From positions 1 through 44,817 of the forward strand of contig JABWBQ010000023.1 in assembly GCA_013360395.1 (NCBI GenBank): a stretch of 44,817 nucleotides of DNA, given 5' to 3'. A program made the translations under genes and the position numbers. Of the stretch, positions 1 to 44,817 are shown piece after piece. The DNA is from Flavobacteriales bacterium. GTDB taxonomy: Bacteria > Bacteroidota > Bacteroidia > Flavobacteriales_F > PHOS-HE28. Each line of letters opens with the position of its first letter. The first letter of the stretch is position 1. Below the pieces are notes generated by a model. It ran no database searches. It worked only from the letters and a program-made list of their open reading frames with translations, and was not told the DNA's origin.

Positions 1-587
1 CGCACGTCGTAGGCCTCGACCATGGCGCCGATGCGGCGCGCGGTGGCGATGGCCTGCAGGCCGGCCACCCCGGCGCCCATGATCAGGAAGCGCGCCGGAC
101 GCAGGGTGCCGCCCGCACTGGTGATCATCGGCACGGTGGCCAGCGAACGCTCGGCGGCGAGCAGCACGGCCTGGTAACCGCTGATGGATGCCACCGAGGA
201 AAGCACGTCCATGGCCTGGGCCAGCGTGGTGCGCGGGATCAGGTCCAGGCTGTACAGCGTGGTGCCGGGCCGCTTGTACGCGTCCACCACGGCGCGGTCG
301 CTCAGCACGTTGTAGAATCCGATGAAGGTCTTCGGACCACCGAGGTCCTCTCCGCGGTAGTGGCTGTCGTGGCTCAGCAGCACATCGCAGCTCCGCAGGA
401 TGTCGTCCCGATGCTCCACCAGCGTGGCGCCGGCCTGTTCGTAGGATTCGTCCGAGTACCCGGCGGAACGCCCCGCACCGCGTTGCACGCTCACCTTCAT
501 GTGCTTGACGAGCCGCTGCACCCCGGCAGGGGCGAGCGCCACCAGACGGCGGCGCTCGCCTTCCTTCAATACGCCCAGATGCTGCAT
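1..587 (-). CDS. pntA: NAD(P) transhydrogenase subunit alpha, N-terminal part (3' end outside window)
   Basis: The alpha subunit of proton-translocating transhydrogenase binds NAD(H) and exchanges hydride between NADH and NADP+. About 195 residues are visible. They begin MQHLGVLKEGERRRLVALAP, the usual PntA/alanine-dehydrogenase N-domain, and contain LDLIPRTTLAQAMDVLSS and the Rossmann motif GAGVAGLQAIATARR followed by EAYDVR. The long spacing and the AQAMDVLSS stretch favour PntA over alanine dehydrogenase. The ATG at 587 lies one base after the TAG of glutamate dehydrogenase, so the two are very probably co-transcribed and translationally coupled. The membrane part of the subunit and any pntB would lie to the left of the window. 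Confidence 0.88.
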   Translation of the reverse strand, partial: MQHLGVLKEGERRRLVALAPAGVQRLVKHMKVSVQRGAGRSAGYSDESYEQAGATLVEHRDDILRSCDVLLSHDSHYRGEDLGGPKTFIGFYNVLSDRAVVDAYKRPGTTLYSLDLIPRTTLAQAMDVLSSVASISGYQAVLLAAERSLATVPMITSAGGTLRPARFLIMGAGVAGLQAIATARRIGAMVEAYDV

Positions 588-588
588 G

Positions 589-1881
589 CTACGGGAAGAT
601 GCCGCGTTCCATGTAGGTCTTCTCCAGGCGCCGCAGGGCCACGATGTAGGCGCTGTCGCGCCAGTTCGCCTTGAACTCCTCGGCGGTGTTGACCACCTGG
701 TCGAAGGCCGTCATCACCTTGTCCTGGATCATGCCCAGCACTTCGTCGATCTTCCAGATCTCGCTGCGCTTGTTCTGCAGCCACTCATAGTAGCTGCCGA
801 TCACGCCGCCGCTGTTGCACAGGATGTCCGGGATGATGTCCACGCCGTTGGCGCGCAGGATGGCCTCGCCTTCGGTGTCGGTGGGTCCGTTGGCACCTTC
901 GGCCACCACCTGGGCCTTGATGCCGCCGGCATTGGCCGCGGTGATCTGGTTGCCCAGGGCGGCCGGCACCACGATGTCGCACGCCAGACCGAAGAAGCCT
1001 GCGGGGTCCATGGTGGGGGCCTTCGGGTAGTCCTTGATGCTGCGGTTGTTGGCCTCCACGTGGCGGTTCAGGTCCTCGGGGTCGATGCCCTTGGGGTCGT
1101 GGATGGTGGAACTGGCGTCCTGCACGGCGATCAGCACGGCCCCCTCCTTGGTGAGGAAGTGCGCCGTCCAGTATCCCACATTGCCGAAGCCCTGCACGAT
1201 GAAGCGCATGCCCTTGAGGGACTTGCCCTTCCGCTTGGCCCAGGCCTTCAGGGTGGCGACCACGCCGAAGCCGGTGGCACGGTCACGCCCCTCCAGGCCG
1301 CCGGCGCCCAGCGGCTTGCCGGTCACCACGTGCAGGTTGGCGAAACGCGTGGCCGGCGACTTGGTGCTGGAGTACGTGTCGGCGATCCAGGCCATGATCT
1401 GCGGGTTGGTGTTCACATCGGGGGCCGGGATGTCCAGGTCGGGACCGATGTTGTCGCCCAGCGCATAGGTGAACCGGCGCGTGATGCGCTCCAGTTCCCC
1501 CTTGGAATAAAGCTTGGGGTTGATCTCCACACCGCCCTTGCCGCCGCCGTAGGGCAGGCCGGCGAGCGCGGTCTTCCAGGTCATCCAGATGGCCAGCGCC
1601 CGTGCCGAGTCCAGGTCCACGGTCTGGTGGTAGCGCAGCCCGCCTTTGTAAGGCCCCAGCGCGTTGTTGTGCTGCACCCGGTAGCCGGTGAAGACCTCGA
1701 TGGTGCCGTCGTCCAGCTTCACCGGGAAGTGGACCACGATCTCGCTGTTGGTCTTGGCCAGGATCTTCCGGACGCCGGGGTCCAGGCCCATGATGTCGGC
1801 GGCATGCTCGAACTGGTCCATCACGACCTTGTACATGCCTTGTCTCTTCTCGGCGGGTTTCGCCGTTGTTTCAGGTTGCAT
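589..1881 (-). CDS. gdhA: Glu/Leu/Phe/Val-family glutamate dehydrogenase
   Basis: This enzyme interconverts glutamate and 2-oxoglutarate plus ammonia using NAD(P)H in the cytosol. The protein of about 430 residues matches the hexameric family in length. It shows the substrate-domain signature PYGGGKGGVEINP with the catalytic-region lysine, GPYKGGLRYH upstream of it, and a nucleotide-binding motif GFGNVGYW. The ATG at 1881 is preferred because AAGGA (1892-1896) sits 10 bases upstream; an in-frame TTG at 1899 would add six residues and overlap that site. A small Cys-rich gene lies just upstream and pntA just downstream, suggesting one unit that links ammonia metabolism to NADH/NADPH balance. 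Cofactor preference cannot be read from the sequence. Confidence 0.95.
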   Translation of the reverse strand: MQPETTAKPAEKRQGMYKVVMDQFEHAADIMGLDPGVRKILAKTNSEIVVHFPVKLDDGTIEVFTGYRVQHNNALGPYKGGLRYHQTVDLDSARALAIWMTWKTALAGLPYGGGKGGVEINPKLYSKGELERITRRFTYALGDNIGPDLDIPAPDVNTNPQIMAWIADTYSSTKSPATRFANLHVVTGKPLGAGGLEGRDRATGFGVVATLKAWAKRKGKSLKGMRFIVQGFGNVGYWTAHFLTKEGAVLIAVQDASSTIHDPKGIDPEDLNRHVEANNRSIKDYPKAPTMDPAGFFGLACDIVVPAALGNQITAANAGGIKAQVVAEGANGPTDTEGEAILRANGVDIIPDILCNSGGVIGSYYEWLQNKRSEIWKIDEVLGMIQDKVMTAFDQVVNTAEEFKANWRDSAYIVALRRLEKTYMERGIFP

Positions 1882-1905
1882 GGTTGGTTGTTCCTTCAAA
1901 GGTTC

Positions 1906-2190
1906 CTATCGGTAGTGTTCACAGTGCAGGATGATGCGGTCCTGTTTACGGAGCGCACACTGGTCCCGGTTATCGCATGTGGCGCAAAGCCCCGCGACCA
2001 CAGGCTCCGGTACGGCCCTGGGGCCGACCGGCGCCCGCCCGGCCGCTGGGGCCATGGCGTGCAGCTCGCAGAAGAGCACGGGCCCCGACGACCGCTGTTC
2101 GAAGATGCATCGGCCACGATGAACGCAGTTGGTGCAGAGCGGGATGGGGGGCGGTGGATGGGACATGGGCGCGGTTGGCGCGCGGCCCAT
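1906..2190 (-). CDS. Small protein with two Cys-rich, zinc-knuckle-like modules
   Basis: I do not recognise a named family. The product of up to 94 residues has two similar modules: CTNCVHRGRC...FCELH near the N-terminus and CATCDNRDQC...HCEHY at the C-terminus. Each has the pattern C-x2-C-x4-5-C followed about a dozen residues later by C-x-H, typical of structural zinc sites or Fe-S ligation. A Pro/Ala-rich linker separates them. The gene ends 24 bases before the gdhA start on the same strand, so it probably leads that operon. The start may be ATG 2190 or ATG 2166 (MSHPP). Duplication of a Cys4/His unit argues that the frame is real. Function is unknown; a regulatory or metal-binding role is only a guess. 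Confidence 0.6.
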   Translation of the reverse strand: MGRAPTAPMSHPPPPIPLCTNCVHRGRCIFEQRSSGPVLFCELHAMAPAAGRAPVGPRAVPEPVVAGLCATCDNRDQCALRKQDRIILHCEHYR

Positions 2191-2357
2191 GCCAAGGCCT
2201 GTGCCGATCGGTCACGATGTTCCTTCATGCGTCGGGGAGCGATGCGCGATCGGCTGAGAGGCAGCGAAATAACAAAAACAAGGCGTTCGGGACATCGCGC
2301 ACGGTGGGGCAGGATCGGGAAGCCGGGAGCGGGGCGAACGGCCCCGGCCGGGGCGGA

Positions 2358-3694
<1,337 letters not shown>

Positions 3695-3698
<4 letters not shown>

Positions 3699-4366
3699 GC
3701 CGGCGGAAGGGTGATGGTGAAGCAGGTGCCTTCGCCCGGGGCGCTCCGTACCGCGATCGCGCCGCCGTGGCCTTTGACGATGCCGTGCACCACCGAGAGC
3801 CCCAGCCCGGTGCCGACCCCCGGAGGCTTGGTGGTGAAGAAGGGTTGGAAGATCTTCTTGAGGTGTTCGGGGGCGATCCCATGGCCGGAGTCCTCCACGC
3901 GCAGCCGCACGCGGTCGCCTTCCATGTCCGTGGCGATGTGCAGCCGCCCTCCCGGCGGTGTGGCCGCCACGGCGTTCAGCACCAGGTTGGTGAGCACCTG
4001 CTCGAACTGTACGCGGTCCAGCCGCACCGGCGGCAGGGCCGTGGCGAGCTCCGTGCGCAGGTCGAGGCGGGCTTCCTCCACCTGGCGGCGCAGCAGGCGC
4101 AGCACTCCTTCCACCGCATCGTTCAAACGTTGCTCGCTGAACTGGCTGGGCATCTCGCAGCTGAAGTACATCAGGCGCTTCACCACTTCGCGGCCGGTGA
4201 GGGCCGAATCGATGATGCGCTGGAGGTCCTCCCGGCGGGCCGGGTCGCGCTCCTCGGCCATCAGCAGTTCGGCATACCCCAGCACGTTGCCCAGGGGTGT
4301 GTTCAGTTCGTGGGCGATGCCGGCGGTGAGCTCCCCGAGCACGCTCAGCCGGTCCTGCTGCAGCAT
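3695..4366 (-). CDS. Histidine kinase core (HisKA + HATPase), downstream fragment of a split GAF kinase
   Basis: The 223-residue fragment carries the dimerisation/phosphoacceptor helix with H19 in AGIAHELNTPLGN. An ATPase domain follows with the N box (NLVLNAVAATPPGG), G1 box DSGHGIA, F box FQPFFTTK and G2 box GTGLGLSVVHGIV. It has no sensor of its own. The ATG at 4366 is in the same frame as the GAF-domain frame that ends with TAG at 4402-4400; 11 open codons (RRERQRLFEAR) lie between that TAG and this ATG. Sequence on both sides of the TAG is a continuous charged, helical linker, so the ancestral gene was clearly one protein (4810 to 3695). Re-initiation at 4366 could give a sensorless kinase. 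It couples by ATGA overlap to the response regulator. Confidence 0.85.
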
Positions 4367-4399
4367 GCGGGCCTCGAACAGCCGCTGGCGCTCGCGCCG

Positions 4400-4810
4400 C
4401 TACTGGCGTTCCAGGATCACGGACACCTCGGCGGCGAGGCGTTCGAGCAGCTGCTCCTCCTCGGGCAGGAAGGCGGCGCCGGGCGCCGGGGCCAGCGCCT
4501 GCGGGTAGCCCACGGTGAGGGTGCCGCGCGGCTCGCCGTCCACATGCACGGGCTGCTGCATCCGGGGACCGTCGGGGCCCGCTTCACCGAAGCACCGGTC
4601 GTCCACCACCAGGGCCGCCCACAGGGCCTCGGGCCTGCGCCACCCCTGGGGAATGGCGGCTACGACAGCCCGAAGCGTGGCGTCCAGGTCGGCCTCATGG
4701 CCTTGTGCGATGCGGGCCACGGCGTACAGGCAGCCCAGTTCCTTGATGCGCTCCCGCAACCGTTCGTCCGGGCCGTCCACCACCACCCACGGCGTTCCTG
4801 TTGCGCCCAT
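4400..4810 (-). CDS. GAF-type sensor domain, upstream fragment of the split histidine kinase
   Basis: This 136-residue fragment looks like a GAF domain. A helix (ERIKELGCLYAVARIAQ) is followed by alternating hydrophobic strands (WAALVVDDRCF, RGTLTVGYPQ) and the outgoing helix LPEEEQLLERLAAEVSVILERQ. The frame ends with a single TAG at 4402-4400, after which the same frame runs straight into the kinase core. CAG to TAG is a one-base change and Gln would fit the helix. As written, the domain would be made alone. The ATG at 4810 is 5 bases after TACTTTTG (4823-4816), a perfect Bacteroidota -7 element. It follows the hemerythrin gene by 29 bases. GAF ligands range from NO-bound iron to cyclic nucleotides; the ligand here cannot be told. 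Confidence 0.75.
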   Translation of the reverse strand: MGATGTPWVVVDGPDERLRERIKELGCLYAVARIAQGHEADLDATLRAVVAAIPQGWRRPEALWAALVVDDRCFGEAGPDGPRMQQPVHVDGEPRGTLTVGYPQALAPAPGAAFLPEEEQLLERLAAEVSVILERQ

Positions 4811-4815
4811 GACGG

Positions 4816-4823
4816 CAAAAGTA
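4816..4823 (-). promoter_or_regulatory. Putative -7 promoter element for the GAF/histidine-kinase genes
   Basis: TACTTTTG matches the Bacteroidota -7 consensus TAnnTTTG at every fixed position. It ends 5 bases before the ATG at 4810, so a transcript from it would have almost no leader. Confidence 0.5.
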
Positions 4824-4839
4824 GCGGGCGCTGCGGGGC

Positions 4840-5268
4840 TCAGCAGCCGCAGAGCAGCCCGTGCATGCGGTCGATGCGCTCCAGCTGCTGCTCGGTGGCG
4901 GCCTTCTGGATGGCGGGGAAAAGGACCCGCTCCTCAAAACGCACATGGGCCTCCAGTTCGTCCTCGATCCGCGACAGGTCGCTCAGCGGGTCGGCCGTGG
5001 AAAGGAAAAGCCGTGTGAGCCGACGGTGCTCGGCGACGGCGCGCTTCACCAATGGGTCCATCGACCCCAGCACCGGGAACACCACTTCCTCCTCGATGGC
5101 GAAGTGCGGCAGCAGCCGCTGATGGTAGTACGCCACCGCCGCCTGCATCTGCACGGCGGGGTCGGTGCCCTGCTCCAGGGCCCGGCGCACCCGCCAGCAG
5201 AAGGACAACGCTTCCTGGTGCTCCCGGCTCACCGGCCGCAGCAACGCATGCCGCTCAAGCGGTGGCAT
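4840..5268 (-). CDS. Hemerythrin-domain protein
   Basis: The 142-residue four-helix protein has the HHE di-iron pattern: SREHQEAL early, HFAIEEEVVFP in the second helix, AEHRRL in the third and EAHVRFEERVLFP in the fourth. These supply the His and carboxylate ligands of a non-haem di-iron site that binds O2 or NO. The C-terminus ends LLCGC. The start overlaps the last 14 bases of ric, so the two are translated from one message and probably act on the same stress. It is shorter than Ric and lacks the ScdA N-terminal Cys pair, so it is a stand-alone hemerythrin rather than a second Ric. Confidence 0.88.
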   Translation of the reverse strand: MPPLERHALLRPVSREHQEALSFCWRVRRALEQGTDPAVQMQAAVAYYHQRLLPHFAIEEEVVFPVLGSMDPLVKRAVAEHRRLTRLFLSTADPLSDLSRIEDELEAHVRFEERVLFPAIQKAATEQQLERIDRMHGLLCGC

Positions 5269-5995
5269 GGCGCAACTCCTCCTCCAGGGCCTTGGCCCGC
5301 GGGAAGAGGATGTTGTTCTCCAGATGGATGTGGCGGTGCAGGTCCTCCTCGAACTCGCGCAGCATGGCGAACGCCGTGGCGTAGGTGGTGCAGCCGTCGG
5401 GCGGGGTGTTGTACCCGTTGGTCAGTTCGGCGATGCGACGGAAGCGCTCGCCCTCCGCGTCGTGGTCGTCCTCCATCATGGCGATGGGGTTGGCCACCGT
5501 GCCGAAACCCGGGGTGGGCACCGCCCCACCGTGCAGCTTCGCCTTTTCCAGCTGGTTGATGAAGGGGAACAGGATCAGCTCCTCCTTCTTCATGTGCATG
5601 GCCATGGCACCCGCACAGGCATGGAACTCCTCGTGGATCTGGAACAGCTCGGGGTGGCGGCCACCGTGCACGCGGCAGAGCTTCTCCAGGAATTGCAGCA
5701 GGGTCACCGAACGCGAATCAACGTACCGGTGATGCACCCGCTCGATGTGCTCGATCAGCCGGGACAGCGGCCATTGCTTCACATCGTCGCCCGCACCACC
5801 GTCGCGCTCGATGGCCTGGCGGATCTCCGCCTCCAGCTTGGCCGGGTCGAGGCCTTTGGCGCCGCACACCTCGGCAATGGTGCGGCCGCCCTTGCAGCAG
5901 AAATCGATGCCGTGGGCCTGGAAGACGGCGGCGCTGCGGTAGTCATCCGCCACGATGGAGCCGACGGTGCGCTCGGGAGTGAAGGGGGTGGACAT
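5255..5995 (-). CDS. ric: Iron-sulfur cluster repair di-iron protein Ric (YtfE/ScdA/DnrN)
   Basis: Ric repairs Fe-S clusters damaged by nitric oxide or oxidants and can release iron or reduce NO at its di-iron centre. The 246-residue length is typical. The N-terminal ScdA domain contains AHGIDFCCKGGRTI with the paired cysteines. The hemerythrin part has HRYVD, IHEEFHACAG, MKKEELILFPFI, DDHDAEGE and HIHLENNILFPRA, supplying the di-iron ligands. The ATG at 5995 gives the normal MSTPF start. An inverted repeat with the core ATCCATAA lies 39-58 bases upstream. Downstream it overlaps the hemerythrin gene. Placement next to a truncated haemoglobin and an Rrf2 regulator fits an NO-responsive unit. 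Confidence 0.95.
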   Translation of the reverse strand: MSTPFTPERTVGSIVADDYRSAAVFQAHGIDFCCKGGRTIAEVCGAKGLDPAKLEAEIRQAIERDGGAGDDVKQWPLSRLIEHIERVHHRYVDSRSVTLLQFLEKLCRVHGGRHPELFQIHEEFHACAGAMAMHMKKEELILFPFINQLEKAKLHGGAVPTPGFGTVANPIAMMEDDHDAEGERFRRIAELTNGYNTPPDGCTTYATAFAMLREFEEDLHRHIHLENNILFPRAKALEEELRHATA

Positions 5996-6033
5996 GGTCT
6001 TGGTCTCTGTGCGGCAAAGAAACGGACAAAAAC

Positions 6034-6053
6034 ATCCATAAATACATGATGGA
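6034..6053. promoter_or_regulatory. Candidate operator upstream of ric
   Basis: TCCAT (6035-6039) and ATGGA (6049-6053) form a 5-base inverted repeat. The left half continues as ATCCATAA (6034-6041), the same eight bases found in the perfect repeat ahead of the haemoglobin operon (7726-7733). A -7-like element TTTCTTTG lies at 6022-6015 on the minus strand, just downstream. The Rrf2 protein of this cluster is the obvious candidate binder, but that is inference. Confidence 0.4.
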
Positions 6054-6088
6054 CGTCATCCCGGGCCGCAACGGTTGCCGGGTGCGGG

Positions 6089-6976
6089 TCAGGAGCGTGC
6101 GGCCACGATGGCCACGGCGTTCATGCTGGCCCGGTGCCGTTGGAACACGTGGCGCATGTCCTGGACACGCTGGCGTGCCGCAGGGTTGCGCAGGATGTTC
6201 CACGTGATGCGCAGGGCGCCGGCGAGCCCTTCATCGGCGATCATCCTGCCCGGTTCCAGGAGCCGCATGGGGCTCTGTCCCACCCACAGCACGGTGAAGC
6301 CCTCGGCCTCCAGAAGTGCCTGCCATTCGTGCGCGGTGAGCGGGCGGGCGTTCACGCGGATGGCCGTGGCCAGGTCGCGTTGGACGGTGGCCTTCCGTGC
6401 GGCGGGCAGGGTGTCGGGCTGCAGCCCCAGTTCATGGATGGCGTACAGCCCACCGGGGCGGAGAAGGCGGTGCGCCTCGCGGATGATCTCCTGTTTGCGA
6501 TGGTCGGCGTGCATGGTGAGCATCGCCTCGCCGTACACGCGGTCGGCCGAGGCGGGGGGCAGGTCGGTGCCGGCGGCTTGTCCCGTCAGGAAACGCCGAC
6601 CCGGGCCGCCCAGCGTGGCCTGCAACCGTTCGACGACCGTGGCGTCGCGATCGATGCCGGTGTACGACTTGGGCTTGTGGTCCAGGACCATCGCCGCCGT
6701 GCCGCCGAGGCCCGGGGCGAACTCCACCACGTGGTGCTCCGGACCTATCCCCAGGGCCTCGATCATCCGGCGTGTGAGTTCAAGGCCGCCGGGCCGGAGC
6801 ACCCGCTTGCCCATGCGCGCCAGCACCCAATGGCCCGGCGCTTTCGCCAGGTCGGCCTCCGTGGCGTCGTGGCCGGGGGCGAAGGTGCCGTGGTGTTCGT
6901 GCGTTGCAGCGGTGGTGCCGTGGCCGCGGTGGGCGGCAACAGGGGCTTGAGGTCCGGTGGCTTTTGCGGTGCTCAT
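6089..6976 (-). CDS. Class I SAM-dependent methyltransferase with His-rich N-terminus
   Basis: The 295-residue protein has a Rossmann-type methyltransferase core. Motif I is VVEFAPGLGGTAAM, the acidic ribose-binding motif is YTGIDRD, and a motif IV/post-IV stretch is HRLLRPGGLYAIHELGL. About 45 residues before the core are rich in His and Ala (HRGHGTTAATHEHHG), possibly metal-binding and unusual for the family. The start overlaps the stop of the truncated haemoglobin gene (ATGA at 6973-6976), so the two are translationally coupled. The substrate is unknown; a small molecule is more likely than nucleic acid given the core. The gene is followed by the ric promoter region. Confidence 0.82.
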   Translation of the reverse strand: MSTAKATGPQAPVAAHRGHGTTAATHEHHGTFAPGHDATEADLAKAPGHWVLARMGKRVLRPGGLELTRRMIEALGIGPEHHVVEFAPGLGGTAAMVLDHKPKSYTGIDRDATVVERLQATLGGPGRRFLTGQAAGTDLPPASADRVYGEAMLTMHADHRKQEIIREAHRLLRPGGLYAIHELGLQPDTLPAARKATVQRDLATAIRVNARPLTAHEWQALLEAEGFTVLWVGQSPMRLLEPGRMIADEGLAGALRITWNILRNPAARQRVQDMRHVFQRHRASMNAVAIVAARS

Positions 6977-7374
6977 TGGATGAAGCTTTGTGGTCGTGTA
7001 CGGTGCAGGGTGATCCTCTCCTGGAACATGGTGGCCATGCGTGTGGCGTTGCGTCGGGCGAGCTCGGCCACGGGGCCCTCATAAAGCCGGTCCACGGTTC
7101 CGTGGAACAGCTGGAGCCACCGCGCGAAGTGCGGACCTCCGATGGGCAACGGTAGATGGGGACGCAATGGGGCGCCGGTGTACGAACCCTCATTGAGGAG
7201 CACCGTGCTCCAGAACCGGTACATCTTCTCCAGATGCTCCGGCCAACGGTCGCCGATCACCCCGTTGAAAATGGGGCCCAGCATCGGGTCCTCCCGCACC
7301 TGGCCGTAGAACGTGTCCACCAGCAGTTCGATGTGCCGGCGGTCGTGGATGTCGGTGCGTCCGGGGCTGCTCAT
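6973..7374 (-). CDS. Group III truncated haemoglobin
   Basis: The 133-residue protein matches group III trHb: IELLVDTFYGQVREDPMLGPIFNGVI, then WPEHLEKMYRFWSTVLL, YTGAP, and PIGGPHFARWLQLF, which holds the proximal haem histidine. Such proteins bind O2 and NO and are often NO-detoxifying. ATG 7374 is chosen because it overlaps the stop of the preceding gene as ATGA and starts a standard-length globin; longer in-frame starts would run into that gene. Its own stop overlaps the methyltransferase start. It is part of the Rrf2-linked NO-stress unit. Confidence 0.93.
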   Translation of the reverse strand: MSSPGRTDIHDRRHIELLVDTFYGQVREDPMLGPIFNGVIGDRWPEHLEKMYRFWSTVLLNEGSYTGAPLRPHLPLPIGGPHFARWLQLFHGTVDRLYEGPVAELARRNATRMATMFQERITLHRTRPQSFIQ

Positions 7375-7655
7375 GCCGGTTCCGGCAACTGCCAGTATTG
7401 AATGATGTAGAACAGGGCGAAACCCAGGAAGGCGATGATCAGGGCCCACACCCAGGAGGGGATGCCTTTGGGCGTTTCGGAGCCCGTCACCAGGAAGCGG
7501 TCGGCCCGCTCGCTGCCGTAGGCGTTGATGGTGATCGGCATGTGCGCCACGGCCGGACCATCGGCATGGCCACCTATCGGAGGGCGTTGGAACCTGTTGG
7601 TCGGTGTGGTGGCCGTCATGATCGTGACAGGGGACCCGAGCGGGTGTTCCGGCAT
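7371..7655 (-). CDS. Small single-pass membrane protein
   Basis: The product has a soluble N-terminal stretch (including MPITINAYGSERADRFLVTG) and one strong transmembrane helix near the C-terminus (WVWALIIAFLGFALFYIIQYW) ending QLPEPA. No family is recognised. The start is uncertain: ATG 7655, 7619 and 7541 are all possible. Starts above about 7690 are unlikely because the candidate operator and promoter lie there. The stop overlaps the haemoglobin start (ATGA), so it is co-translated with it and may anchor or assist a partner at the membrane. The reading frame is well supported by the coupling and the clear helix, its role is not. Confidence 0.6.
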   Translation of the reverse strand: MPEHPLGSPVTIMTATTPTNRFQRPPIGGHADGPAVAHMPITINAYGSERADRFLVTGSETPKGIPSWVWALIIAFLGFALFYIIQYWQLPEPA

Positions 7656-7712
7656 GGGCGTGGTCGCGGGATCCGGGTCGGAATGCGGCACGAACTTACC
7701 CGTGATCGATAA

Positions 7713-7732
7713 TATGGATAAGCATATCCATA
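7713..7732. promoter_or_regulatory. Perfect inverted repeat, candidate Rrf2 operator
   Basis: TATGGATA (7713-7720) and TATCCATA (7725-7732) are exact reverse complements separated by AGCA. The site lies between the Rrf2 gene and the haemoglobin operon in an unusually AT-rich patch. A -7-like element TAAGTTCG follows at 7698-7691 on the minus strand. Half of the site (ATCCATAA) recurs upstream of ric. Control by the adjacent Rrf2 regulator is inferred from position. Confidence 0.55.
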
Positions 7733-7774
7733 ATTTATTACAATGCTCATACACGCCACACCGGAAGCTCCGGC

Positions 7775-8209
7775 TCAGCGCTTCAGGATGATCCGGTCCA
7801 GGGGGACGCCGTTCACCACATCATGCAGGGTGGTGCCTTCGAGCATGCTGCGCAGGTCGGCGCGCACCTTGGCGAACTGGTCGTGCAGCGGGCAGGGCTT
7901 GCGGGCGTCGCAGGTGTCCAGCCCGAGGCCGCAGCCCTTGTACACCGAGTCGCCATCGATCAGGTCCACGATGTGGCTGATGCGGATCTTGCGGGCCTGT
8001 TCGGGGGAGATGAGGAACCCGCCGTGCGGTCCGCGCTGGGAAACGACCACGCCGCCTTCCACGAGCTTGCGCAGCACTTTGGCGGTGAACGCCTCCGGTG
8101 AACCGGTGCGCTCGGCCACCTCCCTGATGCTCATCCTGCGGTCGGTGCGCCCGAAGGAGGCGAGGCACATGGCCGCCCGGATGCCGTATTCGCACGCTTT
8201 GGAGAACAT
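7775..8209 (-). CDS. Rrf2-family transcriptional regulator with Cys cluster (NsrR/IscR-like)
   Basis: The 144-residue protein has the N-terminal winged helix typical of Rrf2 (FSKACEYGIRAAMCLA, VAERTGSPEAFTAKVLRKLV, GPHGGFLIS). The C-terminal cluster C93-x6-C100-x5-C106-x2-H109 is the likely site of an Fe-S cluster used to sense NO, O2 or cluster status. Spacing is close to but not identical with E. coli NsrR (C-x4-C-x5-C) and IscR (C-x5-C-x5-C), so neither symbol is assigned. It sits directly upstream of the haemoglobin operon. A -7-like element TACTTTCG (8233-8226) lies 16 bases before the start. Confidence 0.92.
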   Translation of the reverse strand: MFSKACEYGIRAAMCLASFGRTDRRMSIREVAERTGSPEAFTAKVLRKLVEGGVVVSQRGPHGGFLISPEQARKIRISHIVDLIDGDSVYKGCGLGLDTCDARKPCPLHDQFAKVRADLRSMLEGTTLHDVVNGVPLDRIILKR

Positions 8210-8523
8210 GACCTCGTTCGGCGGACGAAAGTACGGGCAGGCGCATCAATGCTGCGCGCGGTACCACCAGGGACTGCTGCGGTGACCTTCCGGCTGTGCG
8301 GGGGCTTCGCGCGCCCAGGCTCCGTTGTCCCGAACCTCACGGCGCGGGGATCCTGCCGCTTGCGGTTGCAGGCATTTCTCCAGGATGCCCCCGAACAGGG
8401 TCCGTGAACGAGGATCCCGATCCGGTGGTCGCCCGTGCGGGTGACCTCGGTCAGGAACGGGGCGAAGCCCAACGGGCAGCTTTGCGGCCCCGGCGCGCTG
8501 CGTCGAAGTACATCCGAGAGCCC
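8210..8523. other. Divergent intergenic region between rrf2 and tnaA
   Basis: No gene is seen in these 314 bases. The left end carries the rrf2 promoter element (8226-8233). No Trp-codon-containing leader peptide of the TnaC type was found ahead of tnaA, and no clear TAnnTTTG element precedes tnaA. Confidence 0.5.
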
Positions 8524-9897
8524 ATGAAGCACCGCACCATCATCGAGCCCTTCCGCATCAAGAGCGTGGAGCCGATCGGCCTGAGCACCGAGGCCGAGCG
8601 CACGCGATACTTGGCCGAGGCCCATTACAACCCCTTCCTGCTGCGCTCACGCGACGTGATCATCGACCTGATGACCGACAGCGGTACCAGCGCCATGAGC
8701 GCCCATCAGTGGGCCGGCATCATGGAGGGCGACGAGGCCTACGCCGGTTCGCGCAGTTGGGAACGCATGCAGGCCGAGGTGCAGGACCTCACCGGCATGG
8801 AGCACGTGCTGCCCACGCACCAGGGGCGTGCGGCGGAGCGCATCCTGTACGGCCATCTGGGCGGGCCGGGCAAGGTGTTCATCAGCAACACGCACTTCGA
8901 CACCACCCGGGCCAACATCGAGTACACCGGTGCGATCGCCATCGACATCCCCATCGCCGAAGGCCGCGATCCCGCGCACGAGCATCCCTTCAAAGGCAAC
9001 ATGGACGTGACCGCGCTGGAGGCATTGCTCCGGGAGAACAAGGGGAAGGTGGGTGCGGTGATCCTCACGGTCACCAACAACAGCGGCGGCGGGCAGCCTG
9101 TGAGCCTGGCCAACGCCGAAGCGGTGGGCCGCATCTGCCGGGGCCACGGCGTGCCGTTCCTGCTGGACTGCTGCCGCATCGCCGAGAACAGCTGGTTCAT
9201 CAAGGACCGCGAGGAGGGCATGGAGGGTGTGACCTACCGGGGCATCGCCCAGCGCATGTTCTCCCTGGCCGACGGTGCGGTGATGAGCGCCAAGAAGGAC
9301 GCGCTCGTCAACATGGGCGGTTTCCTCGCGCTGCGTGATGCCACGCTGGCCGAGGCCTGCATCAACCTGCTCATCATCACCGAGGGTTTCACCACCTATG
9401 GAGGTCTCAGCGGCCGCGACATGGAGGCCATCGCCATCGGTCTGCAGGAGGTCTTCGATCCGGACTACCTGGACTACCGGATCAAGAGCACCACCTTCGT
9501 GGGCCGCAAGCTGCACGAGCTGGGCGTGCCGCTCATGCGGCCCATCGGCGGCCATGCGGTGTACATCGATGCCAAGGCGCTGTATCCGCACATTCCGCCA
9601 CACGAATACCCCGGCCAGGCCTTGGTGTGCGAGCTCTACCGGCTGGCCGGCATCCGCAGCGTGGAGATCGGCTCGGTGATGTTCGGGACCTACCGGCCGG
9701 ACGGTACGCTGCAGCCGTCGGCCATGGAGCTGGTGCGGCTCGCCATTCCCCGTCGCGTGTACACCCAGAGCCACATGGAGTACGTGGCCGAGACTTTCGA
9801 GGAGGTGATGCGCGAGCGGTCGCGGACCAGGGGCTTCCGCATCACCAAGGAGCCTCGTTTCCTGCGGCACTTCACGGCCCACTTCGAGCCGCTCTGA
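8524..9897 (+). CDS. tnaA: Tryptophanase (tryptophan indole-lyase)
   Basis: This PLP enzyme cleaves tryptophan to indole, pyruvate and ammonia. The 457-residue protein has the PLP lysine in SAKKDALVNMGG and the family blocks LPTHQGRAAE, LLDCCRIAEN and TYGGLSGRDMEAIAIGL. Two positions separate it from the sister enzyme tyrosine phenol-lyase. The FDTT motif has the Asp of tryptophanases where the lyase has Thr, and IRSVEIGS has the Ile where the lyase has the phenol-binding Arg. The start ATG 8524 gives MKHRTIIEPFRIKSVEPI, the normal N-terminus. It is monocistronic, and no tryptophan permease lies beside it. Confidence 0.93.
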   Translation: MKHRTIIEPFRIKSVEPIGLSTEAERTRYLAEAHYNPFLLRSRDVIIDLMTDSGTSAMSAHQWAGIMEGDEAYAGSRSWERMQAEVQDLTGMEHVLPTHQGRAAERILYGHLGGPGKVFISNTHFDTTRANIEYTGAIAIDIPIAEGRDPAHEHPFKGNMDVTALEALLRENKGKVGAVILTVTNNSGGGQPVSLANAEAVGRICRGHGVPFLLDCCRIAENSWFIKDREEGMEGVTYRGIAQRMFSLADGAVMSAKKDALVNMGGFLALRDATLAEACINLLIITEGFTTYGGLSGRDMEAIAIGLQEVFDPDYLDYRIKSTTFVGRKLHELGVPLMRPIGGHAVYIDAKALYPHIPPHEYPGQALVCELYRLAGIRSVEIGSVMFGTYRPDGTLQPSAMELVRLAIPRRVYTQSHMEYVAETFEEVMRERSRTRGFRITKEPRFLRHFTAHFEPL

Positions 9898-9931
9898 AGG
9901 CCGCAGGACCGCCGCGCCGGGAGCGGTGGGC

Positions 9932-10624
9932 TCAGCGCAGACGTTCCTCCAGGGCCTTGGGCCGCAGCAGCCGCACGGACTTGCCCACCAGTTGGATGAG
10001 GCCTTCCTGCTGAAGGCTTGAAAGGCTGCGCACCACCGACTCGTAGGTGGTGTCCGCCATGCTGGCGATGTCGCGGCGTGGCAGGGTGAAGGCCAGGCGG
10101 CGGCTGTCGGCGATGTCCATGCCGAAGGTGTCGCGGCACACCAGCAGCGTGCGCACCACGCGCTGTGCCACGTCCATGGTCCGCAGGTCGCGCAGGTGCT
10201 GGTCCAGCTGCCGCATCTCCGCGGCGAACTCCAGCAGGAAGTGGTAGCAGAAGCGGGGGTTCTCCTGCAGGGTCCGCAGGAAGAGCGCCATCGGGATGGC
10301 GTTCACGCGGGTGGGCACGAGGGCGAAGGCGCTGGCGGTGTAGGCGGGTTTGCGTCCCAGGGCGCGGTGGCCCAGCATCTCCCCGTCGCCCGCCAGGCGG
10401 ATGATGCGGCCCTGGCCGTTGCCGACGTCGGCCACCACCTTCACCCGGCCGTGGTCCACCATGAACATCCGGTCGGCCTGGTCGCCGCTCCGGAAGATGG
10501 CTTCACCCTTGGCGTAGATGCCCTGGATGTTGTGGTCGCGCAACCGGCGGCGCCACTCCAGGCTGCAGTGCAGACGGATCAGTTCGTCCAGTCGCTGATG
10601 CGAAGTGCTTCCGGCCTTCCCCAT
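9932..10624 (-). CDS. Crp/Fnr-family transcriptional regulator
   Basis: The 230-residue protein has an N-terminal cyclic-nucleotide-binding-type barrel (YAKGEAIFRSGDQADRMFMVDHGRVKVV), a dimerisation helix and a C-terminal winged helix with the recognition region TLPRRDIASMADTTYESVVRSLSSL. It lacks the four-cysteine arrangement of true FNR, so it is not an obvious Fe-S oxygen sensor. ATG 10624 is chosen because it starts five bases after TACTTTCG (10637-10630), close to the Bacteroidota -7 consensus; longer starts would cross that element. It converges with tnaA. The ligand is unknown. Confidence 0.9.
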   Translation of the reverse strand: MGKAGSTSHQRLDELIRLHCSLEWRRRLRDHNIQGIYAKGEAIFRSGDQADRMFMVDHGRVKVVADVGNGQGRIIRLAGDGEMLGHRALGRKPAYTASAFALVPTRVNAIPMALFLRTLQENPRFCYHFLLEFAAEMRQLDQHLRDLRTMDVAQRVVRTLLVCRDTFGMDIADSRRLAFTLPRRDIASMADTTYESVVRSLSSLQQEGLIQLVGKSVRLLRPKALEERLR

Positions 10625-10629
10625 GGCGG

Positions 10630-10637
10630 CGAAAGTA
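10630..10637 (-). promoter_or_regulatory. Putative -7 promoter element of the Crp-family gene
   Basis: TACTTTCG matches TAnnTTTG except for one base, with the ATG five bases downstream. The same near-consensus form precedes the Rrf2 gene. Confidence 0.4.
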
Positions 10638-10699
10638 AATGGACCGGCGCATCGACGGTCCCGTTCGCCACGTGGAAGCACGCAGCGCGTGCCCGCCGG

Positions 10700-11731
10700 T
10701 CAGAACGGGCTTCCCAACGCCGGGTCCGTAAGGAAGGTCTCGTCCGTGAGCGTGTTCAGGAAACTTACCAGGTTCGCTTTCTCCTGGGGGGTGAGGCCCA
10801 GGGTGAGGCTGGGGCCGGGCTTGGTCATGAGGGGGTCCAGGCTGGCCGAGTGCTGCACCCCGCTGTTGTAGAACTCCACCACCTCTTCCAGGGTCTGGAA
10901 ACGGCCATCGTGCATGTAGGGGGCCGTAAGGGCGATGTTGCGCAGGGTGGGGGTCTTGAACGCGCCCATGTCCATCGGGGCGCCGGTGATCGCATACCGC
11001 CCCACGTCGAAGCCGGTGAAGCTTCCGGCAAGGCCGATGTTGTGGAACCCGTTGTCGGTCATCAGCGGCAGGGGGTGGCAGTGGAAGCAGTCCCCGACCT
11101 CGGAGAGGAAGGTCATGGCGCCGTTCATCTCCTCGGGGGTGAGGATGATCTCCCCGCGCAAATGGCGGTCCAACCTGCTGTTGCTCGAGACCATGCGCCG
11201 GAACCATTGGGCAAGGGCCTTCACCACATGGTCGGTGGTGATGTGATCGGCGCCGAAGGCCTGCTGGAAGAGCAGCGGGTAATCGGGATGTGTGTTCAGT
11301 CCGGCGATGTCCACCTGGAAGAATTCCTCCACTTCGAACCGCATCACATCCTCCAGCGTGCCGCACACCTTGCCGTTCCACAGGAAGTTGGTGCTCCAGG
11401 CGAGGTTCACATGGGCCAGGACGTTCGTTCCCGAGGTGGGTGTGGTGAAGGACACGGGCTGGTGGTGACAGCTGGCGCAGGCGAAGCCCTGGAAGGGCCC
11501 GTTCTGCGAGAGGAGCGTGTCGTAGTACAGCCGGCGGCCGAGGGCGATGCCTTCCTGGGTCAGGGGATTGGACGCCGGGATGATCGGTGCCGGGAAGTTG
11601 GCGGGGAGGTCCAGGGAGTAGGGGGTGGTGTGCGTGCCGGGGGAGGGCTCCTCGGGCACATCGCGGCGGCAGGCCACGGTGCAAAGAAGCACCAGGGTCG
11701 CCGCCGGGATGGTGAGGGCGGAGGGTCTCAT
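10700..11731 (-). CDS. Di-haem cytochrome c peroxidase / MauG family, MbnH-like lipoprotein
   Basis: The 343-residue protein has a lipoprotein signal (LVLLCTVAC, lipid Cys 21) and two c-type haem sites, CASCH at 85-89 and CFHCH at 215-219. The family block GAFKTPTLRNIALTAPYMHDGRF supplies a distal Tyr/Met near the second haem. It is coupled by an ATGA overlap to an MbnP-like gene. In methanobactin and related operons the MauG-like MbnH oxidises a tryptophan of MbnP to kynurenine. The pairing here supports the same role rather than plain peroxide removal. The lipid anchor places it in the envelope. Confidence 0.88.
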   Translation of the reverse strand: MRPSALTIPAATLVLLCTVACRRDVPEEPSPGTHTTPYSLDLPANFPAPIIPASNPLTQEGIALGRRLYYDTLLSQNGPFQGFACASCHHQPVSFTTPTSGTNVLAHVNLAWSTNFLWNGKVCGTLEDVMRFEVEEFFQVDIAGLNTHPDYPLLFQQAFGADHITTDHVVKALAQWFRRMVSSNSRLDRHLRGEIILTPEEMNGAMTFLSEVGDCFHCHPLPLMTDNGFHNIGLAGSFTGFDVGRYAITGAPMDMGAFKTPTLRNIALTAPYMHDGRFQTLEEVVEFYNSGVQHSASLDPLMTKPGPSLTLGLTPQEKANLVSFLNTLTDETFLTDPALGSPF

Positions 11732-12501
11732 GGCTCCATGGTGGCCGTGAAGGCGTCGGCGCAGTTGTCGCGCAGCAGTCCCATGAGCATCATGCTGCCC
11801 ATCGAGTAGCTCCCGCTCACCAGGTCGTAGGTATGCGGGGTGCGGAACACCTCGTTCAGGTTGAACCGCAGCACCAGGGTCTGCGCGCTGCCGTCCAGCT
11901 GGAGGTCGGCGGTGGCGATGCAGGTGGGCAGGTTCTCATTGCGGCCCAGGTGCATGGCGTATCCCGTGGGGGTCGCACCGTTCAGGAAATGACCTTCGAA
12001 CTTCATGAAATGGTAACCGCCGCCCATCCCGTCGGGCCATGCCATGTTCACGTTCGCGATGGTGTTGGGCAGTGCCCCCGTGATGTTCAGGTCGGGCGTC
12101 AGTCCCAGCCGGAGTTCCACCCCCGTGTATCCACCGGGAGCGAGCGCGCCCAGGTCGAAGGTGGTCCCCTGCTCCGCGTTGATCAGGAATGCGCCGGGGA
12201 TCGCCGGTCCCACATCACCGGTGTCGGCCGTCAGCAGCTTGATGCCGCTGATGTAATACTCCAGATGGCTCACCGCGTAGGCATGCCCGGCTTCGTTGGC
12301 ATAGAGCACGGTGTCGAACAGCAGTGGGACACCATCGACATGGTGCTCCAGCCGCAGGGTGACGGTCGCCGCAGGTGCAGGCGGCCCAGGGTCCGGTGCG
12401 GGGTCGTCGTCCTTGGCGCAGCCGTGCAGGCCGACCGCAAGGACCATGACGGGCAGGAGGGCGGTCAGGGTGGGGCGGTCCGGCCGGGGATGGTCGTTCA
12501 T
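11728..12501 (-). CDS. MbnP-family copper-associated lipoprotein
   Basis: The 257-residue protein has a lipobox ending in C28 (AVGLHGC) and an Asp/Pro-rich tether. The MbnP-type domain has LYYANE-like LYANEAGHAYAVSHLEYYIS, LINAEQGT and AWPDGMGGGYHFMKFEG. It contains a single tryptophan, W155 in AWPDGMGGG, the natural candidate for conversion to kynurenine by the coupled di-haem enzyme. Cys194 and Cys247 could form a disulfide. ATG 12501 starts five bases after TCAATTTG. Family members bind copper after tryptophan modification; copper binding here is inferred. Confidence 0.85.
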   Translation of the reverse strand: MNDHPRPDRPTLTALLPVMVLAVGLHGCAKDDDPAPDPGPPAPAATVTLRLEHHVDGVPLLFDTVLYANEAGHAYAVSHLEYYISGIKLLTADTGDVGPAIPGAFLINAEQGTTFDLGALAPGGYTGVELRLGLTPDLNITGALPNTIANVNMAWPDGMGGGYHFMKFEGHFLNGATPTGYAMHLGRNENLPTCIATADLQLDGSAQTLVLRFNLNEVFRTPHTYDLVSGSYSMGSMMLMGLLRDNCADAFTATMEP

Positions 12502-12675
12502 GGATACAAATTGAACTGGATCCCCGTCCAATAGGTATGAGACACATCATGTAATTAGTTGATCCTGGTTCAGGAATAATGAGGTCCATGTTGGTCGAAC
12601 AGTTCGCGAACATGATGCGCGTCATATCCACGGAGGCGGCGATCCTTTCAAATTCGTCCACCACCGTTCCATCCC
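12502..12675. promoter_or_regulatory. Divergent control region between the mbnP/mbnH-like pair and the lysyl-oxidase-like operon
   Basis: Near the left edge lies the -7-like TCAATTTG (12514-12507, minus strand) for mbnP. In the middle is the perfect palindrome GTTCGCGAAC (12602-12611), followed by ATGA/TCAT arms. It may be an operator shared by both directions. No gene fits here. Confidence 0.35.
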
Positions 12676-14727
12676 ATGCTCCAACGTCTGCTCCTGCCGT
12701 TCGCCGCGCTGTTCCTCGGTCCGCTCGGGGCGGCCGCGCAATGCACCACCAGCAATGCCACCTCGTGCCAATGCCCGCCCGGGCAGGGGACGGATTGCGA
12801 CCTGCTGCCCGACATGACCACTTCGTGGTATGCCGCGCTCAACTACCTCAGCGGCCCGAACGAGGACCCCGGCCGCATCTACGTCACCAGTTCCACGCCG
12901 AACATCGGTTACGGCCCGTTGGAGGTGCGGGGCGTGGACCTCAATGGCTACCGTCGGTTCGTGTGCGGGGTGGACACCTTCGTGGTGTACGACCCCTCGG
13001 CGCAACAGCAGTTCGCCTGTCCCAACGGAGGCACGGCCAAGCAGCTCACCACGCAGCGCATCTTCCACAAGAACGGGCCGGTGATGACCTCCACGGAGCG
13101 GGTGATGCCGCAGGGCATGACCTATCACCCCACCCACGGGCACACGCACTTCGACCAATGGGGCATCTTCAGCCTGCGCATGCAGGAGACCGGGGTCACC
13201 GACCCGCGGCAGTGGCCCATCGTGGGCCAGGGGTACAAGCTTGGCTTCTGCCTGATGGACTACCACAGCTGCAATGCCGGCGCGGCGCTCCATCATTGCA
13301 AGGACAACAACACCACGTACAACGCGGGCACCACGCTCACCGGGCCGAACTTCCCGAACCTGGGTCTGGGCGGCTCCTACGGGTGCAGCATGACGCGCCA
13401 GGGCATCTCCTCGGGGTACACGGACGTGTACAGTGAATACCTCGACGGCATGTGGATCGACATCCCCAGCGGCGCCTGCAACGGGGCGTACTGGATCGTG
13501 ATGGAGTCGGACCCGCTGGACGTGGTGGAGGAGGCCGATGAGACGAACAACTGGACGGCCATTCCCTACACCCTCACCCAGCAAACGCCCACGGCCGCCG
13601 TGGCCGAGATCCACTGCGACCAGCAGGCCTTCGTGTGCCAGGGCGACCAGGTGGAGCTGTATGCATCGCCGGGCACGTCCTACCAATGGAGCACGGGTGC
13701 CACCACCAGCCGGATCATGGCGGGCCCCGGCACCTACACGGTCACCGTCACCGGTTATTGCGGCACCGCCACCTCGGCTCCCTTCACCGTCACGGCCCTG
13801 CCGCAGCCCGTGGCCCCCACCGCGGCCGGCGTGGTGATCTGCGAAGGGGAGCAGGCCGTGCTCACCGCCACCGGCCTCGATCCGCAATGGTTCGACCAGT
13901 TCGGCGACCCCCTGGGCAGCGGGACCTCCTACACCTCGCCACCCCTGTACACCAGCACCACTTACCAGGTGGCCGATCGCCTGTCCACCCAGGGAACGAC
14001 GCTCTACGGGGGCAAGCCGGACAACTCCGGGAACGGAGGGTATCATGCCGGTGGGCGCTCCCTCCGGTTCGACGCGCTGGCCTCCTTCCGGCTCGCTTCG
14101 GTGAAGGTCTACGCGGGCAGTGCGGCCATGCGGACCATTGAACTGGTGGACGGCATCGGCGTGCTGCGTGCGTCGCGCTCGGTGATGGTGCCCGCGGGTG
14201 GATCCCGGGTGGACCTCGATTGGGACATCCTGCCGGGCCACAATTATTCGATCAACGTGAGCGGCACCACCGACCTGTGGCGCAATACCAGCGGGGCGAG
14301 CTATCCCTATGCCATCGGCTCGGTGGCGAGCATCACCGGCTCGTCCGGCGGCTCCTCCGAGTATCCGTATTTCTACGACTGGGAGGTGGAAGTGGGCGGG
14401 GGCAGCTGCCTGAGCGCGATGACCACCGTGCCCGTCACCGTGGAGGTGTGCACCGGGGTCGACGAGCCCTTGTCCTTGCGCGGTTTCGAGGTGTACCCCA
14501 ACCCCAGCGACGGCCGGTTCGACCTGACGCTGCACCTGCTGCGTCCCTCGGTCGTTAGGACCGAGCTTATGGACCTGACCGGGCGGCGTGTGCATGCCGA
14601 ACAGTTCGACGCGGCGGCCGGCCAGGTGATGCGGGCCATGGACCTGGGCCATCTGCCCTCCGGTGTGTACGTGCTCTCGCTGGGCCTGGAGGGTCGCGTC
14701 TTCACGCGCCGCATCGCCATCCACTGA
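12676..14727 (+). CDS. Secreted lysyl-oxidase-like protein with T9SS type A sorting domain
   Basis: The 683-residue protein begins with a signal peptide (cut near AAA-QC, residue 21-22). Residues about 45-300 resemble the lysyl oxidase catalytic domain. The copper-binding stretch HPTHGHTHFDQW has H151, H154, H156 and H158. K188 in GYKLGFCLMD aligns with human LOX K320, and Y252 in TDVYSEYLDGMWID aligns with Y355. These are the two residues that form the lysine tyrosylquinone cofactor. PLDVVEEADETNN matches the LOX C-terminal part. Ig-like and beta-sandwich modules follow (300-600). The end (FEVYPNPSDGRFD ... PSGVYVLSL) is a type A sorting domain, placing the enzyme on or outside the cell surface. 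It heads a rightward operon of redox proteins. Confidence 0.85.
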   Translation: MLQRLLLPFAALFLGPLGAAAQCTTSNATSCQCPPGQGTDCDLLPDMTTSWYAALNYLSGPNEDPGRIYVTSSTPNIGYGPLEVRGVDLNGYRRFVCGVDTFVVYDPSAQQQFACPNGGTAKQLTTQRIFHKNGPVMTSTERVMPQGMTYHPTHGHTHFDQWGIFSLRMQETGVTDPRQWPIVGQGYKLGFCLMDYHSCNAGAALHHCKDNNTTYNAGTTLTGPNFPNLGLGGSYGCSMTRQGISSGYTDVYSEYLDGMWIDIPSGACNGAYWIVMESDPLDVVEEADETNNWTAIPYTLTQQTPTAAVAEIHCDQQAFVCQGDQVELYASPGTSYQWSTGATTSRIMAGPGTYTVTVTGYCGTATSAPFTVTALPQPVAPTAAGVVICEGEQAVLTATGLDPQWFDQFGDPLGSGTSYTSPPLYTSTTYQVADRLSTQGTTLYGGKPDNSGNGGYHAGGRSLRFDALASFRLASVKVYAGSAAMRTIELVDGIGVLRASRSVMVPAGGSRVDLDWDILPGHNYSINVSGTTDLWRNTSGASYPYAIGSVASITGSSGGSSEYPYFYDWEVEVGGGSCLSAMTTVPVTVEVCTGVDEPLSLRGFEVYPNPSDGRFDLTLHLLRPSVVRTELMDLTGRRVHAEQFDAAAGQVMRAMDLGHLPSGVYVLSLGLEGRVFTRRIAIH

Positions 14728-14737
14728 TCGGTCGCTC

Positions 14738-16690
14738 ATGGCCGGGGCCGGCAGGACCAACTACGCCAACTGGCGCGTCGCCACCCTGGTCGGGGTCCAC
14801 CTGCTGTTCGTCGCCCACTTCGTGCATTGGAAGCTCCGGGGCCGCACCCTGGCCCCGTTGGAGTTCAACGAAGTGCTCTACACCGTTCATCAGGGGATCG
14901 TCACCGCGGGCTTCCTGCTCATGGCCCTGGTGATGGTGGCCACCCTCGTGTTCGGTCGGTTCTTCTGCTCGTGGGGGTGCCACATCCTGGCGTTGCAGGA
15001 TGCCGCCGGATGGCTGCTCGACCGGCTGCGGATCAAGCGGCAGCCCATCCGCTCCCGCACGCTCATCTGGGTGCCAGTCGGCGTCATGTTCTACCTCTTC
15101 ATCTGGCCCCAGCTGCTGCAGGCCTGGCATGGCGACGCACCCCGGGCCATGGAGGTGGTGGCCGCCGGGGGCGCGCGATGGTCCTCCTTCACCACGGACG
15201 ATCTGTGGCGCAACCTGCCGCCGCCGGGAGTGGCCGTGCTCACCTTCTTCGTCTGCGGCTTCCTCATCGTGTACCTGCTGGGAAGCCGCGGCTTCTGCTT
15301 CCAGGCCTGTCCGTATGGCGCGCTCTTCGGGATCGCCGACCAGCTTGCGCCCGGCCGCATCGTGCTCACCAAGGATTGCAGCCAGTGCGGGCTCTGCACC
15401 AAGGCATGTTCGTCGGACATCCTGGTGCACCGCGAGCTCGCCGTGCACGGCATGGTCACCAATCCGCGTTGCCTGAAGGACCTGGATTGCGTCACGGCCT
15501 GCCCGGAGAACGCGGTGCGCTACGGCTTCCGCCTGCCGCCGCTCTTCCGCAAGGGGCACCCCATGGGCGCTTACGGGGGGCGGTTCAGCAACACGGTGGG
15601 CGAGGATGTCCTGCTGGCCGTGGCCTTCCTGGTGGCGATGCCGGTGTACCGCGGCCTCTACGATACGGTGCCGTTCCTGCTCGCTGTGGCCCTGTCCGTT
15701 TGCACGGCGTGGGCCCTGGTGATCGGTGTGCGGCTCCTGCGCAAGGGGGCCGTGCAATTCCGGGGTCTCACCCTGAAGATGGATGGCGCTTTGCGCCGCC
15801 CGGGCGTGGCCTTCGCTGCCGTCATCGCGGTGGTGGGTGCCTTCTTCGCGCACAGCGCCTTCGTGCAGTACCACACCCTGGTGGGCCGGTCGCTCCATGG
15901 CCGTGCGGCCGCGGGCGATCATGCGCCGGACCTGGTGCGGCGTGCGGTGGGCCACTACACCACGGCGTTGCAGGCGGGCCTGTTCTCCCCGGCGGACCGC
16001 CGTTTCGAGCTGGCCTCCCTGCACCGGCTGCAGGGCGATGTGCCCCGCGCATCCCTGCTGTTGGAGGGGATCCTCCAGGACGATCCCGGCCATGCGGAAG
16101 CCCGGTTCCGTCTCGGTGAGCTGAAAGCGGCCGCCGGCGACCGCGAGCAGGCCATGCGCCTTTGGGCCGAGAACCTGGAGCAGGGGGAGGACCGCTCGGG
16201 CACGCAGTCCAGGACGATGCTGGCCCGATCGGCGATGGCGCTGGCCGCTGGCCACCAGGCGGAGGGTGATGCCGAGGGTGCCCGCCAGGTCTGCATCAAG
16301 GGACTGGCCCGTGCACCGGGCGATGTGGACCTGCTCGTCGCAGCCGGGGGGCTGGCGCATCGCCTCGGCCGGATCGAAGAAGCCGTGCGGTATTTCGAAG
16401 AGGCGTTGCGCCACGGTGGCCCGGAGGACATGTTGCGCAACAACCTGGGAGCCCTCCATCTGCAACAGGGGCGGCCCGGGCTCGCGCTTCCGCACCTGGA
16501 GCGGCTCATCGCGCTCCGGCCCGACGACGGCCGCTTGCGCTACACCCTGGGTTTGCTGCACGCCCGCTCGGGACGCACCCGGCAGGCCGAGGAACAACTG
16601 GTGGTCGCCGCCCGGTTGAACCCCACCGACACAAGGGTGCAGCAGGCGCTGGCCTCCCTGCGAACCACCTCCGATCCCGATCGACCATGA
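14738..16690 (+). CDS. Membrane polyferredoxin (NapH/CcoG-like) fused to TPR repeats
   Basis: The 650-residue protein has about six transmembrane helices in its first 380 residues. Two Cys pairs next to membrane segments, C77/C81 in FFCSWGCHIL and C187/C191 in FCFQACPYG, are typical of NapH/CcoG/NosR-type electron-transfer proteins. C214-x2-C-x2-C-x3-C224 ligates a [4Fe-4S] cluster. A second set, C245, C251 and C255 before Pro, is incomplete for a standard motif. Residues about 395-640 are TPR repeats, an uncommon addition suggesting docking of a partner. It starts 10 bases after the lysyl-oxidase-like gene and overlaps the next cytochrome (ATGA), so it likely moves electrons for this operon. 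Confidence 0.88.
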   Translation: MAGAGRTNYANWRVATLVGVHLLFVAHFVHWKLRGRTLAPLEFNEVLYTVHQGIVTAGFLLMALVMVATLVFGRFFCSWGCHILALQDAAGWLLDRLRIKRQPIRSRTLIWVPVGVMFYLFIWPQLLQAWHGDAPRAMEVVAAGGARWSSFTTDDLWRNLPPPGVAVLTFFVCGFLIVYLLGSRGFCFQACPYGALFGIADQLAPGRIVLTKDCSQCGLCTKACSSDILVHRELAVHGMVTNPRCLKDLDCVTACPENAVRYGFRLPPLFRKGHPMGAYGGRFSNTVGEDVLLAVAFLVAMPVYRGLYDTVPFLLAVALSVCTAWALVIGVRLLRKGAVQFRGLTLKMDGALRRPGVAFAAVIAVVGAFFAHSAFVQYHTLVGRSLHGRAAAGDHAPDLVRRAVGHYTTALQAGLFSPADRRFELASLHRLQGDVPRASLLLEGILQDDPGHAEARFRLGELKAAAGDREQAMRLWAENLEQGEDRSGTQSRTMLARSAMALAAGHQAEGDAEGARQVCIKGLARAPGDVDLLVAAGGLAHRLGRIEEAVRYFEEALRHGGPEDMLRNNLGALHLQQGRPGLALPHLERLIALRPDDGRLRYTLGLLHARSGRTRQAEEQLVVAARLNPTDTRVQQALASLRTTSDPDRP

Positions 16691-17076
16691 TCCGCACCAT
16701 CCTTCTATTGGGCGCATTCGTCGTGCTCTTGTCCCTGGACCGCGCGGGAGAGCCATGGACGGCACCGCCGGAGGCCGACCGCATGAAGGACCCGATGGCC
16801 GGGGACCCCAAGGCGGCCGTACGCGGCGCCAAGGTCTTCCGGTCCCTGTGCTGGACCTGTCACGGTGTGGAAGGGCGCGGTGACGGGCCCAATGCCACCG
16901 TGCTCAAGGTGAAGCCGGCCGACCTGGGATCGGGCCCCGTGCAACAGCAGACCAACGGCGCCCTGTATTGGAAGATCACCCACGGTCGCGGGGAGATGGC
17001 CTCCTACGAGCAGGTGCTCAGCCGGGAGGACCGCTGGGCTTTGGCGCACTACATCCGCACCCTCGCACACCCATGA
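16687..17076 (+). CDS. Mono-haem c-type cytochrome
   Basis: The 129-residue protein has an N-terminal hydrophobic segment (ILLLGAFVVLLSL) acting as signal or anchor. A class I cytochrome c fold follows with CWTCHG, GRGDGPNA and a distal Met candidate in GEMASYEQVLS. It ends with the usual C-terminal helix DRWALAHYIRTL. It overlaps both neighbours by ATGA, so it is produced together with the polyferredoxin and the outer-membrane barrel. It is probably periplasmic and probably carries electrons between them. Confidence 0.9.
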   Translation: MIRTILLLGAFVVLLSLDRAGEPWTAPPEADRMKDPMAGDPKAAVRGAKVFRSLCWTCHGVEGRGDGPNATVLKVKPADLGSGPVQQQTNGALYWKITHGRGEMASYEQVLSREDRWALAHYIRTLAHP

Positions 17077-17987
17077 AAAGTACCGCCCGTCGGCTTGTCT
17101 TGTCCGCTGCCGCATTGCTGTGCGCCCGGGGTCTGTCGGCCCAGGAGGAGGCACGGCCCGAACCCGTCACCGGGACCTTCGCAGGCACCCAGGTGGTGAA
17201 CGCCCAGAGCGTGGAGGTGGTGCCGCGCAAGCGGTCCTTCGGATTCATGATCCAGCACCGTTTCGGCACGGTGGGCACCGATGAGCAGGTGTGGAAGCAG
17301 TTCGCCGGGCTGGACCTGCCGGCCAACATCCGTTTCTCCTTTCAGTATGCGCCGTTCCAGAACGCGCAGCTCGAGCTGGGCCGGTCCAAGAACGGCAAGG
17401 TGTGGGACCTCGGTGCCAAGCTGCGTGTGCTCCGGCAGACCGTGGAGGACGAGATGCCGGTCTCGCTCACGGTGCTGGCCAACGCGGCCCTGATGAGCGA
17501 TGACCATCCCGCCACGGGGGATCGCGACTTCTTCGCCGACGGCACCACCCCGTTCGCCTATCGGTTCGAGCACCGGCTATCGTACAGCGCGCAGCTCATC
17601 CTGGCACGGCGCTTCACCCCGTGGCTCTCGCTGCAGGTGGCGCCGGTGGCCGTGCACCGCAACCTGGTGGCGGTGGGGGAGCACAACTTCACCCTGGCCA
17701 CCGTGCTGTCCGGCCGGTTCAAGGTCAGCACCAAGGGGTCCGTCCTGGTGGAGGCCGCACCGATCGTCATGGGCCACCGGCCGGGCCATCGGCTCGAACC
17801 GCTGGCCCTCGCCTACGAGGTGGCCACCCAGGGGCACGTGTTCCAGATCGTGCTCTCCAGCGGGCAGGAGATCATCGAACAACGGGCCTACACCATGCCC
17901 ACGTCGCGCTACGACGAGGGCCAGTTCCACCTGGGCTTCAACATCGCCCGCACCCTGCTCGTGAAGCCCAAGGCCCCCAAGCACTGA
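17073..17987 (+). CDS. DUF5777-like outer-membrane beta-barrel protein
   Basis: The 304-residue protein has a signal peptide ending LSAQ. The rest is rich in amphipathic strands such as KRSFGFMIQHRFG, IRFSFQYAPFQNAQLELG and RFTPWLSLQVAPVAVH, consistent with a barrel. Length and the RSFGFMIQHRFG start resemble the DUF5777 family of Bacteroidota, which often sits beside c-type cytochromes. The start ATG 17073 overlaps the cytochrome stop. Its role is unknown; a porin-like or cytochrome-holding role at the outer membrane would fit the context. Confidence 0.72.
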   Translation: MKSTARRLVLSAAALLCARGLSAQEEARPEPVTGTFAGTQVVNAQSVEVVPRKRSFGFMIQHRFGTVGTDEQVWKQFAGLDLPANIRFSFQYAPFQNAQLELGRSKNGKVWDLGAKLRVLRQTVEDEMPVSLTVLANAALMSDDHPATGDRDFFADGTTPFAYRFEHRLSYSAQLILARRFTPWLSLQVAPVAVHRNLVAVGEHNFTLATVLSGRFKVSTKGSVLVEAAPIVMGHRPGHRLEPLALAYEVATQGHVFQIVLSSGQEIIEQRAYTMPTSRYDEGQFHLGFNIARTLLVKPKAPKH

Positions 17988-17990
17988 TCC

Positions 17991-18407
17991 ATGGACCGCT
18001 CCTCCTACGTCCTCGCGTTCGCGCTCCTGCTCTCCGCCTGCACCAAGGATGAGGGCCCGCTGTACATCCCCGCACCAAGACCGCCGGACGAGCCCATCGA
18101 TACGGCGTACTTCAGCGCCGAGGTGCTGCCCATCTTCATCGCGCATTGCTGGACCTGCCATCCACCGATGGGCGACATGGACCTCTCGGCCACCGAGGCT
18201 TATGGCAACCTGGTGAACGTGGAGAGCAGCGGCCATGCACCGGCCGTGCGCATCGTGCCGGGCGACCCCGATGCCAGCGTGCTCTGGAACAAGGTGAACT
18301 ACACCGAGGTGTACGGGCTGGGCATGCCGCCTGACGGGACGGCGCTGAGCAGCGAGGAGCTTGCCACCATCCGGGCCTGGATCGAGCAGGGCGCGCTCAA
18401 CAACTGA
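17991..18407 (+). CDS. Lipoprotein with c-type haem site
   Basis: The 138-residue protein has a lipobox (LLLSAC, lipid Cys near 17) and a single haem motif CWTCH inside YFSAEVLPIFIAHCWTCHP. This is the layout of the short cytochrome-like domains common in Bacteroidota and Planctomycetes. GMPPDGTALSSEELATIRAWIEQG forms the C-terminal part. It begins three bases after the barrel gene, closing the operon. A lipid anchor plus haem suggests an outer-membrane electron acceptor or donor next to the barrel. Confidence 0.87.
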   Translation: MDRSSYVLAFALLLSACTKDEGPLYIPAPRPPDEPIDTAYFSAEVLPIFIAHCWTCHPPMGDMDLSATEAYGNLVNVESSGHAPAVRIVPGDPDASVLWNKVNYTEVYGLGMPPDGTALSSEELATIRAWIEQGALNN

Positions 18408-18436
18408 GCGTCACACGGGCACGGTCCCGAGGTCGT

Positions 18437-20101
18437 TCACTGCACCAGCAAGCGTGCCGTGGCGCGTTGCCGGTCCGTGCTGAAGACCGCGGTGTAGGGG
18501 CCCGGGGGCAGGGACAGGTGCAGGGCGCCCCGGTCCGGCAGGGGGCCTTCGGCATGCACGGTACGCCCTGCGGCGTCGGTGATGCGCAGCGCCTCCGGCG
18601 CGAAGGGGCAGATGTAGTGCACCGCACCGGCCGTCGGCACCGGGAACAGCAACGCACGCGGGTCCTCCACCACCGCCAGGCCCGTGTTCGGGTCCACCAC
18701 GATGTATTGCAGCATCATCATGTTGTCCTCGTGCATCAGGTTGTGGCAGTGGTACATGAAGGGCCACCCGTCGGTGAGGTCGTCGAAGCGCATGATGATG
18801 CGGACGGTGGCACCGGCGTCCACCAGCACCACGTCCTTGGGGCCCTCTTCCCAGGGGTCGGGCGGGGCGCCGTTGCGGTCCAGCACAAAAAAGGAGCCGC
18901 CGTGCAGGTGCATGGGGTGCGCCATGTTGCTGTTGTTCACGATCTCCCACACCTCGGTGGTGCCCAGCAGCATCGTGTCGTTCACCACGTCCGGGTCGAA
19001 CATGAGCCCGTTGATGGTGAACATGCCCATGCCCACCATGCCCATGCCGGCCAGTTCCTTGGTGCGGGTCCGGATGGCGTCGGCCTCGTCCGGGGGATCG
19101 ACGGCCACCAGCGAGGCGGGGATCGCCGTCACCGGGTCGGCCGTGGGCGCGGTGACGCGGATGCGCAGCACGGGGAAGTCCATCCCGTTGAGCGCGCTGG
19201 ACTCCCAGATGGGGTTGTTGGCGCCGGGCACCGTGAGGGGCAGCTCGCTGCCGAAGCTCATCAAAAGCAGGCTGTCGCCCTCCATGCCGGTGAGGTCCAC
19301 CAGCACCTCGGCGCGCTCCCCGTTGCTCAACGGCAGTCGGTCGGTGGGCACGGGGGCGCTCAGCAGGCCGCCGTCGCCGGCGATCACGTGGAAGGTGCGG
19401 CCGTCCTCGAAGCCGAAGCGGTACACCCGGGCGTTGCTGCCGTTGAGCAGTCGCAGCCGCACCACCTGGGCCGGGCATTCCACGTACGCATGCGGTGTGC
19501 CGTTCACCAGCACCGAGTCGCCGTAGGGGCCGAGGACGAAGTTGCCGTTGGGCGCGAAGCGCCGGTCCTGGACCACCACCGGCAGGTCGTCCACGCCGTA
19601 GGTGCGGGGCAGCTCGAGCGCCGCTTCGGCACTGTCGCGCACCACGATGGCACCGGCCACGCCCATATGGGCCTGCTCGGCGGTGAGCCCGTCGGGGTGG
19701 GGGTGGTACCAAAAGGTGGCGGCCGGGTTGTTCACGGGGAACTCCACGAACCAGGTCTCGCCGGGCAGCACCTCGCGCGGAGGCCCGCCGTCCGCCCAGC
19801 CGGGTACCCGCATGCCATGCCAGTGCATGCTGGTGAGCTGGGCCAGCTGGTTGTGCACGCGGATGCGGGCCGTGTCGCCCTGCTGCAGCACCAAGGTGGG
19901 GCCCAGGTACGAGGCGCTCGCACCGTAGGTGTTGGTGCTCACCCCGGGGTAGAAGTTGACGATGTGCTCGTCCACCACCAGGTCGAAGGTGTCCTGCGCC
20001 AGCGCGGGCGGGATGGCCATGGGGTTCATCACCTGGGCTGCGGCAGGGACGGTCACCAGGCCGGCGAGGGCCCAGCAGGGGAGGCTGAAGCGTGCGTTCA
20101 T
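18437..20101 (-). CDS. Secreted multicopper oxidase with short T9SS-like C-terminus
   Basis: The 554-residue protein has a signal peptide ending PAAAQ and three cupredoxin domains with all four copper-ligand blocks: SMHWHG (H93, H95), WYHPHPDG (H133, H135), HPMHLHG, and HCHNLMHEDNMM with the type 1 Cys-His pair and axial Met. Such enzymes oxidise cuprous ions, metals or phenolics. A Met-rich patch (GMGMVGMGMF) is typical of copper-tolerance oxidases. After the oxidase domain comes a sorting-domain-like tail beginning FPVPTAGAVHY in place of the usual YPNP, ending LRITDAAGRTV ... GPYTAVFSTD. The ATG 20101 gives the clean signal peptide. It converges with the cytochrome operon and probably belongs to it functionally. 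Confidence 0.9.
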   Translation of the reverse strand: MNARFSLPCWALAGLVTVPAAAQVMNPMAIPPALAQDTFDLVVDEHIVNFYPGVSTNTYGASASYLGPTLVLQQGDTARIRVHNQLAQLTSMHWHGMRVPGWADGGPPREVLPGETWFVEFPVNNPAATFWYHPHPDGLTAEQAHMGVAGAIVVRDSAEAALELPRTYGVDDLPVVVQDRRFAPNGNFVLGPYGDSVLVNGTPHAYVECPAQVVRLRLLNGSNARVYRFGFEDGRTFHVIAGDGGLLSAPVPTDRLPLSNGERAEVLVDLTGMEGDSLLLMSFGSELPLTVPGANNPIWESSALNGMDFPVLRIRVTAPTADPVTAIPASLVAVDPPDEADAIRTRTKELAGMGMVGMGMFTINGLMFDPDVVNDTMLLGTTEVWEIVNNSNMAHPMHLHGGSFFVLDRNGAPPDPWEEGPKDVVLVDAGATVRIIMRFDDLTDGWPFMYHCHNLMHEDNMMMLQYIVVDPNTGLAVVEDPRALLFPVPTAGAVHYICPFAPEALRITDAAGRTVHAEGPLPDRGALHLSLPPGPYTAVFSTDRQRATARLLVQ

Positions 20102-20157
20102 GGATGCTCGGATGCACGAAGTACGCGCGCGGCGGGCTCTCCGCCGCATGACGGGCA

Positions 20158-20940
20158 TCATCCGGCGGGCGGGTCGTGCCACCACCGCCAGGCCGCCTCG
20201 GCCTGGGCACGCAGCATCACCAGGCCGTTCTCCACGGTGGCGCCCGCCATGCGACCGCGTTGCATGAAGAGGGTGTCCTCGGGGTTGTACACCAGGTCGA
20301 TCAGATGGTGCCGGTCCGTGAGGGCCTCGTAGGGCAGGGTGGGGGCTTCATCCACCCGGGGCCACATGCCCAGCGGTGTGGTGTTGACGATCAGCCGGCA
20401 CACGCCCAGCACGGTGCGGTCCACCTGCTCCCAGAGCAGGTCGCCCCGTTCGCGGCTGCGGCTCACCACACGGAACCTTACCCCCAGCTCGCGCAGCACG
20501 TAGGCCACGGCCCGGCTGGCCCCGCCGCTGCCCAGCACCAGGGCGCGCGGTCGCACTGCCCCGCCTTGTGCGGACAGGTCCCGCAGGTGCGGGTCCACGA
20601 GGGCGCGGAAACCGTCGATGTCCGTGTTATGCCCCAGCCATCGCCCCTCCTGGATCCGGATGCTGTTCACCGCCCCCACGGCCGCCGCCTCGGCGCTCAG
20701 CCCGTGCAGGAGCGGGACCACCGCCTGTTTGTAGGGGATGGTGACGTTGAGCCCGCGCAGGTCCGGGTGTGCGGCGATCAGTGCGGGCAGGTCCTCCACG
20801 CGCTCCAGCTCGAACAGCGTATAACCGGCCCGGGTCAGGCCCTCCCGCGCGAAGATCGGCGCGAAGAGCTCCGGGGAGCGGGAGTGGCCGAGCGACCGGC
20901 CGATCAGACCATACCGTTCCACGCGTTCCTCAACGCTCAA
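20158..20940 (-). CDS. aroE: Shikimate dehydrogenase
   Basis: AroE reduces 3-dehydroshikimate to shikimate with NADPH in aromatic amino-acid synthesis. The 260-residue protein has the substrate motifs GRSLGHSRSPE, NVTIPYKQ with the catalytic lysine, GAVNSI and NTDIDGF with the catalytic Asp. The cofactor loop is VLGSGGASRAVAYVL. The start overlaps the dedA stop by ATGA (20937-20940), so the two are co-translated. Length is at the short end of normal. Confidence 0.95.
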   Translation of the reverse strand: MSVEERVERYGLIGRSLGHSRSPELFAPIFAREGLTRAGYTLFELERVEDLPALIAAHPDLRGLNVTIPYKQAVVPLLHGLSAEAAAVGAVNSIRIQEGRWLGHNTDIDGFRALVDPHLRDLSAQGGAVRPRALVLGSGGASRAVAYVLRELGVRFRVVSRSRERGDLLWEQVDRTVLGVCRLIVNTTPLGMWPRVDEAPTLPYEALTDRHHLIDLVYNPEDTLFMQRGRMAGATVENGLVMLRAQAEAAWRWWHDPPAG

Positions 20941-21593
20941 GCGGCCTGCTTATTGAGCCTGGCGCGCACGAGTTCCACCGCCATCGGCAGTACGCTGATC
21001 CCGATGATGGCCAATATCACGGTCTCGTAATGCTTCTGCACGAAGGGCAGGTTGCCGAACAGGTAGCCCAGCATCGTCAGCAGGCCGATCCACAACGCCC
21101 CGCCCAGCACGTCGTACGGCAGGAACCTGCGGCGGTAGTCCATGGCGCCCACTCCCGCCACGAAGGGGGTGATGGTGCGTACGATCGGCACGAACCGCGC
21201 GATGATGATCGTCTTCACCCCGTACTTCTCGAAGTAGGCGTGCGTCTTGTCCAGGTCCTTGCGGCGCACCAGCGCGCGGCCGAACAGCTTCCAGCCCACC
21301 ACGCGCGCCCCGAACCAGCGGCCCACCGCGTAGTTGATGTTGTCGCCCAGCACCGCGGCCACGAAGAGCAGGGCGATGAGCAGGCCCAGGTCCAGCATGC
21401 CGGCGGCGGCCAGCGTGCCCGCCACGAAGAGGAGTGAATCGCCCGGCAGGAAGGGCATCACCACCAGCCCGGTCTCCACGAAGATGATCGCGAACAACAG
21501 GGCGTAGATCCAGGCGCCATGGTCGTGGATGAAGACCGGCAGCGTCTCGTTGAGGTGCGTGATGAAATACCAGAACTCCTGGATGATCTCCAT
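20937..21593 (-). CDS. DedA-family membrane protein
   Basis: DedA proteins are polytopic inner-membrane proteins with a role in lipid (undecaprenyl phosphate or phosphatidylethanolamine) flipping and envelope homeostasis. The 218-residue product shows the family signatures FVETGLVVMPFLPGDSLLF, LGDNINYAVGRWFG and RFVPIVRTITPFVAG. ATG 21593 is supported by TACTTTTG (21619-21612), 18 bases upstream. It is coupled to aroE, with no functional link apparent. Confidence 0.93.
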   Translation of the reverse strand: MEIIQEFWYFITHLNETLPVFIHDHGAWIYALLFAIIFVETGLVVMPFLPGDSLLFVAGTLAAAGMLDLGLLIALLFVAAVLGDNINYAVGRWFGARVVGWKLFGRALVRRKDLDKTHAYFEKYGVKTIIIARFVPIVRTITPFVAGVGAMDYRRRFLPYDVLGGALWIGLLTMLGYLFGNLPFVQKHYETVILAIIGISVLPMAVELVRARLNKQAA

Positions 21594-21611
21594 GGGGTGG
21601 GATGAGGCGCG

Positions 21612-21619
21612 CAAAAGTA
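21612..21619 (-). promoter_or_regulatory. Putative -7 promoter element of dedA-aroE
   Basis: TACTTTTG is a perfect TAnnTTTG match, 18 bases before the dedA ATG. It fixes the start at 21593 rather than any of the longer in-frame starts. Confidence 0.5.
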
Positions 21620-21900
21620 GCCGTCCATCGGCGGATGGGCTCGCGATCGTGGCGTGGGGTGTGAGCGGCGACCAAAGCATCATTCCGTTCCTGCACAGGA
21701 TCTCGCAATGCACCATGGCGCGTTCCGTGTCCCGATCCCTGCGAACTATGGATCCGGAGGATCGAAGCTTGGATCTTGAGTTCGCGAGTTGTGGGTGCCC
21801 GATGAGGCGGGTTGACGCAAGGAGGTTGAACATGGAAGCCCTTCACGAACGAAGGCGACGGATAGTCCGGTCGCATGGGCTGGGACATGGCCCCATGGCT
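21620..21900. other. Intergenic stretch upstream of dedA, no gene recognised
   Basis: These 281 bases hold no frame that resembles a protein and no clear hairpin or repeat. They lead into the decayed sorting-domain relic that follows. Confidence 0.4.
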
Positions 21901-22097
21901 GATCGCCAAATACGTGTCCGGGGCTGGTCCTCCGGCGCGCACACCTACCGCATTTGCGATGCTGTGGGCCGGGTGCTGCTGCAGGGTACCGCATCGGTCG
22001 TGGCCGGTGAGCATGCCAGCCTACGAATGGTCCGATCGCGCCGGGCGTCCACACCCTCAGTAACGCCGAACGCGCTGTGCGGTTCGCGATGCCGTAG
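21901..22097 (+). pseudogene. Relic of a T9SS type A sorting domain, frameshifted
   Basis: In one plus frame the sequence reads RVRGWSSGAHTYRICDAVGR, then VLLQGTASVVAGEHASL. After a frame change near 22021-22028 it reads NGPIAPGVHTLSNAERAVRF followed by AMP and TAG at 22095-22097. Together these match the final strands of a type A sorting domain (DAxGR ... APGVHTL ... RAVRF). No intact secreted-protein gene precedes it and the shift breaks the domain. It is therefore the 3' end of a lost surface-protein gene. The upstream limit is uncertain. Confidence 0.65.
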
Positions 22098-22196
22098 CGG
22101 AACGGGATCCATCCGCGCTGACGGTGTCGCGCTCCTGGGGTGTGTGCGCGGCACCCATGCGGGGTGCGCAAGCGGGCGGTGGTGGTCGTCCCGTTC

Positions 22197-22964
22197 TCAG
22201 TGGAAGGCTTCCGGCACGGTCATCCCGAAGTGCGCCCAAAGGGCCTCGCGGAACCCGGTCTCGTCGTGACTGCGCTCCTCGCGCGAACCGTTGCGCGTGA
22301 TGATGGTTCGTCGCTGGGTGAGCGTCACCCTGCCGTCGGGCAGCGCCATGCTCACCACCGTGCGCTGGGTGAAGTGGCTGTGCGGCGAGGTCTGGTGGTG
22401 GCGGCACATCGGAGCGAAATCCGCGAAGGGGTGGTCGTCCGTGCTGAAGCGGTACACAGGAACGTCGCTGCGGCCGTTGGACCGCTTGAGCACCAGCTGC
22501 CCGGAGCCGTCGTGGATGATGCGGAAGGTCCGGCCCCCGTCGTCGAGCGGCTCATCCACACGCAGGGGCAGGGGGCTCATGAACAGGTCGCCGAAGCCCA
22601 CGTCCACCAGGTACCGTTCCTCGCCCACGTCCACCAGCAGGGCCATGTGGTCGAAGGGAGGGCCGTAGCGCTGACGGCGCTGTTCGTACACCTGCCCCTG
22701 CACCCGCGCCAGGCGGTAGCCCAGGTGTTCCAGCAGTTCGGCGAAGAGCCCGTTCAGTTCGTAGCAGAACCCGCCCCGGCGCTGCCGCACCACCTTGTCG
22801 AAGAGGCGTTCCACGTCGAGCTCGATGGGGATGCGGGCCCGGATGTGCAGGTTCTCGAAGGGGACGGCCATCAGGTGGGACCGGTGCAGGCGTACCAGTC
22901 CCTCCAGGTCGGGCTGGTCGGTGCCGCGGGAGCCGATGCGCTCCAGGTAGTGCCGGATGTCCAT
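22197..22964 (-). CDS. nat: Arylamine N-acetyltransferase
   Basis: NAT enzymes move an acetyl group from acetyl-CoA to arylamines and hydrazines. The 255-residue length is standard. The catalytic triad is visible: C67 in RRGGFCYELN, H106 in PPFDHMALLV and D121 in YLVDVGFGD. VPFENLHI is the usual N-terminal block. It lies 69 bases downstream of the OsmC gene on the same strand, possibly one unit for detoxification. Confidence 0.94.
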   Translation of the reverse strand: MDIRHYLERIGSRGTDQPDLEGLVRLHRSHLMAVPFENLHIRARIPIELDVERLFDKVVRQRRGGFCYELNGLFAELLEHLGYRLARVQGQVYEQRRQRYGPPFDHMALLVDVGEERYLVDVGFGDLFMSPLPLRVDEPLDDGGRTFRIIHDGSGQLVLKRSNGRSDVPVYRFSTDDHPFADFAPMCRHHQTSPHSHFTQRTVVSMALPDGRVTLTQRRTIITRNGSREERSHDETGFREALWAHFGMTVPEAFH

Positions 22965-23033
22965 GCCTTCAGCCTCGCAGGATGGCCGGCGGCCCGGGGG
23001 CGAACGCCACAGGGGCGTGACCGAGCGCAGTGC

Positions 23034-23450
23034 TCATGGTTTGGGCGCGATGCTGATGTGCACGGGGCTCAGCAGGGTGCGGTGCACCGGGCAGCGCGTG
23101 GCGATCTGCATCAGGCGTTCGCGCTGGGCGGGGTCCAATTCACCTTCGATGCCGATGTCCAGGTGCATGCGTGTCTCCACCTCGCCCAGCGTGGTGCTCC
23201 GCTCCATGCGCACGTCAACGCTCAGGGCCTGCACGGGCCAACCCTTGCGGTCGGCGTACATGCGCATGGTGATCAGGGTGCAGCCTGCCAGGGCGCCGCA
23301 AAGCATTTCGTGGGGCTTGGGGCCTTCGTCGCGGCCCCCTTCGTCCAGGGGTTCGTCGGCCACCACGGTGTGGCCGCGCATGGTCATGCGCGTGGTATAG
23401 GGAGCGCCGTCCAGCCGGGCGCCGATGATGGTAGGTTTGTCCGCATCCAT
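23034..23450 (-). CDS. OsmC-family protein
   Basis: OsmC/Ohr proteins reduce organic peroxides with two cysteines. The 138-residue product has the two expected sites, ALAGCTLITMRMYADRKGW and TRCPVHRTLLSPV, in the usual order and spacing. ATG 23450 is preferred because it follows CACCTTTG (23462-23455), a near-consensus -7 element, by four bases; the longer frame would run across it. It is likely the first gene of a pair with nat. Confidence 0.9.
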   Translation of the reverse strand: MDADKPTIIGARLDGAPYTTRMTMRGHTVVADEPLDEGGRDEGPKPHEMLCGALAGCTLITMRMYADRKGWPVQALSVDVRMERSTTLGEVETRMHLDIGIEGELDPAQRERLMQIATRCPVHRTLLSPVHISIAPKP

Positions 23451-23454
23451 GCGA

Positions 23455-23462
23455 CAAAGGTG
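23455..23462 (-). promoter_or_regulatory. Putative -7 promoter element of the osmC-nat pair
   Basis: CACCTTTG differs from TAnnTTTG at the first position only, with the ATG four bases further on. Confidence 0.35.
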
Positions 23463-23521
23463 CGTAATGGCGCCGCGATCGGGGCGGGGACGGGCCGGCA
23501 TGGTGCGGACCGTTGGTCCGC

Positions 23522-25492
23522 TCAGGCGCCCGGCCGGCCACGGCGCACCAGCGGAAGTTCGCGCGGTGCCTGGATCACCAGGGGCACCTTCTCCACGATG
23601 GTCACGTTCGGGTCCAGCCCCAGGGCCTCGCGGTCCGAGAGGGCGAGCCGCTTCAGCGCATAGTACAGGTCCAGCACCGCGTCGTCGCGCAACGAGAACT
23701 CGTTCTCCACCGAGAGGAAGCGCTCCGTCAGCACGTAGCAGATGTCGGTATGGAAGTCGCCCCGCCGGATGGACTCGTACTTGCTGCTGAACTTCAGCTC
23801 CTGGTCGGCATCCAGCTCCTCGAGCACGCGGCGGAACAGCTGGTTGACCCGCGGCTGGATGCGGAAGCCCAGGTCGAAGTCCACGCGGATCACCTTGTCG
23901 TCGATCAGCTCGCGCACCCGGTACTCGAGGGTGTAGGGCTCATCGGTGTAGTTCACGTGGACGAACCAGTAGATCTCGGCACGTTTCACCTTGCGCGCCA
24001 GGATGCTGTTGATGATCTGTTGCTCGACGTCGCCGGGGTGGTCGGCCTTGGTGAGGTACACCAGGTGGGTGGCGAACTTGGGGACCTCGGGGTCGATGCT
24101 GAGGTCACGCAGGGCCTGGGCGTAGCGCTCCAGCGGCACGAAATCCAGGTAGCGGTTCACGATCTTGCGTGCCCGGTACCAGATGAACATCACGGCGACG
24201 AGCCCCAGGGCGAACAGCAGGAACCAGGCGCGGTGGGTGATCTTCACCACGTTGGCCGCGAAGTAGGCGCCCTCCACGGCGAAGAACAGGCCGATCACCG
24301 GCAGCACCAGCACCAGGGGCCAGTGCCGCACGTAGCGCAGCCAGCCGAACATGAGCGTGGTGGTCATCAGCATGGCCACGCAGATGAAGAAGCCGTAGGC
24401 GGCCTCCATCAGGCTGCTCTCACGGAAGTAGAGCATCACGCCCACGCAGCCCAGCCAGAGCATCCAGTTGACGCTGGGGATGTAGATCTGGCCGCGCATC
24501 AGGGTGGGGAACTTCACCCTTACGCGCGGCCAGAAGTTCAGCGTCATGGCCTCGTTGATCAGGGTGTAGGCCCCGCTGATCAGGGCCTGGCTGGCGATGA
24601 TGGCCGCGAAGGTGGCGATGAGGATGCCCACCAGCAGGAACCAGGGCGGCATCAGCTCGAAGAAGGGATTGCGTCCATCCAGATGGGTCGAACCCTGGTG
24701 CAAAAGCCACGCGCCCTGCCCCATGTAGTTCAGCACGAGCGCGGTCTTCACGAAGGCCCAGCTCACCTGGATGTTCTGCCGGCCGCAATGCCCCAGGTCG
24801 CTGTACAGCGCTTCGGCGCCCGTGGTGCACAGGAACACCGCGCCCAGCAGCCAGAACCCCTGCGGATAGTGCGCCAGTAGGTCGTAGGCGTACCAGGGGT
24901 TGAGGGCCCGCAGCACGTCGGGGTGGTGGACGATGTGGCCCAGCCCCAGCACCAGCAGCATGGTGAACCACAGCAGCATCATGGGGCCGAAGGCGAAGCC
25001 CACCGCCTTGGTGCCGAAACGCTGCACGAAGAAGACCCCCGAGAGGATCGCGATCACGGTCCACACCGTGAGGTCGTTGCCCGGCTCGATCCAGCCGGCG
25101 AGCACCGGCAGGCCGCTCAGCCCCTCCACGGCCGAGGAGACGGTGATCGAGGGGGTGATGATGCCGTCCACAAGCAGCGTGGCCGCCCCCAGGATGGCCG
25201 GCACGTAGAGCCAGTGGCCGAAGCGCCGCACCAGGGCATACAAAGAGAAGATGCCACCTTCACCGCGGTTGTCCGCCCGCAGGGTCAACAGGATGTACTT
25301 CGCGGTGGTCTGCACCGTGAGCGTCCAGAACACGCAGCTGATGCCCCCCAGCACCAGCTGCGCGGTGATCTCCCGTTCGCCGATGATGGCCTTGAAGACA
25401 TACAGCGGCGAGGTGCCCAGATCGCCGAAGATGATGCCGAGCGCGATGAGGACCCCGGCCCAGGAGAACGGGTGGGAACGGGCTTTGGGCAT
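23522..25492 (-). CDS. kup: KUP-family potassium uptake protein
   Basis: Kup is a proton-coupled K+ importer of the inner membrane. The 656-residue protein has about twelve membrane helices, with the family start GIIFGDLGTSPLYVF, GEGGIFSLYALVRR, TPSITVSSAVEGL and CTTGAEALYSDLGHCGR. A cytoplasmic C-terminal domain follows (from about 455: DFVPLERYAQALRDL ... RIQPRVNQLF). Length is typical. A near-consensus -7 element TAATATTG (25546-25539) lies 46 bases upstream, with a perfect palindrome between it and the start. Confidence 0.95.
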   Translation of the reverse strand: MPKARSHPFSWAGVLIALGIIFGDLGTSPLYVFKAIIGEREITAQLVLGGISCVFWTLTVQTTAKYILLTLRADNRGEGGIFSLYALVRRFGHWLYVPAILGAATLLVDGIITPSITVSSAVEGLSGLPVLAGWIEPGNDLTVWTVIAILSGVFFVQRFGTKAVGFAFGPMMLLWFTMLLVLGLGHIVHHPDVLRALNPWYAYDLLAHYPQGFWLLGAVFLCTTGAEALYSDLGHCGRQNIQVSWAFVKTALVLNYMGQGAWLLHQGSTHLDGRNPFFELMPPWFLLVGILIATFAAIIASQALISGAYTLINEAMTLNFWPRVRVKFPTLMRGQIYIPSVNWMLWLGCVGVMLYFRESSLMEAAYGFFICVAMLMTTTLMFGWLRYVRHWPLVLVLPVIGLFFAVEGAYFAANVVKITHRAWFLLFALGLVAVMFIWYRARKIVNRYLDFVPLERYAQALRDLSIDPEVPKFATHLVYLTKADHPGDVEQQIINSILARKVKRAEIYWFVHVNYTDEPYTLEYRVRELIDDKVIRVDFDLGFRIQPRVNQLFRRVLEELDADQELKFSSKYESIRRGDFHTDICYVLTERFLSVENEFSLRDDAVLDLYYALKRLALSDREALGLDPNVTIVEKVPLVIQAPRELPLVRRGRPGA

Positions 25493-25513
25493 GGATCTCC
25501 GGCGTGGGCGGGA

Positions 25514-25527
25514 TCCGCAGCTGCGGA
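25514..25527. promoter_or_regulatory. Perfect 14-base palindrome in the kup leader
   Basis: TCCGCAGCTGCGGA is its own reverse complement and lies between the putative -7 element (25539-25546) and the kup ATG at 25492. It could be an operator or a small RNA hairpin controlling kup. The rest of the 245-base gap to lolA shows nothing I recognise. Confidence 0.3.
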
Positions 25528-25737
25528 CGCCCGGTCGGCAATATTAGAGGCTGTCCGCGAGATGCCGCTCGCGCTGCGCGGGGACCTTCCGCGACCGTGC
25601 TTCGTACCGGAATGCCTGCCCGGGCCCCCGTCCAGGCCGCGCGATCGCACCCGGCCGGGTCACGGAGGTCCTTCGGATCGCCACCCCGGCATGCTTGGAC
25701 CGGCCTTGGGGGATACGTCCCCCGCCGACACCGCGCC

Positions 25738-26388
25738 TCAGCGCAGGTCGTTCACTTCCACGCCCGGATACTTGGCCTTGTCGAACACGAAAAGGGCGTC
25801 GGTGAGCTCCACGTTGGGCACGAATCGCTTCAGGGTGTAGGTGACCTCGTTGCCGTCCTTGTACAGCACCTGCACGCTGCGCGGCTCCAGCTTGGCCTTG
25901 TCCACCGCCAGCACCACCGTGTGGTAGGGCTTCTGCCCGGGGTCCAGGGGGAAGAGCTTCAGGGTCTGCACCACCACGCCTGCGGCATCGGGCGCCTCGC
26001 TGACGAACTGGCTCTTGAAGCCCTTCTCGTACATGTTGAACAGCTTGCTGGGGTCGAGCTCCTGGTCCATCTCGGCGGCAGCGTTCAACGACACCTCGTT
26101 GGCCTCCTTGTTGTACGTCCACAGCGTGGTGCCGTCGCAGATCACGGTGTTCCGGTCCAGCGCCAGGTTGAATTTCCGGCCTTTGACCTTCACGGTGCCC
26201 GCCTGTTTCACGTCAAGCTTGCCGGCCTTGTTCACCAGGCGGCTGGTGAAATCGGCCTCGAAGCTGGTGTAAGCCTTGTTCTTGGCCACCAGACGGTCCA
26301 GCACGGCCTTGCTGCGGGGGTCGTCCTGGGCTTGGGTGAGGGTGGCGGCCAGCAGGCCGGCGGCGAGCAGGGGGAGGAACGCTTTCAT
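25738..26388 (-). CDS. lolA: Outer-membrane lipoprotein carrier protein LolA family
   Basis: LolA carries lipoproteins across the periplasm. The 216-residue protein has a signal peptide (MKAFLPLLAAGLLAATLTQAQ) and the LolA core: AYTSFEADFTSRL, GTVKVKGRKFNLAL, VICDGTTLWTYNKEANEV, and a C-terminal stretch with LFVFDKAKYPGVEVNDLR. ATG 26388 is six bases after a perfect TACCTTTG. A sigma-54-like site lies slightly further upstream. It follows the SET gene on the same strand and may be transcribed independently. Confidence 0.92.
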   Translation of the reverse strand: MKAFLPLLAAGLLAATLTQAQDDPRSKAVLDRLVAKNKAYTSFEADFTSRLVNKAGKLDVKQAGTVKVKGRKFNLALDRNTVICDGTTLWTYNKEANEVSLNAAAEMDQELDPSKLFNMYEKGFKSQFVSEAPDAAGVVVQTLKLFPLDPGQKPYHTVVLAVDKAKLEPRSVQVLYKDGNEVTYTLKRFVPNVELTDALFVFDKAKYPGVEVNDLR

Positions 26389-26394
26389 GGGCGG

Positions 26395-26429
26395 CAAAGG
26401 TACGCCGCACCCCGGCAAGCGCCGTGCCA
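26395..26429 (-). promoter_or_regulatory. Overlapping promoter signals upstream of lolA: TAnnTTTG and a sigma-54-like site
   Basis: TACCTTTG (26402-26395) matches the Bacteroidota -7 consensus and ends six bases before the ATG. Just upstream, TGGCACG-N4-TTGC runs from 26429 to 26415, matching the sigma-54 -24/-12 consensus including GG-N10-GC. Which is used, or whether the second is chance in GC-rich DNA, cannot be decided by eye. Confidence 0.4.
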
Positions 26430-26440
26430 GAAGCCTGTCC

Positions 26441-26923
26441 TCAGCGCTTGGGTTTGAGCATGGTGCCCGTGCACCGGGGCGATCCACAACGGCAGGCCCA
26501 GATGCGCTTCAACGCGTTGGTGTGGCGCTCGTCCAGCACGATGCCGTAGTCGTACGTGAGCTCCTCGCCCGGCTTGATGGCACGCAGCGCCTCGATGATC
26601 ACCTTGTCCTTCCGCGGGTCGCCACCCTCGTCCTCGTGCACCAGCGCCTCGCAGTTCGGGGCACAGCTGTGGTTGAGCCACCGTGCCACGTTGCCGCGTA
26701 CGTTGGCATCGATGATCCAGTGGTCGTTGAGCGTGAACAGGAAGGTGTGCCCGCTGGCCACGTCGCCCCCATGCTGCTTGTCGGCCTCCGCATGGGTCAC
26801 CAGCCGTCCCTTGTACTGCACGATGAGCTCGCCCTTGCGGATGGGCGCGATGGCGAACACGCCGTTGCCGTGGATGGCGGAGCGGCGCCGTTGGATCTTG
26901 TCCTCTGCGTAGGGCTTGATCAT
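26441..26923 (-). CDS. SET-domain protein (putative lysine methyltransferase)
   Basis: The 160-residue protein is essentially a bare SET domain. It has GNGVFAIAPIRKGELIVQY, the cofactor/active-site knot RWLNHSCAPNCEA, GEELTYDYG with the catalytic Tyr, and a post-SET-like Cys pattern CRCGSPRCTG at the C-terminus. SET proteins methylate lysines; bacterial targets are mostly unknown. ATG 26923 gives a start right at the domain. It lies between two same-strand genes: a methyltransferase ends 47 bases upstream. Confidence 0.9.
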   Translation of the reverse strand: MIKPYAEDKIQRRRSAIHGNGVFAIAPIRKGELIVQYKGRLVTHAEADKQHGGDVASGHTFLFTLNDHWIIDANVRGNVARWLNHSCAPNCEALVHEDEGGDPRKDKVIIEALRAIKPGEELTYDYGIVLDERHTNALKRIWACRCGSPRCTGTMLKPKR

Positions 26924-26970
26924 GGGATGGGGGCGCAAAGAAAACGCTTCCGGCCGAAGCCGGTCGCAAC

Positions 26971-27774
26971 TCACCCTTCCCGCGAAGCCACCACACTGTA
27001 CACCATGGGCAGCTTGCCTTCCATGCCGCGGATGCGGTACAGTCCGTCGGCGCCGCGCACCGTGTTGGCAAAGCAGTCGTGCGGCGATCCGTCCAGCTCC
27101 TGGAAGCCGTCGATGCGCAGTCCCGCATGAAGCAGGGCCGTGATGGGGTCGGCGAGCGCATGGTTCCACGTGTGCGCGGGCAGATCGATGGGCGCGGCCG
27201 TGTCGGCGTAGGTGCCTTGTTCCACCTCTTCGATCCGCTCCCGGTTGAAGTAGGAGTAGGCCACCTCGGTGAATTCGTTGTTGAACATCCACACCGCCGG
27301 GTGGAACTCCACGAGCACCAACCGCCCGCCGGGCTTCAGCCAGCGCGCGATGTTCCGCGCCCAGGGGCTGAGGTCCGGCAGCCAGCCGAGCACGCCGTAA
27401 CTGGTGAAGATGATGTCGAAGCGGTCCTCGAAAGTGGGCTGCGGGTCGAGCACGTTCGCGAGCACGAATTCCGCGTGCAGCCCGGCGCGGCCGGCCAGCT
27501 TGCGCGCCTCGGCAATGGCCACGTCCGAGAGGTCGAGCCCCGTGGCTTGCGCGCCCAGGCGTGCCAGCGAGAGGGTGTCCTGCCCGAAATGGCATTGCAG
27601 GTGCAGCAGGGTCTTGCCGCGCACCTCGCCGAGCAGCTCCAGCTCATGCGCGCCCAGCGAGTTCGCGCCGCGGAGGAAGCCTTCCACGTCGTAGAACTTG
27701 GATCCGACGTGGTGAAGGGTGCGGGCGTTCCACAGCGCACGGTTCACCTCGAACGAGGCCGCATGGTTTTCCAT
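26971..27774 (-). CDS. Class I SAM-dependent methyltransferase
   Basis: The 267-residue protein begins NRALWNARTLHHVGSKFYD and has motif I LLHLQCHFGQDTLSLA, the acidic motif ATGLDLSDVAI, IIFTSYGVLGWLPDL and WLKPGGRLVLVEFHP. This arrangement (LQCHFGQDT) is a common Bacteroidota methyltransferase type; the substrate is not known, a small molecule being likely. Eighteen bases separate it from the gene upstream, suggesting one transcript with the membrane protein and perhaps the SET gene. Confidence 0.9.
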   Translation of the reverse strand: MENHAASFEVNRALWNARTLHHVGSKFYDVEGFLRGANSLGAHELELLGEVRGKTLLHLQCHFGQDTLSLARLGAQATGLDLSDVAIAEARKLAGRAGLHAEFVLANVLDPQPTFEDRFDIIFTSYGVLGWLPDLSPWARNIARWLKPGGRLVLVEFHPAVWMFNNEFTEVAYSYFNRERIEEVEQGTYADTAAPIDLPAHTWNHALADPITALLHAGLRIDGFQELDGSPHDCFANTVRGADGLYRIRGMEGKLPMVYSVVASREG

Positions 27775-27792
27775 GGTGTAAAGATGTGCCGA

Positions 27793-29241
27793 TCAGAAGT
27801 ACAGCATGCACACGCCGATGGCGGTGAGCACGCACACCAGGTCCACCAGCAGCATGATGCCCAGCGTGTAGCGCGTGTCCTTCACGTTCACCGCACCGAA
27901 GTAGAGGGCGATCACGTAGAAGGTGGTCTCCGCCGCGCCCTGCAGGATGGAGACGAGCTGCCCGGTGAAGGTGTCCGCGCCGTAGGTCTTCATGGCATCG
28001 AGCATGAAGCCGCGCGAGCCGCCGGAGCTGAAGGGGCGCATGAGGGCCACGGGGATGGCGTCGATCACCTCGCGGTTAACGCCCACGAAGGCCAGCGCGC
28101 GGGAGAGGCCGCCCATCACGATCTCCATCAGGCCGCTGTTGCGGAAGATGCTCAGCGCGGCCAGCATGGCCAGCATGTAGGGCAGCACGCGCAGGCCGGT
28201 GGTCCAGCCGTCCTTGCTGCCGTGGATGAAGGAGTCGAACATGTTGGTGCCCTTCTCCTTGAAGTAGCGCTCGTGCAGGAAGGCGTAGGCCACGATCAGC
28301 AGGATGATGCCCAGCAGCATGCCGTTCCCGAGGTTGTCGGTGAAGTGGATCTTGGCCGCGCCCGCCAGCCCGCTGATGTAGACCATCAAGCCGCCGATGA
28401 CGCCGCTCACGCCCAGCACGAACAGCAGTACCGGCCCGTTGAACAGGTTGATGCGCTGGCGCACGGCCACGAAGGCCAGCGCGGCCAGCGTGCCCACGAA
28501 GCTGGTGACGATCATGGGCACCATGATGTCCGACGGATTGGCCGCGCCCATGGCCGCCCGGTAGCCGATGATGGAGGTGGGCAACAGCGTGAGGCCCGCC
28601 GCGTGCAGGCACAGGAACATGATCTGGCTGTTGGTGGCCCGCTCCGGCACGGGGTTGTTCTCCTGCATGCTCTCCATGGCCTTCAGGCCGAAGGGTGTGG
28701 CGGCGTTGTCCAGGCCGAGGAAGTTGGCGGCGAAGTTCAACGTCATGTACCCGTAGGCCGGGTGGTCCTTCGGCAGGTCGGGGAATACGCGGCCGAAGAG
28801 CGGCGAAAGGAAGCGGGCCAGCTTCTCCATGGCGCGCGAGTCCACCAGCAGGTTCATCAGGCCGCAGAAGAAGGTGAGGTAGCCGATCAGCGGTAGCCAC
28901 AGGTCCATCACCGTGTTCTTGCAGGTGGGGAAGAGGCCGTCCGCCGGTACGGTGCCCAGCGTGCCCTGCACGGTGCCCTTGGCGGTGAGGGTGAACACGG
29001 TGTCGCCGTGCATCACCGCAGGGGCGTCGGCCTCCACGGACGGGGAGTCGCCTTTCCGAAGGTCGCCCAGCAGCGGGCTGCCGCGCAGCTCGGCGGTGTC
29101 GCGCTCGTACACCACCAGCGGCGTGCCCTGCTTGCCGTTCACCAGGAGGCCCAGGCTGTGCTGCCGCCCCATGGCCAGCATCAGCAGGGCATAGCCGATG
29201 CTGAGCAGCAGGATGAAGGTCCAGAAACGGCTCAGGGCCAT
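27793..29241 (-). CDS. Nucleoside-recognition (Gate) domain membrane protein, SpmA-SpmB-like fusion
   Basis: The 482-residue protein has about ten membrane helices and two nucleoside-recognition/Gate modules: LNFAANFLGLDNAATPFGL in the SpmA-like half, and RNSGLMEIVMGGLSRAL with PFSSGGSRGFMLDAM and GAAETTFYVIALYFGAV in the SpmB-like half. Such fusions are widespread outside spore formers and their substrate is unsettled. An extra soluble stretch after the first helix (residues about 25-105) carries Asp/Glu-rich sequence and may face the periplasm. ATG 29241 is chosen as the start of the first helix. Confidence 0.9.
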   Translation of the reverse strand: MALSRFWTFILLLSIGYALLMLAMGRQHSLGLLVNGKQGTPLVVYERDTAELRGSPLLGDLRKGDSPSVEADAPAVMHGDTVFTLTAKGTVQGTLGTVPADGLFPTCKNTVMDLWLPLIGYLTFFCGLMNLLVDSRAMEKLARFLSPLFGRVFPDLPKDHPAYGYMTLNFAANFLGLDNAATPFGLKAMESMQENNPVPERATNSQIMFLCLHAAGLTLLPTSIIGYRAAMGAANPSDIMVPMIVTSFVGTLAALAFVAVRQRINLFNGPVLLFVLGVSGVIGGLMVYISGLAGAAKIHFTDNLGNGMLLGIILLIVAYAFLHERYFKEKGTNMFDSFIHGSKDGWTTGLRVLPYMLAMLAALSIFRNSGLMEIVMGGLSRALAFVGVNREVIDAIPVALMRPFSSGGSRGFMLDAMKTYGADTFTGQLVSILQGAAETTFYVIALYFGAVNVKDTRYTLGIMLLVDLVCVLTAIGVCMLYF

Positions 29242-29335
29242 GGCCGCAAAGAAGGGCACGGCACCAGGCCCCGCCGCGCCTCCCGTGACCTCACCGTGAA
29301 CAGGTGCCTGTGGAAGGGCGGGGAGCACGGCTCCC

Positions 29336-29364
29336 TTGAGCGCGGTGGCGGGCCGTTAGTTTTG
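29336..29364 (+). promoter_or_regulatory. Bacteroidota-type promoter of the ompA-like gene
   Basis: TTG at 29336-29338 (-33 box) and TAGTTTTG at 29357-29364 (-7 box, perfect TAnnTTTG) are 18 bases apart. The ATG follows 18 bases downstream. This is the best-formed promoter in the window. Confidence 0.6.
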
Positions 29365-29382
29365 GCGCAACCATCCCGTTCC

Positions 29383-30285
29383 ATGAGACCTGCCCACCTC
29401 CTGACAGCCGCCCTGGGCGTGCTGCTGCTCGGCTCCGCCGGCTGCGTGTCCAAGAAGAAGTACACCGCCCTCACCTTGTCCAACGAGACGTTGAAGAACA
29501 AACTGGACGAGTGCAACCGCGGGCTTGACGGCTGCCGCAGCGAGAAGGCCGTGCTGGAGGCCCGGGTGGCCGAACTGCAGAACAAGAACGAGCACCTCAA
29601 GGACCAGGTGGCCCAGCTCAACAGCACCAACGCGGCCCTGCTCAACAACGTGGATCAGATGGCCACCCTCACCAAACAGGAGGCCGCCAACCTCGAGAGG
29701 TCGCTGGAGCAGATCCGCGAACAGGACCTGCGCATCCGCACGCTGCAGGATGCGCTCACCAAGAAGGACAGCGTGACGCTCGCCCTGGTGGTGAGCCTGA
29801 AAAGCTCGCTGGGCAACCTCAACGACACCGATGTGACCGTGAACGTGGAGAAGAGCGTGGTCTTCATCGAGCTCAGCGACAAGATGCTCTTCAAGAGCGG
29901 CAGCGCCGAGCTCTCGGCCCGCGCCCGGGAGGTGCTGGGCAAGGTGGCCACCGTGCTCAACGACAAGCCCGATCAGGAGGTGCTCGTGGAGGGTCATACG
30001 GACAATGTGCCCATCAGCCGCGACTGCATGAAGGACAACTGGGACCTGAGCGCGTCACGGGCCATCACCATCACGCGTGTGCTGCAGAACGACTACAAGG
30101 TGAACCCCGCACGCATCACCGCCGCCGGCCGCAGCGAGTACGTGCCGAAGGTCGGCAACGACACCGCGGAGGGGCGGAGCACCAACCGGCGCATCCGCAT
30201 CGTGATCCTGCCCAGGATGGACCAGTTCTTCGGTATGATCGAGGACGGCCTGAAACAAGCCGCCAAGCAGGAGGGCGGGCAGTGA
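29383..30285 (+). CDS. OmpA-family lipoprotein with coiled coil
   Basis: The 300-residue protein has a lipobox (LLLGSAGC), a coiled-coil region of about 100 residues (LSNETLKNKLDEC ... LEARVAELQNKNEHL ... NLERSLEQIREQD) and a C-terminal OmpA peptidoglycan-binding domain. The domain shows LFKSGSAELSARAREVLGKV, VLVEGHTDNVPI, SASRAITITRVL and NRRIRIVILP. It probably tethers the outer membrane to peptidoglycan. Start ATG 29383 follows the promoter at 29336-29364. A strong hairpin lies after the stop. Confidence 0.93.
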   Translation: MRPAHLLTAALGVLLLGSAGCVSKKKYTALTLSNETLKNKLDECNRGLDGCRSEKAVLEARVAELQNKNEHLKDQVAQLNSTNAALLNNVDQMATLTKQEAANLERSLEQIREQDLRIRTLQDALTKKDSVTLALVVSLKSSLGNLNDTDVTVNVEKSVVFIELSDKMLFKSGSAELSARAREVLGKVATVLNDKPDQEVLVEGHTDNVPISRDCMKDNWDLSASRAITITRVLQNDYKVNPARITAAGRSEYVPKVGNDTAEGRSTNRRIRIVILPRMDQFFGMIEDGLKQAAKQEGGQ

Positions 30286-30306
30286 ACGGGAACCTGGAGG
30301 GTCAAA

Positions 30307-30337
30307 CAGCAGGGCCGCGCCACGCGCGGCCCTGCTG
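30307..30337. terminator. Bidirectional hairpin terminator between convergent genes
   Basis: CAGCAGGGCCGCG (30307-30319) pairs perfectly with CGCGGCCCTGCTG (30325-30337) around CCACG. It lies 22 bases after the ompA-like stop and 33 bases before the end of the opposing gene. There is no U-tract, so it works as a strong hairpin rather than a classic intrinsic terminator. Confidence 0.7.
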
Positions 30338-30370
30338 CGTTCCGGAGCCGGAGGTTCCCGGCCGCTGCGT

Positions 30371-31123
30371 TCAGTGGATCAGTGCGAAGCGTCGGCCGGA
30401 GGTCCGTCCGTCGGGACCGGGCATCGCCAGCACGTAGCTGCCTGCGGGCACACCGTCGAGGTTGATGGTGGCGTGCCCGGCGACCACTTGTTGCGCGATG
30501 ATCCGTCCGCTCACGTCGAGCACCCGCACGGTCGCCTGACCCGACCCCGGCAGCTGGATCGACAACTGCTGGCCGTTCGCCGCGGAAGGCCACCGGACCC
30601 ATGCGTCGGTGGACCCGGAAGAGGCCAGACCGGTGGCCATCTGCACGCTGCAGTTGTCGTCGATCACCGGGATCAGACCTTCGGGGCAGAACATCAGGTT
30701 CGACATCCAGAAGGCGCTGGGTACGCACGGATGGGCTTCACCCGCGGTGGTGGGAATGCCCATGGCCCGGAACTCGATGACCGCGGTGTTGGTGCCCGGT
30801 GCCAGGAGAACGCTGCGCTCCACGGCCGTGTCGATCACCAGGCCGGAGCCTAGCACACCGTTGGTAAGGCCCGGCAGGATGCTCAAGCTGCCCGTCGGTG
30901 GATCGATGGCCGTCACGATCGCCTTGTAGGCCACGCCCGAGACCGGGCTGGGCGCCAAGGTGAACAGGTAGTCCGGGTTCGGGGTGCAACCGCCATAGAA
31001 CGTCTGGCTGTAGATCAGCATGTCCACCGGATCGCCGACGACCCAGTTCTGGGCGTCCACGATCGTGCTTGGAACAAGGAACAGCATGAGGGCGGTCTTC
31101 TTCAGGGTCGAGGTGGCTCGCAT
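30371..31123 (-). CDS. Secreted protein with T9SS type A sorting domain
   Basis: The 250-residue protein has a signal peptide (LMLFLVPSTIVDAQ). The middle part (about 25-175) is of unknown fold, with paired cysteines (GGCTPNPD, HPCVPSAF, MFCPEGL, DDNCSVQ) that likely form disulfides. The C-terminus resembles a type A sorting domain (VRVLDVSGRIIAQQVVAGHA ... GSYVLAMPG ... RRFALIH). No enzymatic motif is seen. Export through T9SS is inferred from the tail. A near-consensus -7 element TACCTTCG (31150-31143) precedes it. Confidence 0.75.
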   Translation of the reverse strand: MRATSTLKKTALMLFLVPSTIVDAQNWVVGDPVDMLIYSQTFYGGCTPNPDYLFTLAPSPVSGVAYKAIVTAIDPPTGSLSILPGLTNGVLGSGLVIDTAVERSVLLAPGTNTAVIEFRAMGIPTTAGEAHPCVPSAFWMSNLMFCPEGLIPVIDDNCSVQMATGLASSGSTDAWVRWPSAANGQQLSIQLPGSGQATVRVLDVSGRIIAQQVVAGHATINLDGVPAGSYVLAMPGPDGRTSGRRFALIH

Positions 31124-31429
31124 GGTAGGTCGATTTGGTTGTCGAAGGTACTGAAGCGGTGATCGAGCTCCGGTCGGCCCACAGGGTCATCGCCTCTTCT
31201 GTTCATGAAGTTCAACCACGGAGCCACAGCGAGCACAGAGAAACAAGTGAAAGCACCATCCAGGTTGCCGAAAGCCGCGCAGCACGCAGGCGACCTTCGA
31301 CCGCCAAGGAACGCGGCCGCGGATCCGACCCCGGAGGAACCGGCGTTCATGGCCGTGCCTCGGTCCTTGGTCGAAACCCTGTCACCTGCAAGGGTCCGCC
31401 CCGTATCGCCGCCAACAAGACATGCCACC
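31124..31429. other. Divergent intergenic region with a degenerate dispersed-repeat-like segment
   Basis: No gene is seen. TACCTTCG (31150-31143, minus strand) likely serves the gene on the left. Around 31212-31243 the plus strand reads CAACCACGGAGCCACAGC followed by GAGCACAGAGAAAC. This resembles the accacagagacacagag-type short repeat seen scattered in many environmental genomes. That link is from general recollection. Confidence 0.3.
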
Positions 31430-31933
31430 ATGCCCCGTACTGCTCACCTCCTCGCCGCGCTTGCGGCCTGCCTTGTTCCCTATGCGGCCACCCAGGCCGA
31501 TCCACCCCCGGCCCCGCTCGCGAGCGGAACAGTAGAGCTGATCGGCTGGCTCCACGTGGAGGCCCTCAGCTTCGACCAGGCCACGGTGGAGGTGCGGGTG
31601 GGCGGTTCTGTACACACCGCCACCGTGTCGCGCACCGGTCGGTTCGACGTGCTGCTCCCCGCCGATGCCGAGGTGCTGATGCGTTTCGAGCATCCCGGCC
31701 ACCTGAGCAAGGAGGTGGTGGTGGACACCCACCATGCCCACCTCGGGCCCGGGGGCAAGGGCCATCGGCAGTTGCGCATGGGTGTGGTGCTCGAACTGGA
31801 GAAGCGCATGGGCGGCCTGGCTTATGCCGGCCCCGTGGGGCGGCTCACCTTCGATGCTCAGGGCGGCTGCCTGGCCGTGGAGCACGACCGCCGCATGGCC
31901 CCCGCCCGCCGCAACAAGGCCATCGTGTTCTGA
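31430..31933 (+). CDS. Secreted hypothetical protein
   Basis: The 167-residue product has a signal peptide (AHLLAALAACLVPYAATQA). It continues with beta-strand-rich sequence (GTVELIGWLHVEAL, TVEVRVGGSVHTATVSRTGRF, VLLPADAEVLMRFEHPGHLSKEVVVDTHHA) resembling a carboxypeptidase-regulatory-like Ig fold. A basic tail (LAVEHDRRMAPARRNKAIVF) ends the protein. No catalytic motif is visible. ATG 31430 begins directly at the signal peptide. A well-formed terminator follows. Confidence 0.65.
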   Translation: MPRTAHLLAALAACLVPYAATQADPPPAPLASGTVELIGWLHVEALSFDQATVEVRVGGSVHTATVSRTGRFDVLLPADAEVLMRFEHPGHLSKEVVVDTHHAHLGPGGKGHRQLRMGVVLELEKRMGGLAYAGPVGRLTFDAQGGCLAVEHDRRMAPARRNKAIVF

Positions 31934-31950
31934 GCGTTCCGCTCCTCCGG

Positions 31951-31987
31951 AGGAAGGCTCCCGTCCGATGCGGGGGCCTTCCTTCTT
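31951..31987 (+). terminator. Intrinsic terminator after the secreted hypothetical gene
   Basis: A 13-base-pair stem forms between 31951-31963 (AGGAAGGCTCCCG) and 31971-31983 (CGGGGGCCTTCCT) with one G-U pair and a 7-base loop. TCTT follows. It is 17 bases after the stop codon. Confidence 0.75.
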
Positions 31988-32129
31988 GGTGACCCGGATC
32001 AGCGGGCCCGAGCAGCAACGCCTTTGGTGAAGGCGATAGCTGCATGGGAGCGCGGCATCTTCGTGCTCTTCGATCCGCACATCACCTGGCCAACGGACGT
32101 CGATGGCCCTGTTCGATCACGGCCGGGCG

Positions 32130-33234
32130 GTCGGGCCGAAGCCTCCGGCCGGCGATGCTTCAAGGCCGCTCACGACACAGGGCCCGTCACACCCGCTGAC
32201 GCGAGCGGCAACGGTGCGGGATGTAGTGTTGCGGCCGGAGGCCGCGAAGGATCTTGCACATACACCCGGGATCCGTGGCAGGCACTCGGCCCCCGCATGC
32301 CCAGCCCCGCACAGGCCAAGCCAAGCGCCAACACCGCATTGTTCGGTGATCAAAGCCGAACGTCAAGAACGAGATGTTCTCGCTCGGCTCCGCCCGTGGG
32401 AGGGCTGCGTTGTGCGTGCCGAGTGAGGTCGGGCCAAGGGCCTCCGGCCCGATGCTTCAAGGCCGCTCACGACACACGGCCCGTCACACCCGCTGACGCG
32501 AGCGGCAACGGCGCGGGATGCCGTGTTGCGGCCGGAGGCCGCGAAGGGTCTTGCGCATTCACCCGGGATCCGTGGCAGGCACTCGGCCCCCGCATGCCCA
32601 GCCCCGCACAGGCCAAGCCAAGCGTCAACACCGCATTGTTCGGTGATCAAGGCCGAACGTCAAGAACGAGATGTTCTCGCTCGGCTCCGCCTGCGGGAGG
32701 GCTGCGTTGTGTGTGCCGAGTGAGGTCGGGCCGAGGGCCTCCGGCCCGCCGATGATTCAAGGCCGCTCAAGACACACGGCCCGTCACACCCGCTGACGCG
32801 AGCGGCAACGGCGCGGGATGTCGTGTTGCGGCCGGAGGCCGCGAAGGATCTTGCACATACACCCGGGATCCGTGGCAGGCACTCGACCCCCGCATGCCCG
32901 GCCCCGCACAGGCCAAGCCAAGCGCCAACCCCGCATTGTTCGAAGATCAAAGCCGAACGTCAAGAACGAGATGTTCTCGCTCGGCTCCGCCTGCGGGAGG
33001 GCTGCGTTGTGTGTGCCGAGTGAGGTCGGGCCAAGGGCCTCCGGCCCGCCGATGCTTCAAGCCCGCTCAAGACACACGGCCCGTCACACCCGCTGACGCG
33101 AGCGGCAACGGCGCGGGATGCCGTGTTGCGGCCGGAGGCCGCGAAGGGTCTTGCACCTACACCCGGGATCCGTGGCAGGCACTCGGCCCCCGCATGCCAA
33201 GCTCCGCACAGGCCAAGCCAAACGCCAACTCCGC
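32130..33234. repeat. Tandem array of about 300-bp GC-rich units, roughly 3.6 copies
   Basis: Unit starts (GGCCGCTCAC and variants) lie at 32164, 32461, 32761 and 33061, so the period is 297, 300 and 300 bases. The last unit stops near 33234. Units 1 and 3 share GAAGGATCTTGCACATACAC, while 2 and 4 share CCGTGTTG and GAAGGGTC, an alternating pattern. Each full unit holds several inverted repeats. In unit 2 these are CGCT/AGCG (32491-32504), GCGGCC/GGCCGC (32528-32542), CGAGA/TCTCG (32667-32679) inside GCCGA/TCGGC (32652-32685), and GGGCC/GGCCC (32735-32747). Both strands stay partly open because the period is a multiple of three, but no frame looks like a protein. No gene is seen from 31988 to 33385. 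Confidence 0.85.
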
Positions 33235-33385
33235 GGGGTGGGTCGCACCCGAGCGTGAACGGGGGGCGATGCACGGGGGGCGGAGCACGATCGAAGCAGG
33301 AACGACGACTTTTCACACCTTCAGCCGACCCATGACCTGACCCCGCTCATGGCTTCCGGTCGATCCAGGATCGCACCTTCACGCC

Positions 33386-33724
33386 ATGTCCGCCTCCGGC
33401 AAGCTGGTGATCATCAAGCTGGTGCACACCGTCATCTGGGTGGCCCTCAGCGCCGTGATCTTCTACCTGCTCTACGCCGTCCTCGCCGACCGCATCGGCC
33501 GCTGGTTCTGGTGGGGCTTGGCCCTGGTGGGGCTCGAGGTCGTCACGCTGCTGCTCTTCCGGCTGAGCTGCCCGCTCACTGTGGTGGCCCGCCGCTACTC
33601 CGATTCCCAGCGTGCCAACTTCGACATCTACCTGCCCGAGTGGCTGGCACGGCATAACAAGACCATCTATTCAGTGATCATGGCGGCGGTGCTGGCCGGT
33701 ATGGTGTGGCGGCTGGTGGAGTAG
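33386..33724 (+). CDS. Small membrane protein of unknown function
   Basis: The 112-residue protein has three hydrophobic segments (VIWVALSAVIFYLLYAVLA, WFWWGLALVGLEVVTLLLF, YSVIMAAVLAGMVWRLV). A conserved-looking cytoplasmic or periplasmic loop, RLSCPLTVVARRYS then NFDIYLPEWLARHNK, resembles the Cys-Pro-Leu-Thr loop of DUF2784-type proteins, though I cannot confirm that family. It converges on ftsK with only four bases between the stops. Confidence 0.7.
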   Translation: MSASGKLVIIKLVHTVIWVALSAVIFYLLYAVLADRIGRWFWWGLALVGLEVVTLLLFRLSCPLTVVARRYSDSQRANFDIYLPEWLARHNKTIYSVIMAAVLAGMVWRLVE

Positions 33725-33728
33725 GGGT

Positions 33729-36332
33729 TCAGAACCCGCCCACCCCCGGTCCTGCGGCGACCCCTTGGTTCAGGTGCGCGGCAAGAGCGGCCTCGTTGGG
33801 GATCATCACGCGGCGGGCCTTGCTGCCCTCGAAGGGCCCCAGCACGCCGGCGGCCTCCAGCTGGTCCACGATGCGGCCGGCGCGGTTGTAGCCCAGCTTC
33901 AGCTTGCGCTGGATCAGGCTGGTGCTGCCCTGCTGGGTCTGCACCACCAGGCGGGCGGCCTCCTCGAACATGCTGTCGCGCTCGCCATCGTCCACGTCCA
34001 GTTCGCCGCCGTCCTCCGTGGGCACCTCCGGTAGGATGAGCGCATCGGGGTAGCCGCGTTGCGCGCCGATGAAGTCGCAGATCTTGTCCACCTCCGGCGT
34101 GTCCACGAAGGCGCACTGGATGCGGATCAGGTCGTTGCCGGTGCTCAGCAGCATGTCGCCACGGCCGATCAGCTGCTCGGCGCCGCCGCTGTCCAGGATG
34201 GTGCGGCTGTCCACCTTGCTGGTGACGCGGAAGGCGATGCGCGCCGGGAAGTTGGCCTTGATGGTGCCGGTGATGATGTTCACGCTGGGGCGCTGCGTGG
34301 CGATGATCAGGTGGATGCCGATGGCCCGTGCCAGCTGCGCCAGCCGTGCGATGGGGGTCTCCACCTCGCGGCCCGCCGTCATGATCAGATCGGCGAACTC
34401 ATCCACCACCAGCACGATGTAGGGCAGGTAGCGGTGGCCGTTCTCGGGGTTCAGGCGGCGGCGGATGAACTTGCTGTTGTACTCCTTGATGTTGCGCACC
34501 TGCGCATCCTTCAGCAGCTCGTACCGCTCGTCCATCTCGATGCACAGGCTGTTGAGCGTGGCCACCACCTTCTTGGTGTCGGTGATGATGGCCTCGCCTT
34601 CGCCCGGCAGCTTGGCCAGGAAGTGCCGCTCGATCTTGTTGAAGAGGGTGAGCTCCACCTTCTTGGGGTCCACCAGCACGAACTTGATCTGGCTGGGGTG
34701 CTTCTTGTACAGCAGGCTCACCAGGATGGCATTGAGGCCCACCGATTTCCCCTGGCCCGTGGCGCCGGCCATCAGCAGGTGCGGCATGCGGGTGAGGTCG
34801 GTCACGAAGGTCTCGTTGCTGATGGTCTTGCCCAGCACCACCGGCAGGTCCATGGCGGTGTTCTGGAACTTCTCGCTGGCCACCACCGCGCGCATGCCCA
34901 CCACCTGCGGCCTGCTGTTGGGCACCTCGATGCCGATGGTGCCCTTGCCCGGGATCGGCGCGATAATGCGAATGCCCAGTGCCGCCAGGCTCAAGGCGAT
35001 GTCGTCCTCCAGGTTCTTGATCTTGCTGATGCGCACCCCGGCCTGGGGAATGATCTCATACAGGGTGACCGTGGGGCCGATGGTGGCCTTGATCTTGTCG
35101 ATGCCGATGTTGTAGTGGCCCAGGGTGGCCACGATGCGGTCCTTGTTGGCCTCCAGTTCCTCCTTGGTGACGGTCACCTCACCGGTGCCGTGGTCCACCA
35201 GCAGGTCCAGCGGGGGCAGTTCGTAGCTGCTCAGGTCCAACGTGGGGTCGTACTCCCCGAACTCCTGCAGCTTGGCCTCGATCTGGTCCTCGGTGAGCAC
35301 CTTGTCCGCTGCACCGGCCTCCACGCTCATGCCCTCCACGTTCATGGCATCCACGGCGATGGGTACCGCCGGCAGGATCGGGTCGGTGGCGGGCACCTCC
35401 TCGGCCACGGGTTCCACCATCGGTGCGGGGGCGATGTCCGGTACCAACCCCTCCACCTCCAGGCCGATGGGGCCGTTCACGGCCGCAGGCTCCGGTTCCA
35501 CGACCACGCGGGCCTTGACATCGAGCTCTTCCGGGACGGGCGCCTCGACCGGGGGCTCTGCCGCGATTCCCCCGTCCAACTCCTTGCGCAGGCGATTGGT
35601 TTTGGCGGCCACGGGTTCCGGCACGGGCTCTTCCTCCGGGGGAGCTGCCGTGCGTCGTTCCAGCAAGGCGGAGAGCCAGGAGAAGCTGGGGTCGAACACG
35701 GCAGTAAGCACCGCGCCAAGGCTGAACAGCAGCAGGGCCCCCGCACCGAAGTTGCCCAGCAGGCCCGTGAGGTGGCTGTTCACCGTGTAGCCCAGCGCAC
35801 CACCCAGGAAGGCGAGCTCTCCGCTGCGGAACACGAAGGCCAGGGCGGCCGGAAGCCACAGCAGGGCCAGCAGGCTCCAGGTGAGGGTGCGCCGCAGAGG
35901 CAGCAACCAGCTGCCGATCAAGATGCGCACGCCGCCCAGGAAGCTCCACAGCACGAAGGCGAAGGCGGCGACCCCGAACCAGCTGCGGATGAACTGGTGG
36001 CTCAGCAGCGCGCCCAGCTTGCCCAGCCAGTTGTCGGCCTCCACCTCACGGCTCAACAACGCGCCCCAAGAACGGCTCGTGAGGTCCTGGTCGGCCCGCC
36101 AGGTGAACAGGTAGCTCAGGAAGGCCACCAGCATGTAGCCGCTGAGCAGCACCAGGAAGAGCCCGGCGACCTTGTGTGTGCGGCGGTCGGTGACGAACCT
36201 CCTGGTGCGCGCCCACCAGCCGGTGCCGGCTTCGCGCGCCTGGTTGCGTCGGGAAACCCGCTTGGGGGCCTCCTCCTCCGTTGCTTCGTCGGTGGGCTTC
36301 ACCCTGTTCTTGCGGTCGCTGGCCACGGGCAT
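33729..36332 (-). CDS. ftsK: DNA translocase FtsK
   Basis: FtsK pumps chromosomal DNA through the division septum. The 867-residue protein has four membrane helices in the first 210 residues and an acidic/Pro linker (about 210-370). The motor has Walker A GATGQGKSVGLN and Walker B YIVLVVDEFADLIM, with IIATQRPSVNIITG between them and the gamma domain. The C-terminal winged-helix gamma domain (QQGSTSLIQRKLKLGYNRAGRIVDQLE) recognises polar DNA motifs. ATG 36332 (MPVASDRKN) is supported by TACTTTTG at 36373-36366, 33 bases upstream; the longer frame would include that element. Confidence 0.96.
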   Translation of the reverse strand: MPVASDRKNRVKPTDEATEEEAPKRVSRRNQAREAGTGWWARTRRFVTDRRTHKVAGLFLVLLSGYMLVAFLSYLFTWRADQDLTSRSWGALLSREVEADNWLGKLGALLSHQFIRSWFGVAAFAFVLWSFLGGVRILIGSWLLPLRRTLTWSLLALLWLPAALAFVFRSGELAFLGGALGYTVNSHLTGLLGNFGAGALLLFSLGAVLTAVFDPSFSWLSALLERRTAAPPEEEPVPEPVAAKTNRLRKELDGGIAAEPPVEAPVPEELDVKARVVVEPEPAAVNGPIGLEVEGLVPDIAPAPMVEPVAEEVPATDPILPAVPIAVDAMNVEGMSVEAGAADKVLTEDQIEAKLQEFGEYDPTLDLSSYELPPLDLLVDHGTGEVTVTKEELEANKDRIVATLGHYNIGIDKIKATIGPTVTLYEIIPQAGVRISKIKNLEDDIALSLAALGIRIIAPIPGKGTIGIEVPNSRPQVVGMRAVVASEKFQNTAMDLPVVLGKTISNETFVTDLTRMPHLLMAGATGQGKSVGLNAILVSLLYKKHPSQIKFVLVDPKKVELTLFNKIERHFLAKLPGEGEAIITDTKKVVATLNSLCIEMDERYELLKDAQVRNIKEYNSKFIRRRLNPENGHRYLPYIVLVVDEFADLIMTAGREVETPIARLAQLARAIGIHLIIATQRPSVNIITGTIKANFPARIAFRVTSKVDSRTILDSGGAEQLIGRGDMLLSTGNDLIRIQCAFVDTPEVDKICDFIGAQRGYPDALILPEVPTEDGGELDVDDGERDSMFEEAARLVVQTQQGSTSLIQRKLKLGYNRAGRIVDQLEAAGVLGPFEGSKARRVMIPNEAALAAHLNQGVAAGPGVGGF

Positions 36333-36365
36333 GCTGCGCCCGCGCAGGCTGGCGCGCGGGACGTT

Positions 36366-36373
36366 CAAAAGTA
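36366..36373 (-). promoter_or_regulatory. Putative -7 promoter element of ftsK
   Basis: TACTTTTG is a perfect TAnnTTTG match, 33 bases before the ftsK ATG. Confidence 0.5.
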
Positions 36374-36452
36374 CCGGGGGCCTGCAGGGCAACGGGCCGG
36401 GAGGCCCGCCTATTATCAACAGTGGCGAAGGGAAAACGAAAGCCCTTGGGCC

Positions 36453-37160
36453 TCAGAGGCTGAAGGTGCCGAGCACCTCCTGCAGCTCGTGGTCCAGCAC
36501 GTCGGGAGGCACCTCCTGGTAACCTTCCTTCAGGGCGAAGCGCACCGGGTCCACCGGGCCGGGCGTCACGGCTACGGCATCCAACCGCATGCGCATGCCG
36601 TACTGTACCAGTTCATAACGCATCAGCACCCCGGGCACTTCCTGGAACGGACCGTACCAGTTGGGGTCGTCGATGCGGATCCGGTCCGTGTAGTACAGCT
36701 CGATCTCCGGCTTGTCAATGGCTCCGAAGACGGCCACGGCCTTCTTGCAGGGGTAACCCGCGATGGTGTCCACCTCGTTGGTGTAGAGAATGGTGAGGGC
36801 GGGCTTCTCCTTGTTGAAGGTGGGCATGTCGCGCGGCTGCAGCCGGCTCACCAGTTTCTTGCTCAGCAGGCTCAGGTGGTAGTCCAGCTGTTTGCGCTCG
36901 TTGTCGGTGACGATCGCCGTGCGGAACACGCCCATGCCGGCGCTGAGTTCGGCCAGCTGGCGGTCCTGGGTGAAGGTCACCGTCGTCTTCTCGGGCAGCA
37001 TGCCCGCCATCAGCCCGTTGGGGTCGTAGTCGGGGAACGAGAGCGCGTACTCGATCACGCCCTCGGCCACCTGGTCCTGGAGCAGTCCGTGGCTGCAGCC
37101 GTTGCCCAGCAGGGCAACGGCCAGCAGCACGGCGGAAGTGGTTCGTCCAAACAGGTCCAT
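36453..37160 (-). CDS. Lipoprotein, DUF4412/GLPGLI-like
   Basis: The 235-residue protein has a lipobox (VALLGNGC, lipid Cys near 22). A beta-rich domain contains VIEYALSFPDYD, VTFTQDRQLAEL, DTIAGYPCKKAVAVF, IELYYTDRIRI and VPGVLMRYEL. The AGYPCKKA stretch, with its Cys-Lys-Lys, is the hallmark of the DUF4412/GLPGLI group of Bacteroidota envelope proteins, whose function is unknown. It is upstream of ftsK but the two probably have separate promoters. Confidence 0.75.
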   Translation of the reverse strand: MDLFGRTTSAVLLAVALLGNGCSHGLLQDQVAEGVIEYALSFPDYDPNGLMAGMLPEKTTVTFTQDRQLAELSAGMGVFRTAIVTDNERKQLDYHLSLLSKKLVSRLQPRDMPTFNKEKPALTILYTNEVDTIAGYPCKKAVAVFGAIDKPEIELYYTDRIRIDDPNWYGPFQEVPGVLMRYELVQYGMRMRLDAVAVTPGPVDPVRFALKEGYQEVPPDVLDHELQEVLGTFSL

Positions 37161-37242
37161 CGGTCGCCCTGAAGCAATGACAGGTGGCCCTTCTACGGAG
37201 GCCGGCCCGCCAGGGTTGCCGGCGGCCTCTCCCGGGCCTCCC

Positions 37243-37250
37243 TACCTTTG
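37243..37250 (+). promoter_or_regulatory. Putative -7 promoter element of the arginase gene
   Basis: TACCTTTG is a perfect TAnnTTTG match, 18 bases before the ATG at 37269. It rules out the upstream in-frame TTG at 37248, which lies inside the element. Confidence 0.5.
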
Positions 37251-37268
37251 GCCGACTCCCTGAAAAGC

Positions 37269-38207
37269 ATGGAACTGCGATTGATCGAGGCGGCTTCGGA
37301 GATCGGTGCGGGCAAGCGCGGCGCCAGCATGGGCATGGCCGCACTGCGCGTGGCCGCCTGGAAGCTGGGCAGCGAGCTCTTCGGCCACGCCGAGGAAAGC
37401 ATCCTGCGCGACGAGAACGATGTGCTCTACGAGGACGACAACTCGCCCAACGCCCACCACATCGATGGGCTGATCCGCTTCGAGAGCGACCTGGCGTACG
37501 AAGTGTACCGGTATGTACGGAACAACACCTTTCCCATCGTGGTGGGCGGGGACCATTCCATCGCCATCGGCTCGGTGAGCGGCACCAAGATGGCCTTCCC
37601 CAACGAGCGCCTCGGGGTGGTGTGGATCGATGCGCACGCCGACCTGCACAGCCCCTGGACCACCCCCAGCGGCAACGTGCACGGCATGCCCCTGGCCCTG
37701 CTCATGCACATCGAGAAGAAGGGCCGCAACCGGCCGCGCATCTTCACCATGGACGTATGGGACCGGCTGCGCAAGATCGGCATGGGCGGCCCCAAGCTCA
37801 CCCCGAGCGACCTGGTCTTCATCGCCCTGCGGGACTATGAGCCCGAGGAGCGCGCCATCATCGAGGAGCACCGCATCAAGGTCATCACCGTGGAGGATAT
37901 TCGCCGCCGGGGTGCCGACGCCGCGGTCCGTGAGACCCTGGCCCACCTCACGGCCTGTGAGCACATCCATGTGAGCTTCGACGTGGACAGCCTGGACCCG
38001 TCCATCAGCGTGGGCACCGGCACGCCCGTGCCCGGCGGCCTGAAGCTCGACGAGGCCAGCACATTGCTCAGCGGCCTTTGCACCGATCCCCGAACGGTGA
38101 CCCTCGACGTGGTGGAGATCAACCCCGCGCTCGATACGGGCAACGCCATGGCCGAGGCCACCCTCAGCATCCTGGAGCCCTTGTTCCCCATCCTCCGTGC
38201 GCGCTGA
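37269..38207 (+). CDS. rocF: Arginase
   Basis: Arginase hydrolyses arginine to ornithine and urea at a binuclear Mn site. The 312-residue protein has IGAGKRGASMG, GGDHSIAIGS (H96), WIDAHADLH (D121, H123, D125), the arginine-specificity loop GNVHGMP, and SFDVDSLDPS with the last two metal Asp residues. The C-terminal block is GTGTPVPGGL. The GNVHG loop favours arginase over agmatinase or formimidoylglutamase. It precedes ctlX on the same strand by 45 bases, so the two probably form an arginine/citrulline-use pair. Confidence 0.87.
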   Translation: MELRLIEAASEIGAGKRGASMGMAALRVAAWKLGSELFGHAEESILRDENDVLYEDDNSPNAHHIDGLIRFESDLAYEVYRYVRNNTFPIVVGGDHSIAIGSVSGTKMAFPNERLGVVWIDAHADLHSPWTTPSGNVHGMPLALLMHIEKKGRNRPRIFTMDVWDRLRKIGMGGPKLTPSDLVFIALRDYEPEERAIIEEHRIKVITVEDIRRRGADAAVRETLAHLTACEHIHVSFDVDSLDPSISVGTGTPVPGGLKLDEASTLLSGLCTDPRTVTLDVVEINPALDTGNAMAEATLSILEPLFPILRAR

Positions 38208-38252
38208 CCGGCATCGGAAGCCGGGCCTGATGATGCCGGAACGCCCGATCGC

Positions 38253-39173
38253 ATGAGCACCGCCGCCCCGGCCGTCATCCTGGTCCGCCCCACCGGTTTC
38301 GGCCACGACCCGCAGACCGCGGCGAGCAACGCCTTCCAGCGCCACCTGGCCGACGCCGATGTGCGCGACCGGGCCAGCGCGGAGTTCGACGGCCTGCTGG
38401 AGGCCCTGGGCCACTGCGGCATCGGCACCACCGTGCTGGACCCAAAGGACCCCGCCGCGCCCAACGCCGTCTTCCCCAACAACTGGTTCAGCACCCACGA
38501 CGACGGCACCGTGCTGCTGTACCCCATGTGCACGCCCAGCCGCCGTGCCGAGCGCGACCATGGCCTGGACCGCACCTTGGCGCGCGAAGGCTACCGGGTA
38601 CACCGCCTGGTGGACCTCAGCGGCATGGAGCGCGAAGGCCGCTACCTGGAGGGCACCGGCAGCCTGGTGATCGATCGTGCGCACCGCACGGCCTACGCCG
38701 CCCTGTCGCCGCGTACCAGCGAGCGGGCCCTCAACACCTGGTGCGGTGCGATGGGCGGCCACCAGGTGCCCTTCCTGGCCACCATGGACGGCACTTTGGC
38801 CGCGCAGCCGGTGTATCACACCAACGTGGTGATGAGCATCGGGGAGGGCTTCGCCGTGGTGTGCCTGGAGGCCATGCCTTATCCGGTGGACCGGGAGGAC
38901 GTGCGGGCCGAGCTGGAGCGGGCGGGCAAGGAGGTGCTGCCCATCACCCTGGACCAGATGCACCGGTTCGTGGGCAACCTGCTGCAGTTGCGTTCGCCGG
39001 GCGGATCCTTCATCCTGCTGTCCACCACGGCCTTCGCTGCGCTGGCGCCACACCAACGCCACAGGCTCGAAGCGCATGGCCAGCCCGTGCCGGTGGAAGT
39101 GCCCACCATCGAGGCGGTGGGCGGTGGGAGCGTGCGCTGCATGCTCGCCGAGAACTTTCTCGACCGCTGCTGA
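38253..39173 (+). CDS. ctlX: Amidinotransferase-fold citrulline hydrolase (CtlX-like)
   Basis: The 306-residue protein belongs to the guanidino-group-modifying superfamily. It has NNWFSTHDDGTVLLYPM, GTGSLVIDR, H189 in VYHTNVVMSIG, and the catalytic Cys C296 in GGGSVRCMLAENF at the very C-terminus. These features match the citrulline-utilisation hydrolase CtlX group, an arginine-deiminase relative. Together with arginase just upstream it would feed arginine carbon and nitrogen into ornithine and ammonia. The precise substrate (arginine, citrulline or a derivative) is inferred. Confidence 0.82.
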   Translation: MSTAAPAVILVRPTGFGHDPQTAASNAFQRHLADADVRDRASAEFDGLLEALGHCGIGTTVLDPKDPAAPNAVFPNNWFSTHDDGTVLLYPMCTPSRRAERDHGLDRTLAREGYRVHRLVDLSGMEREGRYLEGTGSLVIDRAHRTAYAALSPRTSERALNTWCGAMGGHQVPFLATMDGTLAAQPVYHTNVVMSIGEGFAVVCLEAMPYPVDREDVRAELERAGKEVLPITLDQMHRFVGNLLQLRSPGGSFILLSTTAFAALAPHQRHRLEAHGQPVPVEVPTIEAVGGGSVRCMLAENFLDRC

Positions 39174-39246
39174 TCCACGATCGCCGGTTCAAACCCCGCC
39201 GGGCACGGCCTGCGCCATGGGGCGGATGCACACGAACTTGGCGCTC

Positions 39247-40473
39247 ATGAAGGATCCGTTCCCGCTCGCCCTGGTCCTGGCCTGGTCGGTGATGGCGCCG
39301 GCCATGTCCGTGGCCCAAAGGCCCGGTCCCAGAACGCTCGCCGACAGCGCCTACGCCATGCTGGAGAGCGACCCGGAACAGGCCATGCGCTTGTCCCTGG
39401 AAGCCCTGCCCGCCGCCCGTGAGGCCAAGGACGATGACCTGCTGCACGACGTGCTCAACAACATCCGCTACATCCATTACATCCGCAACCAGCATGCGGA
39501 CATGCTGGAAAGGGCAGTGGAGGCCTTGGGCGTGGCCGAGCGCATCGGCAGGCAGCGCACCATCGGCGACGACCACGGGTGGATCTCCGTGGCCCTGTTC
39601 TCGAGCGGCCAGAACGACCGCGGTTACGAGCATGCCCGCATCGCCCTGGAGCACACGCGGGCCAGTGGCGACACGGCGGCCATCACGCGCGGCCTCACGG
39701 ACATGGCCAATGCCTGCAACATCACCGGGCGGCGCAACGAGGCCATCGCCCACATCAGCGAGGCCATCCGCCTGTACGAAAGCACGGGGGACAGCTCGGG
39801 CATGGCCTTCGCACAGAACCTGCTGGCCGCGTACCACATGGAGGCCAAGCGCTGGAGCAACGCACTACCGTTCCTGCACAAGGCGCATGCGTACATCGAC
39901 AGGCACGGCACCGAAGTGGAACGCATCTGGGTGGAGGGCGACCTGGCCCGTGCCTATGCCCAGCTGCACCAGTTCGACAAGGCCGAGGGGTATCTGGCTT
40001 CGGCCGAGGAGCGGGTGCGGCGGACCGGTGCCGTGCGCGAACGGCCCCGCCTGCTCAACACACGGGTGGCCCTTCACCGCGCACAGGGCCGGTATGAGGA
40101 GGCCCTGGAACAGGCGCTGGTGCTCGTGGAGCTCAACGACTCGCTGTTCAAGAGCGAGGCACCCGACCGCATCGCGCGCTCCACGGCGGCGCACGAACTG
40201 GCGCGGGCCAACGAGAAGGTCGGTGCGTTGAAAGCCGAACGCGACCTGGCACTGGCCTCCACCATGGGGCTGCGGCGTTGGCGTGCCGGGCTCCTCGCCG
40301 TCCTGGGCGTGGTGGTGCTGCTGCTGGTCGGCGTGGTGGTGCTGTGGCGTCGTGCCGCCGAGGGCCGTGCACGGGTGCGTGCGGAGCGCGACCGCGCGCT
40401 CGACGAGGTGGACGTGCTGCGCGGCCACCGCCTGCGCCCCGCCGACGACCCGCCCATGCGCAAGGTGCCCTGA
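39247..40473 (+). CDS. TPR protein with C-terminal transmembrane helix
   Basis: The 408-residue protein has a signal peptide (LALVLAWSVMAPAMSVAQ). TPR-type helical pairs run from about 30 to 300 (AITRGLTDMANACNITGRRNEAIAHIS and similar). A coiled-coil stretch, one membrane helix (LLAVLGVVVLLLVGVVVLW) and about 40 basic cytoplasmic residues follow. This is the sensor half of the TPR-transmembrane histidine kinases or LuxR proteins common in Bacteroidota, but no kinase or DNA-binding domain follows. It may be a reduced form working with a separate partner, or a scaffold. Start ATG 39247 begins the signal peptide; an in-frame ATG at 39229 also exists. Confidence 0.8.
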   Translation: MKDPFPLALVLAWSVMAPAMSVAQRPGPRTLADSAYAMLESDPEQAMRLSLEALPAAREAKDDDLLHDVLNNIRYIHYIRNQHADMLERAVEALGVAERIGRQRTIGDDHGWISVALFSSGQNDRGYEHARIALEHTRASGDTAAITRGLTDMANACNITGRRNEAIAHISEAIRLYESTGDSSGMAFAQNLLAAYHMEAKRWSNALPFLHKAHAYIDRHGTEVERIWVEGDLARAYAQLHQFDKAEGYLASAEERVRRTGAVRERPRLLNTRVALHRAQGRYEEALEQALVLVELNDSLFKSEAPDRIARSTAAHELARANEKVGALKAERDLALASTMGLRRWRAGLLAVLGVVVLLLVGVVVLWRRAAEGRARVRAERDRALDEVDVLRGHRLRPADDPPMRKVP

Positions 40474-40504
40474 CGGCACAACACACGCCAGGCCGGGAAC
40501 TTGC

Positions 40505-40512
40505 TTCCTTTG
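40505..40512 (+). promoter_or_regulatory. Putative -7 promoter element of argS
   Basis: TTCCTTTG differs from TAnnTTTG at one fixed base and ends five bases before the ATG at 40518. Confidence 0.35.
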
Positions 40513-40517
40513 CGGCC

Positions 40518-42308
40518 ATGACGAAGGACCCCCTGCTGGGACGGATCGAGGCGGCCGTGGACCGCGCGTTCCGGCAACGCTATTCCAAGGAACTGCCCCC
40601 GCGCCAGCTCGCCCTCCAGGCCACCCGGCCGGAGTTCGAGGGCGACGTGACCATCAACGTCTTCCCCTTCATCAAGCTGGTGGGCCGTGGTCCGGAGGCC
40701 CTGGCCACCGAACTGGGCGAGGACATCATGCGCGAGGAGCCGCTCGTGGTGCGCTTCAACGTCATCAAGGGCTTCCTCAACCTGGTGATCGCGGACGGCC
40801 ACTGGGCCGGGGTCGTGAAGCAGGCGTGCGCGCACGACATCCTGAAGTTCCCGCCCACCGGCCGCAAGGTGATGGTGGAATACGCCAGCCCCAACACCAA
40901 CAAACCGCTGCACCTGGGGCACCTCCGCAACATCTTCCTGGGTTGGAGCGTGAGCCGCATCCTGGAGGCGGTGGGCCACGAGGTGGTGAAGGTGCAGGTG
41001 ATCAACGACCGCGGCATCCACATCTGCAAGAGCATGCTGGCCTGGCTCAAGTTCGGCCACGGCGAGACCCCGCAGCAAAGCGGAATGAAGGGCGACAAGC
41101 TCGTGGGCAAGTACTACGTGGAGTTCGACAAGGCCTACAAGGCGGAGATCGATACCCTGGTGGCGGCCGGGAAGACCAAGGAGGAGGCGGAGCGGAGCGC
41201 CCCGATCCTGCTGGAGGCCCAGGAGATGCTGCGCCGGTGGGAGGCCGGCGATCCCGAGGTGCGGGCCCTGTGGGAGCGCATGAACGGCTGGGTGTACGAG
41301 GGCTTCAACGCCACCTACGCCCGCGCCGGGGTGGGCTTCGACCGCAACTACTACGAGAGCGAGACCTACGTACTGGGCAAGGCCGACGTGCTCGCCGGCC
41401 TGGAGAAGGGCGTGTTCTACGAGAAGGACGGCGCCATCTGGGTGGACAACACGGCCGAGGGCCTTGATGAGAAGGTGCTGTTGCGCCGCGATGGCACCAG
41501 CGTGTACATGACGCAGGACATCGGCACGGCCATCAAGCGCTTCGAGGAGTACCCCGGCCTGGGCAAGCTCATCTACACCGTGGGCAATGAGCAGGACTAC
41601 CACTTCAAGGTCCTGTTCATCATCCTTAGGAAGCTGGGCTTCCCCTGGGCCGACGAGCTCTTCCACCTCAGCTACGGCATGGTGGACCTGCCCAGCGGCA
41701 AGATGAAGAGCCGCGAAGGCACCGTGGTGGATGCCGACGACCTCATCGACGAGGTGGTGGCCGAGGCCCGCCGCCTGGGCGAACAGCTCAGCAAGCTCGA
41801 GGACGTGCCGCCCCTGGAAAAGGACCGGCTGTTCGAAATGATCGGCCTTGCGGCGCTGAAGTACTTCCTGCTGAAGGTGGACCCGCGCAAGCGCATGCTC
41901 TTCGATCCCGCCGCGAGCATCGACCTGCAGGGGCACACCGGCCCTTTCATCCAGTACACCCACGCCCGGATCAAGAGCCTGCTGCGCAAGGCCGGCGAGG
42001 GGAGCTCTTGGGCGCAGGACCAGGCGGACACTTGGGCGCTGTTGCCCGAGGAACGCACGGTCATCAAGCTCCTGCACCACTTTCCGGCGGTACTGCACGA
42101 GGCTGCCGGGCGGCTCGACCCGTCGGCCATGGCCAACCACACCTACGAGCTGGTCAAGGCGTATAATGCCTTCTACCAGGCCGTGCCCGTGCTCAAGGAG
42201 GCGGATGCCGCCAGGAGGGCGTTCCGGCTGGACCTCAGCCGTGCGGTGGCCCGGGTCACGGCCAAGGCGATGTGGTGCTTGGGGATCGAAGTGCCCGACC
42301 GCATGTGA
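40518..42308 (+). CDS. argS: Arginyl-tRNA synthetase
   Basis: ArgS charges tRNA-Arg. The 596-residue protein has an N-terminal additional domain (1-110), the class I HIGH motif as HLGH at 132-135 (NKPLHLGHLRN), VQVINDRG, YVLGKADVL, and the KMSKS-equivalent GKMKSREGTVV. The C-terminal anticodon-binding domain includes TGPFIQYTHARIKSLL, and the protein ends LGIEVPDRM. Length and order are normal. It is independent of its neighbours and converges on porP. Confidence 0.97.
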   Translation: MTKDPLLGRIEAAVDRAFRQRYSKELPPRQLALQATRPEFEGDVTINVFPFIKLVGRGPEALATELGEDIMREEPLVVRFNVIKGFLNLVIADGHWAGVVKQACAHDILKFPPTGRKVMVEYASPNTNKPLHLGHLRNIFLGWSVSRILEAVGHEVVKVQVINDRGIHICKSMLAWLKFGHGETPQQSGMKGDKLVGKYYVEFDKAYKAEIDTLVAAGKTKEEAERSAPILLEAQEMLRRWEAGDPEVRALWERMNGWVYEGFNATYARAGVGFDRNYYESETYVLGKADVLAGLEKGVFYEKDGAIWVDNTAEGLDEKVLLRRDGTSVYMTQDIGTAIKRFEEYPGLGKLIYTVGNEQDYHFKVLFIILRKLGFPWADELFHLSYGMVDLPSGKMKSREGTVVDADDLIDEVVAEARRLGEQLSKLEDVPPLEKDRLFEMIGLAALKYFLLKVDPRKRMLFDPAASIDLQGHTGPFIQYTHARIKSLLRKAGEGSSWAQDQADTWALLPEERTVIKLLHHFPAVLHEAAGRLDPSAMANHTYELVKAYNAFYQAVPVLKEADAARRAFRLDLSRAVARVTAKAMWCLGIEVPDRM

Positions 42309-42348
42309 CCGCCCTCCCCGGTGCCGGCGGGGCGACACAACGCCGCGC

Positions 42349-43356
42349 TCAGAATTTGGGGCAGGGTACGATCTTGTGCTTGCGGGACTTGGCCTTGCGG
42401 GGCCACTCATAGATGAGGCTCACCTCGTGGGCGCCGCCGCTGGAGAGGTCCAGCCAGCTGATGGTGATGTCGTAGCTGTACACGGCCTGCAGTTGGAAGG
42501 GCGTTTCGTAGCCGGCCATCAGCACCACGGCGTCGTTGTTGGGGTAGCCCGGCGCATACGCCTTCAGGCCGGGGATGCCCCGGTACCAGAGGCCGACCAG
42601 CAACTTGTCATGGTCCACGTACATGCCCACGTCGAACTGGTCCCACTTGCCCTGCGCCTTGTAGAGCGTGGCGATGGTGCCCACCGTTCCGCTGTGGATC
42701 ATGCGCTTCCCGTCCAGCGGGAAACGGTAGCCCGTGTGGACGCTGGTGCGCACCGGCAGACGGGCCTCGCCGTTCAGGAAGAGGCTCTGCTGGGGTCGGT
42801 TGAGGTGGTTCACGCTCACGCCCGCCCAGAAACGCTCGTTGTAGTACATGGCGCCAGCGCTCAGGTCCATGTAACTCACTTGCTGCACCATGCCCGTCTC
42901 GATGCTGGTGGCGGCGTTGTCCCGGATCACCTGGTCGGCGAACAGGAAGCTGTTGGGGTCGTACGACCGGTTGGTCCATGCGGCCCGCACCCCGCCGCGG
43001 ACCGCATTCTTGCGGTCGATCCGGGCCTCGTAGCTGTACGCCGCCGCCACCTGCGTGAAGGCCAGGCCGTTCGCCCCCGCCACATCGCGCATCGCCATCA
43101 CCCCGAATCCGCTGTTGAGCTTCTGCGCGCGATGTTCCCAGCTGGCCGCGTAGGTCTGGAACGCGTTCACCACGGCGCTGGGCCACTGGTTGCGGTAGTT
43201 CATGGCGATGCGGTCCTGGTAGGTGTTGCCGGTGAGGGCCGGGTTCAGATGCATCGGCGCCGCGAAGAACTGCGACAGCTGCGGGTCCTGCGCGTGCAGC
43301 GCGACCGATGACAGGAAAAGAAGAAAGGGTAGGCGTCGTTTCATGCGTTCGGTCAT
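42349..43356 (-). CDS. PorP/SprF-family type IX secretion membrane protein
   Basis: The roughly 335-residue protein has a signal peptide ending ALHAQ. The family start is DPQLSQFFAAPMHLNPALTG, with NYRNQWP soon after, and a series of barrel strands leads to HEVSLIYEWPRK. PorP/SprF proteins work with the T9SS and usually sit beside one gliding-type secreted protein each. Here the start overlaps the stop of such a gene (ATGA at 43353-43356), so the pair is translated together. An alternative ATG at 43344 would remove four residues and give a tidier signal peptide. Confidence 0.93.
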   Translation of the reverse strand: MTERMKRRLPFLLFLSSVALHAQDPQLSQFFAAPMHLNPALTGNTYQDRIAMNYRNQWPSAVVNAFQTYAASWEHRAQKLNSGFGVMAMRDVAGANGLAFTQVAAAYSYEARIDRKNAVRGGVRAAWTNRSYDPNSFLFADQVIRDNAATSIETGMVQQVSYMDLSAGAMYYNERFWAGVSVNHLNRPQQSLFLNGEARLPVRTSVHTGYRFPLDGKRMIHSGTVGTIATLYKAQGKWDQFDVGMYVDHDKLLVGLWYRGIPGLKAYAPGYPNNDAVVLMAGYETPFQLQAVYSYDITISWLDLSSGGAHEVSLIYEWPRKAKSRKHKIVPCPKF

Positions 43357-44817
43357 CGGAAAAGGGTGATGTCGCCTACCAGTTGCCGCTCCTGGCCGTC
43401 CACGAAGCGCAGCCACACCTGGTACACGTACACGTCCTGCGGGCTCAACTGGCCGCGGTAGTACCCGTCCCAGCCGCGCTGGATGTCCAGGCTCTCGAAG
43501 ATCAGCTCGCCCCAGCGGTTGTACACCCGCATGCGGAAGTCCTCCACGAACCGCGCGAACGGGTAGAACACGTCGTTGTTCAGGTCGTTGGGATCGTACA
43601 CACCGCCGCTGCCGCCGCCGGGGTTCGGGGTGAATCCCGTGGGGATCACCACCTCATGGTCCGGTGTCACCTCCACGGCGACCCAGGCGGTGTCCCTGCA
43701 CCCCTGCACATCGGTCACCGTCAACGCCACGGTGAAGAGCCCCACGTCGAGGTACTGGTGCGAGACGTCCTGCTGGTCGCTGGTGGTCCCGTCGCCCAGG
43801 TCCCAGGCGTAACCCGTGATGCTGCCGCTGCTGCCGTTGGTGAAGTGGATCAGCGCGTGGTCGATGTCGGTGCTGGTGGTGCTCGCCGTGAACGCGGCGG
43901 TGGGTGGGGCGTGGGCGATCACCAGGCCGGGCGCCGGGGCCGTGCTGCTGCAGCCGAGCGCCGTGGTCACCGTGAGGCCCACCGCGAAGGTGCCCGCCTG
44001 GAACACGTGCACCGGCGCCGGGGCGGTCGAGGTGGTCCCGTCCCCGAAGTCCCACAGCCAGGTGAGGTTGCCGCTGGCCAGCGTGTCCGGGAACTGCACG
44101 GTGAGCGGCGCGCAGCCCTCGGCGAACACCGGCGGCAGGACCACCGTCGGCGGTACATCGACCGCCAGCGGCACCTGCCCCTGCAGGGTGTTGCCGCACT
44201 GGTCGGTGGCCGTCACCGTCAGCACCATGTCCGCGGGTACCGCCACGGCATGCGGTCCGGGACCCGCGAGGCCGAGCTGCGGCCACAGGAGCTGCACCGT
44301 TCCCGGATAGCCGATCACCTGGGCGGAAACGAAGGCCGTGTCCCCGGGGCAGACCGTGCCTGCACCGCCGGTGACCAACTGCGCGTCGTTCAGGTCGAGC
44401 ACCGTCACCGGCAGGCTGATCGGGGTGGCGCTGCATCCGTTGGCGTCCACCGCGGTCACCACCACGGTCTGCGAGGTGCTGAAGGCGTGCGTCAGCGGGG
44501 TGCCGGTGCCGATGCCGCTCCACGTGACCAGCAGGCTGCCCGTGCCGCCGGTGGCTTGTGCGGTGAGGGTCACCGGGACGTTCACGCACACCGTGTCGGG
44601 CGCCTGAGCGCTCAGCACGATCGGTGGCGGGGCGCTGAGCTGGGCACTGAGCTGTACGATGCAGCCGTTGGCATCGGTCACCGTCACCCCGAAGGTGCCC
44701 GCGCCCAGGCCGCTGGCGGTGGGCCCCACCTGGTTGCCGGCGGCGGCGTCCCACTGGTAGGTGTGGCCCGGCGTGCCGCCTGTGGCGGTCACCGTGGCCC
44801 AGCCGTTGGCGCCTCCC
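43353..44817 (-). CDS. Large surface protein with SprB-type repeat, PKD domains and type B sorting domain (5' end outside window)
   Basis: The visible 488 residues begin in an SprB-type repeat (ANGWATVTATGGTPGHTYQW). HYR/Ig-like repeats and two PKD domains follow (LTWLWDFGDGTTS, YAWDLGDGTTSDQQDVSHQY). The end is the gliding-motility-type C-terminal domain (VVIPTGFTPNPGG, NDVFYPF, VYNRWGELIFES, GWDGYYRGQ, YVYQVWLRF), a type B T9SS sorting signal. Such proteins are adhesins or gliding-related surface proteins. The frame is open to the window edge, so the true start lies beyond 44817. Low-complexity Thr/Ala/Val-rich sequence is expected of the repeats. Confidence 0.92.
   Translation of the reverse strand, partial: GGANGWATVTATGGTPGHTYQWDAAAGNQVGPTASGLGAGTFGVTVTDANGCIVQLSAQLSAPPPIVLSAQAPDTVCVNVPVTLTAQATGGTGSLLVTWSGIGTGTPLTHAFSTSQTVVVTAVDANGCSATPISLPVTVLDLNDAQLVTGGAGTVCPGDTAFVSAQVIGYPGTVQLLWPQLGLAGPGPHAVAVPADMVLTVTATDQCGNTLQGQVPLAVDVPPTVVLPPVFAEGCAPLTVQFPDTLASGNLTWLWDFGDGTTSTAPAPVHVFQAGTFAVGLTVTTALGCSSTAPAPGLVIAHAPPTAAFTASTTSTDIDHALIHFTNGSSGSITGYAWDLGDGTTSDQQDVSHQYLDVGLFTVALTVTDVQGCRDTAWVAVEVTPDHEVVIPTGFTPNPGGGSGGVYDPNDLNNDVFYPFARFVEDFRMRVYNRWGELIFESLDIQRGWDGYYRGQLSPQDVYVYQVWLRFVDGQERQLVGDITLFR

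What the first reader, a model, noticed from the sequence alone, without database searches (positions are those of the whole stretch)
12676..14727. Bacterial surface lysyl-oxidase-like enzyme that keeps both LTQ-forming residues
H151/H154/H156/H158 form a copper-site cluster, and K188 and Y252 align with human LOX K320 and Y355, which build the lysine tyrosylquinone cofactor. A T9SS sorting domain puts it at the cell surface. A quinone-cofactor amine oxidase outside the cell, next to a MauG-like/MbnP pair, is unexpected. It could crosslink surface proteins or attack external amines.
Basis: partly seen in the sequence, partly recalled or inferred. Interest (0 to 1): 0.75.

Follow-up and report, generated by a model that had tools for sequence, protein, structure and literature searches.

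The report
Surface lysyl oxidase wired to cytochromes
A Bacteroidota genome encodes a cell-surface relative of the animal enzyme that crosslinks collagen, in one operon with electron-transfer genes that, wherever they were found with readable surroundings, sit beside such a gene, which hints that bacteria may run this enzyme family on an electron chain, perhaps even without its copper.

Summary
ORF 12676-14727 (+) encodes a 683-aa secreted protein: lysyl-oxidase (LOX) domain, Ig_7, T9SS sorting tail. H151/H154/H156/H158, K188 and Y252 align with human LOXL2's His motif, K653 and Y689; the predicted fold matches LOXL2 (Z 13.9). Bacterial LOX with both LTQ residues is already published. New here: (1) the gene starts a tight operon: LOX, NapH-like 4Fe-4S/TPR membrane protein, cytochrome c, DUF5777 barrel, lipoprotein cytochrome. 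In the Bacteroidia genomes searched the NapH-TPR gene adjoins a LOX-like gene in 21 of 22 places (the last is cut by a contig end). (2) K188 and Y252 are invariant in 78 of 78 related domains, but the copper histidines are lost in 16, all in NapH-linked loci, by three to six separate losses, under purifying selection. The MauG/MbnP pair is a neighbour found only in the window's genus. Most likely this is a surface amine-oxidising LOX whose electrons pass to the operon's cytochromes; LTQ, substrate and redox direction are untested.

The parts
12676..14727 (+). LOX-like surface protein, 683 aa: signal peptide, LOX domain, Ig_7, T9SS sorting tail
12739..13593 (+). LOX domain as modelled (residues 22-306)
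   Evidence: AF2 pLDDT 90.4, best fold LOXL2 5ze3
13126..13149 (+). Four-His copper-site motif H151-P-T-H154-G-H156-T-H158
   Evidence: aligned with LOXL2 His motif in a weak stretch; HHHH in 61 of 78 related domains
13237..13239 (+). K188, LTQ-lysine equivalent (LOXL2 K653)
   Evidence: K in 78 of 78 related domains
13429..13431 (+). Y252, LTQ-tyrosine equivalent (LOXL2 Y689)
   Evidence: Y in 78 of 78 related domains
13807..13977 (+). Ig_7 domain (residues 378-434)
   Evidence: PF19081 E 5.3e-7
14491..14718 (+). T9SS type A sorting domain (residues 606-681)
   Evidence: PF18962 E 6.5e-7, TIGR04183 33.8 bits over cut-off 23
14738..16690 (+). NapH/MauN-like membrane protein with 4Fe-4S motifs and C-terminal TPR repeats; ATG 10 nt after the LOX stop
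   Evidence: beside a LOX-like gene in 21 of 22 places
16687..17076 (+). Monoheme cytochrome c (CxxCH at residue 55), start overlaps previous stop by 4 nt
   Evidence: PF13442 E 2e-12
17073..17987 (+). DUF5777 outer-membrane beta-barrel, start overlaps previous stop by 4 nt
   Evidence: PF19089 E 2.5e-64; model of about 12 strands, porin-like
17991..18407 (+). PSCyt1-like lipoprotein cytochrome (lipobox-like N-terminus, CxxCH at residue 53)
   Evidence: PF07635 21.7 bits, just under its cut-off 22
11728..12531 (-). MbnP-family lipoprotein, divergent from LOX (genus-specific neighbour)
   Evidence: PF20243 E 2.6e-24
10700..11731 (-). MbnH/MauG-like di-heme protein, two CxxCH (genus-specific neighbour)
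   Evidence: PF03150 E 5.4e-27; TIGR04039 207.8 bits, under its cut-off 362.85
9932..10681 (-). Crp/Fnr-family regulator (neighbour)

Best explanation
The protein is a T9SS-exported, cell-surface LOX-family enzyme that works as one end of a trans-envelope redox path encoded by its own operon. Shown: LOX fold, copper-site and LTQ residues, sorting tail, operon, linkage. Inferred: copper bound by H151-H158 builds LTQ from K188 and Y252 as in animal LOX; LTQ oxidises external primary amines or lysyl side chains to aldehydes; the reduced quinone is re-oxidised at least partly through the lipoprotein cytochrome, DUF5777 barrel and periplasmic cytochrome c, linked to the quinone pool by the NapH-TPR protein, so that it acts as an amine dehydrogenase more than as a plain O2-using oxidase. 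In sister operons without copper ligands the same protein must work through K, D and Y (or as a redox scaffold) by a copper-free route.
For: Fold and residues. Operon with a 10-nt gap, two 4-nt overlaps and a 3-nt gap. NapH-TPR found in 17 of 396 Bacteroidia genomes in one draw and five more genomes in further searches; 21 of these 22 genes lie beside a LOX-like gene, the other ends at a contig edge. All five operon genes present in 23 of 27 fetched linked loci (in one of them the last gene is cut by the contig end, seen) and in the window. Copper ligands lost in 16 of 29 linked domains and in 0 of 49 others (one of these, L162, keeps three of four His); K and Y kept in 78 of 78. dN/dS 0.13 and 0.05 in two copper-less pairs. 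In several sister operons a T9SS-tailed choice-of-anchor V protein with a CxxCH or C-x3-CH motif sits directly upstream of LOX. DUF5777 stands near a PSCyt1-like or CxxCH ORF in 23 of the 30 best-scoring loci elsewhere.
Against: No activity, LTQ, copper or electron transfer was measured. NapH-type proteins normally pass electrons from quinol outward (recalled), the opposite of what amine oxidation needs. In LOXL2, H626Q, H628Q and H630Q make no LTQ (PMC9694262 Table 3), so copper-less relatives should lack LTQ by the known route, which weakens a shared LTQ mechanism. K and Y could be kept for structure: 13 other columns invariant in the four-His rows are also invariant in the copper-less rows. 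Four linked loci lack some or all of the cytochrome/barrel genes in the DNA fetched (L130 in part; L135, L136, L194). The concentration of losses in linked loci is only modest once the tree is taken into account.
Confidence: 0.35

Rival explanations
1. Ordinary surface amine oxidase: copper and LTQ, O2 as electron acceptor, H2O2 and aldehyde as products, used for matrix crosslinking or amine scavenging; the operon's redox genes serve copper delivery, peroxide removal or something separate.
For: All catalytic residues present in the window copy; a refolded archaeal LOX is active on many amines (PMC6452851); a di-heme MbnH/MauG-like protein and a CueO-like multicopper oxidase lie near.
Against: The linkage to NapH-TPR (21 of 22) has no role in this reading, and 16 linked domains have lost the copper site while keeping NapH, most of them with the whole operon.
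Confidence: 0.27
2. Outward electron path: quinol to NapH-TPR, cytochrome c, barrel and lipoprotein cytochrome, to an external acceptor, with the LOX domain as a surface scaffold or terminal reductase whose copper is optional.
For: NapH-like partner, porin-like barrel with cytochromes, T9SS-tailed CxxCH protein in sister operons, repeated loss of copper ligands with purifying selection.
Against: K, D and Y are invariant in the 61 four-His and the 16 copper-less rows, odd for a mere scaffold; only monoheme cytochromes in the operon, no multiheme conduit; the conduit role of DUF5777 is inference.
Confidence: 0.25
3. Copper handling: the LOX-like protein is a surface copper binder, NapH-TPR a cupric reductase (like CcoG, recalled), with MbnP/MbnH and a CueO-like oxidase as further parts.
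For: MbnP, MbnH-like and CueO-like genes beside the window operon.
Against: Among linked loci MbnP/MbnH were seen only in the window's genus; copper-less LOX members keep the operon; four His plus K/Y is an enzyme site in animals.
Confidence: 0.1

Closest known systems
Lysyl oxidase family (PF01186; human LOX/LOXL2, bacterial and archaeal LOX)
   Same: Fold, cysteine-rich catalytic domain, four-His motif, LTQ lysine and tyrosine, secretion
   Different: T9SS tail and Ig_7 domain, distant sequence (PF01186 matches residues 233-302 only), operon with NapH-TPR/cytochromes/DUF5777, sister members without copper ligands; PMC4448552 says the first His is absent from bacterial sequences, but it is present here
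Methylamine dehydrogenase (mau) cluster
   Same: Quinone-cofactor amine oxidation with a MauN/NapH-like ferredoxin protein and a MauG-like di-heme protein nearby (cluster content recalled)
   Different: LOX fold, not MauA/MauB; the MauG-like gene here is nearest MbnH and genus-specific; cytochrome coupling not shown
NapH/MauN membrane ferredoxins (TIGR02163)
   Same: Membrane helices and 4Fe-4S motifs, significant match
   Different: Score 51.9 against cut-off 213.05; C-terminal TPR repeats; tied to LOX-like genes
MbnP/MbnH pair
   Same: MbnP over its cut-off and an MbnH-type di-heme protein side by side
   Different: No methanobactin genes were sought; in this operon family seen only in the window's genus

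Membership tests
Lysyl oxidase (PF01186) | Profile match over curated cut-off | tested here: met
   38.6 bits over 20.4, residues 233-302 only
Lysyl oxidase (PF01186) | LOX catalytic-domain fold | tested here: met
   Model matches 5ze3, Z 13.9, 162 residues, rmsd 2.9 A
Lysyl oxidase (PF01186) | Copper-binding His motif (H-x2-H-x-H-x-H) | tested here: met
   H151/154/156/158; aligned to the LOXL2 motif in a stretch not significant alone; metal binding itself not testable; motif lost in 16 operon-linked relatives
Lysyl oxidase (PF01186) | LTQ-forming Lys and Tyr | tested here: met
   K188 and Y252 by alignment, invariant in 78 of 78
Lysyl oxidase (PF01186) | LTQ formed and amine oxidase activity | not testable with these tools
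   Needs purified protein
T9SS type A cargo | C-terminal sorting domain and signal peptide | tested here: met
   TIGR04183 33.8 bits over 23; hydrophobic N-terminus, residues 5-23
T9SS type A cargo | T9SS machinery in the genome | not tested
   No search made for PorV, SprA and others
NapH/MauN family (TIGR02163) | Score over curated cut-off | tested here: not met
   51.9 bits, cut-off 213.05; a relative, not a member
MbnP (PF20243) | Score over curated cut-off | tested here: met
   86.6 bits over 27
MbnH (TIGR04039) | Score over curated cut-off | tested here: not met
   207.8 bits, cut-off 362.85; still the best of three models
Methylamine dehydrogenase cluster | MauA/MauB subunits with TTQ | not tested
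   Not searched

The most novel reading that the evidence does not exclude
A branch of the lysyl oxidase family has been re-plumbed from copper and O2 to an electron chain: its Lys-Tyr cofactor is made and turned over by a NapH-TPR/cytochrome/DUF5777 path, so that copper became dispensable and was lost several times while K, D and Y stayed fixed - a copper-free quinone cofactor and an extracellular amine dehydrogenase of a new kind.
Probability: 0.13. Interest if true: 0.9.

Novelty: new variant of a known kind. Interest (0 to 1): 0.62.

Why it matters
The role of prokaryotic LOX enzymes is unknown in the two papers seen here (PMC4448552, PMC6452851). A conserved operon with electron-transfer genes gives a genetic handle on one, and the natural copper-less members allow a clean test of whether the conserved Lys-Tyr pair can work, or a quinone cofactor can form, without copper. 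It also points to a widespread DUF5777-cytochrome outer-membrane module for which the open-access library holds no paper by that name.

Tried and rejected
K-Y distance in the model: the structure tool returns no coordinates; also not decisive. Pfam alone was not enough for the His region. phmmer of the full window protein against the PDB found only a T9SS tail; the profile was needed. MauG/MbnP as the core partner was rejected after comparing loci; some linked loci (L010, L135, L195) end at the LOX gene and cannot be judged on this. Copper homeostasis as the core role was downgraded because copper-less members keep the operon. Chance explanation for the link: with three LOX genes per 3.5 Mb assumed, the chance of one within reach is under 1% per locus. 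A Fisher test of copper loss against linkage gives p 2e-6 (28 unlinked rows) or 4e-9 (all 49 others) but ignores relatedness. On the tree the linked branches hold 36% of the length, so three or four losses all falling there by chance has probability 0.05 or 0.02: modest. That reconstruction reads the four changes as three losses and one regain of all four His (L131 and L133); if a regain is excluded, my reading of the tree gives four to six losses. Its root is a midpoint, its search the quick kind without bootstrap. Rows dropped or moved: partial domains (e.g. G039, G286, G393) were left out of the 78; L162 (three core His kept, very long branch) is not counted as a loss and was pruned; L201 2300-4399 was labelled unlinked by my 3-kb rule and moved by hand to linked (its NapH gene lies 3.2 kb away behind a second LOX); 21 rows, all four-His, have context too short to judge. 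The 78 come from loci fetched here, not from a random sample. The 30 DUF5777 loci are the best-scoring ones, not random. A longer stretch of L133 was translated out of frame and ignored. Paper searches: no LOX-NapH link (one hit, an ER redox review by title), no DUF5777 paper, no choice-of-anchor V paper, no bacterial LOX with T9SS among the 15 listed of 363, no biochemical study of a bacterial LOX among the 10 titles, no copper-independent LTQ among the 12 listed of 52; open-access PMC papers only. (extracellular electron transfer in Bacteroidota) was seen as a listing only and not used.

Full report
What is there. ORF 12676-14727 (+) codes for 683 aa with a hydrophobic N-terminus, a LOX domain, an Ig_7 domain and a T9SS type A sorting tail. 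The numbering of H151, H154, H156, H158, K188 and Y252 is right. Pfam covers only residues 233-302. A profile of 34 sequences finds human LOXL2 (5ze3) as best PDB match, E 4e-4; the four His and K188 pair with the LOXL2 His motif and its LTQ lysine in a separate stretch that is not significant alone, and Y252 with the LTQ tyrosine in the significant one (the LOXL2 numbers come from PMC9694262 passages; matching numbers to letters is my reading of the two). The AlphaFold2 model (pLDDT 90.4) has LOXL2 as best structure by Foldseek and VIA-align (Z 13.9 against 7.4 for the next). Residues 1-306 hold eleven cysteines; six cysteines are invariant in the 34-row alignment.

What is already known. LOX domains in Bacteroidetes and other bacteria, with conserved K and Y, were reported in 2015 (PMC4448552; abstract and passages seen). 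The same paper says the first of the four His is absent from bacterial sequences; here all four are present in 61 of 78 related domains, while the two other LOX genes of the window's own genome have C-H-x-H-x-H with D or N at the first place (L001, L002, read by eye). A refolded archaeal LOX is active on many amines, though its native role is called cryptic (PMC6452851; passages seen).

The operon. The LOX stop at 14727 is followed by an ATG at 14738 of a NapH/MauN-like membrane protein with 4Fe-4S motifs and TPR repeats, then a monoheme cytochrome c (16687), the DUF5777 barrel (17073) and a lipoprotein cytochrome (17991), with gaps of 10 and 3 nt and two 4-nt overlaps. Of 14 related loci from named records, 12 showed the LOX-NapH neighbourhood; L011 is a short contig that ends inside LOX and L017 is a distant, unlinked LOX. 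To avoid choosing by LOX, I searched for the NapH-TPR protein itself: 17 of 396 Bacteroidia genomes, 17 of 394 in a second draw that is mostly the same, 3 of 7, 3 of 6, 2 of 24, 1 of 8 and 6 of 42 genomes of chosen orders or families. That gives 22 distinct places. In 21 a LOX-like gene is adjacent, by coordinates against or by reading the fetched DNA; in three of these (G049, G093, G431) the two genes converge. The last (G134) ends at the contig edge. LOX-like matches themselves are commoner: 95 of 396 genomes have one at E 0.001, many weak, and many strong ones are unlinked. Of 27 fetched linked loci, 22 hold all five genes and one more (L126) holds the fifth cut by the contig end; L130 lacks cytochrome c and DUF5777, and L135, L136 and L194 show only LOX and NapH of the five in the DNA fetched.

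Neighbours that are not core. MbnP and the MbnH/MauG-like gene are divergent from LOX in 9 of 9 testable loci of the window's genus (window, L004-L009, L013, L014) and were seen in none of the other linked loci in the DNA fetched. Outside the genus a T9SS-tailed choice-of-anchor V protein (NF041895 over cut-off in the four scanned), with a CxxCH or C-x3-CH motif in the five sequences I read (L127, L129, L131, L201 twice), lies directly upstream of LOX in L126-L129, L131, L133 and L201, with weaker matches in L132, L203, L015 and L016.

The copper site comes and goes, the Lys-Tyr pair does not. Among 78 distinct domains (the window's included) K188 and Y252 are invariant. All four His are present in 61; L162 keeps the last three; 16 have lost the site, and the listing shows no H-x-H left there, each single His position being kept in at most 4 of the 16. 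All 16 are in linked loci (29 linked: 13 with four His, 16 without); the 28 unlinked rows and 21 rows of unjudged context show no loss apart from the one His of L162 (with L201 2300-4399 moved by hand). The region is gapped in some rows, so single positions are less sure than the loss of the motif. A tree built without the His columns needs four changes of this trait. One loss, L010+L014, is firmly nested among four-His relatives of the window's genus; another change separates the sister groups L131+L133 (four His) and L127-L129/L132/L201 (lost), both on starred branches, but its direction is not fixed. Parsimony on the drawn root reads three losses and one regain; without regain, four to six losses. 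Of 24 columns invariant in the 61 four-His rows, 15 of the 20 non-His ones are still invariant in the 16, K188, D250 and Y252 among them. Two copper-less pairs have dN/dS 0.13 and 0.05 (Nei-Gojobori; dS is 2.1 in the second, near saturation), so these are constrained genes. In LOXL2, changing any of the three core His abolishes LTQ (PMC9694262 Table 3). So the copper-less proteins either do not make LTQ or make it otherwise.

How it may work. The window copy has everything needed for copper-made LTQ and should oxidise amines. The electron-transfer partners, and the loss of copper seen only in their company, suggest coupling to the respiratory chain instead of, or besides, O2. I hold this at 0.35. 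A plain O2-using oxidase, an outward electron path with LOX as scaffold or reductase, and copper handling are the rivals. The direction of electron flow is the main gap: NapH relatives usually run outward (recalled). The DUF5777 model is a porin-like barrel of about 12 strands, and DUF5777 genes stand near a PSCyt1-like or CxxCH ORF in 23 of the 30 best-scoring loci elsewhere (19 by sequence match, 4 by motif only, 7 without), which fits, but does not show, an electron conduit.

Verdict. Observation confirmed, interpretation partly supported. The protein meets the LOX sequence and fold tests that could be run; catalysis is untested. The operon-linked, partly copper-less variant is new as far as the open-access searches show.

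Noticed in passing
window 18437-20185 (-): CueO/laccase-like multicopper oxidase next to the operon; also near it in L004, L006 (two copies), L007 and L009, not found in the other loci.
   Followed up: partly
window 8524-9897 (+): Tryptophanase/tyrosine phenol-lyase-like gene upstream; also near the operon in L004, L005, L006, L013, L014 and L015 and beside LOX in L011, as two copies in four of these.
   Followed up: no
L164-L193: DUF5777 barrels occur in 338 of 396 Bacteroidia genomes and in 23 of the 30 best-scoring loci stand near a PSCyt1-like or CxxCH ORF; two His (H39, H232 in alignment A2) are invariant in 55 of 55 aligned sequences.
   Followed up: partly
G000:C32:23866-24354 and G000:C43:6704-7165 (L001, L002): Two further, more canonical LOX genes in the same genome, with strong PF01186 matches and long ORFs.
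   Followed up: no
L201:1350-7518: Tandem choice-of-anchor V plus LOX, twice in a row, both LOX copies without the copper His.
   Followed up: partly
L058-L076: A second LOX subfamily in the window's genus (50-62% identical to the window domain), all 19 fetched with four His, K and Y; neighbourhood not judged.
   Followed up: no
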